Of a stretch of DNA of 40,876 nt, positions 1-40,876 are shown one piece after another. The notes beneath the pieces are model-generated. The model worked only from the letters and a program-made list of their open reading frames with translations. It searched no databases and had not been told where the DNA came from. The position numbers and the translations under genes are program-made. This stretch comes from a virus: positions 1-40,876 of IMG/VR virus record IMGVR_UViG_3300030110_002312; one strand, written 5' to 3'. How positions within the stretch are numbered: the stretch's first letter is position 1; each line of letters opens with the position of its first letter.

Positions 1-99
1 CTTACATTAGTCCACCATTTATTTAAACGTGAAGGTTGATTCCAAATTTCTAATGTTTCAATTGCTTGACCAATAAAAGGTTTAGCATCTTCCATAAAT
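1..99. repeat. Terminal direct repeat (circular contig overlap)
   Basis: These 99 bases are identical to 40778-40876. An open reading frame continues in frame across the join, so the repeat is best read as the overlap left when a circular or circularly permuted genome is assembled, with a true unit of about 40,777 bp. A genuine 99-bp packaged terminal repeat inside a coding gene is less likely but not excluded. Confidence 0.9.
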
Positions 100-1949
100 T
101 CTTTTTGTGCCATTTGTTTCCATGCTGTATCACTATTAAAATCCATAGCTTTTATTGTTTGATTTAATAACGTCATTACGTCTGCAAACTCTTTACCAAA
201 ACCATCAATACCTTTAAAAGCTTCTAACATAATATCGCGTTGTCTTTTTGTACCAAATACTTTTTTATAAAAAGAACCTCCAAGATTATTAGCACTAAAC
301 AAATTATCGTCTTTTATAACAGACTCAAAAACGTTTTCTAAATGACCTCTAACAAGTTGATTCCATTCATTACCTTTGCCGTGTTTGAAAAATAATTCTC
401 TTGCATCTTTAACATCAGCAACACTGCTTTTATTTGAATTAAAGATTATTTTTCCAACATCAGCAAACATATTTTCATTTTGTTTAGCTATTTGGTTAAC
501 AAAACCACCTTTAATTTTGTCTATGTTTGGTACGCCATGTTCATATATTTGTCTTGCTTTAGCGTAATCAGAACTAGCGTTATCCATATTACCTAAAAGA
601 CTTTCTTTAATTTTTGTAAAATTAACAATGTTTCCTTTAGCAATAGATGTATCTGTTCTTCCAGCAGAATTAAGTATTTGATCTATTTCTCTTTTTATTT
701 GATCTAATGATTGTAAATTTGTTTCTGGAACTAATTTTTTTTGTGTTTGTAAAACACCATTTCGTGTTGGTCCTTGAACTGGAACATCAATTTCTCTATA
801 TAACATACTTTTTACATTATGTAATTTAGCAAGAGTATTTCCTTTTGAAACTTTAATTAATTCATCAATAAGATTAATGGTACTTCCAACATCAACATTA
901 TCTACTTGAAATGCTTTATTATAAAAAGCTTTAGCTTTATCAATAAGTATTCTTTCTTCACCTTTAATAATTGCCTGTGATCCAGATATAGCTTCTTTAA
1001 AAGCTAAATCAGGTGCTATTTCTTTTTCTGATATGTTAACAAACAATTTGTATATAGCATCCTTAACTTCGCCATTTCGCATGTTATAAAATGCATTTAA
1101 AATTTCATCTGAATTTGGTTTATTAGCTAAAAGTTTTTGTAATTTAATTAATCGTGGATCTCCACTAGCTTCACCATGTGTTAACGGAATTTTATATTTT
1201 TTAGATAAAATATCTATTTTGTTTTTTGTTTTAGTGTTAAATTTTTGAAATCTATCACCAATTTTAAAATTTTTAATTCTACTAGGTAATGTTTGTAAAA
1301 CTTTATTTATAACAGGTGTAAGTAACTTATTAGCTACAAGTTGACCTCCTCCTTCAATAAGACCAGCAGTACCAACATGAATTGCTCTTTGACCAATTGG
1401 CAATTCTTCACCAGTTAATTTGTAAGACAAACCTTGTCTAAAACCTTCACCAGCCATACCACTAGCACCAGCAACAACAGGATTACCATAGCTTGCTAAT
1501 GCGCCTGCTGTACCACTTACAATTGGAATTGCGGGACCTGTTGCTCGTAACATCCATTCATCTAAATTTGCTGGATTGTTTTTTACAGCAGAAAAATTAG
1601 GCGTTGCATAATATAATTTTTGGTCATTACCTAAATAATAAATTCTACCATCTACTTGACCAAAACGTTTAATTGCTTCTTTTGGGTCCATATCAGGAAA
1701 TTTACTTTTTGCATAAGCTACAACCGAATAATATGAATCATGTGGCAAAGAACCAACGGCTATCCCAGTATTATCAATGTAATTATTTTCATGTATTTCT
1801 GGGTACATAGTTGTAAGTTTGCCTGCTGTAGTATCAGTATTGCTTACTTCCATGTTACCTAATTCGCTTGTATCGTCTTTTAAAACTGGACCTTCTATTA
1901 CTTCATTTTGAATTTCAGTTGACCAATCTTTAGCTTGTGCTGTTCCCAT
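1..1949 (-). CDS. Large ejection/internal virion protein, first 649 residues
   Basis: This leftward frame is open from ATG 1949 to base 1 and continues in frame at 40777-40567, giving 719 residues in all. It begins MGTAQAKDWSTE. Around residues 130-180 there is a Gly/Ala-rich hydrophobic stretch (RATGPAIPIVSGTAGALASY, then VAGASGMAGEG), followed by a long, charged, largely helical region. Size, composition and place at the end of the head-tail gene series match the DNA-ejection (inner core) proteins of podoviruses, which enter the envelope with the DNA. The family assignment is by context; no catalytic motif was recognised. The start overlaps the stop of the upstream 460-residue gene as TAATG, implying coupled translation. 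Confidence 0.75.
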   Translation of the reverse strand, partial: MGTAQAKDWSTEIQNEVIEGPVLKDDTSELGNMEVSNTDTTAGKLTTMYPEIHENNYIDNTGIAVGSLPHDSYYSVVAYAKSKFPDMDPKEAIKRFGQVDGRIYYLGNDQKLYYATPNFSAVKNNPANLDEWMLRATGPAIPIVSGTAGALASYGNPVVAGASGMAGEGFRQGLSYKLTGEELPIGQRAIHVGTAGLIEGGGQLVANKLLTPVINKVLQTLPSRIKNFKIGDRFQKFNTKTKNKIDILSKKYKIPLTHGEASGDPRLIKLQKLLANKPNSDEILNAFYNMRNGEVKDAIYKLFVNISEKEIAPDLAFKEAISGSQAIIKGEERILIDKAKAFYNKAFQVDNVDVGSTINLIDELIKVSKGNTLAKLHNVKSMLYREIDVPVQGPTRNGVLQTQKKLVPETNLQSLDQIKREIDQILNSAGRTDTSIAKGNIVNFTKIKESLLGNMDNASSDYAKARQIYEHGVPNIDKIKGGFVNQIAKQNENMFADVGKIIFNSNKSSVADVKDARELFFKHGKGNEWNQLVRGHLENVFESVIKDDNLFSANNLGGSFYKKVFGTKRQRDIMLEAFKGIDGFGKEFADVMTLLNQTIKAMDFNSDTAWKQMAQKEFMEDAKPFIGQAIETLEIWNQPSRLNKWWTNV

Positions 1950-3331
1950 TATCTTATATTCTCCAATGTAAAGACATTGTTATCTGGATTACCATACATT
2001 AATAATTTTAATTGCCTTTTAACTTCTAAATCTATTTCTTCTTCTGATTTATCTTTCCAATTATCATCAAGTTGTAGTTCTAATTTTAATTCATTACCTA
2101 TATCATTAACGTATTTATCAACGCTTGATAAAGTCATAATTGCTTCTGGATTTAGATTGCCGTTAGCATCCGTTGGTATATTTAAACCTGAACGTAAAAT
2201 TAAATTATAACGAATAGTTGATTTCATCGCGTTATCTAAAATACCATTTAATTTAGCTTCATATTCTGTAGGTGATAATTTTCTTGGATCAGCAAAGCCT
2301 TTTAAGATACGTTCAGCTTCCTTTTCTGACATTTGCGCGCCTGTAATACTTTTAATGTAAGCATTTGTCATTTCCCATGATTTTTGTTCCCATTCAGAAT
2401 ATGCTGTAATTAATGCTTTATCTTCTTCTGAAATGTCACCAAAAATATTCCAATCACCTAAACCATCTTTTATTTTTAAATAATTAATTTTCCATTTTGT
2501 AGGTAATTGACTAAATTCTGGTTTATATAATTCTTTTATTTCTTTAAATCCTTCAAAATTAACACTGTTATTAATTATTTGTTGTTCAAGATTTTTCTTA
2601 GTTCCTTTTTCTAAAGTACCAGAACCTAAACCTTTACCAATAGTTACAGAACCATCGGCACCAATATTAATTGTTTGACCCATTATATCGGCTATTATTA
2701 TTTCTTTTCTTTTGTCCTGATCTGTAATACCAGCTAAATCCATTTTCTTTTCTATTGCTAATTTAGAACCTGTAGAATATGCATCTATATTTTTAATGTA
2801 TTCGTTTTGTGTAACTCTCATTTCTTTACCGTCAGCCGTACGAACTACGTCTATATATTTATTACCAGCTTTTTGGTTTTCCATATAAGCATTAGTTAAA
2901 AACGTAGCGCCTTCTTTTGGGCCTAATGTTAAAGCAAATGCTCTTTGTTCATCATTTACATAATCACTTTGTAATAATTTATAAAAAGTTTCTTTTTTTT
3001 GTACTTCATCTTGCAACGCTGTTGTTGTTTGAAGCTGGTTTGTTGCTCTATCAATAGATTTGTCGTATGTATTTGTGCCTTGATCTACCATTTGTTTTAA
3101 GATCATTGCTGTATTAACATTTTCATTAGCAGGACGTGGACCAGCTAAAGCCATTGCGGTTAAACCCGCATCTAACAAACCTCTACCTCTAGCTTTTCTA
3201 ACAGTATCAACGCCTAAAAGATTAGCCATTTGATTACCTTCAAGATTAGGTAACATCATATTCATAACTTTATCTAATGCATCTGCCATACTAACCGAAC
3301 ATTGCTCCTGCGCCACCAAGTAAAGCGCCAC
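1949..3331 (-). CDS. Putative ejection/internal virion protein (460 aa)
   Basis: The 460-residue product has a short Ala/Gly-rich segment near residues 45-65 (GLLDAGLTAMALAGPRPANE), then long helical, Lys/Glu/Gln-rich sequence to the end. It follows the 275-residue virion protein with a 41-base overlap and precedes the 719-residue protein with a TAATG overlap, so the three are probably made together. In podoviruses this position holds the set of ejected proteins that form the channel across the envelope. I did not recognise a named family. It could also be a tail-hub component. Confidence 0.65.
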   Translation of the reverse strand: MALYLVAQEQCSVSMADALDKVMNMMLPNLEGNQMANLLGVDTVRKARGRGLLDAGLTAMALAGPRPANENVNTAMILKQMVDQGTNTYDKSIDRATNQLQTTTALQDEVQKKETFYKLLQSDYVNDEQRAFALTLGPKEGATFLTNAYMENQKAGNKYIDVVRTADGKEMRVTQNEYIKNIDAYSTGSKLAIEKKMDLAGITDQDKRKEIIIADIMGQTINIGADGSVTIGKGLGSGTLEKGTKKNLEQQIINNSVNFEGFKEIKELYKPEFSQLPTKWKINYLKIKDGLGDWNIFGDISEEDKALITAYSEWEQKSWEMTNAYIKSITGAQMSEKEAERILKGFADPRKLSPTEYEAKLNGILDNAMKSTIRYNLILRSGLNIPTDANGNLNPEAIMTLSSVDKYVNDIGNELKLELQLDDNWKDKSEEEIDLEVKRQLKLLMYGNPDNNVFTLENIR

Positions 3332-4118
3332 CTAATAAATAAGGATTTGCTGAACCAGTTGCACCAATCATATCGTAAATACCAGCACCACTAGAAGCAC
3401 CACCAAGTAAACCCATAATAGGATTTTTAGTAAGAGGTGCTATAGTTGATTGAGATGTTCCAAAAGGACCACCAACACTTGCTTGATATTCTCTTAATTT
3501 TTCGTATGGTTTTCTTTGTTCAAATTCAAAACGTTTTATTGCATCTTGCAACATTCTTTCTGATAATTCTTCTCTTGCTCCACCTACTGTTTGTAGTTTA
3601 GCAATATCCGAATAATCCATGTCACCTAATTGAGGTGCTTTTAATGACATTGCATCCATAACAGCACGTTCTCTGTTATAATTATCTCCATACACTTTGT
3701 TAGCTAAGTCACCTAATGCTTCCGTCATTGCGCCTGTATGCGCGCCACTTTCATAACGACCGCCTTGTGCAAAATTTGTGTTTACATTAGTTTTAACTTT
3801 ATCAGCCATTGTAGTAAATAAATTGTTTAAATACGGATTTGTTGTAGGATTAAGAAAATTACCCGACATAACATTATCAGCGTATGTTTGTGATTTATTA
3901 AGTAATGGGTTGCCTTGTAATGCTCTTGCTTTCGCTAATTGCAAAGCTGTTTCTGTTTCTGAAGCAAAAGGAACATACGTTTGATTTGGATAATAATTAG
4001 GTGTACTCGCATTAAATAATTCTTCCGCACGTTCAAATCCTTTTTCTAAATACGGTGATTGTACCTTCCACGGTTCCGTAATTGTTTGTGTTGTTTGTGT
4101 ACCTGCACTTTTACTCAT
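3291..4118 (-). CDS. Putative ejection protein with Gly/Ala-rich C-terminal membrane segment (275 aa)
   Basis: The N-terminal two thirds are helical and polar (residues 15-60 resemble the EPW..Q.PYL..GF..A..L start common in marine podophage virion proteins). The last 50 residues are Gly/Ala-rich and hydrophobic (GLLGGASSGAGIYDMIGA, LLGGALLGGAGAMFG), suitable for insertion into a membrane after ejection. ATG 4118 overlaps the stop of the gene upstream (ATGA). By order it corresponds to the small ejection protein of podoviruses; function is inferred from composition and position. Confidence 0.65.
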   Translation of the reverse strand: MSKSAGTQTTQTITEPWKVQSPYLEKGFERAEELFNASTPNYYPNQTYVPFASETETALQLAKARALQGNPLLNKSQTYADNVMSGNFLNPTTNPYLNNLFTTMADKVKTNVNTNFAQGGRYESGAHTGAMTEALGDLANKVYGDNYNRERAVMDAMSLKAPQLGDMDYSDIAKLQTVGGAREELSERMLQDAIKRFEFEQRKPYEKLREYQASVGGPFGTSQSTIAPLTKNPIMGLLGGASSGAGIYDMIGATGSANPYLLGGALLGGAGAMFG

Positions 4119-4570
4119 AATAATTCCTTTGTCATAACAATATGTTTTGCTTCATAATCCTTTAATTTTTTTAACCATCCTTTACGTCCGACTAATTCAA
4201 TACGTTTAATATTATTGGCTACTGCCCATGCTTCTACTTGTCTTGTTAAATCATCTAACCAAGAATGTAAGTTTGAACCACCAGCTAAGAACCAACGACA
4301 TACTTTAAATTGAGGATATTCAATTATTTGTGTTAAAACGGCTGACTCTACTTTATCTTTCCAGCTTATCCATAGTTGCATTTCTTTTTTTAAAATTGCA
4401 TCTAATAAATTTTTACCACTATATGAATTATCGTCATACATTATCCCTTTTAATAATAGCGGTTCTACTTGTTCCCAAATTGCAATAGCATTTTGAGGTG
4501 GAACGTAAGATACTATTCTAACCGATGATGATGTATTTGTATGTTCTGTCTGTTTGGCCATTGTTTGCAT
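4115..4570 (-). CDS. GNAT-like virion-operon protein (about 150 aa)
   Basis: The protein resembles acetyltransferase-fold proteins encoded in podophage virion operons; T7 gp13 is the usual comparison. A predicted alternation of strands and helices is visible (AIAIWEQVEPLLLKGI, MQLWISWKDKVESAVLTQII, WAVANNIKRIELVGRKGWL), and the C-terminal part ends with an EAKHIVMTKEL strand typical of that fold. A clear acetyl-CoA loop (Q/RxxGxG/A) was not found, so catalysis is doubtful. ATG 4570 and ATG 4561 are both possible; neither has a clear ribosome binding site, and both overlap the upstream gene. Confidence 0.55.
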   Translation of the reverse strand: MQTMAKQTEHTNTSSSVRIVSYVPPQNAIAIWEQVEPLLLKGIMYDDNSYSGKNLLDAILKKEMQLWISWKDKVESAVLTQIIEYPQFKVCRWFLAGGSNLHSWLDDLTRQVEAWAVANNIKRIELVGRKGWLKKLKDYEAKHIVMTKELL

Positions 4571-4844
4571 GTGTTAAAGTTGCTGTTTGTTTTCCTTGTG
4601 CTGAAACATATAAACTTGTTATTCCTGCCGAAGCGTTAGCTGTTGTCGGCATAAAAACAATAACACTATCACCACCTAAACGTCTATCAGACAACGTTGT
4701 TGTTGTTTGACTGGCGGTTAGTGTAACTGATCCTGTTGAGTTTAGTTTTCCATCTAAGGAATTGTTAACTACAATGGCTAATTGTCGTCGATGTTCTTCT
4801 GGTATTGGATTAGATAACGGTACAGCTTGAAACTGATTAGCCAT
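4518..4844 (-). CDS. Small virion-operon protein (108 aa)
   Basis: Unrecognised. Residues 1-35 look helical and polar (NPIPEEHRRQLAIVVNNSLDG). Residues 36-108 are Thr/Ser/Ala-rich beta-type sequence (STGSVTLTASQTTTTLSDRR, FMPTTANASAGI) ending KYIIIG. Such a helix plus beta sandwich suits a small tail decoration or connector protein. The stop of the 494-residue tail protein overlaps its ATG (TAATG), so it is translated with the tail genes. Confidence 0.6.
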   Translation of the reverse strand: MANQFQAVPLSNPIPEEHRRQLAIVVNNSLDGKLNSTGSVTLTASQTTTTLSDRRLGGDSVIVFMPTTANASAGITSLYVSAQGKQTATLTHANNGQTDRTYKYIIIG

Positions 4845-6328
4845 TATCTTTTCCCTTCAGGTCTTGCATCGACATCAACACCCTGCATATTCGTAAAATT
4901 TCCATTTACTGAAACTCGTAATCGGTGATACCTAGAATTAGTTCTAAGAGGACAATCACCTGAAGATTTAACTGTTACAGCACTACCTGTTGTTACGGAG
5001 TCTGCTTGGGAAGAACGTGTAATCGGTGTTACCGTAATTGTTGTGTTTTCCCCGTTAGCATCCACAATAGGTCTAGCGTTAATCAGTGTAGATCTTTTTC
5101 CTTCTGCTCCTTCAAATTCTGTCGTATCAACGGTTGCAGTCATAGATCCACCCATAAATTTTCCAAACTTTTTGTCGCTTGAAAATCCTGCTAAACCTAA
5201 AACACCTTCTTGATAATAATAAGAGTCTAAAGGTTTTGGCAAATCATCAACAGAACCCAAAACATCTAAACTTTCTAAAGTTGTAAATGCTTCCTGGGAA
5301 GCTGTCCCTATAAAGTCCAAGTCTTGTCCTGAACAAGTTGACCATGAATCCGTTGAATAATTATAAACAACCATTTTATTATTAATAGTTGAACTACCTG
5401 TTGCACCAGAACCACGATAAGAAACAACATATAAACTATTATTAGTATCAATAGCTGAACATATTCCATCAAAGTTTGATGATAAATCATTAAGAAAAAA
5501 TTCGTCAATTTTACCTTTTCCTATTGGGGTAATTTGTGAACCGTTAGTAATCTTATAAAATCCATCTTGAGATAAAAAGAATATATCAGATCCTACATTA
5601 GCAATAGATTTAGGAGCAAAAGCACCTATATTATCTGCCACTTTAGAAAACTGAAAAATCAATGGAGTACCAACAAAATCGGCTCTCCAAATTGCTTTAT
5701 CTGTAAATATTACGCCAAAAGACTCACCACCTACTATTCCTTGTATATTACCTGTATCAGGTAAGTCCTGATAGTCTGACATAGTAGTTTGTGATACGGT
5801 AAATGTGGTTGGATCATTTATCCCTGACCATTTTACGCGGTTTGAATATGTTGTGCTACTTTCTATTGTATATCCTGTAAAAACAAAATCTCTTATAACT
5901 GCAACATATTTAGCTTTTAGTGATACTAAATCAGCAAAAGCTGTTGATGTTCCTTCTACAAAAGACTGAATATTATCAGCAAAGTTAGTAGCAATAACTC
6001 TGCTACCAAATTGGCAGAAAGACCAAAAGTCACGACTATTTTCTGTAGTTGAATTATTGTAACCTCCCGCCTTTGATTTATCCACGAATACAATACTGCT
6101 ATTCATTTGATATAATTTAGTAGCATCACCACAATAATTGGTTGTGCCACTAGAACTTAATTGTGTATGCAATCCACAAGCTGAACCTGTTAATGCTGTT
6201 GTTGTTAATTCTTTAAAAGATGGAAAACTTTTATATCCTTTAGCTAAAGGTATAACGTTATCTACTTTCATGCTTCCTCTATTTTGAAAAGAAGGCATAT
6301 CAGACATTAATTGCCCGAACTCAATCAT
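4844..6328 (-). CDS. Tail hub / DNA-stabilisation-like protein (494 aa)
   Basis: The 494-residue product begins with a short stretch resembling the N-terminus of P22 gp10-like packaged-DNA-stabilisation proteins (residues 1-40, PSFQNRGSMKVDNVIPLAKGY). A long beta-rich body follows with repeated blade-like strands (VIRDFVFTGY, GVIFTDKAIWRADF, DIFFLSQDGFYKI), suggesting a propeller. It sits directly after the adaptor gene, where podoviruses encode the hub that plugs the portal. Its final residues are DARPEGKR. The gp10 assignment rests on order and fold-like pattern, not on a database match. Confidence 0.65.
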   Translation of the reverse strand: MIEFGQLMSDMPSFQNRGSMKVDNVIPLAKGYKSFPSFKELTTTALTGSACGLHTQLSSSGTTNYCGDATKLYQMNSSIVFVDKSKAGGYNNSTTENSRDFWSFCQFGSRVIATNFADNIQSFVEGTSTAFADLVSLKAKYVAVIRDFVFTGYTIESSTTYSNRVKWSGINDPTTFTVSQTTMSDYQDLPDTGNIQGIVGGESFGVIFTDKAIWRADFVGTPLIFQFSKVADNIGAFAPKSIANVGSDIFFLSQDGFYKITNGSQITPIGKGKIDEFFLNDLSSNFDGICSAIDTNNSLYVVSYRGSGATGSSTINNKMVVYNYSTDSWSTCSGQDLDFIGTASQEAFTTLESLDVLGSVDDLPKPLDSYYYQEGVLGLAGFSSDKKFGKFMGGSMTATVDTTEFEGAEGKRSTLINARPIVDANGENTTITVTPITRSSQADSVTTGSAVTVKSSGDCPLRTNSRYHRLRVSVNGNFTNMQGVDVDARPEGKR

Positions 6329-6948
6329 GCAACACTCTTAGCAGTCATTTGCAACGGACCTGATGAATGTCGTCCAACCTCATCAGATGCATTAGCTACT
6401 TTAACTGCTTCTCTATATAATTCTGCCCATGTTCCTAATCGTTCATCTTGCATTAAAAAAGGTGCTGACTCTAACAAAGAAGCATACAAATATAAATCTG
6501 GATGATTTGTTAAAATAGCGTTTGATGTGTTACTATCACTTAATGCAGTTGGTTTAGAATAATACGCCCATTCAATAGAATAACTACTATCAGGCGTTGG
6601 ACCAAAGTATAATTTTTCACCTATAACAGTTTGATAAATTGGTTCCCCGCTTGTTACACCGCCATAGTTTCTTGTTAGTTCAAAAGGTGACATGTAACGT
6701 AATACAATTTTAGGTGTTGTATTTAATGCTACATATCGAAACTCTAAAAAGTTTGTTGGTAAAGAAATATAATTAGTACCACCTGTTGCTGTTGCTGTTG
6801 CCACGTTTTCCATAATTCGTAATCTTAAATCTCTGCCGTGTCTTGCTTCGGCCAATGCAATAAAATCAGGAATATATGACGTTAAATCATCGCGGTTTAA
6901 ATAATTTGCTATTGATGTTTTTAAATTTGCGAATGTGTCTAAAGCCAT
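6325..6948 (-). CDS. Head-tail adaptor protein (207 aa, SU10-like)
   Basis: The sequence starts MALDTFANLKTSIANYLNR with IPDFIALAEARHGRDLRLRI at residues 25-45, the typical opening of the phage adaptor family that forms a ring under the portal in SU10-type podoviruses. Central residues give a beta segment with conserved aromatic positions (NFLEFRYVAL, RYMSPFELTR, GEKLYFGPTP) and the C-terminal third is helical (LYLYASLLESAPFL). It lies between a 107-residue gene and the tail hub with 4-base overlaps. Good match to the family as I know it. Confidence 0.8.
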   Translation of the reverse strand: MALDTFANLKTSIANYLNRDDLTSYIPDFIALAEARHGRDLRLRIMENVATATATGGTNYISLPTNFLEFRYVALNTTPKIVLRYMSPFELTRNYGGVTSGEPIYQTVIGEKLYFGPTPDSSYSIEWAYYSKPTALSDSNTSNAILTNHPDLYLYASLLESAPFLMQDERLGTWAELYREAVKVANASDEVGRHSSGPLQMTAKSVA

Positions 6949-7271
6949 TATATATCACCGTGCCATGTTCTAAAATATTGAAATTCATTACTGTTTAATT
7001 TTTGTTTAACTTTTTTCCAATCGTTAGGATCAAAAAAATTTATTCCTTCTTTGCGCCATTGTTCAATAACTATTCTTGGAATACATGCTACATGTTTCAT
7101 AAAATTACCGCTTTGATCTATATGATTCATTTCTATTTTATTTGCATTTAAAATAGGTTTAACATCTTGTTCTTGATATAAAGTTGTTCTATCTTCAGCT
7201 TCATCATAATGAAAATATTGTCGCACATCTGATGGATTAAAGGGTTTATTTAATGGTGTTAAATTGGACAT
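6948..7271 (-). CDS. Small virion-operon protein (107 aa)
   Basis: Unrecognised. It is a polar protein with aromatic residues (VRQYFHYDEAEDRTTLYQEQ, EFQYFRTWHGDI) and a central IPRIVIEQWRKEGI helix. It is preceded by a good ribosome binding site (AAGG, about 6 bases before ATG) and overlaps the adaptor gene by one base. Position between capsid and adaptor suggests a head-completion protein. It is the first leftward gene after the rightward accessory gene at 7374, so it may need read-through or its own promoter. Confidence 0.65.
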   Translation of the reverse strand: MSNLTPLNKPFNPSDVRQYFHYDEAEDRTTLYQEQDVKPILNANKIEMNHIDQSGNFMKHVACIPRIVIEQWRKEGINFFDPNDWKKVKQKLNSNEFQYFRTWHGDI

Positions 7272-7316
7272 ATTTTCCTTGTTTTCTGCGGTTTTTTAAG
7301 TTTATAAATTATTTAT

Positions 7317-7346
7317 TTGACATATAACATTGTTATAGGGTATAAC
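7317..7346 (+). promoter_or_regulatory. Rightward promoter of the 67-aa accessory gene
   Basis: A perfect TTGACA (7317-7322) and TATAAC (7341-7346) are separated by 18 bases. Two copies of the phage palindrome lie within it, one filling the spacer and one covering the -10. The layout is nearly identical to the promoter at 15873. Expected start of transcription is near 7353, ahead of a ribosome binding site at 7363. Confidence 0.75.
7323..7337. promoter_or_regulatory. Operator palindrome, site A1
   Basis: TATAACATTGTTATA, a perfect 15-bp palindrome with a single central base, occupies the spacer of the 7317 promoter. A bound protein here would block polymerase. Confidence 0.8.
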
Positions 7347-7355
7347 ATTGTTAAA
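7341..7355. promoter_or_regulatory. Operator palindrome, site A2
   Basis: TATAACATTGTTAAA differs from the perfect palindrome at one base. Its centre is 18 bp from that of A1 and it covers the -10 element and start point. Confidence 0.75.
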
Positions 7356-7373
7356 TAAACAAGAAGGTAAAAA

Positions 7374-7577
7374 ATGAAACAAATATCAAATAATAACGAA
7401 CTTGTAAGAAATGCAAGAAAACAAACTCATGTAGAACAATATGGTTCTGGTTTAGTTCATGCATTTTCAGTTTATCAAGATAAAAATACTAACTTAGAAT
7501 ATTTAGTTGATATTGATATAACTGATACTTCTAATATTAAAATTTCAAATATTGAACAAATAAAAGAGGGGGAATAA
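7374..7577 (+). CDS. Operator-controlled accessory (moron-like) protein (67 aa)
   Basis: This rightward gene is inserted between the leftward capsid and 107-residue genes and has its own promoter, operators, ribosome binding site (GAAGG, 7363-7367) and a hairpin at its stop codon. The product is small and polar, with an N-terminal helix (NNELVRNARKQTHVEQYG) and beta-type C-terminal half (LVDIDITDTSNIKISNIEQI). I do not recognise a family. Independent control and opposite orientation are the marks of a moron, often expressed in the prophage; that role is inferred. Confidence 0.75.
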   Translation: MKQISNNNELVRNARKQTHVEQYGSGLVHAFSVYQDKNTNLEYLVDIDITDTSNIKISNIEQIKEGE

Positions 7578-7585
7578 TCCCCCTC
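7566..7585 (-). terminator. Hairpin terminator after the capsid gene
   Basis: GAGGGGGA and TCCCCCTC pair over 8 bp around an ATAA loop. On the leftward strand the stem is followed by TTTTATTTG, so it should end or attenuate transcription 15-34 bases after the capsid stop codon. On the rightward strand there is no good T-run, though the stop codon of the 67-residue gene lies in the loop. Confidence 0.7.
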
Positions 7586-7599
7586 ACTCTTAATTAAAT

Positions 7600-8556
7600 T
7601 TACGAAGTAGTATTATCAAATACTCCACCACTAGCTTTTTCATTTTCACTAATAAGTGTGTATTCAACAATTAACTGAGATTTATGAGAATCACCTGTCA
7701 CTGATAAATCTTGTGTAGTGAATGGTCTTAAATAACCAACCGCCCATTTATCAGACTCTAGGATTAGTAGATCTCTTGTTCTTACTAATCTGTTTGGAAT
7801 AACTTTCATAGAACCGTAGTCACTACGATACACGTCAAAATAATCATTGATAGTACCGTTGTTATCGACAACGCTTCTAGTTGCATCAGCACGTCCAGTA
7901 AACGCGTTCATTTTTCTTTTGTTGAAAGATCCAACATGAACAACGTCAGGATTACCACCAGACTCAAAAATTAAGTCTAATGCACTTGTAAAAATTGCTT
8001 CTGTTAATGCTCTTTGAGTTCCATCAGTTCTAGCGTCCGTACCGTTTCCAGTAGGGGAAGCTGGTGAACCAGATGCACCCATAATGTCATTTGTAGCAAT
8101 CCAAGATTGGACTGATCCAAGTTCTCTTGCTGTTGATGAGTTTCCTGCAACACGCCCGTTGTTTAAACCAATCATCGCGTGTTCCATATCTCTTTTTAGT
8201 TCTTTAGATTTGTGCAACATTTGGAAAGCTTTTTCTTTCTTTCTTCCTGCTCTGTTAACAGCATCTAACGTATTAGATACTACAACAGTTTTATCTGCAA
8301 TTTGAGTGTAGTTTCCTACTCTTGCAGTTGTTAAAGAAGCGTCTAAAGTCGCTTCGTCGCCTTCAATTACTTTGTTATCAGCAACACTTGATAACGCTAA
8401 AGTTTGCCACTCATGAAAAGTATTTGTTACTTTTTGAGATTTCAACCCACTTAAAAATGGAGTTTCTGTAACTGCCACTAATGAAATTAGGTTCGTCAAA
8501 TCTTCACGATTACCAATGCTATCGTATGAATCGAAGGTGTTCGTAGGCTGTGCCAT
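7600..8556 (-). CDS. Major capsid protein (318 aa, SU10/DUF5309-like)
   Basis: The sequence matches the pattern of the DUF5309/SU10-like major head protein family: an N-arm with SYDSIGNREDLTNLI, the TPFLSGLKSQKV segment at about residues 33-44, HEWQTLAL shortly after, a central helix with KRDMEHAMIGLNNGRVAG, and a C-terminal beta part (DVYRSDYGSMKVIPNR, LLILESDKWAVGYLRPF). It forms the icosahedral shell with an HK97-type fold. It directly follows the scaffold gene with 12 bases between. A strong hairpin after its stop would let it be produced at a higher level than the genes beyond. Confidence 0.88.
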   Translation of the reverse strand: MAQPTNTFDSYDSIGNREDLTNLISLVAVTETPFLSGLKSQKVTNTFHEWQTLALSSVADNKVIEGDEATLDASLTTARVGNYTQIADKTVVVSNTLDAVNRAGRKKEKAFQMLHKSKELKRDMEHAMIGLNNGRVAGNSSTARELGSVQSWIATNDIMGASGSPASPTGNGTDARTDGTQRALTEAIFTSALDLIFESGGNPDVVHVGSFNKRKMNAFTGRADATRSVVDNNGTINDYFDVYRSDYGSMKVIPNRLVRTRDLLILESDKWAVGYLRPFTTQDLSVTGDSHKSQLIVEYTLISENEKASGGVFDNTTS

Positions 8557-8568
8557 ACAATTTCCTTT

Positions 8569-9567
8569 CTAATTTAGTACGTTCATAAACGCTTCTAGCA
8601 TGTCACCTGACTTACCAGACTTAACACGTTTAATTGCATCTTTGCGACGTTCATAGTTAGCGTCATCTTTAGAAACTGGAATTCCAGACTTAGAAACTCT
8701 AGGAATATTTTTTACTTTTTTGTCACCAAGTTTAGCTTTTTTCAATTGACTATATTTCATGCCTTCTATCGCTACCATAACGGTACGATGGTCTGTTAAC
8801 ATGCTTAATTCTTGATCGCTAAATCCGATTTCATTTAAGTAATTTTTAACATTTGCTTGTATTTTTCCTTTTTTAACAGGATCAGCAAATTCAGGAACTT
8901 TTTCACTTAACATATTACTTTGTGTCGTAACATAATCAGCGTATTTTTTCTTTTGTTCCTCATCTTGTTTCTGTTGAATAGACTTTAATTCAGTTTCCGC
9001 CTGTTGACGTATTTCTTTTTTTCTATCTGCTTCTGCTTTTAATCGAACATATTCAATGGGGTCTTGTTCATAAACTTTATCCCAGTCAATATCTTCTTGC
9101 TTATCAGATTTTATAAAAGATTTTAGCTTAACTGCATAATCATCGCGTTCTTTTTTTACCGCTTCTAATTCAGTAGTAACTTTATCACGTTCAGTATCTA
9201 AACCTCTACGTTCATCAGCTAATGCCTGAGTTTTTTTTGAGTAATCGCTTTGACGACTATATCCATTTTTAAGTTCGTCGAGGGTAACTTGTGTATCTTG
9301 ACCATCTACTTTGACGGTAACAAGTTCCTCGGTCCCTTCTGCTGGGGAGTTGTCAGTTTCCTCTAGTTCCAAATCATCGGGAGTTGGTTCATCTGATGGC
9401 GCTTCTGGTTGTGCTTTCGCGTCCTGTTCACCTTCTGATGTCGGTTGTTCGTTCTCTGCGGTTAGTAAGTTCTCGAACTGACCTAATAAATTTTCTTTTA
9501 CCTCTGGTTCAGGTTGAACCGTTGGTTCTTCAGTAACCGCAGTTTCCTGAGTAGGATTTTCTGCCAT
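8569..9567 (-). CDS. Capsid scaffold protein (332 aa)
   Basis: The N-terminal third is highly acidic and Pro/Glu-rich (ENPTQETAVTEEPTVQPEPE). Residues about 105-215 form a long charged coiled coil (DKVTTELEAVKKERDDY, AETELKSIQQKQDEEQKKK). The C-terminus is basic (KNIPRVSKSGIPVSK). This order, and its place just before the capsid gene, is that of scaffolding proteins that organise capsid subunits and are then lost. No protease domain is visible, so removal by exit or host cleavage is likely. Confidence 0.8.
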   Translation of the reverse strand: MAENPTQETAVTEEPTVQPEPEVKENLLGQFENLLTAENEQPTSEGEQDAKAQPEAPSDEPTPDDLELEETDNSPAEGTEELVTVKVDGQDTQVTLDELKNGYSRQSDYSKKTQALADERRGLDTERDKVTTELEAVKKERDDYAVKLKSFIKSDKQEDIDWDKVYEQDPIEYVRLKAEADRKKEIRQQAETELKSIQQKQDEEQKKKYADYVTTQSNMLSEKVPEFADPVKKGKIQANVKNYLNEIGFSDQELSMLTDHRTVMVAIEGMKYSQLKKAKLGDKKVKNIPRVSKSGIPVSKDDANYERRKDAIKRVKSGKSGDMLEAFMNVLN

Positions 9568-9576
9568 ATTTTACCT

Positions 9577-9810
9577 TTATTTTTTTAATAATTTACCAGT
9601 TTCCATTATGGATTTTAACTGGTTTAACACTGATTCATGCATCTTTATCATTAGATAAAGTTTTTCGCGCGCTTCAGCGTCCCGAATAGGACTATTAACT
9701 AATTCTTCTACTAATCCTAATCGTAACTTGTCATTAGCTTCCTTAAATATAGGATGCTCTAAAATTTTTTTTGCTTCTTCTGATCGTTTTAATTCTTCTT
9801 CAGGTGTCAT
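9577..9810 (-). CDS. Small helical virion-operon protein (77 aa)
   Basis: Unrecognised. The 77 residues are charged and almost fully helical (TPEEELKRSEEAKKILEHPI, EKLYLMIKMHESVLNQLKSI). Its pattern, including HPIFKEANDKLRLGLVEELVNSPIRDAEAREKL, resembles the short coiled proteins of about 70-90 residues found before scaffold genes in many podoviruses. It starts one base within the stop of the 306-residue gene. A head assembly role is likely from position. Confidence 0.65.
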   Translation of the reverse strand: MTPEEELKRSEEAKKILEHPIFKEANDKLRLGLVEELVNSPIRDAEAREKLYLMIKMHESVLNQLKSIMETGKLLKK

Positions 9811-10730
9811 TAATAATCACCTGCATATTGTTTTTCATATTTTTTCTTTTTTTTATTATACATCATGTGCGGATTGCCTTGATTTAAAAGACCTGCACCA
9901 GCTTGTGATTGTGCTGATGTATAATTTTGCGGACTAGCCGTAAAGTTTAATTCATGTGGATTAATTGTACCACCTGATTGTATTGCATCATTAATTATTT
10001 GATTATATGAATATGTATCAGCATGCGGATTACCACCTAATATTCTATCTTTATTTTTTTGTCTTAATTGTTCTAATTGATAATCTACTTGATTACCTGT
10101 TATTCCTAATGCTTCATTACCAGCACTTAACAAACCAGTTTGTGCATTTGGTTGTAAATGGAATGATGTTTTATCCGCCGTACCTCGTACATTGTATTGA
10201 CGTTTAACTAATTCTTCTATTATTTTTTTTCTTTTTGCTTCTTGTTCTTTACCAAAAGCCATAGTTAAATACGGATTTATTAAAGTTCCTTTTCTTAATT
10301 CCACCATATTACCTTTGCTTGGCAAATATCCAAGCGCGCTATTTTTTAACCAGCCACGTTGTATAAGGTTATCAATATATTCATCATTCGACATACCTGC
10401 AATTTCTTCATCGGTAGGAATAAAATTGTTATCCGTCGTATATCTGTCTGTACCTTCTATTTTAATTTTTTTATTTTCCATATCAGTTGTATCATTTGGA
10501 TTTTGTTGAACACACATTGGGTGTCCTGCATTAGCTGGCATTGAACAAAATGTTTCCATATCAAAACCGCTTTCAGGTACTTCTGGATCAGGTGTAACAG
10601 GATTTGGATTCCATACATATGGTGTTGCTTTTGCAAAATCCATTGGAACAGCGCCTATTGGTTGTCCACTACCTCCTGCAATATTAGAAAATAATGATGA
10701 TTGTTGAAAAGGAACAAAATTAGTAGCCAT
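9810..10730 (-). CDS. Virion-operon protein of unknown role (306 aa)
   Basis: The N-terminal 90 residues are Pro/Asn/Gly-rich and low in predicted structure with two Cys (ETFCSMPANAGHPMC). Residues 100-200 are mixed helical. The C-terminal 80 residues are Gln/Asn/Gly-rich and end in a Lys-rich tail (YNKKKKKYEKQY). Such partly disordered proteins occur beside portals in marine podophages. I cannot name a function. It sits between portal and scaffold genes with one-base overlaps on both sides. Confidence 0.6.
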   Translation of the reverse strand: MATNFVPFQQSSLFSNIAGGSGQPIGAVPMDFAKATPYVWNPNPVTPDPEVPESGFDMETFCSMPANAGHPMCVQQNPNDTTDMENKKIKIEGTDRYTTDNNFIPTDEEIAGMSNDEYIDNLIQRGWLKNSALGYLPSKGNMVELRKGTLINPYLTMAFGKEQEAKRKKIIEELVKRQYNVRGTADKTSFHLQPNAQTGLLSAGNEALGITGNQVDYQLEQLRQKNKDRILGGNPHADTYSYNQIINDAIQSGGTINPHELNFTASPQNYTSAQSQAGAGLLNQGNPHMMYNKKKKKYEKQYAGDY

Positions 10731-12745
10731 TACACAGCACCCATTCTAACTTTTGCTTGTAACTTTTCTCTTTCTAATTGTATATCAGCTTGCATTTCTT
10801 GTTTCTTTAAATTTAATTCTGCCATCATTTCTTGTTTTTTTAATTCAAGTTCAGCTTCCATTTTTTCTTTTTTTAATTGCAGATCAGCCATGTTCTTTTC
10901 TCTATCTGCTTGTATTTGTTGCTGTGTTGCAATTAATAATGGATTTTCCTGCATAGGATCTTTCTTTTCTTCTGGTGGTTGTGTTTCTGGATTAACAAAA
11001 AATTCTTGCGGGGATTTAAACCCTGCATTATGCACCATTCTTTCTAGTGTATTATAAATTGTTTGTTCATTTGCCAATTTACTACCTGACATTAAGATCT
11101 CTTTTTGAATACCTAAAATTTGTCCTAAAATTTGTAAACGTTGTTCGTGTGTTCCCGTTCCTAACCCCACGTTTATTGTTAAATTAAATTTATTTTTCCA
11201 CTCTCTTGGGTCTATTGGAACGTATTTATTTCTAATTTTAATTATTCTTTTGTGATCTTGATATTGTGTTGTTAATTTTAACAAACAATTCATTAAATCT
11301 TTAATTCCTGTTTCTGCAAACACTCTAGCAATGGTTTCAATACGTTGTCCTGCTGATTGCATTGCTTCTCTTACACCAGTTGCAGTTGTATGAGATTTTT
11401 GTATTGTGTTTGGATCTAAACCTTGTTGTAATCTATTTATACCTGAACGTTGTTCTTTTATTTGATCGACTTTCTCAATCATTGCCAAACCTTCTTGCAT
11501 AAAGTTTTGGGCCTGTAATGGAACAACAGCGTTTGGTGATTTAACTCTTACAATGTTTCCTGCTCTTGATTGTAATAAATCATCGAGGTTAACCATTCCG
11601 TCTTGTGCTAACACTCTACTATTATTCATTAAAAATGCATTATCTAAGCATTGACGTAATAGAACAGATTTAATTTGTTGAATATCCATTACTAAATCAG
11701 CAACACTCATTCCAAACAAGCGATGCGGATTAATAATTGGTGTTAACGTAGAAAAAGGAATATAGCTTATTTCTTCTACATCCAAAATTTCATTTGTATC
11801 ACCTACAGTAATTACTTTTAATAATTCAGCTACACCATCATTATCAACATCGGTGCGAATATAATTTTCCATGTAAAGAATTTCTCTCATAGATGGATCA
11901 GCGTTTTCATCCATGTAACTTTCTTCATCAAACATGTTACGGCTTAATGTTTCTTCATTCCATGTAGAATTAGCATAAGAAGGTAGATCTTCTATTTTTT
12001 TTCTATCATATCCTTCACCAATTAATTCACTTACCGTCTTTTTTAAACGATGCGCTATATATGGCGCATCCGCCAAATTTTTTGCTCGTTTGGAAACAAG
12101 TATTTCTTCGGGAGGAACGTTTTCAATACATATTTTTCCTGCTGATGATTTACGGCGTACATCAACATTAAATTTAATTTCACTGTCGGCCATTTCTCCT
12201 TGATCGGTCATGACCATTTTTTCTTCTGAAACTTCTTCGACGTTTTTTACTTCAACATCATCATCGACTAATAATGCTTGATATTCTATCTCTGTAAGGC
12301 CTTTATAGGACTCTTTGACAAATTCATCCTCGTATTTATAATAATGCTTTATAAAGCCATTTTTTTGAATTAATGCATCCTTGAACCAGGTATAAAACAC
12401 TTGCCATCCGTCATTATCCTTAAATATGATATGATTTATGTATTCTGTGGCTTGTTTTGATACTTCTTCATCTTCCTCAGATACAGGTTCAAATTTAACT
12501 ATATCGTCCCCTGCTGTAAATATCCGAAGCAAGCTTGGTAATACACTTTCAACAGCTTCCAACACATCACTTGATATAACCTGAGATCTTCCTTCTACCT
12601 CATTACCAAATGGCTCAGAATTGTAATAATCTAATGCTAGACTTCGTTCTTGGACCAATTTACCGTTCTGATACCCTAAAGCATCAGTAATTTCGCGCGT
12701 AATAGTACCTTTTAATTCGTTTTCTTTTTTTTTGTTTAATTTCAT
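10730..12745 (-). CDS. Portal protein (671 aa)
   Basis: The 671-residue protein has the features of podovirus portals: an N-terminal helical part with ALDYYNSEPFGNEVEGRSQ at about residues 28-46 and VLPSLLRIFTAGDDIVKFEP; an acidic middle; a stem region with RLFGMSVADLVMDIQQIKSV and LRQCLDNAFLMNN; and the conserved Q..Q.M.EG.A....D..KE.RSGI segment followed by DPNTIQKSHTTATGVREAM. The last 80 residues are a long coiled coil of repeated LxLKKEKMEAE-type units, probably the barrel that projects into the capsid. It is the docking ring for the terminase. The start codon lies 39 bases from the divergent HTH gene start. Confidence 0.9.
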   Translation of the reverse strand: MKLNKKKENELKGTITREITDALGYQNGKLVQERSLALDYYNSEPFGNEVEGRSQVISSDVLEAVESVLPSLLRIFTAGDDIVKFEPVSEEDEEVSKQATEYINHIIFKDNDGWQVFYTWFKDALIQKNGFIKHYYKYEDEFVKESYKGLTEIEYQALLVDDDVEVKNVEEVSEEKMVMTDQGEMADSEIKFNVDVRRKSSAGKICIENVPPEEILVSKRAKNLADAPYIAHRLKKTVSELIGEGYDRKKIEDLPSYANSTWNEETLSRNMFDEESYMDENADPSMREILYMENYIRTDVDNDGVAELLKVITVGDTNEILDVEEISYIPFSTLTPIINPHRLFGMSVADLVMDIQQIKSVLLRQCLDNAFLMNNSRVLAQDGMVNLDDLLQSRAGNIVRVKSPNAVVPLQAQNFMQEGLAMIEKVDQIKEQRSGINRLQQGLDPNTIQKSHTTATGVREAMQSAGQRIETIARVFAETGIKDLMNCLLKLTTQYQDHKRIIKIRNKYVPIDPREWKNKFNLTINVGLGTGTHEQRLQILGQILGIQKEILMSGSKLANEQTIYNTLERMVHNAGFKSPQEFFVNPETQPPEEKKDPMQENPLLIATQQQIQADREKNMADLQLKKEKMEAELELKKQEMMAELNLKKQEMQADIQLEREKLQAKVRMGAV

Positions 12746-12769
12746 TGCTTATTATTTTTATATACTATA

Positions 12770-12784
12770 TGTAACGCTGTTATA
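12770..12784. promoter_or_regulatory. Operator-like site C at the HTH gene start
   Basis: TGTAACGCTGTTATA has a perfect right half and two mismatches in the left half of the phage palindrome. It ends on the A of the HTH gene ATG and lies between the divergent HTH and portal starts, so binding could control both. A TATACT element is nearby at 12761-12766, but no good -35 was found. Confidence 0.55.
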
Positions 12785-13020
12785 TGACTAAAACTAAATT
12801 TAGACAATTTTTAAAATATCTTGGTATTAGCCAAGGTCAATTGGCTAGGGAGTCAGGTCAAACGAGAACCAGTATAGGTAATTATTTTAACGGCCGTCGT
12901 CCCATTAATACGTTAATGGCGTGGGGTCTTAATCTCAAAGTTGAAAATGAGGATCTTAGAAAACAAAATGCTAGACTATCCCAGAAGGTCCGTACTTTAA
13001 ATCTGAGGACCAAGAACTAG
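12784..13020 (+). CDS. Cro/CI-type HTH regulator (78 aa)
   Basis: This short protein carries an HTH of the XRE/Cro type: residues 5-45 read FRQFLKYLGISQGQLARESG then QTRTSIGNYFNGRRPI, with ISQGQLA and RTSIGNYF as the two helices and GRRPIN as the usual loop before the next helix. The C-terminal 30 residues form a charged helix (VENEDLRKQNARLSQKVRTL) suited to dimerisation. It has no peptidase domain, so it is Cro-like or a CI-type repressor without RecA-dependent cleavage. It is rightward, between terL and portal, and its last 50 bases overlap the end of terL. An operator half overlaps its start, suggesting self-control. Confidence 0.82.
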   Translation: MTKTKFRQFLKYLGISQGQLARESGQTRTSIGNYFNGRRPINTLMAWGLNLKVENEDLRKQNARLSQKVRTLNLRTKN

Positions 13021-14248
13021 ACTCGTTTAAGCCGATTGCCATATACCGCATTGCATCACACGAATTACTTTCGGTTCCGTGGTGCGGTGTTGACGTTATT
13101 TCACCTAGTTGATTTGTTTTCCATCTATATTGCTTTAAACAATTAATTAAATAGTCACATTTTTCTTTTTCAAAATAGCAACGTTTTAATACCATTCTTA
13201 AAGCATTAATTCCTTCTTCTACTTTTAACTTAGGTACAGCTTGTATAAACCATCCTAAATTGGAAGCTATCTCTTGCCTACTTTTACCCGTTCCTAATTC
13301 TTTAACCACTATGTCATGTCCTGCAAAGTGATTATCATACGTATAAGGCAATTCCTTTAATTTATTAGCGTAAAATTCTATACTTTCTCCTGCGCTTTCT
13401 AAATGATCTATTATATGAATTGCTGAACCTTGCTTTTGCACAAATACGATGCTGAAAGCATCGCGAAATCCAATATCTGAAAACGTGGTTACAGGTAATT
13501 CTGGAATATGCGGGACTGTAGTAATACGTTTTTCATCCTCTACCAATTGCATAGATTTAGAATAAATTCCATTTACTACTCCTGCATCAAAATCACATAA
13601 AAACTCAGTAGCGTATTCTTCAGGACTCATCATTAACTTTAAGTTTTCCAATTCGTCCTTTGGAATAATTTTAGTATCTTCAACAGTGTATTTTTTAACA
13701 AACCAATCTTTTTGGGTTTTGTTATTCATATACATGTCATAAAAGAAATTATGACCTGAAGGAGTTCCAATGGCTATTAGCCATCCTGTTTTTTTATCTA
13801 GTTGGTGTCTATCAACCAAAGCTGGTCGTAAAACCTTTGTAATTAAATCTTTATGTAATAATTGACATTCATCTAATATTACCCCGTCAGCGTAAATACC
13901 TCTTATAGAATCAACACTAGATCCATCAGCGCCTAATAATTGTATTCTTCTTCCCCCAATCATATCACAGCGTAATTCTGTTTCATGATAAGTGGTATAA
14001 GGAATATTTTTTGTTAGTAATTTTAAATTATCCCAATGTATTTTTTTAACCTGCGAATAGGTAGCCGATATAATATAATACCTAGGATTAGGTAAAGTAT
14101 TCTGAAATGCTTTTTTTAATGTTTCAGCCAAAGAAAAGTAGCTTTTCCCAAATCTTCTATGACATGGGAGTACATTAAAGCGTTTAATCTTTCTATGTAA
14201 CTGTGCCTGATGTTTTCTAGGTTTATACGGTATTGTTACGTTAGTCAT
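12971..14248 (-). CDS. terL: Terminase large subunit (425 aa)
   Basis: The packaging motor. The ATPase has a Walker A at residues 29-36 (CHRRFGKS) and a Walker B at 122-127 (GVILDE) followed by the CQ coupling region. A RIQLLGADGSSVDSIRGIYA segment precedes it, as in phage TerL. The nuclease domain begins near residue 245 (TTFSDIGFRDAFSIVFV, with the first acidic residue) and extends to a CDAMRYMAIG segment near the C-terminus. It cuts and translocates DNA through the portal. The 50-base tail-to-tail overlap with the HTH gene is unusual. No strong ribosome binding site precedes ATG 14248. Confidence 0.93.
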   Translation of the reverse strand: MTNVTIPYKPRKHQAQLHRKIKRFNVLPCHRRFGKSYFSLAETLKKAFQNTLPNPRYYIISATYSQVKKIHWDNLKLLTKNIPYTTYHETELRCDMIGGRRIQLLGADGSSVDSIRGIYADGVILDECQLLHKDLITKVLRPALVDRHQLDKKTGWLIAIGTPSGHNFFYDMYMNNKTQKDWFVKKYTVEDTKIIPKDELENLKLMMSPEEYATEFLCDFDAGVVNGIYSKSMQLVEDEKRITTVPHIPELPVTTFSDIGFRDAFSIVFVQKQGSAIHIIDHLESAGESIEFYANKLKELPYTYDNHFAGHDIVVKELGTGKSRQEIASNLGWFIQAVPKLKVEEGINALRMVLKRCYFEKEKCDYLINCLKQYRWKTNQLGEITSTPHHGTESNSCDAMRYMAIGLNESSSWSSDLKYGPSGIV

Positions 14249-14602
14249 TCATACTTTCTACGGGAAGATCATGAATAAAATTCTACTATATATTTTTAGA
14301 ACCCTTGAATAAGGTCCTCTAAGTATTAAAAGGGGTTGGCTAATCTTATTTTTTTTTTCCGATGGGGTTGCCTGCCTTAAAATCGGCAGAAAACAGTCAA
14401 ATAATAGTCAAAAAGGATTAATTATCCCTTCAAAACCTTAGAAATCAGCCATTTCTTGTTATTTTTCACAAATTTTGATTAATTTTTAAGATTTTTTTAA
14501 GATCTCGTGAGGTTTACAGACTAAAAAGAACGCTGAAAAGCAACAACAGATACAGTTCAAGTCTAATTTACCTTAGAATACAGCCATTAATCATGTCAAC
14601 CG
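14249..14602. other. 354-base gap between terL and the 55-aa ORF
   Basis: No convincing gene was found on either strand. It holds a ten-T tract at 14349-14358, a short inverted repeat CTGCC/GGCAG (14372-14376 and 14385-14389), two AGTCAAA copies near 14395-14412, and AT-rich runs. It is long for a genome this compact and lies between the terminase genes, so it may hold a packaging signal or leader. I see no direct proof. Confidence 0.5.
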
Positions 14603-14617
14603 TTACAAACCGTTACA
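14598..14617. repeat. Tandem 10-mer AACCGTTACA x2
   Basis: Two exact adjacent copies of AACCGTTACA lie at the end of the 55-residue ORF beside the terminase gap. Short tandem motifs next to terminase genes can be recognition sites for the small subunit; this is only a positional inference. Confidence 0.5.
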
Positions 14618-14770
14618 TTCCTTTTTAGCTTCTTTTATATTGATTTGATCTGTTTTTATCTTCTTTTTGTTGTTTATTACTCTTTGTTTGTACTTTGATG
14701 TCCTTAGATCCTTTGCTATTTGATTTGTCTTTACTATATCCCAGTACCTTATAAAGGCCAGTCCAATCAT
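14603..14770 (-). CDS. Small basic ORF downstream of terS (55 aa)
   Basis: Reads MIGLAFIRYWDIVKTNQIAK and then Lys-rich sequence ending KKECNGL. The start overlaps the small terminase stop as ATGA, the coupling style used throughout this genome. The protein is strongly basic and helical after residue 15. Function unknown. Its reality depends on the coupling arrangement; codon usage is ordinary for this genome. Confidence 0.5.
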   Translation of the reverse strand: MIGLAFIRYWDIVKTNQIAKDLRTSKYKQRVINNKKKIKTDQINIKEAKKECNGL

Positions 14771-15189
14771 TTCTCGAAGCTAACTTTAATCTCTCCACCA
14801 TCTATTCCACTTATTTCCAATTGGTCTTTATTACCATATACTCTTGGTGCTAGTTTGCTTGCTCTAAAGGTTTGTAAGTTAATGTGATGTCGCATCATGT
14901 TGACGAAATCTCTGTTAGTTCTCCCCGCTTTATTCTCATCTTTAGCTTCCTCAAGTGCTTTTGAGGATAATTCTTCTGTTTCGGCCATCATCCATTCAAT
15001 ACCGTCTGCTTTTGCATCTGTGTATCGTTTTCGTAAATTTGGATCTTTGTTTAACCATTGTCTAAAAGACTCCCACCAAACACCATGATTTTTTAATGCT
15101 TTTTTAATGCTGATGCCATGCGCTAAATCATTTAAGATCTTATCTATAAGTTCGTCTGATTTAATGCTTGGTCGTCCTGTTTTTTCCAT
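14767..15189 (-). CDS. terS: Terminase small subunit (140 aa)
   Basis: The N-terminal 60 residues form an HTH-like domain (GRPSIKSDELIDKILNDLAH, SIKKALKNHGVWWESFRQWL). A helical oligomerisation part follows (ADGIEWMMAETEELSSKALE), then the typical RDFVNMMRHHINLQTFRASK segment and a beta-type tail (PRVYGNKDQLEISG). This is the usual layout of phage small terminases that bind the packaging site and feed DNA to TerL. It overlaps the zinc-finger gene upstream by 46 bases. TerL does not follow directly: a 55-residue ORF and a 354-base gap intervene. Confidence 0.85.
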   Translation of the reverse strand: MEKTGRPSIKSDELIDKILNDLAHGISIKKALKNHGVWWESFRQWLNKDPNLRKRYTDAKADGIEWMMAETEELSSKALEEAKDENKAGRTNRDFVNMMRHHINLQTFRASKLAPRVYGNKDQLEISGIDGGEIKVSFEK

Positions 15190-15353
15190 TTATCGTCCAT
15201 ATGTTTGCTACAATACCAGGTTCTCATGTAATCATTACTAAATATGCCTATATCTCCACAAATAGTGCATTTTTGATATTCCTGCTGTTCTTTCCGCGTT
15301 TTTTCAAAAAACCAAAGGCCACTAATGGATCGTTTGTGTTTCCGTTTCGCCAT
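15144..15353 (-). CDS. Small zinc-finger protein upstream of terS (69 aa)
   Basis: Basic N-terminus (AKRKHKRSISGLWFFEKTRK) followed by a single zinc-binding unit: CTICGD at about residues 31-36 and YCSKHM about 16 residues later, a CxxC...CxxH arrangement. HNH endonucleases are often found next to small terminases, but no HNH motif is present here, so nuclease activity is not supported. It overlaps terS by 46 bases and the preceding 44-residue ORF by 32. Confidence 0.6.
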   Translation of the reverse strand: MAKRKHKRSISGLWFFEKTRKEQQEYQKCTICGDIGIFSNDYMRTWYCSKHMDDKWKKQDDQALNQTNL

Positions 15354-15456
15354 GTAATGCTAAAAGTTGGTTAGAAAAGAGATTTGCTTCATTATCATCT
15401 GTAAATCCAATAATTTTAACTATAACGACTGGTTTTCCATCATCATCACTCCTCAT
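15322..15456 (-). CDS. Small ORF (44 aa) in the pre-terminase cluster
   Basis: Begins MRSDDDGKPVVIVKIIGFTD and continues as a strand-helix unit (DDNEANLFSNQLLALHGE). The pattern KPVVIVKIxGFxDxxEAxLF resembles short proteins beside terminase genes in other alphaproteobacterial phages. It overlaps the upstream gene by 11 bases and the zinc-finger gene by 32. No strong ribosome binding site; translational coupling is assumed. Confidence 0.5.
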   Translation of the reverse strand: MRSDDDGKPVVIVKIIGFTDDNEANLFSNQLLALHGETETQTIH

Positions 15457-15745
15457 TACTGTAAACTGTAAATTGTCGGGGTCGAAAAAAAGCATTTTTT
15501 AATAATTCCTCCGTTTCAAACGGTCTAAGATGGCGCTGGGTTTTTAATCTATTATATAAGTGTTTAATATAGTCTGATGAAGTGTCAGCATAATCTGATA
15601 TTGTGTTTATTTCCCCGCTTTTCATCCAGTCTAGCGCTTCTTTTTGTATAAATTTGTTAGAATAGCTAGGTTCTGGGAACAGTCCCAAAGCATCTAAAAT
15701 AGCTTGGATTATTACTGACCTCCAAAGTGTAACCTCTGGTGTCAT
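15446..15745 (-). CDS. Pre-terminase helical protein (99 aa)
   Basis: The first gene of the leftward virion operon. It has the pattern LWRSVIIQAILDALG followed by QKEALDWMKSG and DYADTSSDYIKHLYNRLKTQ, similar to small proteins upstream of terminase genes in alphaproteobacterial phages whose core is a W..S..F...C..AG.D...VR helix pair. That suggests a DNA-binding or late-gene regulator, but the role is unproven. ATG 15745 is used; the leader to its right holds the paired operators of the divergent rightward operon. Confidence 0.65.
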   Translation of the reverse strand: MTPEVTLWRSVIIQAILDALGLFPEPSYSNKFIQKEALDWMKSGEINTISDYADTSSDYIKHLYNRLKTQRHLRPFETEELLKNAFFRPRQFTVYSNEE

Positions 15746-15851
15746 AGTTTTCCCTGATTTTTAACGGAATTGTAGTGTTATCAAGGTTTTAACTTAGTTG
15801 TTGACAGTTTCATACCAGTACAAATAGTGAACATGTTTTTTTTTAAAAAAA

Positions 15852-15871
15852 TATAATATTGTATAATATTG
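15852..15871. repeat. Tandem 10-mer TATAATATTG x2
   Basis: Two exact adjacent copies of TATAATATTG end two bases before the TTGACA at 15873. The unit equals the operator half TATAACATTG with C changed to T, so these may be decayed operators or an AT-rich upstream element. Confidence 0.6.
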
Positions 15872-15872
15872 T

Positions 15873-15902
15873 TTGACATATAACAATGTTATACGATATA
15901 AC
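15873..15902 (+). promoter_or_regulatory. Rightward promoter of the 91-aa/87-aa operon
   Basis: TTGACA (15873-15878) and TATAAC (15897-15902) are 18 bases apart, with one palindrome in the spacer and another over the -10, as in the 7317 promoter. The expected start point, about 15909, coincides with the ATG at 15909, suggesting a leaderless message. Confidence 0.75.
15879..15893. promoter_or_regulatory. Operator palindrome, site B1
   Basis: TATAACAATGTTATA is a perfect palindrome in the promoter spacer. It differs from site A1 only at the central base. Confidence 0.8.
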
Positions 15903-15911
15903 AGTGTTATG
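15897..15911. promoter_or_regulatory. Operator palindrome, site B2
   Basis: TATAACAGTGTTATG matches 14 of 15 positions and has its centre 18 bp from B1. It covers the -10 and the first codon of the gene. Confidence 0.75.
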
Positions 15912-16184
15912 AATAAAAGAATGACTAGAAACTATGACGGTAAATTAGTACCAATTGGTGATATAGTTTTAAATGATTACAAAGCATGGAGTGGTGAAAC
16001 TGTTATGTTAAAACATAACAACAAAAACATTTCTGGTAAAGTTATTAAAACTGTTAAAAATGATTATCATTTAATTGTTACTACAGATAACGAAGTTATT
16101 GATGTTAATTGGAGTGAAAATTCTGATAAAGTTAATAATTATATTTTTAATGACTATGATTTTACAACAAAGGAGGTAAAATGA
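15909..16184 (+). CDS. Operator-controlled accessory protein (91 aa)
   Basis: Read from ATG 15909 (MNKRMTRNYDGKLVPIGDIV); ATG 15921 is an alternative. Neither has a ribosome binding site, and the predicted transcript starts at or next to 15909. The product is beta-rich (GETVMLKHNNKNISGKVIK, DYHLIVTTDNEVIDVNW), a small SH3-like or tudor-like barrel pattern. I do not recognise a family. It overlaps the following 87-residue gene by 4 bases. With its own promoter and operators, opposite to the virion operon, it is moron-like. Confidence 0.7.
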   Translation: MNKRMTRNYDGKLVPIGDIVLNDYKAWSGETVMLKHNNKNISGKVIKTVKNDYHLIVTTDNEVIDVNWSENSDKVNNYIFNDYDFTTKEVK

Positions 16185-16444
16185 GTGATCCAATGCGATT
16201 AGCGTCAACAATAGCGTCATTAGGCGCTATTATGGGCAACGGAACTAAAGCGGATGATTTAGCTTGGAAAAAAAGAATGATGAAAGCTGGATTTAAAGCG
16301 TATGATCCTGAATGGGATTATCCAGAAAGTTTTAATGCTAAAACTGGAACGGAACAATTAAAATTGTTAAATAAAATTATAAAATTTAACTTAGAAAAAG
16401 ATCCTGTAAAAGCTAATAAAATACTTGAGGGTAAAGGGGATTAA
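16181..16444 (+). CDS. Accessory protein, second gene of the operon (87 aa)
   Basis: Start overlaps the upstream stop (ATGA) and is preceded by a very good AAAGGAGG at about 16170. The N-terminus is Ala/Gly-rich and mildly hydrophobic (RLASTIASLGAIMGNGTKAD). The rest is helical with Trp (DDLAWKKRMMKAGFKAYDPEWDYPE). Function not recognised. A rightward hairpin terminator begins 10 bases before its end, closing a two-gene operon. Confidence 0.7.
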   Translation: MSDPMRLASTIASLGAIMGNGTKADDLAWKKRMMKAGFKAYDPEWDYPESFNAKTGTEQLKLLNKIIKFNLEKDPVKANKILEGKGD

Positions 16445-16462
16445 TTCCCCTTACTTTATTTT
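16434..16462 (+). terminator. Hairpin terminator of the accessory operon
   Basis: AAGGGGA and TCCCCTT pair around TTAAT (16434-16452), then ACTTTATTTT follows. It ends the rightward operon; the leftward 172-residue gene converges on it with its stop at 16451. Confidence 0.65.
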
Positions 16463-16969
16463 AAAATACTCAATTAACATATCTAAACCTTTTCTTAATT
16501 TATTCATTTTAGATCCTGCTTTTTTATCTGCAATACAACAATCCCATAAAATACCATTATAATTAACAGCGTACTTTAATGCTTCATGTAATTTTTGGTA
16601 AGAATCAATTTTATCTACAGCTATATTTGTTTTAGATCCATGTATCATTACTAAAAAACTATCCCAATTTGGCGTTACTCTTTCTTCTATATTGGCCCTT
16701 TGACCTAATTCTCTTATAATTGCGCCAGCCATATATCGCCTTGAATTGCTTTCAGCATTAATTGGATTTAACAATTTTCTATTACGATATAATATTAAAA
16801 TGTGGTCATCAATTCTTTGTAAATGTCTTTGTTCATTTGTTGGATAAACTACTGTAAATCTAGCACCATCTACAGGTCTAATTAATTGATTATTTTCTTC
16901 ATCTTTAATTAATGTAGTAGATCCAAAATCAGATGCTTCAATTTTTTTTCTTTTTTTTCTTTTAGACAT
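16451..16969 (-). CDS. DUF6456-like putative DNA-binding protein (172 aa)
   Basis: The N-terminus is strongly basic (MSKRKKRKKIEASD). Residues 50-110 are helical (RHLQRIDDHILILYRNRKLL, NSRRYMAGAIIRELGQRA), and the end, ALKYAVNYNGILWDCCIADK followed by KGLDMLIEYFKI, resembles the C-terminal HTH of the alphaproteobacterial DUF6456 family, in which a ..LWDCC-like turn leads into a final helix. It overlaps the replication-type gene upstream by 8 bases, so the two probably act together. The family assignment is moderate. Confidence 0.6.
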   Translation of the reverse strand: MSKRKKRKKIEASDFGSTTLIKDEENNQLIRPVDGARFTVVYPTNEQRHLQRIDDHILILYRNRKLLNPINAESNSRRYMAGAIIRELGQRANIEERVTPNWDSFLVMIHGSKTNIAVDKIDSYQKLHEALKYAVNYNGILWDCCIADKKAGSKMNKLRKGLDMLIEYFKIK

Positions 16970-17771
16970 AGGCTTTGTATTCTTCTTCAGTTATTAGTTT
17001 TTCATCTAACATTCTTCTAACCATTGTTTGATCTATTGATGTGGACCTCATTCCTTTTTTAACCCAAGGAACCCATTGCAAATAATTATCTGCTTTTTTT
17101 GTAAGAATAAATTCTTCTTTATCAGGTATCATGTTGTATGTTTCCCAGTTTTTTCCATTTAACCATGTCGTTACCATGGGAACTCCTAATTTTTTTGACT
17201 GCTGGTGTTCTGAATAATGATTATATGTTGTAAGTATCTTAACCATTAAATCATTATCTTGTTTGTTTTTATAATAAAATTTTTCTGCTTTTCCTTTAAC
17301 TCCTTTATTTGGACCCACATAATTAAACGCTTTCCACCACTCCTCAAAAGCTTTATCACTTATATTATTATTTCTTTTATTATTACCTTTATTATGTTTG
17401 TTATCGGTTGGCGTATTGTTTGGCGTATCTTGATACTTGTCATAATGGCAGATTGTAAGGATGTCTGGTGTATCGTTTGGCGTATCGGTTGGCGTATCGG
17501 TTGAAATAGTCGAAAATTTTTTTAATTTATCTAAATAGCGTTGTACTCTTGATTTATCCCATCCCCATGCTTCTGCCATAAAAGTATGAGAACAGCATAA
17601 TTGACCACGTTTTAAATAAACTGTTTTATCTTTTATTCTATATTTACGGTCAACAAAACTAGCTTCCAATAATAACCATAAAAAAGCACCTTTCTCACAA
17701 AACTCTTGACCTCGTTTTTGTAATGCAGGATGATATAAAATACTGCGATCTATTTTAATATATCCACTCAT
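16962..17771 (-). CDS. Replication initiator-like protein with winged-helix N-terminus (269 aa)
   Basis: Residues 1-95 show the layout of phage replication O-type N-domains: GYIKIDRSILYHPALQ, a WLLLEASFVDRKYRI core, KRGQLCCSHTFMAEAWGWDK and SRVQRYLDKLKKF as the recognition helices. Next comes a Thr-Asp-Pro linker (residues about 95-125) made of DTPT/DTPN repeats. The C-domain (DKAFEEWWKAFNYVGPNKGV, VTTWLNGKNWETY) is the type that recruits host helicase loading in lambda-like phages. No helicase or polymerase is encoded, so it probably brings host replisome parts to the origin. The origin may be in or near the linker repeats, as in lambda O; inferred. Confidence 0.7.
   Translation of the reverse strand: MSGYIKIDRSILYHPALQKRGQEFCEKGAFLWLLLEASFVDRKYRIKDKTVYLKRGQLCCSHTFMAEAWGWDKSRVQRYLDKLKKFSTISTDTPTDTPNDTPDILTICHYDKYQDTPNNTPTDNKHNKGNNKRNNNISDKAFEEWWKAFNYVGPNKGVKGKAEKFYYKNKQDNDLMVKILTTYNHYSEHQQSKKLGVPMVTTWLNGKNWETYNMIPDKEEFILTKKADNYLQWVPWVKKGMRSTSIDQTMVRRMLDEKLITEEEYKAYV
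17405..17512. repeat. Degenerate GGCGTATCG/T repeats in the replication gene
   Basis: The sequence TTGGCGTATNGTT recurs at least five times across this stretch and codes for the DTP linker of the 269-residue protein. Iterated sites inside a phage O-type gene are the classic place for an origin, so this is the best origin candidate in the window. It could equally be a simple coding repeat. Confidence 0.5.
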
Positions 17772-18007
17772 AATATTTTTAAAGTTCTTGCTTTATACAT
17801 TTCTTTAGCAACCCATCCTCTCTCTTGTAAATTTAAAATATAACGTGCAACATTTGATTTTGTTGTACTAAAATGATTCATAATTTCATCATATGATGGT
17901 GCTTCATTTTTTTCTTTAATGTACATATCTATAAAATTAAAAACTTTTTGCATTTTTAAAGTTAAAGGAACTTTTTTTATTTCATGATTACAATGAGGAC
18001 ACTTCAT
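17768..18007 (-). CDS. LexA-like winged-helix regulator with zinc knuckle (79 aa)
   Basis: N-terminus has a CPHCNH zinc-knuckle start (residues 3-8). Residues 14-70 read LTLKMQKVFNFIDMYIKEKN, APSYDEIMNHFSTTKSNVAR, YILNLQERGWVAKE, the same order of helices as the LexA DNA-binding domain (LT..Q..V..FI..Y....G..PS..EI...F..S...V...L..L...G.I). No autoproteolytic domain follows. It is the first gene of the leftward control block and faces the early operon, with operator-like sites in front of it, so it is a second candidate for the regulator of the phage. Confidence 0.75.
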   Translation of the reverse strand: MKCPHCNHEIKKVPLTLKMQKVFNFIDMYIKEKNEAPSYDEIMNHFSTTKSNVARYILNLQERGWVAKEMYKARTLKIL

Positions 18008-18080
18008 AATTTCGCCGTCTAAACTTTCTCAGTCCAATTTATTTGCCAAAAAAACACCAATGTTCTCTTTCGGCACGAAC

Positions 18081-18109
18081 TAAATAATATAGCTTTTTTT
18101 TAAAATCAA
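18081..18109 (-). promoter_or_regulatory. Leftward promoter of the LexA-like gene
   Basis: On the leftward strand TTGATT (18109-18104) and TATTTA (18086-18081) are 17 bases apart. The operator-like site at 18113-18127 lies just upstream, its centre 11 bases from the -35. Confidence 0.45.
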
Positions 18110-18112
18110 GAA

Positions 18113-18127
18113 AAAAACAATGTTATA
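18113..18127. promoter_or_regulatory. Operator-like site D1
   Basis: AAAAACAATGTTATA has a perfect TGTTATA half and a 5/7 left half. A further TATAACA half site lies at 18131-18137, giving a TGTTATA-TCA-TATAACA inverted pair. Confidence 0.6.
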
Positions 18128-18158
18128 TCATATAACATGCTTAATGTTCTTGTTTTAT

Positions 18159-18173
18159 AAGAACATTGTTATA
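18159..18173. promoter_or_regulatory. Operator site E1 upstream of the early promoter
   Basis: AAGAACATTGTTATA has a perfect right half and a 5/7 left half. A separate TATAACA half lies at 18176-18182. The centre is 24 bases upstream of the -35 of the early promoter, a position more usual for an activator than a repressor. Confidence 0.6.
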
Positions 18174-18189
18174 TCTATAACAAAAAAAC

Positions 18190-18218
18190 TTGACGAATTA
18201 ATTTAAGTTTATTATTTG
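18190..18218 (+). promoter_or_regulatory. Candidate early promoter
   Basis: TTGACG (18190-18195) and TATTTG (18213-18218), 17 bases apart. The weak -10 fits a promoter that needs help. It has the same operator-then-TTGAC layout as the 28038 promoter. Confidence 0.5.
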
Positions 18219-18284
18219 TTAAGGAACATTTAAAAACATAAGGTTTTTAGGTGCTGTTGAATAATACAATAGTTTGTATTTAAA

Positions 18285-18315
18285 AAGGGGTCCAAACCCG
18301 AAACGTGGACCCCTT
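18285..18315. promoter_or_regulatory. Stable hairpin in the early operon leader
   Basis: AAGGGGTCCA pairs perfectly with TGGACCCCTT over 10 bp around an 11-base loop (AACCCGAAACG). On the rightward strand no T-run follows, so it is a leader structure 20 bases before the first start codon. On the leftward strand it is followed by TTTAAATAC directly after CCCCTT, so it can act as a terminator for antisense transcription. Confidence 0.65.
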
Positions 18316-18334
18316 ATAAAAAGGATAAAGACCG

Positions 18335-18628
18335 ATGAAATCTAAATCCAGTAAAACTGTTATCACAAAAGATAATTTTTTACAAATTCAAGGATTAAGA
18401 ACAAGGTTAGATTTAATTTATAAAGAAGTAGATAAATTAATGAGATCTTTACCTAAGAGTAGTAATCTTAGATCTGCTCTTGGTACTATTCATGATGTTA
18501 GTTACGATCAGCTAGGTTTATTAGATGATATAATTAATGATAAATTATTACCTAAAGGCAATACATCTTTTTCAATTGAACATCAAAGTTATGGCGGAAC
18601 GGACCCTGATTGGGACTCTGATAATTAA
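18335..18628 (+). CDS. First early-operon protein (97 aa)
   Basis: Unrecognised. N-terminal basic segment (SKSSKTVITKDNFLQIQG), then amphipathic helix (LRTRLDLIYKEVDKLMRSLP) and an acidic, Asp/Gly-rich end (YGGTDPDWDSDN). GGA at about 18321 is the only ribosome-binding-like sequence before ATG 18335. The next gene starts right after its stop codon. First place in an early operon suggests a regulatory or host-directed role, but nothing in the sequence proves it. Confidence 0.7.
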   Translation: MKSKSSKTVITKDNFLQIQGLRTRLDLIYKEVDKLMRSLPKSSNLRSALGTIHDVSYDQLGLLDDIINDKLLPKGNTSFSIEHQSYGGTDPDWDSDN

Positions 18629-19564
18629 ATGGTAGCTTACTCTAATAAACGAAATTTACCTCAAACATATGTTAATGCTTGTATGAAAATTGCAAGCCAA
18701 TATGACAAAGGCAGATCTGATTATACAGCTTCCCAGTTAAGTAAGTCTGCAAGACAAGTAGTATTAGAACAAGAAAATAGTGATAAAATTATTATAGATG
18801 TTTCGGATTTAACATGGTCTGTGTTTGGTACGGTAGGTCATAGCATATTTGAAAATGCCACAACAACAGGAACTACTGAACAAAGAGTTTATTCTACTTA
18901 TGATGGTCCTTATGGTGGAACAGTATTAGGTGGCCAACTTGATTTAATACAACCAATTGACGGTGATCCTTTTCATGTTGATGTATGGGATTATAAGTTT
19001 GTAAATACCTGGGCAGTTATATTTGATACAAAAGATAAATGGACCGAACAACAAAATGTTTATAAAAATTTATTAGAACGTAATGGTTATAAAGTTAATT
19101 CACTTAATATTTTAGCTATATTTAAAAACTGGTCAGAAAAAGAAAAGCATAAAAAAAATTATCCTCCTCATGATGTAATGCCTTATAGACTCATAGAATG
19201 GGATAGAGAAAAAACTGAAAAATTTATATTAGAACGCCTTCAAAAATTGGAGGACGCTAAAACGAATTTACCTCTTTGTACTCCCGAAGAACAATGGCGT
19301 AGGGGTGAAACTTGGGCAGTAGTAACTGAACAAGGCGGACGTGCATTATCGGGAGGAGTTTGTTCATCGCGGGAAGATGCAATCTCAGTGGCACGTTCAA
19401 ATTACAGTAATGTCAAAAATGTAGGAGTAGAACATCGTCGTTCTATTGCTAAAAATTGTGAAAGTTATTGTAATGCTAGAGATTTTTGTTCTCAATTTAA
19501 GGAAGAACAAAAATTAGGCAAAAGTATATTTAAACCATTAACCAAAAAGGAAAAGGAGAAGTAA
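18629..19564 (+). CDS. PD-(D/E)XK nuclease, Cas4/AddB-like (311 aa)
   Basis: The nuclease core is visible: H71/E75 in GTVGHSIFEN, D105 in GGQLDLI, and D121-Y-K123 in DVWDYKFVNTW, followed by the QQNVYKNLLERNGYKV helix typical of Cas4/RecB-family nucleases. The C-terminal CESYCNARDFC (C277, C281, C287) with a Cys further upstream could hold an iron-sulphur cluster, as in Cas4 and AddB. A 5'-3' exonuclease for recombination or end processing is the likely job, working with the small protein that follows. The spacing of the cysteines is looser than in classical Cas4. Confidence 0.75.
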   Translation: MVAYSNKRNLPQTYVNACMKIASQYDKGRSDYTASQLSKSARQVVLEQENSDKIIIDVSDLTWSVFGTVGHSIFENATTTGTTEQRVYSTYDGPYGGTVLGGQLDLIQPIDGDPFHVDVWDYKFVNTWAVIFDTKDKWTEQQNVYKNLLERNGYKVNSLNILAIFKNWSEKEKHKKNYPPHDVMPYRLIEWDREKTEKFILERLQKLEDAKTNLPLCTPEEQWRRGETWAVVTEQGGRALSGGVCSSREDAISVARSNYSNVKNVGVEHRRSIAKNCESYCNARDFCSQFKEEQKLGKSIFKPLTKKEKEK

Positions 19565-19565
19565 A

Positions 19566-19841
19566 ATGGCTGATCCAATATATTCACTGGCTTACGATAG
19601 TCGTAAAGAAAGTGAAAAACAAGACCCAAATAGCAAGCCTATTTGGAAAAATTGCGGGGTAATATTTGAAAATACTAACTCTGACTCTGCTGTTAAATTA
19701 AATGTTGTAATGGATGGACATGTCCCCATTAAGGCATTTCCATATCAGAAAAAAGAACCAAAAGATTATGGGAATAATCCTCAAGGTGGCTACAACAACA
19801 ACCAAGGTGGTGGATACCGTGGTGGTTATAATAGAAGATGA
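19566..19841 (+). CDS. Small protein with Gly/Asn/Arg-rich tail, possible ssDNA-binding protein (91 aa)
   Basis: A compact N-terminal part (residues 1-62) is followed by a low-complexity tail (NNPQGGYNNNQGGGYRGGYN). Such RGG/GGY tails bind nucleic acid and are seen in single-strand-binding proteins. The core has beta-type pieces (WKNCGVIFENTNSDSAVKLN, MDGHVPIKAFPY) but is too short for a full OB fold. It has a good GGAG ribosome binding site and follows the exonuclease gene by one base, the partnership expected of a nuclease and an SSB or annealing protein. Confidence 0.6.
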   Translation: MADPIYSLAYDSRKESEKQDPNSKPIWKNCGVIFENTNSDSAVKLNVVMDGHVPIKAFPYQKKEPKDYGNNPQGGYNNNQGGGYRGGYNRR

Positions 19842-19917
19842 TTACCAGACACAGCATGTTTCCTCCTAAGAAAAATATTGTGTCTGAAGATGCTCTATAC
19901 ATAAAAGGTTGGAGTGT

Positions 19918-20157
19918 ATGATACCTGACGATCCAAATTTTAAAGAAGATTTTGGTAAGGTATTAAAGTCGTTAGATGGCTTGTTAAAAAAGAACAAGCA
20001 GGTTAACTCCGCTACGTTCAGTCTTGCATTGTCAACCTTTTTAACTCGTCATCTAATGATTACGTCGCCAAATGACTTTGTTATTATACAAACTTTAATG
20101 GCACCTTATTTAGAAACAAGAAGAAAACAAATTTTTGATGAAAAGAAAAAAACTTAA
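19918..20157 (+). CDS. Small early protein (79 aa)
   Basis: Start chosen at ATG 19918, 5 bases after GGAG. The helical protein (DPNFKEDFGKVLKSLDGLLK, NSATFSLALSTFLTRHLMI) has a pattern like small phage proteins that carry a LxLxxFLTRH...I..P segment. Family unknown to me. The 60 bases before it hold no gene. It continues the early operon. Confidence 0.65.
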   Translation: MIPDDPNFKEDFGKVLKSLDGLLKKNKQVNSATFSLALSTFLTRHLMITSPNDFVIIQTLMAPYLETRRKQIFDEKKKT

Positions 20158-20173
20158 ATATTTAAGGAGAATT

Positions 20174-20332
20174 ATGAATTATTTTTTAGATGCAATTATA
20201 GAAAAAATTAGTCCAAGTTTTATTAATAGAAAAAATAAATATAAATGGATAGGAGTACATTCAATGTCTAATCCTAATCCTAATCATAGAAAGATTACAA
20301 TTGTTAAAAAACAAAAACCTAAAAATAACTAA
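20174..20332 (+). CDS. Small basic early protein (52 aa)
   Basis: Begins MNYFLDAIIEKISPSFINRK after AAGGAG (20164-20169). Basic throughout and ending KKQKPKNN. An earlier in-frame ATG at 20135 would overlap the gene before and lacks a ribosome binding site. Function unknown. Confidence 0.55.
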   Translation: MNYFLDAIIEKISPSFINRKNKYKWIGVHSMSNPNPNHRKITIVKKQKPKNN

Positions 20333-20510
20333 AGTAGAAAAGAAAAAACATGGAGTTATTACATTGTATGATGAAACAAAAAAGCTGGCAAATGCAGAAA
20401 ATAAAATACCAGTTATTGCATTATGTCAAAAACATAGAAAAGGTTTTTGGATTGTTGCGCATGCAAGTGATCTGGAAAAAATAATTAATGCAAGAAATAA
20501 TAAGAAGTAA
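20301..20510 (+). CDS. Small early protein (69 aa)
   Basis: The only plausible start is TTG 20301, inside the preceding gene. After a Lys-rich lead the sequence looks like a folded protein: GVITLYDETKKLANAENKIP, VIALCQKHRKGFWIVAHASD, LEKIINA. Single Cys. It overlaps the HNH-like gene by 23 bases. Function unknown. Confidence 0.5.
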   Translation: MLKNKNLKITKVEKKKHGVITLYDETKKLANAENKIPVIALCQKHRKGFWIVAHASDLEKIINARNNKK

Positions 20511-20808
20511 ATCACATCAAAAACATGTAGCTTCCCAGCCGTGTTTTTATACAGGTGCAACCGAAGGTATTCAATGTTGCCACGTTAAATTTCTTGGTGA
20601 AAGATTTATGATGGGTAAGCGTGTGTCTGATATTTGGACAATACCCATGCATTATTTACTCCATGAACAACAACATCAACATAATGAATTGGAATGGCAT
20701 TTACAAAGACTAATGATTAGTCCTATTGCCAAAAAATATTGGGCCACATCACCTGATAAAAAAATTAGAGAGTTTTATGAACAAAGAAAAATTTACTTTA
20801 CCTCCTAG
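20488..20808 (+). CDS. HNH-like / DUF968-type recombination protein (106 aa)
   Basis: Core pattern: HVASQPCFYTGATEGIQCCH, then GKRVSDIWTIPMHYLLHEQQ and HQHNELEWH. This matches the layout of small phage proteins related to lambda Orf/NinG and DUF968, where C..C...E.HH, K.SD.W.VPLC..HH and a final H bind metal and form a beta-beta-alpha fold. Several Cys/His positions are altered (MHYLLHEQQHQH in place of LC..HH), but a full set of His remains. A role in processing DNA junctions during recombination is likely; nuclease activity is not certain. Confidence 0.65.
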   Translation: MQEIIRSKSHQKHVASQPCFYTGATEGIQCCHVKFLGERFMMGKRVSDIWTIPMHYLLHEQQHQHNELEWHLQRLMISPIAKKYWATSPDKKIREFYEQRKIYFTS

Positions 20809-21151
20809 ATTACCAGTAGATAGAGAAGGTTTAGCTTCTTTAATATTTGATGTTACTGCTTATGCTGGTCAATTAAAAGCAGAGGTGCATCATCAAGAAA
20901 AATTTTTAAAAAAGAAAGTAGCTTATCTTTGTAAAAAACATAAAGGAAATAAATCAGGTAAGGAAGCTGAATGGCATGCTTACGATGATCCTGAATATGA
21001 AAAATTTATTGATGACTTAAAAGAATTAGAGATAGAATTATACAGAGCCAATGCAATGACTCTAGCTGTTGAACATCATCAAAAAGATTTATCCCAGGAA
21101 AAAGCATTAGATCGTATTAAAATTGAAAAAGGTATTTATGATATTACCTAA
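20777..21151 (+). CDS. Early protein of unknown role (124 aa)
   Basis: ATG 20777 lies within the end of the HNH-like gene and starts MNKEKFTLPPRLPVDREGLA. The rest is strongly charged and helical, with two coiled segments (YAGQLKAEVHHQEKFLKKKV, FIDDLKELEIELYRANAMTL). It resembles small phage coiled-coil proteins with a LPVD..GL...I......A.L... start. No catalytic motif. It overlaps the methylase by 14 bases. Confidence 0.6.
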   Translation: MNKEKFTLPPRLPVDREGLASLIFDVTAYAGQLKAEVHHQEKFLKKKVAYLCKKHKGNKSGKEAEWHAYDDPEYEKFIDDLKELEIELYRANAMTLAVEHHQKDLSQEKALDRIKIEKGIYDIT

Positions 21152-21674
21152 TAAAAAATATAACATTATTTATTCTGATCCTGCTTGGAGATTTAAAACT
21201 TATTCTGATAAAGGAAAAAAGAAAAGTCCAGAAAATCATTATGATTGTATGGATATTAAAGATATTAAAAATTTACCTGTTAAAAATATAGCAGATGAAA
21301 ATTCTATATTATTTTTATGGGTTATTTATCCTTTATTAGAACAAGCATTAGAAGTTATTAAAGAATGGGGTTTTACGTATAAAACTTGTGCTTTTAGTTG
21401 GATTAAAAAAAACAAAAAGTCAGATAGTTTATTCTGGGGTTTGGGATATTGGACAAGAGCCAATAATGAAATTTGTTTACTGGCTACTAAAGGAAAACCA
21501 AAAAGAGTTTCTAAAGGAGTTCATCAAGTAGTTTATGAGCCAATTAGAGAACATTCACGAAAACCAGATTGTGTAAGAAATCGTATAGTAGAACTATGTG
21601 GAGATCTTCCACGAATTGAATTGTTTGCTAGGCAAAAAGTAGATGGCTGGGATGCTTGGGGAAATGAAGTATGA
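21138..21674 (+). CDS. MT-A70 family adenine-N6 DNA methyltransferase (178 aa)
   Basis: Start taken at ATG 21138 (MILPNKKYNIIYSDPAWRFK) since the earlier TTG 21123 adds nothing conserved. Motif IV is DPAW (D14-W17), the catalytic sequence of MT-A70-type enzymes, which usually read DPPW. Other family marks follow: NHYDCMDIKDIKNLPV, FLWVIYPLLEQALEVIKEWG, RANNEICLLATKG, REHSRKPDCVRNRIVELCGD and ELFARQKVDGWDAWGNEV. It uses S-adenosylmethionine to make N6-methyladenine in DNA, often to protect phage DNA from host restriction or to regulate genes. No cognate restriction enzyme is certain, though a nuclease-fold gene follows. Confidence 0.9.
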   Translation: MILPNKKYNIIYSDPAWRFKTYSDKGKKKSPENHYDCMDIKDIKNLPVKNIADENSILFLWVIYPLLEQALEVIKEWGFTYKTCAFSWIKKNKKSDSLFWGLGYWTRANNEICLLATKGKPKRVSKGVHQVVYEPIREHSRKPDCVRNRIVELCGDLPRIELFARQKVDGWDAWGNEV

Positions 21675-22168
21675 TATTACCTAATATAAATAAAACTGTT
21701 ACTCTTAATGATGTTGAAATACATGCTGGTAGTGAGTTAGCTTTTCGCCGTTTTCATGCCTGTGAAAGACATAATATATTAAATAGAAAAGTAGCATCAC
21801 GAAAGACCAATCAAGAAATCTCTGAGTTAGGTGTGTTATCAGAAATAGCTTTTTGCAAAATGATGAATATTTATCCAGACTTTACCTATCATGTACGAAA
21901 AGGTTCAGCAGATTGTGTTATTGATGGTGTTGCTATTGATATTAAAACAACAAATTTATCTAACGGTCAATTGCTTGTGACTCCTAAAAAAGAAATAGAC
22001 GGCGGTATAGATCTCTATGTTTTGATGACGGGTGATAGAAAAAATTTTACTTATAAAGGATGGAAGAAAAGTAAGGATGTTTACAATAAAAATAATTTAA
22101 AGGATCTTGGTTATGGTCCTACTTATGTAATTAAACAACAAGAATTAAGCACAACATGTCAGATATAA
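21671..22168 (+). CDS. PD-(D/E)XK-fold protein (165 aa)
   Basis: The nuclease signature is clear: E58 (LGVLSEIAF), D81 (GSADCVIDG) and D90-I-K92 (VAIDIKTT). The following NLSNGQLLVTPKKEIDGGID, LYVLMTGDR and GWKKSKDVYNKNNL match the layout of small phage endonucleases. The start overlaps the methylase stop as ATGA, so the two products are made together. The pair could be a modification-linked nuclease, a host-DNA degrading enzyme with self-protection, or a recombination nuclease. The target is unknown. Confidence 0.7.
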   Translation: MILPNINKTVTLNDVEIHAGSELAFRRFHACERHNILNRKVASRKTNQEISELGVLSEIAFCKMMNIYPDFTYHVRKGSADCVIDGVAIDIKTTNLSNGQLLVTPKKEIDGGIDLYVLMTGDRKNFTYKGWKKSKDVYNKNNLKDLGYGPTYVIKQQELSTTCQI

Positions 22169-22353
22169 AAATTTTAGAAAAAGATATTAGGGAATTAAAG
22201 AAAACTAACAAAGAACTTGTTACACATAATAAGTTTTTAGAGGAACGATTAGAAAATTGGGCCGATAAAAATTTTGATTTAAGACAAAAGAATCAAAAAT
22301 TAACAGAGGAAATTGAAGTATTAAAACCTAACTTTGTAAAAGAAAAAAAATAA
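22156..22353 (+). CDS. Coiled-coil protein (65 aa)
   Basis: The whole chain is a charged heptad-type coil (LEKDIRELKKTNKELVTHNK, NFDLRQKNQKLTEEIEVLKP). No other motif. It overlaps the nuclease-fold gene by 13 bases. It may act as a dimerising partner or inhibitor of a neighbour; that is a guess. Confidence 0.6.
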   Translation: MSDIKILEKDIRELKKTNKELVTHNKFLEERLENWADKNFDLRQKNQKLTEEIEVLKPNFVKEKK

Positions 22354-22358
22354 TACTT

Positions 22359-22520
22359 ATGAGTGCATCTAAAAAATTAATGTTAAAAAAAAATACAGCT
22401 AAAAATTTTATTAATAAATTACTTAAAGATGCTGTAATTAAATTAAAAAATAAAAAATTAGCAAAAGAAATATTGTTTCAAAATAAAAGAATAGAAAAAT
22501 TTTTAAAAGGATATAAATGA
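22359..22520 (+). CDS. Small Lys-rich early ORF (53 aa)
   Basis: Begins MSASKKLMLKKNTAKNFINK and stays basic and helical to its end. It starts 5 bases after the coiled-coil gene and its TGA stop overlaps the next ATG (ATGA), which supports it. Pattern and charge suggest a nucleic-acid-binding peptide. No ribosome binding site is evident, so coupling is assumed. Confidence 0.55.
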   Translation: MSASKKLMLKKNTAKNFINKLLKDAVIKLKNKKLAKEILFQNKRIEKFLKGYK

Positions 22521-22708
22521 GTAGCGTAAAAAAAAAATTAGCTATGAAAAAATACAGAGAAAAAAATTATATTTCTGTAACAAATCCACGAACACAAAAT
22601 AAAGAATTAAAAAAATGTACTTTATGTCCTACTACATATTTTTCTTATTCTAAGTTTGATAGGTTTTGTGATCCATGCAGAAAAAGAGCAAGTAGTATAT
22701 ATGTATAA
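22517..22708 (+). CDS. Small zinc-ribbon protein (63 aa)
   Basis: Basic N-terminus (MSSVKKKLAMKKYREKNY) and a CxxC...CxxC unit: CTLCPTTYFSYSKFDRFCDP then C, with cysteines at about residues 34, 37, 51 and 54. It resembles small treble-clef zinc proteins that bind DNA or proteins. An AAAAGG at about 22504 can serve as ribosome binding site. It overlaps the DnaA-like gene by 8 bases. Confidence 0.65.
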   Translation: MSSVKKKLAMKKYREKNYISVTNPRTQNKELKKCTLCPTTYFSYSKFDRFCDPCRKRASSIYV

Positions 22709-23096
22709 AAAATCAATTCCTTTTGTAAAAGTACAAGTATCATCAAGAGAATTAAATGTAGATAAAAAAGAATTTTTATCTCAGGATGAAATAAAAAGAG
22801 TTAAAGAATTACTAAAAATTGTTGGACCTACTTATTCTAATTCATTACAAAACATACAAGCAAATAGTTTAATGGCGTGGTGTTTAAAAGTTTGCACAAC
22901 GTATGAGGTAAGATTAGATGAGTTTAAATCTGAAAGAAGATATAAAAATTTAGTGCAAGCAAGAACTGATTTTTGTCATGCTGTTTATAAAAATACAGAT
23001 TATAATTATTCAGCAATTGCAAGGTTTATGAATAAAGATCATTCATCCGTTTTACATTATATAAAAAAATTAAAACCAAAATATTTTGTAGAATGA
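22701..23096 (+). CDS. DnaA domain IV-like DNA-binding protein (131 aa)
   Basis: ATG 22701 chosen; the longer TTG start has no family support. The last 55 residues read RRYKNLVQARTDFCHAVYKN, TDYNYSAIARFMNKDHSSVL, HYIKKL, matching the C-terminal DNA-binding domain of DnaA (R...LV.AR....Y..R......S...IG..F..RDHSTVLH...K), including the DHSSVLH signature. The AAA+ domain is absent. Residues 1-70 are unrelated (MYKKSIPFVKVQVSSRELNV). The protein could mark the phage origin for the host replisome or compete for host DnaA boxes. Confidence 0.8.
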   Translation: MYKKSIPFVKVQVSSRELNVDKKEFLSQDEIKRVKELLKIVGPTYSNSLQNIQANSLMAWCLKVCTTYEVRLDEFKSERRYKNLVQARTDFCHAVYKNTDYNYSAIARFMNKDHSSVLHYIKKLKPKYFVE

Positions 23097-23311
23097 ATGA
23101 TCCTGTTAATCATCCAGCACATTACACATCTGGTAAGAAAGAATTTCTGGATGTGGCTAAAGATATGTTGTCAGAGGAAGAATTTATCGGCGGAATTAAG
23201 TTTAATATCTTTAAATATATATTTCGGTCTGAATTTAAAAACGGCGTTGAGGATTTACTCAAAGCTGAGTTTTATCTAAAATACCTGATAAAACTTAAAA
23301 AGGGGGAGTAA
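23093..23311 (+). CDS. DUF3310 family protein (72 aa)
   Basis: Reads VNHPAHYTSGKKEFLDVAKD then GGIKFNIFKYIFRSEFKNGV and EDLLKAEFYLKYLIKL. The NHPxHYTSG start, KYIFR and KNG.EDL.KA..YL segments are the marks of DUF3310, common in phages and once called nucleotide-kinase-like. It sits last in the early operon, its ATG overlapping the previous stop, and is followed by a composite hairpin terminator. Confidence 0.88.
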   Translation: MNDPVNHPAHYTSGKKEFLDVAKDMLSEEEFIGGIKFNIFKYIFRSEFKNGVEDLLKAEFYLKYLIKLKKGE

Positions 23312-23357
23312 TCCCATAGATTTAAAAGCAGTCCTAATCTATTTGCTCCCCATTTTT
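23303..23357 (+). terminator. Composite hairpin terminator of the early operon
   Basis: Outer stem GGGGAG/CTCCCC (23303-23308 with 23346-23351) and inner stem ATAGATT/AATCTAT (23316-23322 with 23336-23342) nest together and are followed by ATTTTT. It begins within the end of the DUF3310 gene and would keep early transcripts from running into the integrase and attP. Confidence 0.65.
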
Positions 23358-23385
23358 CCCCATATTTCACAAATAATATAAATAG

Positions 23386-23400
23386 TATAACATTGTTATA
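23386..23400. promoter_or_regulatory. Operator palindrome, site F
   Basis: TATAACATTGTTATA, identical to site A1, ends 5 bases before the -35 of the integrase promoter. Its centre is 12 bases from the -35. Confidence 0.8.
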
Positions 23401-23404
23401 GTTC

Positions 23405-23433
23405 TTGACCAAACCAGAACATTCATTTATTAA
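23405..23433 (+). promoter_or_regulatory. Integrase promoter
   Basis: TTGACC (23405-23410) and TATTAA (23428-23433), 17 bases apart. Transcription should start near 23440, at the very edge of the tRNA-like attP core. Confidence 0.65.
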
Positions 23434-23438
23434 GGTAA

Positions 23439-23488
23439 TGGTAGCGGAGGAGGGATTTGAACCCCCGACACAAGGATTATGATTCCTA
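23439..23488 (-). other. attP core: 3' half of a CAU-anticodon tRNA
   Basis: On the leftward strand this is the last ~50 bases of a tRNA: an anticodon loop with CAU (complement of 23479-23481, with the expected U33), a 5-base variable loop, a T-arm with TTCAAAT loop (complement of 23455-23461) and 5-bp stem, a 7-base acceptor strand CTCCGCT, discriminator A and encoded CCA. No matching 5' half (AGCGGAG) lies upstream, so it is not a complete tRNA gene. Together with the adjacent integrase it is the attachment site for integration into a host tRNA-Met-type gene. The exact crossover point is unknown. Confidence 0.85.
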
Positions 23489-23525
23489 TGTGAAAGGACC
23501 CTGGCTCTTTAAAAAAGGAGTTTAT

Positions 23526-24497
23526 ATGAAATATATAAAAGAATATATTAAAACAGATGGAACTAAAGTATTCCATGTGTCTATTCGTCAGCAAGGCGTG
23601 AAAATATGTCAAAAATTTTTAGACAAATCATTAGCTGAAATTTTTATACGTCATACGTTAACGGACATTGACCGTAAAAAGATTGATACTTATGAAGATA
23701 AAAAATGTTTTGTTGAGTTAGCTAACATGTATAAGAATGAACAGCTTCCTGAATTGAAACATGAAATGAATGAAATTCGTTTGATTGATAAACTGATTAG
23801 TGACTTTCGTTTATTGTTGAATACAACTGGTCCATTATATTTAACAGCAAAAGATATTTCTATGTATGTTAAAAGTAAAAAGAAAATTTTAAAACCAAGT
23901 TCTATTCACAAACGTGTTAATCGTATTAAACAAATCTATCAATATGCTGTTGAAATAGAACATATGAAGATAGTTAATCCTGCAATTGATACAAAGAAGC
24001 CAACTATACATGATGATAGTCGTGATCGTCGCCCGACGTTTAGTGAATTAAAATTAATTAATAAGCATGCATCATCTGAAATGTGGGCCAGTATTAAGAT
24101 AGCTATTCTTACTTGTATGCGCAAAGCAGAATGGGTGAATAGAAATTTTCGTTTTGAAAAAAATAAGAATGGGTACTTAATTATTTTAGATGACCATAAA
24201 ACAGTGAAGCATGTTGGTAAAAGAAAAATACCTATATCTAACAAAGCTTTTAACTTGTTAATGCGCAATGACTTACCTTCGTATGAAGCTTTAAAAAGTC
24301 AGTGGCAACGTCTAATGAAAAAATTAAATATTATAGATCTTCGTTTTAATGACATGCGCCATGAAGGTATTAGTCGGTTGTTTGAAAAAGGTTGGCAAAT
24401 TCCAGAGGTTGCTATGATTAGCGGTCATAAAGATTGGAAGATGTTAAAGCGTTATACTAATCTTCGTCCTGAGAATTTACTTTGGAAGCTAAATTAA
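23526..24497 (+). CDS. int: Tyrosine-recombinase integrase (323 aa)
   Basis: Start at ATG 23526, 5 bases after AAGGAG; an upstream in-frame TTG lies inside the tRNA sequence and is not credible. N-terminal arm-binding and SAM-like core domains (residues 1-165) precede the catalytic domain: R199 (ILTCMRKAEW), K225 (DDHKTVKHVG), box II at 275-278 reading N-D-M-R where most have H-D-L-R, H301 (ISGHKDW) and the nucleophile Y310 (LKRYTNL). It inserts and removes the phage at a tRNA. The His-to-Asn change is unusual but still offers a hydrogen-bonding side chain. No excisionase was recognised. Confidence 0.92.
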   Translation: MKYIKEYIKTDGTKVFHVSIRQQGVKICQKFLDKSLAEIFIRHTLTDIDRKKIDTYEDKKCFVELANMYKNEQLPELKHEMNEIRLIDKLISDFRLLLNTTGPLYLTAKDISMYVKSKKKILKPSSIHKRVNRIKQIYQYAVEIEHMKIVNPAIDTKKPTIHDDSRDRRPTFSELKLINKHASSEMWASIKIAILTCMRKAEWVNRNFRFEKNKNGYLIILDDHKTVKHVGKRKIPISNKAFNLLMRNDLPSYEALKSQWQRLMKKLNIIDLRFNDMRHEGISRLFEKGWQIPEVAMISGHKDWKMLKRYTNLRPENLLWKLN

Positions 24498-24618
24498 TTT
24501 CTTTACCGCAATCCATACATTCATAGACCTCGGTTTTAGAATAGTCCGCATTAGGATTATTCCAATCGGGGTCCATAATTATATGGGATATTTTTTTACT
24601 ACCACATTCACATTGCAT
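24457..24618 (-). CDS. Small zinc-ribbon protein (53 aa)
   Basis: Reads MQCECGSKKISHIIMDPDWN and continues to YECMDCGKEINLAS. Four cysteines (C3, C5, C34, C37) form a CxC...CxxC pair, a plausible zinc ribbon. It begins 7 bases after the stop of the 814-residue gene and ends 41 bases within the 3' end of the integrase gene on the opposite strand. The ORF was found by translating the gap between the two large genes; spacing and Cys pattern support it. Confidence 0.6.
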   Translation of the reverse strand: MQCECGSKKISHIIMDPDWNNPNADYSKTEVYECMDCGKEINLASKVNSQDED

Positions 24619-24630
24619 AACATCGTTATA
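24616..24630. promoter_or_regulatory. Degenerate operator-like site G
   Basis: CATAACATCGTTATA matches the phage palindrome at 13 of 15 positions. It covers the stop of the 814-residue gene and the start of the zinc-ribbon ORF. No promoter was seen beside it, so chance or a decayed site is possible. Confidence 0.35.
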
Positions 24631-27070
24631 CCATAGCTGTATTTAAAAGACCAGAATTGATTTCTTGTTTTTTTAACAGACCATCTTTAGGCATAGTATC
24701 AGCTTTAGCTAATTTTAATATATCTTTAAACCAACTTTCATTAACCATTTGTTTTAATATATTAGACATTGTAGGTGCTAATCTTTTTGTCAGTTTAGGG
24801 TCAACTAAATACCCTTTTATAAAATCAGCTAATAACTCAACATCTTTATTTCTATAATAAACTTGATCAAGATGTTGTTGTTTAACTTTATCAGGAATAT
24901 CACCTTTATAAGATTTAATATGTTTATCATTCCATAAATTAGGTCGCATTTTTTTAGATACTGCTTCTAATTCAGCTTTAGCTAAACTTACATTAAAATT
25001 ATACCCCTCTATAAATTCTGGAATAGTATTTTTTGTTAATTGCAGATGTAATAAATGACCTAACTCATGTGATAAAGTTTCCATTTCAGAATAACTATAA
25101 GGAGGTTGTAAAAATTTATTATTTTGTCGCATAGCTAAAACTTTTTTAGTTTGCTGTGATGCTATTTCTTTTAAATTATTTAATTCGTTTAATTGATCTA
25201 ATTCTACTATTCCTGCAACTTCATTATTTTTAATTTTACTTTCTAATTTTTTAATTTTTTTTCTTAACGCCAATGGTGTTGCTGAGTAATCATGCACTAA
25301 ACCCATAGTTAACGGTTCTTTTTGAAAATTACGATGCTGACTTTGTATACTATCTGACATAATATAAGCTAATCGTTTTATTTCGTTGTCTTTTAAACCT
25401 GTTTGAACTCCATCTATATTGCCAGAAACAAATTTTGCTTCTACTGGTTTACCTCTTATTTTGCCGACAGTAGTTTCTTTTATTGGTGTTAACCCCTGCT
25501 CTATTCTAACCTTGTTTAAATCTTTTAAATCTTGTGTATCTAATTGTGCTTTAATTTTTGATTGTTCGGCCCACGTTTCACCTTCTTGAATTATGATTTC
25601 TCTTTTCATAATTTTTTCTTTGATCTTAGCTTCAAATTTACTTTGTTCTTTTGGATTAACTTTTAATCCGTGCCAAAGATTACCTTTATCACCTTCCCAT
25701 GATTTTGATTTTGTGTACCAATCATATTCATAAATAATACCTTCTTTAGTTCTGTCAGAAATTTCATAACCTTCAAACATTTTCTCAACATCATCCATTT
25801 TATAACTAATAGATGCATTAATATTTTCAAAGTTAGGATCTTTATTTAATAATGACTCATCAAATAATATTACTTTTTGATCGGCAAATGGTAATTCGCT
25901 TTGTGCAACATAGTCAGCATCCCCTATTTTAGGAACTGAACCATCCTTACGTCTTACATTTTTATTATAATTTACCCATGCATTTTGAAATAATGTTTCA
26001 TTAGCTAATGCTGATATAGACAGGTCACTATACATATTAGCATGTGATCTAAATGCATTGTATTCACCTTTAGGACCAAATTGAAAACCGTTAGGTGTAT
26101 GACCATAATAATCATGAACAATACGAAAAACATCATTAACCAATAATTCTTCACCATTAATAAAGATACCTGACGGTTTAGCCATAGGATGATCGGAAGG
26201 AAGATCATCTATATTTGTTTTAAGAAATTTTAAATTTTTATTATTAGCAACATCATTCATCATGTGTGCTGAAGAAAGATAAGGTTCTGGTTTACCTTTT
26301 GATGGATAAAAAATTTCAGGAACAATACCACCTTCAATCATGTGTTGATATTGTGCTAATGTTTCTTCAATTAATGAATTATATGATGCTTGTATTTTTG
26401 GATGGTTGGGTTGATGTTTAGCACCTTCATAAAAATCAGATATTTCTTTTAAATAATTTTCTGGTACATCAACTTTATTATTAACTAATTGTTTGGGGTT
26501 ATTAATTTTATTATTATATGATAAATATAATTCTTGACTGTATTGATTAGGTTTATTTTCAATTTTTTCTAAAACTTGTTCTATTACCTCTTTAGGTAAT
26601 TTTTGTTTTTTGTTTTTAAACTTTAATGCAATGGGACGAAATTCTGCCAAAGTTGGAAAGGCCATAATGCCTTCAAGTATGTGGCCTTCAAACGCGTCGC
26701 CAAAATCGTCAGAGTCCATTTCAGGTGAACGATACATAATCTCTGAAAGTTTATTGGCCCATGAGTCTGGTAATTTTTCATGTATTTGTTCTGCTGTATC
26801 ACCAGCAAAAGCAAAAGGTGTCATTGCACCAGAAATTAAATAATTTAAAGCTTGTTCACCTGTTCCTAAAGTGGTCCCTAACAATCCTTTATTAAATTTT
26901 TGTATGCCACTAATAATAGGATTTTCAGAAAATTCTTGTCCTGTTATTGTTTGGTTATTACCTAATAATCCTTCGGTCCAAGGTGTTTTGTTTACATCTT
27001 TCCACGCTTGTATTGTTCTATAATCTTTCCAGCTTTTATCGTTATTTATGTTTAATAAATTGTCGTCCAT
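24626..27070 (-). CDS. Large multidomain protein with zincin-like motif (814 aa)
   Basis: Several segments are visible. Residues about 60-100 are Gly/Ala-rich and partly hydrophobic (GTTLGTGEQALNYLISGA). Near residue 313 begins VFRIVHDYYGH, followed by GPKGEYNAFRSHANMYSDLS and NETLFQNAWVNY, a His-rich module I associate with large phage polyvalent proteins but whose activity I cannot name. Near residue 670 is SHELGHLLHLQL, an HExxH zinc-metallopeptidase motif. The gene is next to the lysis cluster rather than the ejection genes, and overlaps the 120-residue zincin by 29 bases. It may be delivered with the DNA or act on the host envelope. Confidence 0.65.
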   Translation of the reverse strand: MDDNLLNINNDKSWKDYRTIQAWKDVNKTPWTEGLLGNNQTITGQEFSENPIISGIQKFNKGLLGTTLGTGEQALNYLISGAMTPFAFAGDTAEQIHEKLPDSWANKLSEIMYRSPEMDSDDFGDAFEGHILEGIMAFPTLAEFRPIALKFKNKKQKLPKEVIEQVLEKIENKPNQYSQELYLSYNNKINNPKQLVNNKVDVPENYLKEISDFYEGAKHQPNHPKIQASYNSLIEETLAQYQHMIEGGIVPEIFYPSKGKPEPYLSSAHMMNDVANNKNLKFLKTNIDDLPSDHPMAKPSGIFINGEELLVNDVFRIVHDYYGHTPNGFQFGPKGEYNAFRSHANMYSDLSISALANETLFQNAWVNYNKNVRRKDGSVPKIGDADYVAQSELPFADQKVILFDESLLNKDPNFENINASISYKMDDVEKMFEGYEISDRTKEGIIYEYDWYTKSKSWEGDKGNLWHGLKVNPKEQSKFEAKIKEKIMKREIIIQEGETWAEQSKIKAQLDTQDLKDLNKVRIEQGLTPIKETTVGKIRGKPVEAKFVSGNIDGVQTGLKDNEIKRLAYIMSDSIQSQHRNFQKEPLTMGLVHDYSATPLALRKKIKKLESKIKNNEVAGIVELDQLNELNNLKEIASQQTKKVLAMRQNNKFLQPPYSYSEMETLSHELGHLLHLQLTKNTIPEFIEGYNFNVSLAKAELEAVSKKMRPNLWNDKHIKSYKGDIPDKVKQQHLDQVYYRNKDVELLADFIKGYLVDPKLTKRLAPTMSNILKQMVNESWFKDILKLAKADTMPKDGLLKKQEINSGLLNTAMV

Positions 27071-27404
27071 GAATGTTGTCCTGCAAAAATTTTAAGAACC
27101 AAGGATTGTCTTTAATAACAGTCATTAGTCCGTTTGTTATTGAATTGACGACAATTTCTTCGTTAGTATCTACTGATAAAACATTGCCATCACACGTTAA
27201 AGAATGTTCGTACACTACTGCATGTAATATTTCATGTAATAAAGTATTAGCAAAATCAGTAGGTGTTAAGTCTTTTTGTATTTCAATCTTGTTCGCCCTG
27301 TGTTGATATTCCCCGTAACAATCTGTTTGTTTTGTGAAATCAGAACGAACAAGATCTATGTCTATGTCCTTATATCCAACCTTAACTTTTGGAGGACATT
27401 TCAT
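27042..27404 (-). CDS. Zincin-like putative metallopeptidase (120 aa)
   Basis: HExxH is present at residues 57-61 within ANTLLHEILHAVVYEHSL, and an acidic NEEIVVNSITNGL segment near 80-92 could give the third ligand. The N-terminus has strands (KVKVGYKDIDIDLV) and a CYGEYQHRANKIEI hairpin, a layout known from small phage metallopeptidases. No signal peptide, so it acts in the cytoplasm unless released by lysis. Its ATG follows the stop of the 33-residue membrane peptide immediately. Confidence 0.75.
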   Translation of the reverse strand: MKCPPKVKVGYKDIDIDLVRSDFTKQTDCYGEYQHRANKIEIQKDLTPTDFANTLLHEILHAVVYEHSLTCDGNVLSVDTNEEIVVNSITNGLMTVIKDNPWFLKFLQDNIHGRQFIKHK

Positions 27405-27506
27405 TTAAAATAATCCTGAAAAATACATTACTATTATAACTGCTAAAGCCACAATAATAATCTGATATTTCTTTTGTAGGTCCTTGAACCATGTAAAGTA
27501 TTTCAT
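27405..27506 (-). CDS. 33-aa single-span membrane peptide
   Basis: Reads MKYFTWFKDLQKKYQIIIVA and continues LAVIIVMYFSGLF. A 17-20-residue hydrophobic helix fills the C-terminal half, preceded by Lys residues that favour the N-inside orientation. AGGAGG lies 5 bases before ATG, among the best ribosome binding sites in the genome. It fits exactly between the holin candidate and the 120-residue zincin (TAA directly followed by the next ATG). It may be a second holin, antiholin or lysis regulator. Confidence 0.75.
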   Translation of the reverse strand: MKYFTWFKDLQKKYQIIIVALAVIIVMYFSGLF

Positions 27507-27514
27507 TTTACCTC

Positions 27515-27895
27515 CTATTTTTTAAAAAATTTAGATGCACCTTTTATTCCAAAAGATGCTGATACAATTACACCTAAAGTATATTTGTACCAATCTGGAG
27601 TCTGTTGCAAAGCTGTAAAACCTCGTTCAACATATTCAACTGTAAAAGGTATAAAACATAATAACAAAGGTATAGAAAACAAAATTGTGAGGTACTCGTC
27701 TTTCCACGAACCTTGTGTATTTTTTATTGCTTCTAAATCCCAATCAGCTTCCCCTTTTATTTGTTGATGCATCAACTCAGTTTTAGCTTTTATTTCTGTA
27801 ACTTTTTGTTCTGCCTTTGCTTTCTTTGTATCAACAAAACCTTTTACGCTTGTAGAAACAATATCAACAACTGGTCCTAAAAGTAAATTTAACAT
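27515..27895 (-). CDS. Holin, 3TM/GTA-holin-like (126 aa)
   Basis: A mildly hydrophobic N-terminus (LNLLLGPVVDIVSTSVKGF) leads into a Lys-rich coil (DTKKAKAEQKVTEIKAKTEL), then a DWDLEAIKNTQGSWKDEYLT segment before a membrane helix at 69-88 and another at 104-118. The WKDEYLTIL-helix-helix layout is that of the GTA-type three-span holin family. It would form the membrane lesion that lets the lysin through. Next genes are a membrane peptide and metallopeptidase-like proteins; the SleB-type lysin is about 1.2 kb away in the same orientation. Confidence 0.75.
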   Translation of the reverse strand: MLNLLLGPVVDIVSTSVKGFVDTKKAKAEQKVTEIKAKTELMHQQIKGEADWDLEAIKNTQGSWKDEYLTILFSIPLLLCFIPFTVEYVERGFTALQQTPDWYKYTLGVIVSASFGIKGASKFFKK

Positions 27896-28007
27896 AAATA
27901 ATTTTTCCTTTTGTTAAAAAAAATATCCACAAAATAAAAAAAATTTTTTTTGAAGCTATGCTTTAAATATTTTTTTTGTGTTTGACGGTAACTCCTCATT
28001 TATTAAG

Positions 28008-28022
28008 TGTAACATTGTTATA
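28008..28022. promoter_or_regulatory. Operator site H1
   Basis: TGTAACATTGTTATA differs from the perfect palindrome at one base. A TATAACA half site follows at 28025-28031. The centre is 23 bases from the -35 of the 28038 promoter, the same geometry as at the early promoter. Confidence 0.75.
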
Positions 28023-28037
28023 CCTATAACAGCGTTT

Positions 28038-28066
28038 TTGACTTTTAATAAAAACTATGTTAATAT
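28038..28066 (+). promoter_or_regulatory. Rightward promoter of the 28.1 kb operon
   Basis: TTGACT (28038-28043) and TAATAT (28061-28066), 17 bases apart, a near-consensus pair. Start expected near 28073, followed by AAAAAGGAG ahead of ATG 28102. Confidence 0.7.
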
Positions 28067-28101
28067 GTTTTTACATTAATTTTATAAAAAGGAGTTAACC
28101 G

Positions 28102-28395
28102 ATGAATTATAAATTAATAGACTGCGGAACTTACACTTGGTTTGTTAAAACTGATCGTAAGTACCATCATTGTATTTACTCTATTACAGGTGAATACAAA
28201 AAAATTAGACGTAGTGCTACTCCTAGTATGCCATCAAATCAAAAGATGAGATTAGCTTATCTAATGGGATGGCCACTAGAAACGGCACCATGTATTTTAA
28301 ATAAAAAGAGTGCAAAGTTTTATTTAAAAATATTAAAGACTTTTACTAAAACAATAAGAGTAAAAGAAATCATGAAACAATTAAGGACAATATGA
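28102..28395 (+). CDS. Operon protein of unknown role (97 aa)
   Basis: Beta-rich start (MNYKLIDCGTYTWFVKTDRK, HHCIYSITGEYKKIRRSATP), then basic helical sequence. Two Cys and a His cluster (KYHHC) near the N-terminus. It resembles small phage proteins of HNH-like layout only weakly, so no family is claimed. Strong AAAAAGGAG ribosome binding site. It is first in a three-gene rightward operon lying between the leftward lysis blocks. Confidence 0.7.
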   Translation: MNYKLIDCGTYTWFVKTDRKYHHCIYSITGEYKKIRRSATPSMPSNQKMRLAYLMGWPLETAPCILNKKSAKFYLKILKTFTKTIRVKEIMKQLRTI

Positions 28396-28835
28396 ATTCA
28401 ACTAAAAAATATTTTAGTAATGGACGTTATCAATTTTATTATCCACAAAAAGTAAAACGGTTTAGAAAACCTTTAGCTAAAATAATTAGAAATGAATTAA
28501 AAAATAAACACATTGAAAAAGATGATGTTAAATTTTTTAAACAATTAGTTTTAACTGCTAGGCAAGTAGCCACCAAAGAATTTTTACCTTTAAAAGATGT
28601 AATATCTTGGAAAGTAAGATGTAATTCTAATTATGGTTGGTGTAATCAATGGGGTGATATTAAAATTAATATTACTTTTGATAGACACTACTCTAGCGTT
28701 TTAAATACTTTAGCACATGAATTGGCTCACTTAAAATTCATGCATCATTACAAAGACTTTTGGAACTACCATAAAAAATTAATTCCAATAGTCCATGATA
28801 CTTTTAACAAAGTGGGAGAAAGGAGTAATGCATGA
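28392..28835 (+). CDS. YgjP/SprT-like zinc metallopeptidase (147 aa)
   Basis: HELAH at residues 109-113 in LNTLAHELAHLKFMHHYKDF, followed by W124; the H-x4-5-H-H-x3-FW arrangement is that of YgjP (DUF45)/WSS1/SprT-type metallopeptidases. The strand WKVRCNSNYGWCNQWGDIKI before the helix is also typical. Such enzymes act on proteins in the cytoplasm, for example on DNA-bound proteins. The start overlaps the previous stop as ATGA. It is the third HExxH protein in the phage. Confidence 0.75.
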   Translation: MNSTKKYFSNGRYQFYYPQKVKRFRKPLAKIIRNELKNKHIEKDDVKFFKQLVLTARQVATKEFLPLKDVISWKVRCNSNYGWCNQWGDIKINITFDRHYSSVLNTLAHELAHLKFMHHYKDFWNYHKKLIPIVHDTFNKVGERSNA

Positions 28836-29056
28836 TTGAAGATAAATCTAAACCTCTTAATATTAGATCATCAAAAGAATTATTAATATTAATAGATAAG
28901 GCATTTGATAAATTTTCTTTTCAAGGTGATGGCAAATGGCAAGACATCACTGAGGAAAATATGAAACAAATGAAACTAACTAAAAAAACTGTTCAAAAAT
29001 ATTATGAATACAGAAGATTAGCTTTATGGATAAAAGAATTTGTAAAAGTTTCTTAA
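28832..29056 (+). CDS. Small helical protein (74 aa)
   Basis: Reads SSKELLILIDKAFDKFSFQG, then WQDITEENMKQMKLTKKTVQ and YYEYRRLALWIKEFV. The last part may be an HTH-like pair (T.ENMKQMKLTKKTVQKYYEY). Unrecognised family. It ends the rightward operon; a strong hairpin terminator lies 24 bases on, inside the convergent lysin gene. Confidence 0.65.
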   Translation: MIEDKSKPLNIRSSKELLILIDKAFDKFSFQGDGKWQDITEENMKQMKLTKKTVQKYYEYRRLALWIKEFVKVS

Positions 29057-29454
29057 TCTATATCTTCGTAAAAATGATGAACCCCTATCTTCGTGATGGG
29101 GGTTTTTCCTTCTGCCCATTTAGGTTCACTAATATAATCTGCATAGTAATGAGTAGCTTTACCAACGTTACTATCGTGCAATCCATCTAAAACATTATTC
29201 GCTATATCAACAAAGTCTTTTATATCTCCGTGAGTAAGCTGTTCCATTTTTTCTTTGTTAGGATCGCCTTCATTCCAACATGAGAATTGCCATTTCTTTT
29301 TGCATACACCTTCTAAAGTATCTGCGCTAAACCACCTTTTAGAATCAAATCTATTTTTAATAACATGGGCAATAGCATATTGTCCTTCTTTTGTTTCTCC
29401 TCTTGCTTCCCCCCAAACTGTTTGGGCCATAACTAACACGTCAGACTTTTCCAT
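29053..29454 (-). CDS. SleB-type cell wall hydrolase (133 aa)
   Basis: The opening AQTVWGEARGETKEGQYAIA, HVIKNRF, followed later by KWQFSCWNEGDPNK and a C-terminal HYYADYISEPKWAEGKTPIT and HHFYED, is the pattern of the SleB/cell-wall-hydrolase-2 family, in which the Glu of WGEARGE is the likely catalytic acid. It should cleave the peptidoglycan glycan strand as the phage endolysin. No signal peptide, so it needs the holin. The terminator of the convergent operon lies within its last codons. Confidence 0.9.
   Translation of the reverse strand: MEKSDVLVMAQTVWGEARGETKEGQYAIAHVIKNRFDSKRWFSADTLEGVCKKKWQFSCWNEGDPNKEKMEQLTHGDIKDFVDIANNVLDGLHDSNVGKATHYYADYISEPKWAEGKTPITKIGVHHFYEDID
29080..29107 (+). 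terminator. Terminator of the 28.1 kb operon
   Basis: AACCCCTATC and GATGGGGGTT pair over 10 bp (one G-T) around TTCGT and are followed by TTTTT. It lies inside the end of the convergent lysin gene. Confidence 0.8.
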
Positions 29455-30145
29455 TCCATTCCCCTTTATCGTTTAAATACATTGGTTGTATTATTGGTGT
29501 TTCATCTATCAACATACCTACTGATAGAATTGGTCTTTTAATAAATAACTTTTGATATTTCATTGCTGGTGATTTAGGATTAATTAAACATCCTGTACTC
29601 ATTGCAAAATTTAAAGCAGAAGGTGAGGACCACCAACTTACATTTGCAGATGTGTGAAAATGTCCAGTGATTAATGAGCAACCTAATTCTTTAGAACTAC
29701 TTAATACATTGTTCTTAAAGTTATGTGTTAAAAATACTTTATGTTTGCTGGGGAGTGTAAGAATGTATTTGTCGTGCCAGCGCCACTTTGCTTTTATATC
29801 AAAAATTTCGTTTAGATCTTTTAGCATAGTTCTTGGAATACCAAAACGTTCTGCTTTTCTTTCAATGCGAAGATCATGGTTGCCTTTAAGTATATCCATT
29901 TCAGGAAATAACTTTTCTAGCTTCCTAATTTCTTTTGTTGCTTTACCAATTTCAAAGATAGGTGATTCTACCTCTGGATCATTTGGTCTTTCTACTTGTA
30001 CGCTTGCAAAATCTACTAGATCACCAATTTGAAAAACCTTAGTAAATTTCCATTTCTTATGTAGCTTTTCCAGAAAAGGAATAGCGGAAGGGTGTTGATT
30101 TGGCATGTGCAAATCACTAATTATTAATATACGATTTTGTTTCAT
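29441..30145 (-). CDS. Calcineurin-like metallophosphoesterase (234 aa)
   Basis: All metal-binding motifs are present in order: D-L-H near residue 11 (ILIISDLHMPN), GDLVD near 42, KGNHDLR near 95, LTHNF near 139 and TGHFHTS near 160. It hydrolyses phosphoester bonds, with nucleic acid, nucleotide or protein as possible substrates. Related genes occur beside lysis genes in marine phages. It overlaps the lysin by 14 bases. In T4 and lambda, related enzymes act as nucleases or protein phosphatases, so the role here cannot be fixed. Confidence 0.88.
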   Translation of the reverse strand: MKQNRILIISDLHMPNQHPSAIPFLEKLHKKWKFTKVFQIGDLVDFASVQVERPNDPEVESPIFEIGKATKEIRKLEKLFPEMDILKGNHDLRIERKAERFGIPRTMLKDLNEIFDIKAKWRWHDKYILTLPSKHKVFLTHNFKNNVLSSSKELGCSLITGHFHTSANVSWWSSPSALNFAMSTGCLINPKSPAMKYQKLFIKRPILSVGMLIDETPIIQPMYLNDKGEWNGKV

Positions 30146-30168
30146 TGTTTCCTTTGAAACAGTCCTAG

Positions 30169-30369
30169 TTATTGATTGGCGATTAATTTCATAAATACCC
30201 AGATCCCACTGAGTATAGATCCTATTACTAATGTTGTTCTTATGGCTGACTTACCTGTCGCCATTTCTTCTTTTAATTTTATAACCTCTTGACGGTTTTC
30301 TTTAACCTCAACCTTAACCTCATCTAAAGTTTTTTGTAAATGTATTAATTGTTTTTCCCAATCAGACAT
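30169..30369 (-). CDS. XhlA-like coiled-coil membrane protein (66 aa)
   Basis: Start at ATG 30369, 8 bases after GGAG. Residues 1-38 are a coil (WEKQLIHLQKTLDEVKVEVK) and 42-62 a membrane helix (AIRTTLVIGSILSGIWVFMK). The order is that of hemolysin XhlA-like phage proteins that assist lysis at the membrane. It begins inside the end of the 73-residue gene. Confidence 0.7.
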   Translation of the reverse strand: MSDWEKQLIHLQKTLDEVKVEVKENRQEVIKLKEEMATGKSAIRTTLVIGSILSGIWVFMKLIANQ

Positions 30370-30583
30370 CTGTACTCTCCACATTTATTTTATTAACACA
30401 ATATAAAAACATTGAAACGTGCATGTCTTTTAAATCTTGATCTATTTCATCTACTAAAATATTTCTTTTTAACAAACATTCTTCTTTAGTTTTAAAATTA
30501 TAAGGAATGTGTGCATTAGCAAAACATACTGGAGGTAAATCGCTTAATTGCAAAAAACAAATTGTAGCAATAATATTAAACAT
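30362..30583 (-). CDS. Small exported Cys-containing protein (73 aa)
   Basis: The N-terminus is a likely signal peptide (MFNIIATICFLQLSDLPPVC), followed by FANAHIPYNFKTKEECLLKR and a helical middle ending LYCVNKINVE. Four Cys could form disulphides in the periplasm. Function unknown. TAATG coupling with the preceding 165-residue gene. It fits a set of exported and membrane proteins at 30.2-33.6 kb. Confidence 0.6.
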   Translation of the reverse strand: MFNIIATICFLQLSDLPPVCFANAHIPYNFKTKEECLLKRNILVDEIDQDLKDMHVSMFLYCVNKINVESTDV

Positions 30584-31080
30584 TATCCACCTAAAGGAGA
30601 AGAATTTTCCTGTTTAATTTCTTCAATTAAAATAGTTTGTAATTCATTTTCTTTTTGAACAATAGTAACCAGCTTATTAATTTCATTAATAAGATCTCTC
30701 ATTTTACCAAACTCTTTATATATTTCAGCATTAGCATCGCTTACTTTTTGCATTATTTCTTTATCAACAGATGCAAGTTTTTCATCACCTTTTATTGAAT
30801 CAGCTTTAGCTGTTAAAATATCTGTACTAATAGTATCTAAACTATCGTTATCTCTAGCCATCCATTCATCTTCTAATGCAGACATGCGGTCTAATATCTG
30901 AACCTCTAATGTAGAAATTTTTTCATTAATAGGTCCTAGATCTACTGTTTCATTAATAACAAATTCTTTGTTTTCTATTGTATCAAGTCTTGTATTGAAC
31001 TGACCCCATGTATAAAAACCTCCACCAATTGTTAAAACTACTCCAATTAATGCGCTTATACTTGTTAGTTTTTGTATCAT
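30583..31080 (-). CDS. Membrane-anchored coiled-coil protein (165 aa)
   Basis: One N-terminal membrane helix (residues 7-27, ISALIGVVLTIGGGFYTWG) is followed by a long, mostly coiled, acidic domain (INEKISTLEVQILDRMSALE, MQKVSDANAEIYKEFGKMRD, INKLVTIVQKENELQTILIE). The coil probably lies in the periplasm. The arrangement resembles the 131-residue protein at 33.6 kb, and similar proteins occur near tail-fibre or lysis genes in marine phages. Function unknown. Confidence 0.7.
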   Translation of the reverse strand: MIQKLTSISALIGVVLTIGGGFYTWGQFNTRLDTIENKEFVINETVDLGPINEKISTLEVQILDRMSALEDEWMARDNDSLDTISTDILTAKADSIKGDEKLASVDKEIMQKVSDANAEIYKEFGKMRDLINEINKLVTIVQKENELQTILIEEIKQENSSPLGG

Positions 31081-32702
31081 AATAATCCTTTAAGTTTTTT
31101 TAAATCAATCATAATTTTTAGTTTTTCTACTTTAAGATCATAAAGTTTTTGGTTTCGTTGACCAATGGGGTCACTGTTAATGTAGTTATCTAATGTAACG
31201 CCAATATAAATATCTTTATAATAAGTACCTAAGTCAGTTTGTATGAATAAAGCATCATCAACATTTTGATAAATGTTTTGCGGTTTATAAAAATTATCAG
31301 ATTTATAAACATCTAAAGCGTTAGAGTTAGAGAATAAAGTTATCTCAGCTACTTTAACCTCTATCTTATCGTTAATATCTATTTTAATATCTTTATTAAC
31401 AACCTCTATTTCATTACTTTCTATTTCTTCAACCTCATCTATTTTTTCTACAGTTTCAATTTCTTCTTTTTCTATTTCTTCAATTTCTTCTGCTTCTTCT
31501 ATAGTTTTAGTTTCTTCTTCTAGTACCTCGGCGGTTTCGGTTTCTTCTTCTGGTGCATTTATTATCTCCTCTGTTTCTTCAACAATTTCTATTTCAGTTT
31601 CTTCTTCTATTTCAATTGCTTCTTCTTCAACAACCTCAACATCTTCAATTTCTTCAATTTCATTAAATTCTTCTATCTCAGCTTCCGCTATAATTTCTTC
31701 AAATTCTTCAAAGTCTATTTCTTCAAAGTCTGTAAAATCAATTTCTTCTAAATCTTCAAAAGCTAGATCTTCAAATTCTTCTAATGCAATTTCTCCAAAA
31801 TCAAATTCTTCAAAATCATCTATAAGATCTGTTAAAATAATTGTTTCTTCAAAGTTTAAACTTTCTAATTCTACTAAAGCTTCATCAAAAGTAATTTCTT
31901 CAAAGTCCCATATTATTTCATCAAGAATAATATTATCAACAAAATCATCATTAATAACAATATCGTTTAAATCATCTTGTATTTCATCACTTAAAATAAT
32001 AGGATTATAAGTCATCGTTAAAGATGCACCTAATAAATTTGGTCCCTGTATAGATTGATTTGTATAATTACTATCTGTTCCTGACCATGACCAATCTACT
32101 TTATTAGAATTAGGTCCACTAAATATTATTGTATCGTTGTATTGACCACAATTATTTGATCTACCATCAGATCCAGAATATGTTGGATAACCATTACAGT
32201 TCCCTTGAAAGCCATCAAGATTAGTTCTTGTTTGTGTGTTGGTACTTAATACAGTTCCATTAACATCTTTTAATTTTATTATTGTAGTATGAGAGTCGTT
32301 ACTACCACCTTTAGACTCACAATTACCCTGGGTGCTTTCACAATTAGCAACATCAACGTAGCTATTTAATGTAATTCCATTATTTAACATTGGCTGGGTA
32401 ATAGAGTTGCTAGTTAAACCAATATCATTAACACTTACTGTAGCTGTTCCTGTTACCTCAAAATCTCCGCCTACATCATACTTATAACCACAGTTAGATT
32501 GTCCTGTTGGGCAAGTAATAGTAAAACCATTAACTGTTGAGCCATTAGAAACATAACCACTACTACCATCATTAATTAAATCAGTAGAATTAGAGTTCCA
32601 ATCTAGTCCGTCACCAGCATTAGGTAATAAATTTCCAGTAGTTTCTGCATAAGCAAAGCTAGTTATGACGGTCAGGTATAATAATATTATCAAACGGGTC
32701 AT
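31077..32702 (-). CDS. Exported Glu/Ile-rich acidic repeat protein (541 aa)
   Basis: A signal peptide is clear (TRLIILLYLTVITSFAYA, cleavage before Glu). Residues 20-235 form a Gly/Asn/Thr/Ser-rich beta domain with four or more Cys (CPTGQSNCGYKYDVGG, ANCESTQGNCESKGG). Residues about 235-435 are extremely acidic and repeat EEI/EEF/EIE units. The last 100 residues return to normal composition and end in a Lys/Leu-rich helix (LYDLKVEKLKIMIDLKKLKG). An exported protein with a Glu-rich rod is rare in phages. It overlaps the 215-residue exported protein by 44 bases, so they may work together. Confidence 0.75.
   Translation of the reverse strand: MTRLIILLYLTVITSFAYAETTGNLLPNAGDGLDWNSNSTDLINDGSSGYVSNGSTVNGFTITCPTGQSNCGYKYDVGGDFEVTGTATVSVNDIGLTSNSITQPMLNNGITLNSYVDVANCESTQGNCESKGGSNDSHTTIIKLKDVNGTVLSTNTQTRTNLDGFQGNCNGYPTYSGSDGRSNNCGQYNDTIIFSGPNSNKVDWSWSGTDSNYTNQSIQGPNLLGASLTMTYNPIILSDEIQDDLNDIVINDDFVDNIILDEIIWDFEEITFDEALVELESLNFEETIILTDLIDDFEEFDFGEIALEEFEDLAFEDLEEIDFTDFEEIDFEEFEEIIAEAEIEEFNEIEEIEDVEVVEEEAIEIEEETEIEIVEETEEIINAPEEETETAEVLEEETKTIEEAEEIEEIEKEEIETVEKIDEVEEIESNEIEVVNKDIKIDINDKIEVKVAEITLFSNSNALDVYKSDNFYKPQNIYQNVDDALFIQTDLGTYYKDIYIGVTLDNYINSDPIGQRNQKLYDLKVEKLKIMIDLKKLKGLL
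31420..31935. repeat. Degenerate TTCTTC/ATTTC coding repeats
   Basis: This stretch is made almost entirely of TTCTTCAATTTC-like units on the + strand and codes for the Glu/Ile rod of the 541-residue protein. The repeats are imperfect, showing old expansion and drift rather than recent slippage. Confidence 0.7.
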
Positions 32703-33306
32703 TATCAGCTTTCTCTTTTAAAATTTGTAAATCTATTTTAGCTTTATATTCAGATCTTTTTTTCCATTCTTTATAATCAGGTCTAAGTTCAGGATAAGTT
32801 TCCCATGAACTTTTTGCATCTTCTCCTATTTTTCCTTGATGAGGACAAAAAGTATTTGCTTCAGCCATAGCCATAAACACTTCTTTTTTTTGACATAACA
32901 AGGTTATAGAAGCTACTTTCATACCAAAGTCATGAAGAACTTTAGCATATTTAATGCGAACACAATCTTCATCAATCACATGTTTTCCCCCTGATACTCC
33001 TACTAATGAAGAAGAAACAGATCCAGAAATACCCATTGAACAAACGTCCTGACTCATACTTGAATAAGATGGTGAGTTAGCAGTATTAACTGGTATTTGG
33101 GAAGCTGTGGAGGAATTGGTTGTTGTGGATGTAGTAGTGTTTGTTTGACCGCCATCATAGGTGTTGTTGGTAGTCATATTTCCATCGATTATCGTATTGG
33201 ACCCCGTTTCATTACTTTGGGTATTGTTAGATAAAACAGGTTTCGCGTAAGCTGATATAATAATTATTAGAGTTAAGGTTAGTAAATTCGTTAAAAAAAA
33301 TTTCAT
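32659..33306 (-). CDS. Exported Thr/Asn-rich protein (215 aa)
   Basis: N-terminal signal peptide (FFLTNLLTLTLIIIISAYAK). Residues 25-80 are Thr/Asn/Ser-rich and disordered (TTNNTYDGGQTNTTTSTTTN). Residues 85-165 contain the Cys-bearing core (SQDVCSMGISGSVSSSLVGV, DEDCVRIKYAKVLHDFGMKV, ITLLCQKKEVFMAMAEANTF). The end is charged and helical. It resembles proteins of this type seen near tail-fibre genes in marine phages. Periplasmic or outer-surface location is likely. Partner of the 541-residue protein by overlap. Confidence 0.7.
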   Translation of the reverse strand: MKFFLTNLLTLTLIIIISAYAKPVLSNNTQSNETGSNTIIDGNMTTNNTYDGGQTNTTTSTTTNSSTASQIPVNTANSPSYSSMSQDVCSMGISGSVSSSLVGVSGGKHVIDEDCVRIKYAKVLHDFGMKVASITLLCQKKEVFMAMAEANTFCPHQGKIGEDAKSSWETYPELRPDYKEWKKRSEYKAKIDLQILKEKADNDPFDNIIIPDRHN

Positions 33307-33318
33307 TAGTTATTGTTT

Positions 33319-33627
33319 TTATTTTTTCCATTTTTCTTTTGCTTTTAAAGTCCATCTTGTAAATGCTTCTTTACTTATGTCTTTCTTAACTAAAGTAGCA
33401 CCTTCTGGTATTTCATTATATAAAGCGACTACTTCATTATTTTTAATTTCTACAATAGCAGGACTACAAAAAGCATCTTTTGTATAATCTGTTTGTGTTT
33501 TTTTTAATGTTCTAACTTCTTTCATACATTCAGACAAAGAGGACATAGGAATATATTGTGTCATTTGATGTTCTTGGTCATTCATATTACCAAACATAAA
33601 CATTACAATTATACTAATGACTTCCAT
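33319..33627 (-). CDS. Small exported or anchored protein (102 aa)
   Basis: A hydrophobic start (EVISIIVMFMFG) is followed by a polar domain with two Cys (SSLSECMKEVRTLKKTQTDY, DAFCSPAIVEIKNNEVVALY). The start may be a signal or a short anchor. Pattern M..MT.YIPMSSLSECM...R......T resembles small periplasmic phage proteins with one disulphide. It overlaps the 131-residue gene by 14 bases. Unknown function. Confidence 0.65.
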   Translation of the reverse strand: MEVISIIVMFMFGNMNDQEHQMTQYIPMSSLSECMKEVRTLKKTQTDYTKDAFCSPAIVEIKNNEVVALYNEIPEGATLVKKDISKEAFTRWTLKAKEKWKK

Positions 33628-34009
33628 TTGTTTCTCTTAATTTGTCTTTAAGTTTTTCAACATCTTTAATTAATTTTTCAATATCTTGTTGACTTCTTTT
33701 AATATTAACTGTGTTTGACATCATAGATTCCATTTCAGATTGCATGGCTTCTAATTGTGTTGCCATAAATTCAATTAACATATCTTGTTGTGCATCAGCA
33801 GGGAGAGATCCCATTTCTCCTCTAGGCCATTTAATTCTAAATTCTGTGTTTTTTTCTAAATCGGCTTCTGCTAGGGTTGAACGAGTTTCAATAGAATTTA
33901 ACCTTTCAATAATCCCAAAGTATGCCCAGACTCCAACCGCTACTGCTCCAAGTATGCTGAGAAGATTTCTCATAGGCATACTTACCGAGGTGTTGTCTGA
34001 TAATTTCAT
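33614..34009 (-). CDS. Membrane-anchored coiled-coil protein (131 aa)
   Basis: Residues 13-32 are a membrane helix (RNLLSILGAVAVGVWAYFG). A coil follows (RLNSIETRSTLAEADLEKNT) with a conserved-looking WPRGEMGSLPADAQQDMLIE stretch, then a longer C-terminal coil (VNIKRSQQDIEKLIKDVEKL). Proteins of this layout are frequent near marine phage fibre genes and are probably anchored in the inner membrane with a periplasmic coil. Its ATG directly follows the stop of the Cys-rich peptide (TAAATG). Confidence 0.7.
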   Translation of the reverse strand: MKLSDNTSVSMPMRNLLSILGAVAVGVWAYFGIIERLNSIETRSTLAEADLEKNTEFRIKWPRGEMGSLPADAQQDMLIEFMATQLEAMQSEMESMMSNTVNIKRSQQDIEKLIKDVEKLKDKLRETNGSH

Positions 34010-34093
34010 TTATGCTCCACATGACTCGCAACCATCATCACAAGTACACTTGTCTTTATCGCAACCACAAACAGGACAATTAGGATTAACCAT
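34010..34093 (-). CDS. 27-aa Cys-rich metallothionein-like peptide
   Basis: Seven of 27 residues are Cys: MVNPNCPVCGCDKD, then KCTCDDGCESCGA. The spacing CxxCxC-x4-CxC-x3-CxxC is like that of small metal-binding peptides. The start overlaps the end of the 66-residue gene by 8 bases and the stop is followed immediately by the ATG of the 131-residue gene, so it sits exactly between two coupled genes. No signal peptide. Metal binding is inferred from the Cys pattern. Confidence 0.7.
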   Translation of the reverse strand: MVNPNCPVCGCDKDKCTCDDGCESCGA

Positions 34094-34286
34094 GTTTACT
34101 ATCCCAAGCATCTTGCATAGCTTTTAATCCATCATTACATTCTTTTTCTGTTGGTTTAGAACCACCATCTGTAATTTCTAAATTAGAATAAATTTTATTT
34201 TTACTATCTTTCCAACGAATAAAATCGCCACCTCTTAAACTAACAATATAATCTTCAATCATATTTGGTCTACCGTTTCGTTCCAT
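34086..34286 (-). CDS. Small protein after the fibre genes (66 aa)
   Basis: Start at ATG 34286, overlapping the stop of the 199-residue fibre protein (TAATG); an upstream ATG at 34322 would overlap further. The N-terminus is beta-type (MIEDYIVSLRGGDFIRWKDS) and the C-terminus helical with one Cys (TEKECNDGLKAMQDAWDS). It may be a fibre chaperone or structural accessory. Family unknown. Confidence 0.6.
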   Translation of the reverse strand: MERNGRPNMIEDYIVSLRGGDFIRWKDSKNKIYSNLEITDGGSKPTEKECNDGLKAMQDAWDSKHG

Positions 34287-34885
34287 TATTGTGCCTCCGC
34301 TAGTTTTATAAAATCCATCCAAGTGTCGTTATCTGCACTTGAGCCACCAACATACCAATCAGAACTAGATGCTACTCTAAATTTAACTTTATGTGTTGCT
34401 GTAGCTGTGCAATTAAAAATAAACATAGCTGGAGATGACATTGATTGATTTGTAGCACTATTATTTCCCGTGGAGTTTGATGCTTTATCATAAGTACCAT
34501 CATCTGTTGTAGTAAATATTTCAGCTAATCCGTAGTTGTGATCGTTTTGACTGTTAGAATAAAAATATGCTTGAAATCTTAAAAGCCAAACACCTGTTGA
34601 TGGAAAAGTAAATACGCCTGAAGATTCAGTCATTCCAGTTCCAACTTTGCTAAAGTTATTAGTATCAACTCTTTCTAAATTATTAGTTAAAAAAACTCCA
34701 CTTGATGTTGAGTTCATAGCAGATGTTTTTCTCCATGTATCTACTTCAGTTAATGCACCACCATTTACAAACCCACTTGTTAAAGCTGTGCCACCATTGG
34801 CTACTGGTAAAGCGCCTGTAACTTGTGAAGCTAAATTTATATTTCCAGTAAGACCTAGAGTCGCGTTTAATTTTGTTTGTGCCAT
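34286..34885 (-). CDS. Short tail fibre / receptor-binding protein with C1q-like fold (199 aa)
   Basis: N-terminal fibre-type segment (KLNATLGLTGNINLASQVTG, ALPVANGGTALTSG) is followed by a beta-sandwich pattern: GVFTFPSTGVWLLRFQAYFY, ATHKVKFRVASSSDWYVGGS, WMDFIKLAEA. The FPSTGVWLLRF and final I.L strands are the order seen in C1q/TNF-like trimeric heads of phage fibres. It probably binds host surface structures. One of three small proteins of this type in a row. Confidence 0.7.
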   Translation of the reverse strand: MAQTKLNATLGLTGNINLASQVTGALPVANGGTALTSGFVNGGALTEVDTWRKTSAMNSTSSGVFLTNNLERVDTNNFSKVGTGMTESSGVFTFPSTGVWLLRFQAYFYSNSQNDHNYGLAEIFTTTDDGTYDKASNSTGNNSATNQSMSSPAMFIFNCTATATHKVKFRVASSSDWYVGGSSADNDTWMDFIKLAEAQ

Positions 34886-34889
34886 TTAT

Positions 34890-35210
34890 TTATTCCTTTG
34901 GGTTATCCGTTTTAATTTTTTGTATTCTTGTTTTCCAAGTATCTATATCTTTAAATATTTCGTCAAGTTGATCTCCAATATCTCCATATAAATTTCTTCT
35001 AGTTGCACGAATTTTATTATTATTTTCTAATTTAGTAGCTTTACTTTCAAGAGCATTTAATTGTTCGTCTGTTGGCTTTGCTTTATCTTTTGCATTCCAT
35101 TCAGCAATATACATACCCTCTCCAAGACCATCGTCTTTAAGTTTTACTTCTTCTTTAAAGTCTGGTGTTCTTTCTAAATATAATATTATTTTATTTATTA
35201 AATTACTCAT
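34890..35210 (-). CDS. Fibre-associated helical protein (106 aa)
   Basis: Helical and charged (DFKEEVKLKDDGLGEG, YIAEWNAKDKAKPTDEQLNA). The WNA...KPTDEQLNAL pattern is that of tail-fibre assembly or XkdW/DUF4376-like proteins that lie between fibre genes. It overlaps the 310-residue fibre gene by 4 bases. Likely a chaperone or linker for the fibre. Moderate certainty. Confidence 0.65.
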   Translation of the reverse strand: MSNLINKIILYLERTPDFKEEVKLKDDGLGEGMYIAEWNAKDKAKPTDEQLNALESKATKLENNNKIRATRRNLYGDIGDQLDEIFKDIDTWKTRIQKIKTDNPKE

Positions 35211-36139
35211 GAAGCTGTTCCTAATCTTTGAAATCTTATGTAAGTTCTTTGTCTTGTTGTGTTTCCAGCTACTTCTCCTCCATTTGTCGGTAAATAAATT
35301 GAAGTAGATAATTTGTGATTTGTAGTGTCAGTAATTTTAAAAATTCCGTCCATATAAAAATTAAAACCTCCACTTGCACTATTTGAAAAATTTACATCAA
35401 CTGCGTCTGCATATGATGAATTGTTTGTTGTACTATTAATATAGGCATTACCACTACTTGCACCTGTTGTGCTTCCACTAGATCTAAAAGCTACCTTATA
35501 ATAACCTTCAGTTGAAAAACTAAATATACCTGACGAGTGAGTGACATATTGAGTTCCATAATTAAATAACAAACGAGCAGTAAGTTCAGTACTACCCCAA
35601 CCTGTTATTGTTGTTGCAGTATTTACTGATATTGTTTGATTACTACCTAAAATAAAATATTGACAATTATCAGGTGTTACTGATGGTGTTGCACTTGCCC
35701 AAGTAAGTCCACCTGTGTTGCCACTTTGAGCAGATAAAAAATATCCATTTGTGGGAGCATTACTAATTTGCATTTTAGCTTCATTAATAGCTTCATTACC
35801 TATTTTAGCTTGTATAACTGCATCAGTTCCAATTTTAGTTGCGGTAACTGACCCGTCAGTAGGAGTTGTTAATAATCCAACACCAAAATGTTTTATTCCA
35901 TTACATACACTTGACCCTGAAGGAGTAAAATCAAAAGTAACAGTTGATCCTGAAACAGTGTAATTTCCTGATTGTATAATTCCGTCAATTTGTATTTGAA
36001 GCGCGTCAGCAGAAACGGGAGTAAAAGCTGTTGAGTTTTGTGTTAAATTAAATGTGGCATCGCTTCCGTTAAAACTTAAATTATCGAGAGTCGATACGTT
36101 ATCTATTTGATCTATTCCACGTCCTATATAATTACTCAT
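35207..36139 (-). CDS. Tail fibre protein with beta-sandwich head (310 aa)
   Basis: ATG 36139 overlaps the stop of the 172-residue gene (ATGA); the earlier ATG 36169 is unlikely. The N-terminus MSNYIGRGIDQIDNVSTLDN, then FNLTQNSTAFTPVSADALQI and SGSTVTFDFTPSGSSVCNGI, is typical of marine phage fibres. A middle linker (KIGTDAVIQAKIGNEAINEA) leads to a C-terminal head (STEGYYKVAFRSSG, IFKITDTTNHKLSTSIYLPT, RTYIRFQRLG) with a jelly-roll-like pattern. Confidence 0.75.
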   Translation of the reverse strand: MSNYIGRGIDQIDNVSTLDNLSFNGSDATFNLTQNSTAFTPVSADALQIQIDGIIQSGNYTVSGSTVTFDFTPSGSSVCNGIKHFGVGLLTTPTDGSVTATKIGTDAVIQAKIGNEAINEAKMQISNAPTNGYFLSAQSGNTGGLTWASATPSVTPDNCQYFILGSNQTISVNTATTITGWGSTELTARLLFNYGTQYVTHSSGIFSFSTEGYYKVAFRSSGSTTGASSGNAYINSTTNNSSYADAVDVNFSNSASGGFNFYMDGIFKITDTTNHKLSTSIYLPTNGGEVAGNTTRQRTYIRFQRLGTAS

Positions 36140-36654
36140 GCCAATACCTCCATCAAAGTGATCATACATTGTGAGCCACCATTTGCTATGGTAACAGTCC
36201 CTGCTCCATCTGTAGCTATCATTACAGTATAAGTTGTTGCTGAAGTTGTATTTGGAGAAGCTAAATATTGTACAGAACTTCTTTGTTGGTGTGTATCTCC
36301 ATCTCCGTAAGTATCTTTTTGGTTAGGTATAGTAAGAACATTTGTTGTTGCTCCACCACTTATTGCTTGTTCTAATTGAGTTTTATATCCTTTATTATTA
36401 CCCATTGATGCTTGAGTAATATATGTAACTAAAACTTTTGAAGTAGATGCAGTTGGTGTAATTGTAGCTGATAGTGTATTTCCTCCACCAGTTATATCAG
36501 TAAAAGTGCTAGTTGCAAAATCTGTATCTGTTGAAAAAATTGTTTGGATTACTTGACCAATTTTGCCAGCTACCAAATTTGTAAGACTTGCTCCGCTAAC
36601 AGCAGGTAATACTGACCCGCCTAAATTTTCGACTGCAATTTTAGTAAATGCCAT
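36136..36654 (-). CDS. Small fibre / receptor-binding protein (172 aa)
   Basis: Fibre-type N-terminus (FTKIAVENLGGSVLPAVSG, LTNLVAGKIGQVIQTIFSTD). The rest is a beta sandwich (LSATITPTASTSKVLVTYIT, VQYLASPNTTSATTYTVMIA, QCMITLMEVL). The GKIGQVIQ...STD...S.TFTDITG segment is a common head domain of marine phage fibres. Likely adhesin. Confidence 0.72.
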   Translation of the reverse strand: MAFTKIAVENLGGSVLPAVSGASLTNLVAGKIGQVIQTIFSTDTDFATSTFTDITGGGNTLSATITPTASTSKVLVTYITQASMGNNKGYKTQLEQAISGGATTNVLTIPNQKDTYGDGDTHQQRSSVQYLASPNTTSATTYTVMIATDGAGTVTIANGGSQCMITLMEVLA

Positions 36655-36667
36655 TATTTATTCTCCT

Positions 36668-38191
36668 TTAACCACAATGTAATGTACATGACACTAAATA
36701 ACTGCCATCATCATATGTTTTAATTTTATTTGTTTTAACCACTTTTGCTATTGTACTTGCTCGTAAAATATCGTCTGCTTGTACTTTAGCTGTGCCGTCA
36801 CCTTTGCTTTGTAAATAATCTCCAATAGAAACTGTTTCATCTTTGTGAACTCTAATCATAAATGCACCTAATGAACCTACTGAAATATCATTTGCTTCTG
36901 ATTGCATCCATGACTCAAAAATTCCATACACAGCTTTACTATCTTCTGTGTCTGATACTTTTACTCTAGCAAGATATTCTTCATCATTTTCTTTTATAAC
37001 AACAGCATCATATTCGATTGCATTGTCATCAAAACCTTCGTCACCTTCTTTATAATTTTTGTGCCATTTGAATTTAATATTATCTCCTACACTATTTGTT
37101 TTTGGAATATATCTTTTAAGAACTTGAGAAGGATAAGTAACTCCATCTTCTGTATATTCTGGTACAGTAAATTGAGCCATGTGCCACTCAGAGGTTTCAT
37201 TAATACTTTCCATAACAGTACCAACAAGAATGTCTGGTTTTGAATCATCTGTTAATTGTGCATAGTGAACACCTAAAAATGTACCGTAACCAACTGTTGA
37301 ATTACTTGCTGAAATATTTCCAGGATTAGAGCCATTACGATAGAACATAATTATATCTCTATTATTGTTATCGCCTTCAGAACGATTAATAACTAATCCA
37401 TCAGATTGAAAAGCAAATCCTGGTGTCTTTGTAGGACGACAATTTATAATTGCTCCATAATCTCCACCACCAGTTAAACTATTTCCATCATCAGTATTTG
37501 TATTAACTAATAACCCACCACCATTTTTAAATCTTGCTGTAGTTGTTTCACTATCAGTCATTTTAATATGCATTTCTTCGCCACCAGGCGCCCAAAGTTG
37601 CATTTGTCCACCATCAGTAGTAAGCATCCCAGAATTTCCACCAGAACCTAACTTCATCATTCCGCCATTTCCGTCAGTATGAACAGTTATTGTTCCTCTT
37701 TCGACTCCTCCTGAAGCAAAATTAAGTTCATTGGCTGTACCCCAATATATTCCTGTATCTGTATCTCCAGAATTTGCTATTGAAGGGGAACCTGCTGAAC
37801 CATCTGCAATAGCAGTAAGGTCTGTGCTAGCAGTAGCAAAAGTGTTATCTCCTCTTAAAAACGTAGTGTTGTTCTTTGTTCCTGAAGCTGAAAGCATATC
37901 TAAAGTTACTTGTCCCGTTGCGGGCGCTTGGGTAGATACCGCCTTTGCGACGAATAAAATTTGAACAACATCACCTGATACTAAAGTTCCACCTAATGTA
38001 ATACGCGTAGAGGTTGTTAAAGTTAAATCGTTCGTATCTTGTTTTACATTATTCCACCACACTATACATTCACTTAAACTTGATATACTATGGTCTAAAT
38101 CTACATAATTATTTGTAGAACCTGTTACGCGCTGTACTGCTGTTGAAATAAATCCGCTTTTTGGTGCTGGTCCAATATAACTTTCTGACAT
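36668..38191 (-). CDS. Tail fibre protein (507 aa)
   Basis: Starts MSESYIGPAPKSGFISTAVQ, with NYVDLDHSISSLSECIVWWN and a SGDVVQILFVAKAVST beta unit at residues 20-105, the standard opening of marine podophage fibres. A thin middle with DTDTGIYWGTANELNFAS and NTNTDDGNSLTGGGDYGAII follows. From about residue 300 a distinct C-terminal domain contains IFESWMQSEANDISVGSLGA, VHKDETVSIGDYLQSKGDGT and SYLVSCTLHCG, resembling autoproteolytic or chaperone-type ends of phage fibres. Its start overlaps the stop of the 106-residue gene. Confidence 0.78.
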   Translation of the reverse strand: MSESYIGPAPKSGFISTAVQRVTGSTNNYVDLDHSISSLSECIVWWNNVKQDTNDLTLTTSTRITLGGTLVSGDVVQILFVAKAVSTQAPATGQVTLDMLSASGTKNNTTFLRGDNTFATASTDLTAIADGSAGSPSIANSGDTDTGIYWGTANELNFASGGVERGTITVHTDGNGGMMKLGSGGNSGMLTTDGGQMQLWAPGGEEMHIKMTDSETTTARFKNGGGLLVNTNTDDGNSLTGGGDYGAIINCRPTKTPGFAFQSDGLVINRSEGDNNNRDIIMFYRNGSNPGNISASNSTVGYGTFLGVHYAQLTDDSKPDILVGTVMESINETSEWHMAQFTVPEYTEDGVTYPSQVLKRYIPKTNSVGDNIKFKWHKNYKEGDEGFDDNAIEYDAVVIKENDEEYLARVKVSDTEDSKAVYGIFESWMQSEANDISVGSLGAFMIRVHKDETVSIGDYLQSKGDGTAKVQADDILRASTIAKVVKTNKIKTYDDGSYLVSCTLHCG

Positions 38192-38511
38192 TAGCTTATA
38201 TCCGTTAGTAATTCTAGTGATACATCCAATAACCCTGAACTGCTTGAACTCTGTGCCTGAATTTTATCGGACGTATTTAGTACGATTTTTGGTATAGTTA
38301 ATGCCGAACCGACGGGAACTGGAACGTCTTTAAATTTTGTGAAAGTGGCCGTACCACTCGCATCATATTTTTTAAGAGTTACATTTATTGACACTGTGCC
38401 TGTATTTGCTAATGTGCCAGTTACGACCATTGACTTATTTGAAGCCGTGTAAATATCCGTCAAGGAAGCATTACTAATGGTTAATGATTTTTCATCAAAA
38501 TTGTTTGCCAT
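38191..38511 (-). CDS. Small fibre accessory protein (106 aa)
   Basis: Immunoglobulin-like beta pattern: SNKSMVVTGTLANTGTVSIN, VTLKKYDASGTATFTKFKDV, PVPVGSALTIPKIVLNTSDK, LLDVSLELLTD. This matches the layout of small phage proteins that form a beta sandwich between fibre genes. It probably decorates the tail or joins fibre parts. Position is between the two largest fibre genes with 9 and 1 bases of spacing/overlap. Confidence 0.68.
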   Translation of the reverse strand: MANNFDEKSLTISNASLTDIYTASNKSMVVTGTLANTGTVSINVTLKKYDASGTATFTKFKDVPVPVGSALTIPKIVLNTSDKIQAQSSSSSGLLDVSLELLTDIS

Positions 38512-38520
38512 TTACTCTCC

Positions 38521-40566
38521 TTAACTTAATGCAATTGCTATTGCTGTTGAAAATCCAGTAGTTGCCTTTGCATCTAACTGGGTTTGAATATTAGAACTAA
38601 CTCCGTTGAGATAGCCATATTCAGTGTCACTAATATTAGTGTTGGCACCAATTTTAGTTGCCGAAATTCTGTTAACGTCTATTGTTATATTCCCTGAACT
38701 TGTAATTGGTGATCCTGAAATAGTAAATTCTGAAGCTGATTGAGTCAACCCAGCGCTTGTGACCGTGCCAGTGTTCGATGGAGTCACCTTGCTAAAAGAC
38801 ACACTCGTAGAACCTAAACTCATATTACTATCATTAGTATTTAACCAGATAGTGTCAGCGTTAGTTGAACCTTCTTGAATAATAACCATTTGACCAGCCA
38901 TTTCTCCTGCTGTGTCAAAGTCTGTATCACGGGAAGCTGTTCCCGATGCTACTACTTTATAAATTCCGTTTTGACTTGCTGTGCTTTGATTTTTTACTAA
39001 AACTTTATCATTTGTAGCAAGAGTCACCCCGTCTAAAGTGTCTGAATTTTGAAGATCTGCTGTTAAGTCAACATTTCCTGTTGTTGCTACACGGCATATA
39101 ACCCTAGTTTTTAATCCAGCTATTAAATTGTCGGTGTATGTTTTTGTTGCTGGTTCGCTTCCAGAACTAGGAGAAGATAATCCTGAAATAGCACCTCCCG
39201 TAATAGAAACATTACTTGAAGCTTGTGTAGAAATAGTTCCTAAACCTAAATTAGTTCTTGATGTAGAAGCTGAACTAACATCTGATAAGTTATTTGATGC
39301 AGTTAGTTTCCCAGTAATTTGAGTTTGTGCATTTGAAGATAATGAATTAATATATTGTAACTCAGCATTAGTAACTGAACCATCAGCTAATTTTGTAGCA
39401 TCAATGCCAGTAGCAAGTTGTGAGTCACTTATTCCTGCTGTTTTAACAGAAACGGCTCCGCTTGAAACATCAAAATCTCCAGAAGCAAAAGATGAAATTC
39501 CTTTGTTGCTTGTTGTAGCATCTTCACCAGATATAGTTACGGTTCCTGAACTTTCCGCTACATCAATACCTTCACCAGCACTAAAAGTAGCTGTTCCCCC
39601 TAAAGCAATAGCCGTAGAGTCACCACCTGAAGCAACCGTTATAGAAGAATTAACTAACTCAGCATTAGCTACCCCGCCATCTTTAATTGTTACTGCTCCT
39701 GAAGAAACAGCAAAATTATCAGAATGAAAAGAAGCAACACCTTTATTAGATGTTGTAGCGTCCTCACCAGCTATAGTTATTGCATTACCTGTAGCAGAGG
39801 TATCAATACCTTCGCCCCCAGAAACAGTTAACGTTTCCGAGTCAAGATCTATAGCAATAGTCCCTGAGTCAGTTGTAATGTCAACGTCTTGCGCTGTTAA
39901 TTGTGCATCAACATACGCTTTAATACTTTCAGAACTTGCAAGTTTAGTAGCCGAAGCAGATGAAAAGTTATCATCATCTTGTATTGCTGTACCACTTATT
40001 CCTGTATTAACAACAGGAGAGGTTAATGTTTTATTTGTTAAAGTAATTGAACCACTGTCAATATATGCTTTTACTGATTGCTGGGAAGGAGGTAAGATTG
40101 CGCTGTCCTCCGACATAGCGTCAGTATCTATAACAGGGGTTGAAGGTCCAACGTAAGTAGAACCTAAATATAAAACTGGGTTACTGTCACTCGCATGGAT
40201 TGACCCTGAGTCAAAAGTAAAAGTTAAAGTTGTGTTTGGTGAAGAATAACTGCTTGTAGCTATTTTTCCAAAAATTCCTGTTGTAGAGGTGTTGGTTCCT
40301 GTTAATTTAATACGACGGCCAACATGATGAGTTCCTGTAACATCAGCACCGATAGTAACAGTTGTTGCACCTGTTCTAGTGTAAGTGTTGGTTGTATCGC
40401 CATTTCCTAGAACAAACCACTCTTTATCGTTCCATTGATCTTTTTGTGCGGACATATCAGCACGAAAAACGTTATTAACTAGCGATGGTGCCATTCCCTC
40501 CGCAACACTAATTCCGCTTAATGTACTATTACTATTTGCTGTTGTTGAATAATCTTTTATTGCCAT
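38521..40566 (-). CDS. Large tail fibre protein with tandem repeats (681 aa)
   Basis: Opens MAIKDYSTTANSNSTLSGIS, with VNNVFRADMSAQKDQWNDKE at 30-50, a fibre base domain. Two long repeats follow, each with GEGID, TI.GEDATTSNKG and SSGAV. near residues 245-300 and 325-380, then ATKLADGSVTNAELQYINSL units, and further beta repeats with VICRVATTGNVDLTADLQNS and QNGIYKVVASGTASRDTDFD. It ends on short AxxI strands. Such repeats build trimeric beta-helical rods. It probably carries the long fibre, with the smaller heads attached. Confidence 0.82.
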   Translation of the reverse strand: MAIKDYSTTANSNSTLSGISVAEGMAPSLVNNVFRADMSAQKDQWNDKEWFVLGNGDTTNTYTRTGATTVTIGADVTGTHHVGRRIKLTGTNTSTTGIFGKIATSSYSSPNTTLTFTFDSGSIHASDSNPVLYLGSTYVGPSTPVIDTDAMSEDSAILPPSQQSVKAYIDSGSITLTNKTLTSPVVNTGISGTAIQDDDNFSSASATKLASSESIKAYVDAQLTAQDVDITTDSGTIAIDLDSETLTVSGGEGIDTSATGNAITIAGEDATTSNKGVASFHSDNFAVSSGAVTIKDGGVANAELVNSSITVASGGDSTAIALGGTATFSAGEGIDVAESSGTVTISGEDATTSNKGISSFASGDFDVSSGAVSVKTAGISDSQLATGIDATKLADGSVTNAELQYINSLSSNAQTQITGKLTASNNLSDVSSASTSRTNLGLGTISTQASSNVSITGGAISGLSSPSSGSEPATKTYTDNLIAGLKTRVICRVATTGNVDLTADLQNSDTLDGVTLATNDKVLVKNQSTASQNGIYKVVASGTASRDTDFDTAGEMAGQMVIIQEGSTNADTIWLNTNDSNMSLGSTSVSFSKVTPSNTGTVTSAGLTQSASEFTISGSPITSSGNITIDVNRISATKIGANTNISDTEYGYLNGVSSNIQTQLDAKATTGFSTAIAIALS

Positions 40567-40876
40567 TTAATACCTCGGTTCAAATTCTCCTTGTTCTACG
40601 TCTTTTTGATTCATTGCTTTTTCTTTTACATTTGTTAATGAGCCACCACCAAGTATGTGAGTAAAGAGTATAACCCCCGCTTTACTTTTAGGACCTATTT
40701 CTCTTAATTTTGCTAATTCACTTTTTCCTTCTGGTGTTGTTAATAAATAAGCCATTCTTTTTGCTAATTTATCTGCTCTTACATTAGTCCACCATTTATT
40801 TAAACGTGAAGGTTGATTCCAAATTTCTAATGTTTCAATTGCTTGACCAATAAAAGGTTTAGCATCTTCCATAAAT
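40567..40876 (-). CDS. Large ejection protein, C-terminal part
   Basis: The last 70 codons of the 719-residue protein (from 40776) plus the duplicated 99 bases. It reads ADKLAKRMAYLLTTPEGKSE, LAKLREIGPKSKAGVILFTH and ends EQGEFEPRY. Read alone it looks like a 101-residue gene from ATG 40872, but this ATG is an internal Met of the longer frame that continues at base 99 and below. The large fibre gene starts one base after its stop. Confidence 0.8.
   Translation of the reverse strand, partial: FMEDAKPFIGQAIETLEIWNQPSRLNKWWTNVRADKLAKRMAYLLTTPEGKSELAKLREIGPKSKAGVILFTHILGGGSLTNVKEKAMNQKDVEQGEFEPRY
40778..40876. repeat. Terminal direct repeat, right copy
   Basis: Identical to bases 1-99. See the left copy for why it is taken as a circular overlap rather than a packaged repeat. 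Confidence 0.9.

Follow-up and report, generated by a model that had tools for sequence, protein, structure and literature searches.

The elements ICEclc, ICEEc1 and ICEKp1 carry, at the end opposite the integrase gene (int), a promoter that is joined to int only when the element is circular; this promoter switching has been measured (PMC13023037). The promoter is named Pcirc in ICEclc and P3'end in ICEKp1 and ICEEc1; in the integrated elements, int is read from the tRNA promoter (PMC13023037). The intS modules of KplE1, HK620 and Sf6 form another group; in KplE1, int retains an autoregulated promoter within attL (PMC2951348). In the SSV-type suicidal integrases, attP lies inside int and integration splits the gene (PMC8371274). 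By analogy, the phage module described here appears to follow the circular-form promoter logic of the ICEs, with differences in int placement and in the operator.

The integration module

The window, that is, the whole stretch of DNA analyzed, comprises 40,876 bases with a GC content of 32%. It is a virus record of IMG/VR and carries a terminal direct repeat of approximately 99 bp. The window is a circular or complete phage genome. The phage is marine and temperate, and positions 23386–24497 belong to its integration module. The nearest described phages, as judged from the terminase large subunit, are of the Pelagibacter HTVC010P type (41–44% identity), and a comparison of described phages with the window at the nucleotide level yielded no relatives. 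An integrase is not annotated in HTVC010P, and a simple pattern search beside int of HTVC019P found no tRNA-like sequence. The features of the module and its surroundings are as follows.

18335–23311, rightward: early operon, with the DUF3310 gene last
23297–23357, no strand assigned: composite stem-loop, T runs present on both strands, from folding and the z score
23364–23374, no strand assigned: probable integrase arm-type site ATTTCACAAAT, 9 of 11 alignment columns invariant, putative function
23386–23400, no strand assigned: perfect 15-bp operator palindrome TATAACATTGTTATA, 12 of 15 alignment columns invariant
23405–23433, + strand: int promoter-like element TTGACC-17-TATTAA, fixed spacing in relatives
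23417–23423, + strand: GAACATT in the promoter spacer, 7 of 7 positions invariant, possibly an operator half-site
23439–23487, − strand: attP core, the 3' half of tRNA-Met(CAT) with the CCA end at 23439, from identity to host tRNA
23477–23483, no strand assigned: putative 7-bp crossover TTATGAT (anticodon loop) with flanks AGGA and TCCT; tRNA identity stops at this stem
23526–24497, + strand: int, tyrosine integrase of 323 aa (PF00589, E 2e-11; phrog_1, E 6e-30; alignment)
24616–24630, no strand assigned: operator-like site past int, 2 mismatches over 15 bp, with a counterpart at the corresponding position in contigs L005, L006 and L012

Eleven other IMG/VR contigs encode integrases that are 69–96% identical to that of the window. 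Three of them have a tRNA-Met core and eight a tRNA-Phe(GAA) core. A pattern search of viral contigs with the promoter and operator matched only these 11. The initial annotation had placed a promoter at 23405–23433, followed by the core and by int from 23526. These coordinates hold, and the order of operator, promoter, core and int is kept in all 11 relatives.

Residues R199, R278, H301 and Y310 are invariant in the alignment of Int. They are catalytic residues of the integrase family, in which box II normally opens with a histidine. Position 275 is an asparagine in most members, and the integrase of L012 keeps a histidine there. A TTG start at 23457, inside the core, was dropped, as the ribosome site and the ATG at 23526 are conserved in all relatives.

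The composite stem-loop folds with −19.6 kcal/mol on the + strand (z −3.45) and −17.2 kcal/mol on the − strand (z −1.39). An equivalent stem with different bases is found at this position in L005 and L012. The + strand side is probably the terminator of the early operon. The minus-strand side may terminate the transcript of the rebuilt tRNA in the prophage in place of the displaced terminator, since integration displaces the tRNA's own terminator, as shown for ICEKp1. A terminator had been noted here before and explained by an antisense promoter; the stem-loop itself is borne out by its z score, but its purpose is probably to serve the early operon.

In L004, an 800-bp insert containing a minus-strand gene and its own operator separates the terminator from the int module, and the terminator stands between the early operon and the convergent inserted gene. 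Thus, the early operon cannot supply the transcription of int in L004, and the module is self-contained. This arrangement suggests that the stretch beginning at about 23354 and including all of int behaves as one unit, independent of read-through from the early operon. The inserted gene of L004 (8985–9743, − strand) encodes 252 aa and would adjoin the rebuilt tRNA in a prophage.

The attP core and its tRNA target

The core is intergenic, upstream of int, with 38 bp between its end and the conserved ATG. It matches alphaproteobacterial tRNA-Met(CAT) over 52 nt at 98% identity (23439–23490), with an unbroken match of 49 bp (23439–23487); identity to the host tRNA genes runs to 23487 and the first mismatch follows. 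The crossover probably lies in the anticodon loop, since tRNA identity ends in the anticodon stem and TTATGAT is flanked by AGGA and TCCT. ARAGORN detected no complete tRNA in the window, as expected for a core that is an attP fragment.

A 45-mer within the core is present as an exact copy in at least 118 genome contigs, which, among the matches listed, are alphaproteobacterial or unresolved proteobacterial. Besides these many alphaproteobacterial contigs, the tRNA-Met core is found in 2 of 162 genomes of one order. A host search with the tRNA-Phe core gave a single match, with one mismatch, in 385 alphaproteobacterial genomes and no exact match in the 162. Where the tRNA-Met core occurs in other IMG/VR contigs, the stretch examined contains no relative of the window int. 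Two unrelated GC-rich viral contigs, L205 and L209, carry the same tRNA-Met 3' half and no complete tRNA, which suggests that the tRNA-Met site may be used by other integrases too.

A promoter-like element in the P arm

A conserved promoter-like sequence with predicted activity is separated from int by attP. Its −35 hexamer TTGACC (23405–23410) and −10 hexamer TATTAA (23428–23433) are separated by a 17-bp spacer. Since 33% of shuffled sequences equal its 9 of 12 matches, the match alone is no evidence, and a strict promoter scan of the window does not list the pair. The element is accepted on account of its conservation among relatives. The gap between operator and −35 is 5 and the spacer 17 in 11 of 11 aligned sequences. 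Invariant columns amount to 12 of 15 in the operator, 7 of 7 in GAACATT and 4 of 6 in the −35, together with the first two bases of the −10. Third positions of int are 53–60% identical between lineages, compared with 80–93% for the operator, 100% for GAACATT and 0–75% for the adjoining linkers.

The P-arm block could instead be recombination DNA alone, composed of sites for Int, Xis or host factors, with the promoter a chance match in AT-rich sequence. The shuffling result is consistent with this explanation, as is the conservation of GAACATT, which exceeds that of both hexamers. However, int would then be left without any other visible promoter, every lineage has a TTGMC hexamer at constant distance from the operator and a −10 starting with TA, and the −35 of the tRNA-Phe phages is a perfect TTGACA. 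We therefore regard this explanation as improbable. Nearby, the probable arm-type site ATTTCACAAAT resembles the TGTCACAA direct repeats that flank the att sites of integrated relatives.

A promoter located inside the core, or downstream of it, would stay with int after integration and could be autoregulated by Int, as in KplE1. Prophages linked to tRNA genes often have such promoters (PMC2951348). The tRNA-Met core itself contains a weak TTGAAC-15-TATGAT pair, which would remain with int, and both the tRNA-Phe phages and integrated relatives have CACAA-type arm-like motifs adjoining the ribosome site of int. However, the 15-bp spacer is poor and the motif is missing from the tRNA-Phe core. 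Downstream, the 38 nt between core and int (23488–23525) contain no promoter-like pair, nor do the 38–67 nt that follow the core in the phages compared. Only a small probability can be given to a retained promoter of this kind.

The operator and its regulon

As stated in the initial annotation, a perfect operator (23386–23400) lies directly upstream of the promoter-like pair. Sites of the form TATAACANTGTTATA with at most two mismatches occur 12 times in the window, compared with 0.95 expected from shuffling. These operator-like TATAACANTGTTATA palindromes are spread over 6622–32908 as a phage-wide regulon. At 7316–7355 and 15872–15911, where small genes follow, the operator occupies the interval between TTGACA and TATAAC and overlaps them, in what appears from the sequence to be a repression layout. 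The small gene after the 15872–15911 operator is apparently leaderless.

At int, 18335 and 28102, the operator is upstream of the −35. Repression at int would fit the invariant spacer sequence GAACATT, which looks like half of an operator; activation is also possible. The operator was earlier thought to be present in order to keep the promoter off the rebuilt tRNA. That purpose is now weaker: the operator is one of about 12 regulon sites, some of them across other promoters, so shielding of the tRNA need not be its reason.

A candidate regulator of the operator family is encoded at 17768–18007 (− strand). This 79-aa protein has a CxxC motif and a LexA-like winged helix-turn-helix, and imperfect operators at 18113 and 18159 adjoin its gene. 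Convergent with the 3' end of int is a short reading frame with paired cysteines (24498–24630, − strand). The operator-like site at 24616 coincides with the start of this frame and is also present in L005, L006 and L012.

Geometry of integrated relatives

Junctions were sought in genomes. None was found for the window phage or its near relatives, and attL and attR were seen in more distant relatives, namely elements in small alphaproteobacterial genomes with integrases 35–43% identical to that of the window. A search of genome contigs with an int profile returned only distant integrases, and so did searches for prophages of the same clade in 385 alphaproteobacterial genomes, in 162 genomes of one order and in 347 of another.

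In seven integrated relatives (G157, G168, G449, G460, G471, G564 and G668), int is immediately preceded by a displaced tRNA 3' fragment, with host or other DNA in front of that fragment. The intact tRNA was found at the opposite end in six of them, all but G564. The element of G157, about 12.7 kb, occupies the same tRNA-Met as the window phage. Its P arm contains TGGACA-17-TATACT, which faces the tRNA in antisense from 91 bp away; 2.3% of shuffles score equally well.

By the same geometry, one end of the integrated window phage would consist of downstream host DNA, the core and int, and the other of the operator and promoter, the core and the tRNA 5' half, where the promoter would run in antisense into the rebuilt tRNA. 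The core orientation places the rebuilt tRNA opposite int and transcribed away from it, an arrangement confirmed in the relatives. That integration would part int from its P-arm promoter is thus well supported by sequence comparison, and the end states of the integrated relatives make this loss the normal outcome in the integrase group. Two earlier proposals agree with these structures: the separation of int from its promoter is seen in integrated relatives, including G157 at the same tRNA-Met, and the antisense position of the promoter follows from the same geometry, the promoter-like sequence of G157 itself showing this facing.

Several small elements at tRNA-Gly(GCC) in small alphaproteobacterial genomes (L178, L179, L180 and L184; loci G449, G460 and G471) have related integrases. 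Those of L178–L180 are roughly 5–6 kb. The tRNA-Gly(GCC) elements carry TGTCACAA repeats on each side of att, and G449 and G460 have extra tandem displaced tRNA fragments.

The surroundings of the displaced fragment bear on whether int acquires another promoter. The nearest ORF upstream of the fragment reads towards int in 10 of 14 integrated relatives, and in four of them (L199–L202) no more than 10 bp separate its end from the core. In the prophage, int might thus exchange promoters: a host transcription unit running into the tRNA 3' end would have int as its final gene and express it by read-through across the displaced fragment. ICEKp1, ICEclc and ICEEc1 likewise switch to a host promoter once integrated. 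On the other hand, the tRNA-Met loci with an exact core differ in context, G392 having an apparently divergent gene as read from its sequence, and some of the upstream ORFs may be parts of other integrated elements. Promoter exchange is a possible explanation, but not one that we consider probable.

Expression of int after integration

On balance, we favor a course of events in which a P-arm promoter drives int in the circular form and is removed by integration, which lowers Int and favors the integrated state. The order and spacing are the same in 11 relatives despite two tRNA targets, which argues for this proposal; the weak promoter match, with its poor −10, argues against it.

In the circular form, the operator-controlled promoter would drive int through the core identical to tRNA-Met, with a predicted transcription start at about 23440. 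Recombination by Int between attP and the host tRNA-Met gene would take place in the anticodon loop. On the promoter side, the 3' half of the tRNA would then be restored by the phage core, and int would end up behind the displaced fragment and host DNA; this step is seen in integrated relatives and predicted for the window phage. Loss of the only recognizable phage promoter of int would reduce Int and favor integration over excision. In the lysogen, the antisense promoter would probably be held down by a phage regulator at 23386–23400. Upon induction, repression would be lifted and the early genes expressed, and the Int needed at this stage might come from residual protein, host read-through or the weak core promoter.

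Expression of int is therefore likely to be lowered in the prophage, while complete silence is unproven; it would be a dead end, since excision needs Int. The earlier claim that int is shut off in the prophage stands as far as the parting from the promoter is concerned, but the off-state is a deduction, set against the 10 of 14 relatives with an ORF towards int. The proposal predicts antisense transcription at the host tRNA in lysogens, which is testable, and, for marine bacteria with small genomes, bears on the means by which a prophage can excise when int has no phage promoter.

For the clade as a whole, integration might act as the integrase off-switch, with the severed promoter kept as a repressed antisense element against an essential tRNA, tying the tRNA to the repressor. 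If so, loss of repression would at once induce the phage and attack the host tRNA. We consider this extension unlikely.

Comparison with known systems

The combination of an ICE-like switch, int on the displaced side and a phage operator was not described in the literature searched, although absence there is not proof. If the favored proposal is true, the module would be a phage counterpart of the ICE circular-form integrase promoters, with another solution to the expression of integrated int.

As in ICEclc, ICEKp1 and ICEEc1, the promoter is joined upstream of attP in the circle and would be parted from int by integration. The module differs from these ICEs in two respects. First, int of the ICEs lies beside the intact tRNA in the same orientation, whereas the phage int would lie on the displaced-fragment side with the tRNA transcribed away; the tRNA promoter therefore cannot rescue it. 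Second, the element is a phage whose int promoter is accompanied by a repressor-type operator.

The phage shares with the KplE1 module the transcription of int away from att and its uncoupling from the early genes. KplE1 retains its int promoter after integration, whereas no such promoter is evident in the phage. As with the SSV-type integrases, integration would impair the integrase gene, but the phage int would lose only its promoter and not be split.

Mycobacteriophage BPs is said to have integration-dependent immunity, with attP inside the repressor gene and a repressor product that is changed by integration. The phage resembles BPs in that, owing to where attP lies, integration itself would rewire how a lysogeny gene is expressed. 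However, attP of BPs lies in the repressor gene, whereas that of the phage lies in the int leader, where no coding sequence would be cut.

Follow-up and report, generated by a model that had tools for sequence, protein, structure and literature searches.

A 27-residue cysteine-rich phage microprotein with a C-terminal tail resembling that of ribonucleotide reductase (RNR) large subunits

A gene for a 27-residue protein with seven cysteines is located on the minus strand of a virus record of 40,876 bases and 32% G+C (the window, meaning the whole stretch of DNA that was analyzed). The window encodes an SU10-type portal and a large terminase. Pelagibacter phage HTVC106P and a Methylophilales phage are among the annotated phages with the nearest portal relatives, none of which exceeds about 42% identity. 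A calcineurin-like metallophosphoesterase gene (PF00149, phrog_221) is found at 29441-30145 on the minus strand. The features of the locus are as follows.

34286..34885, minus strand: fiber-region protein of 199 aa, upstream, recurrent at loci of the family described below (family A)
34086..34286, minus strand: small upstream ORF with an ATG start (a TTG start would give 34322); its stop overlaps the peptide start by 8 bases
34010..34093, minus strand: 27-aa cysteine-rich microprotein of family A, with a putative four-cysteine zinc part and a C-terminal redox-type tail, C-E-S-C-G-A-stop
34010..34030, minus strand: tail codons CESCGA plus stop, an RNR large-subunit-like CxxC at the extreme C-terminus
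33614..34009, minus strand: next gene, 131 aa, phrog_20984, with an N-terminal hydrophobic segment and a coiled-coil-like rest; it starts directly after the peptide stop
33319..33627, minus strand: 102-aa small protein, the recurrent second downstream gene

The frame 34093..34010 (minus strand) translates as MVNPNCPVCGCDKDKCTCDDGCESCGA followed by a stop. Its cysteine spacing, C-x2-C-x-C-x4-C-x-C-x3-C-x2-C, is exactly that given in a sequence-only reading of this DNA, which had also placed the peptide in a fiber cluster and described its start and stop as interlocked with the neighbors. Both descriptions hold: the peptide gene sits after tail-fiber genes, its ATG (34093-34091) precedes the upstream stop (34088-34086), and its own stop (34012-34010) abuts the ATG of the next gene (34009-34007). 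An ATG at 34111 would open the frame as 33 aa; relatives favor the start at 34093. The 27 residues show neither a signal peptide nor a membrane segment. The 58-aa inner form of the upstream ORF gave no family in Pfam or PHROG profiles, and some fosmid records label the phrog_20984 gene as a fibrinogen-like coiled coil protein.

Very small cysteine-rich proteins of mostly marine viruses form a large family without annotation, and the peptide is one of them. Family A was collected from IMG/VR contigs by a downstream-gene search and then by peptide-pattern searches, and comprises 90 distinct members, the window entry included, counted as distinct by their last 60 bases. Many members were fetched by peptide patterns, so that amino-acid identity in those positions is partly by construction and synonymous variety is not. 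The family core is CPxC...CxC...C[DE]SCGA-stop. Conservation of the cysteines, proposed earlier as a check, was found for a six-cysteine core kept in 89 of 90 members, while the seventh cysteine of the window peptide is a subgroup feature. Cysteines at -6 and -3 are present in all 90, many of them fetched by that tail. When CPACNQDPC, which leaves out the tail, was used as the query, 25 contigs yielded 26 matches. Of these matches 25 end in C[DE][ST]CGA-stop, and their tails use five Ser codons, one Thr codon, and three stop codons. By this search, the C[DE][ST]CGA-stop tail is intrinsic to family A. The sole exception among the 26 is a second family A copy in contig L092 (minus strand, about 4425), which keeps CPACNQDPCAC and then has a hydrophobic segment in place of the CDSCGA tail.

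Family A genes lie after tail-fiber-type genes and most often before a small membrane coiled-coil gene. The next start follows directly after the family A stop in 36/90 and overlaps it as TAATG in 16/90. A phrog_20984-type gene is the first downstream gene in 32/90; the copy in the window is not among the 32, an antisense frame having displaced it.

Two frames in the window have at least seven cysteines in their last 27 residues, one being a cysteine-rich chance frame on the plus strand, and 2 of 60 dinucleotide shuffles yielded such a frame. Whether the 27-aa gene is real is decided by conservation and not by composition, and the 90 distinct members are decisive. Disruption of the frame in close relatives had been named as the finding that would argue against the gene; the frame is intact in all eight close relatives compared. 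These differ from the window gene by 1–24 of 84 bases, and in each of them synonymous changes make up the majority of the altered codons. The substitution comparison suggested earlier gave pN/pS values of 0.13, 0.31, and 0.23 in three ungapped family A groups (n = 21, 20, and 20 distinct sequences) and 0.26 when 82 distinct sequences were compared over their final 12 codons. TGT and TGC are freely swapped at the cysteine codons. A spurious frame or a non-coding conserved sequence would be in keeping with the very short frame and with the lack of a tblastn match in 50,697 phage records, where the low-complexity filter may mask matches. That reading is already refuted by the codon-level conservation and retains a negligible probability, given the low pN/pS, the TGT/TGC exchange, the number of distinct members, and the recurrent synteny. 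The earlier claim of a real, coupled gene overlooked by annotation is borne out by conservation, synonymous change, and synteny, and both the gene and family A are well supported.

Profile searches with the 27-mer, which offers such profiles little to score, returned no Pfam family at E 0.1 and no PHROG at E 0.001. A tblastn search of a 44-aa form against annotated phages gave one unconvincing match. No description of such microproteins was found in the titles and abstract openings of open-licence literature.

RNR is the enzyme that supplies the building blocks of DNA. In class I RNRs a flexible C-terminal tail with consensus CXXC returns the active site to its reduced state, and thioredoxin or glutaredoxin recharges the tail (PMC9669993, PMC5704485). 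The pattern C[DE]SCGA-stop was scanned in viral contigs (85 matches, including proteins unrelated to family A) and in 84,980 species genomes (39 matches); short frames among these matches were regarded as chance occurrences and left out of the count of carriers. One viral contig (L136) encodes a full RNR large subunit ending CSLDNPEGCESCGA, and a second (L138) encodes an RNR fragment with a C[DE]SCGA-stop end. The one verified long gene among the genome matches is the Microscilla RNR (L275), with the end CSIDDPDCDSCGA; the remaining frames are short, except for a candidate 153-codon frame (L279). The only verified large proteins found with this end are these three RNR large-subunit sequences. 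In sequence, the family A tail demonstrably resembles the ends of RNR large subunits. The window peptide carries a CxxC within two residues of its C-terminus, as a redox tail does; it is not itself an RNR large subunit, having 27 aa and no PF02867 barrel domain.

Other small proteins carry the C[DE]SCGA-stop tail (L166, L169, L124/L154, L129, L155, and L192). The microproteins of L166 and L169 end CNIDNPEGCDSCGA and CNIENPEECDSCGA, to be compared with the end of the L136 RNR. Because each has only three cysteines, their tail cannot be half of a four-cysteine zinc ribbon. Both (L166:12853-12978 and L169:1634-1738; 34–41 aa) lie after an amidase gene, between a coiled-coil ORF and a lipoprotein-like ORF, and the coiled-coil ORF beside L169 has weak Rz-like matches.

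Among 385 Alphaproteobacteria and 395 Bacteroidota genomes, eight matches to the tail were found, only one of them a real RNR (Microscilla, the center of that draw). CESCGA-stop as the usual host RNR tail is not supported, being rare in these genomes. Class I RNR tails were sought in 16 alphaproteobacterial genomes picked for small size from 211 with a match. With G226/L303 left out of the count, they were readable in 15 of the 16; six end in ECLSCQ-stop and nine in ECLACQ-stop. A rhodopsin gene was present in six of eight such genomes tested, four with ECLSCQ-stop and two with ECLACQ-stop, and the size and G+C of these small genomes fit SAR11. ECLSCQ-stop is an RNR tail of rhodopsin-bearing, low-GC, SAR11-like bacteria. 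NrdJ tails with CDTCGA were also seen.

A viral scan for ECLSCQ-stop gave at least 120 stretches. Among the matches listed, 81 are microproteins of one family (family B), 4 are B-like (one a fragment), 25 belong to another family (family C), 1 is an RNR, and 9 are short frames, so that 110 of 120 are B, B-like, or C microproteins. The viral ECLACQ-stop scan gave 81 stretches, of which 71 resemble verified RNRs, 4 are microproteins of families B or C, and 6 are other frames. Families B and C are two cysteine-module microprotein families unrelated to A, in similar phages, and one of them is often in the gene slot of A. Host matching is seen for ECLSCQ-stop, against SAR11-like genomes, and not for the tail of the window peptide, because CESCGA-stop is rare in the sampled hosts: CESCGA-stop or CDSCGA-stop was found in a single host genome, that of Microscilla.

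Family B proteins are about 44 aa long, with a four-cysteine finger, a helix, and then the tail, as at L338:6368-6502, where the protein ends SDECLSCQ-stop. A family B search made without the tail gave, for the 80 closest relatives, 80 loci, of which 79 are complete and 59 are distinct in DNA. All 79 complete loci of this set end in SD[ED]CLSCQ-stop, with four Ser codons in use. Family B had no Pfam match above the cut-off and a weak NinG-like one, its tblastn search against annotated phages gave only WhiB-like and other weak matches, and the titles and abstract openings of open-licence literature yielded no description of it. A phrog_20984-type gene is first downstream in 23 of 53 family B loci, a slot common to families A and B.

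Family C has the pattern CxxC-x-CHC...CxCxxCxC, and the tails of its modules vary: ECLSCQ-stop, CESCGA-stop (L192), or CESCQ-stop (L444, uncultured phage KT997847). Family C proteins of the cultured SAR11 phages HTVC041P, Gjalp, and Eyrgjafa, and of several contigs, lack any CxxC tail. The family C frames of HTVC041P (L443:1474-1656) and KT997847 (L444:1429-1644) lie between scaffold and capsid genes and are unannotated in both public records; the homologs in Gjalp and Eyrgjafa are annotated as hypothetical.

RNR was sought in the phage records with PF02867 and was found in none of 23 family A records and none of 11 family B or C records; thioredoxin (PF00085) was found in none of the same 23. 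Of 36 records searched for glutaredoxin (PF00462), none had it; 23 were the family A records, and the other 13, among them one with just a short frame (L368), came from the ECLSCQ scan and the search for family B. Many of the records are fragments. Since the phage records tested had no RNR, an origin of the tail by separation from an RNR of the phage itself was rejected.

The microproteins share with the class I RNR large subunit a CxxC pair with one or two residues between it and the stop; C[DE]SCGA-stop is common to L136, L138, and L275, and ECLSCQ-stop and ECLACQ-stop are found on both microproteins and RNRs. They differ in having no catalytic barrel, in bearing the tail on a tiny cysteine module, and in coming from phages whose tested records lack RNR. 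Sml1, in work attributed to Zhang in 2007, is reportedly an RNR-tail competitor that acts in trans on RNR; it is eukaryotic and is likened here by mode of action, not by sequence. The UN-24 incompatibility domain is likewise an RNR tail acting in trans on RNR: excerpts of PMC3618301 describe a C-terminal domain that alone forms a non-reducible complex with yeast Rnr1p and a construct lacking the last six residues that is inactive. UN-24 is also eukaryotic, its domain is 135 aa long, and the likeness is again one of action and not of sequence (PMC3618301).

According to excerpts of PMC5704485, class II RNRs (NrdJ) have a cysteine-rich C-terminal domain which, in some enzymes (NrdJa+b), is carried on a separate gene, and their electron transfer can cross subunits. 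This domain, which combines a zinc finger with a cysteine pair for RNR re-reduction (PMC5704485), resembles family A with its putative zinc part and redox pair, and both have six cysteines. It differs in its length of 150–220 aa, in the spacing of its six cysteines, and in its last cysteine (TSGCS), which is absent from family A. Identity with family A (C-x2-C...C-x-C-x3-C-x2-C-GA-stop) was rejected by comparison with the NrdJ spacing, C-x2-C-x9-C-x2-C-x2-C-x5-C, derived from residue numbers in the same excerpts. These also describe the cysteines of the corresponding NrdJ CxxC as proposed zinc ligands and not a redox pair, and report that the isolated domain did not restore activity in trans (PMC5704485, in part). 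Bacterial metallothioneins similarly have many cysteines in few residues; family A differs from them in having no profile match and a fixed redox-type tail.

For the 27-mer we infer metal binding, redox activity, a partner, and a direction of effect as follows. The gene would encode a cytoplasmic dithiol microprotein, with a single metal ion, zinc being the likeliest, probably bound by the four cysteines of CPxC and CxC; zinc binding by four of the cysteines is plausible. The final C-x-S-C, with two residues after it, would be a redox pair constructed in the same way as the swinging C-terminal tail of a class I RNR large subunit. The microprotein would be expressed from the fiber/lysis end of the genome, be reduced by host thioredoxin or glutaredoxin, and act in trans on the host RNR cycle. 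There it would either lend electrons to the active-site disulfide of RNR or compete with the tail of the enzyme itself, for the active site or for the redoxin. This metal-stabilized form with a tail entering the host RNR/redoxin cycle is favored because RNR tails can act between chains. An RNR-type tail is well supported for the set of microprotein families, and for the window peptide the support is good but indirect. A free-standing RNR-tail-type dithiol microprotein that acts on host RNR or its redoxins is given close to an even chance. The sequence-only reading had offered a redox factor among its guesses, and this was the better part, since the CxSC at the C-terminus matches the redox tails of RNR large subunits in form; the redox activity itself is presumed. 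Counted against RNR-tail function are the rarity of exact CESCGA-stop in sampled hosts, the failure of the isolated NrdJ domain in trans, the proposed zinc-ligand role of the comparable NrdJ CxxC, the tail-less family C proteins, the L092 copy without the tail, and the low confidence of two AlphaFold models (mean pLDDT 67.3 and 65.7). Six-residue identity can be convergence, and a fiber/lysis-end position is odd for a dNTP-supply factor.

Because CESCGA-stop is rare in the hosts sampled, a plain zinc ribbon remains a serious rival, if on balance an unlikely one. The CPxC and the C-terminal C[DE]SC would bind one zinc in the manner of rubredoxin/zinc-ribbon knuckles, the middle CxC would be free or on a second metal, and the protein would be a structural adaptor or regulator whose likeness to RNR would come from two CxxC motifs having converged. 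CxxCG sequences typically form zinc knuckles, the family A profile gave weak matches to LysW and rubredoxin knuckles among PDB profiles (nearly all over the CPxCG first knuckle, best E 0.002), and the comparable NrdJ cysteines are proposed zinc ligands, as noted above. A ribbon accounts poorly for the placement of the tail, which closes the protein in every family A member counted (many were retrieved through this tail) and in 25/26 of the tail-free search, for the same tail on small proteins with too few cysteines (L166 and L169) or a separate cysteine module (L192), and for family B, which has a full four-cysteine finger ahead of its tail.

The microprotein might instead work with the downstream membrane coiled-coil protein, for example in redox tuning of lysis, the RNR-like tail serving only for thioredoxin or glutaredoxin docking. 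The adjacency of phrog_20984-type genes to families A and B and the position of the L166 and L169 microproteins after an amidase gene fit this idea. It is nevertheless improbable, as phrog_20984-type genes occur in many cultured SAR11 phages (45 records) with family A beside them in none of the four read, and other family A members precede genes unrelated to this type. A metallothionein-like metal buffer, the label of the sequence-only reading, is more improbable still. The peptide is acidic, and its seven cysteines in 27 residues are plausible zinc or copper ligands, but no metallothionein profile in Pfam or PHROG matched, only six cysteines are conserved (in 89/90), and the last CxxC retains its surrounding Ser/Thr, Gly, Ala, and stop, none of which buffering needs. 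The label is not supported, as the residues of the family tail are fixed by position and do not form a loosely arranged group of metal ligands.

Host dNTP supply limits phage yield. In a tenable but somewhat doubtful generalization, marine phages of several lineages would have independently fitted various very small zinc-finger-like proteins with the redox tail of the host RNR, at times with every residue identical (ECLSCQ), to feed, redirect, or block RNR re-reduction. The window peptide would be among the smallest such mimics, its tail type (CESCGA, ECLSCQ, or ECLACQ) suited to the host enzyme or redoxin. If true, this would be a new kind of phage-host interface, an RNR electron-delivery tail on a separate microprotein in viruses without detectable RNR; the RNR-tail microproteins would belong to lineages related to phages of SAR11, and the means by which small phages steer host RNR would become testable. 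A recurrent class of 25–55 aa proteins can escape gene callers, and even as a zinc ribbon, a family of such breadth has no match in Pfam or PHROGs.

Cysteine-rich modules with an alternative W/F- and K-rich C-terminal end were found at L074:4542-4718 and L114:1468-1626 (HTVC027P gp12) and in L443, L445, and L446; examples of these ends are FWQKIKDWLF, WWKKIISWLT, and FWKVMSSR. At L112:2385-2504 (HTVC121P gp52), the same slot ahead of a phrog_20984-type gene is taken by another, distinct small protein whose end reads KCKCKGKCKCK.
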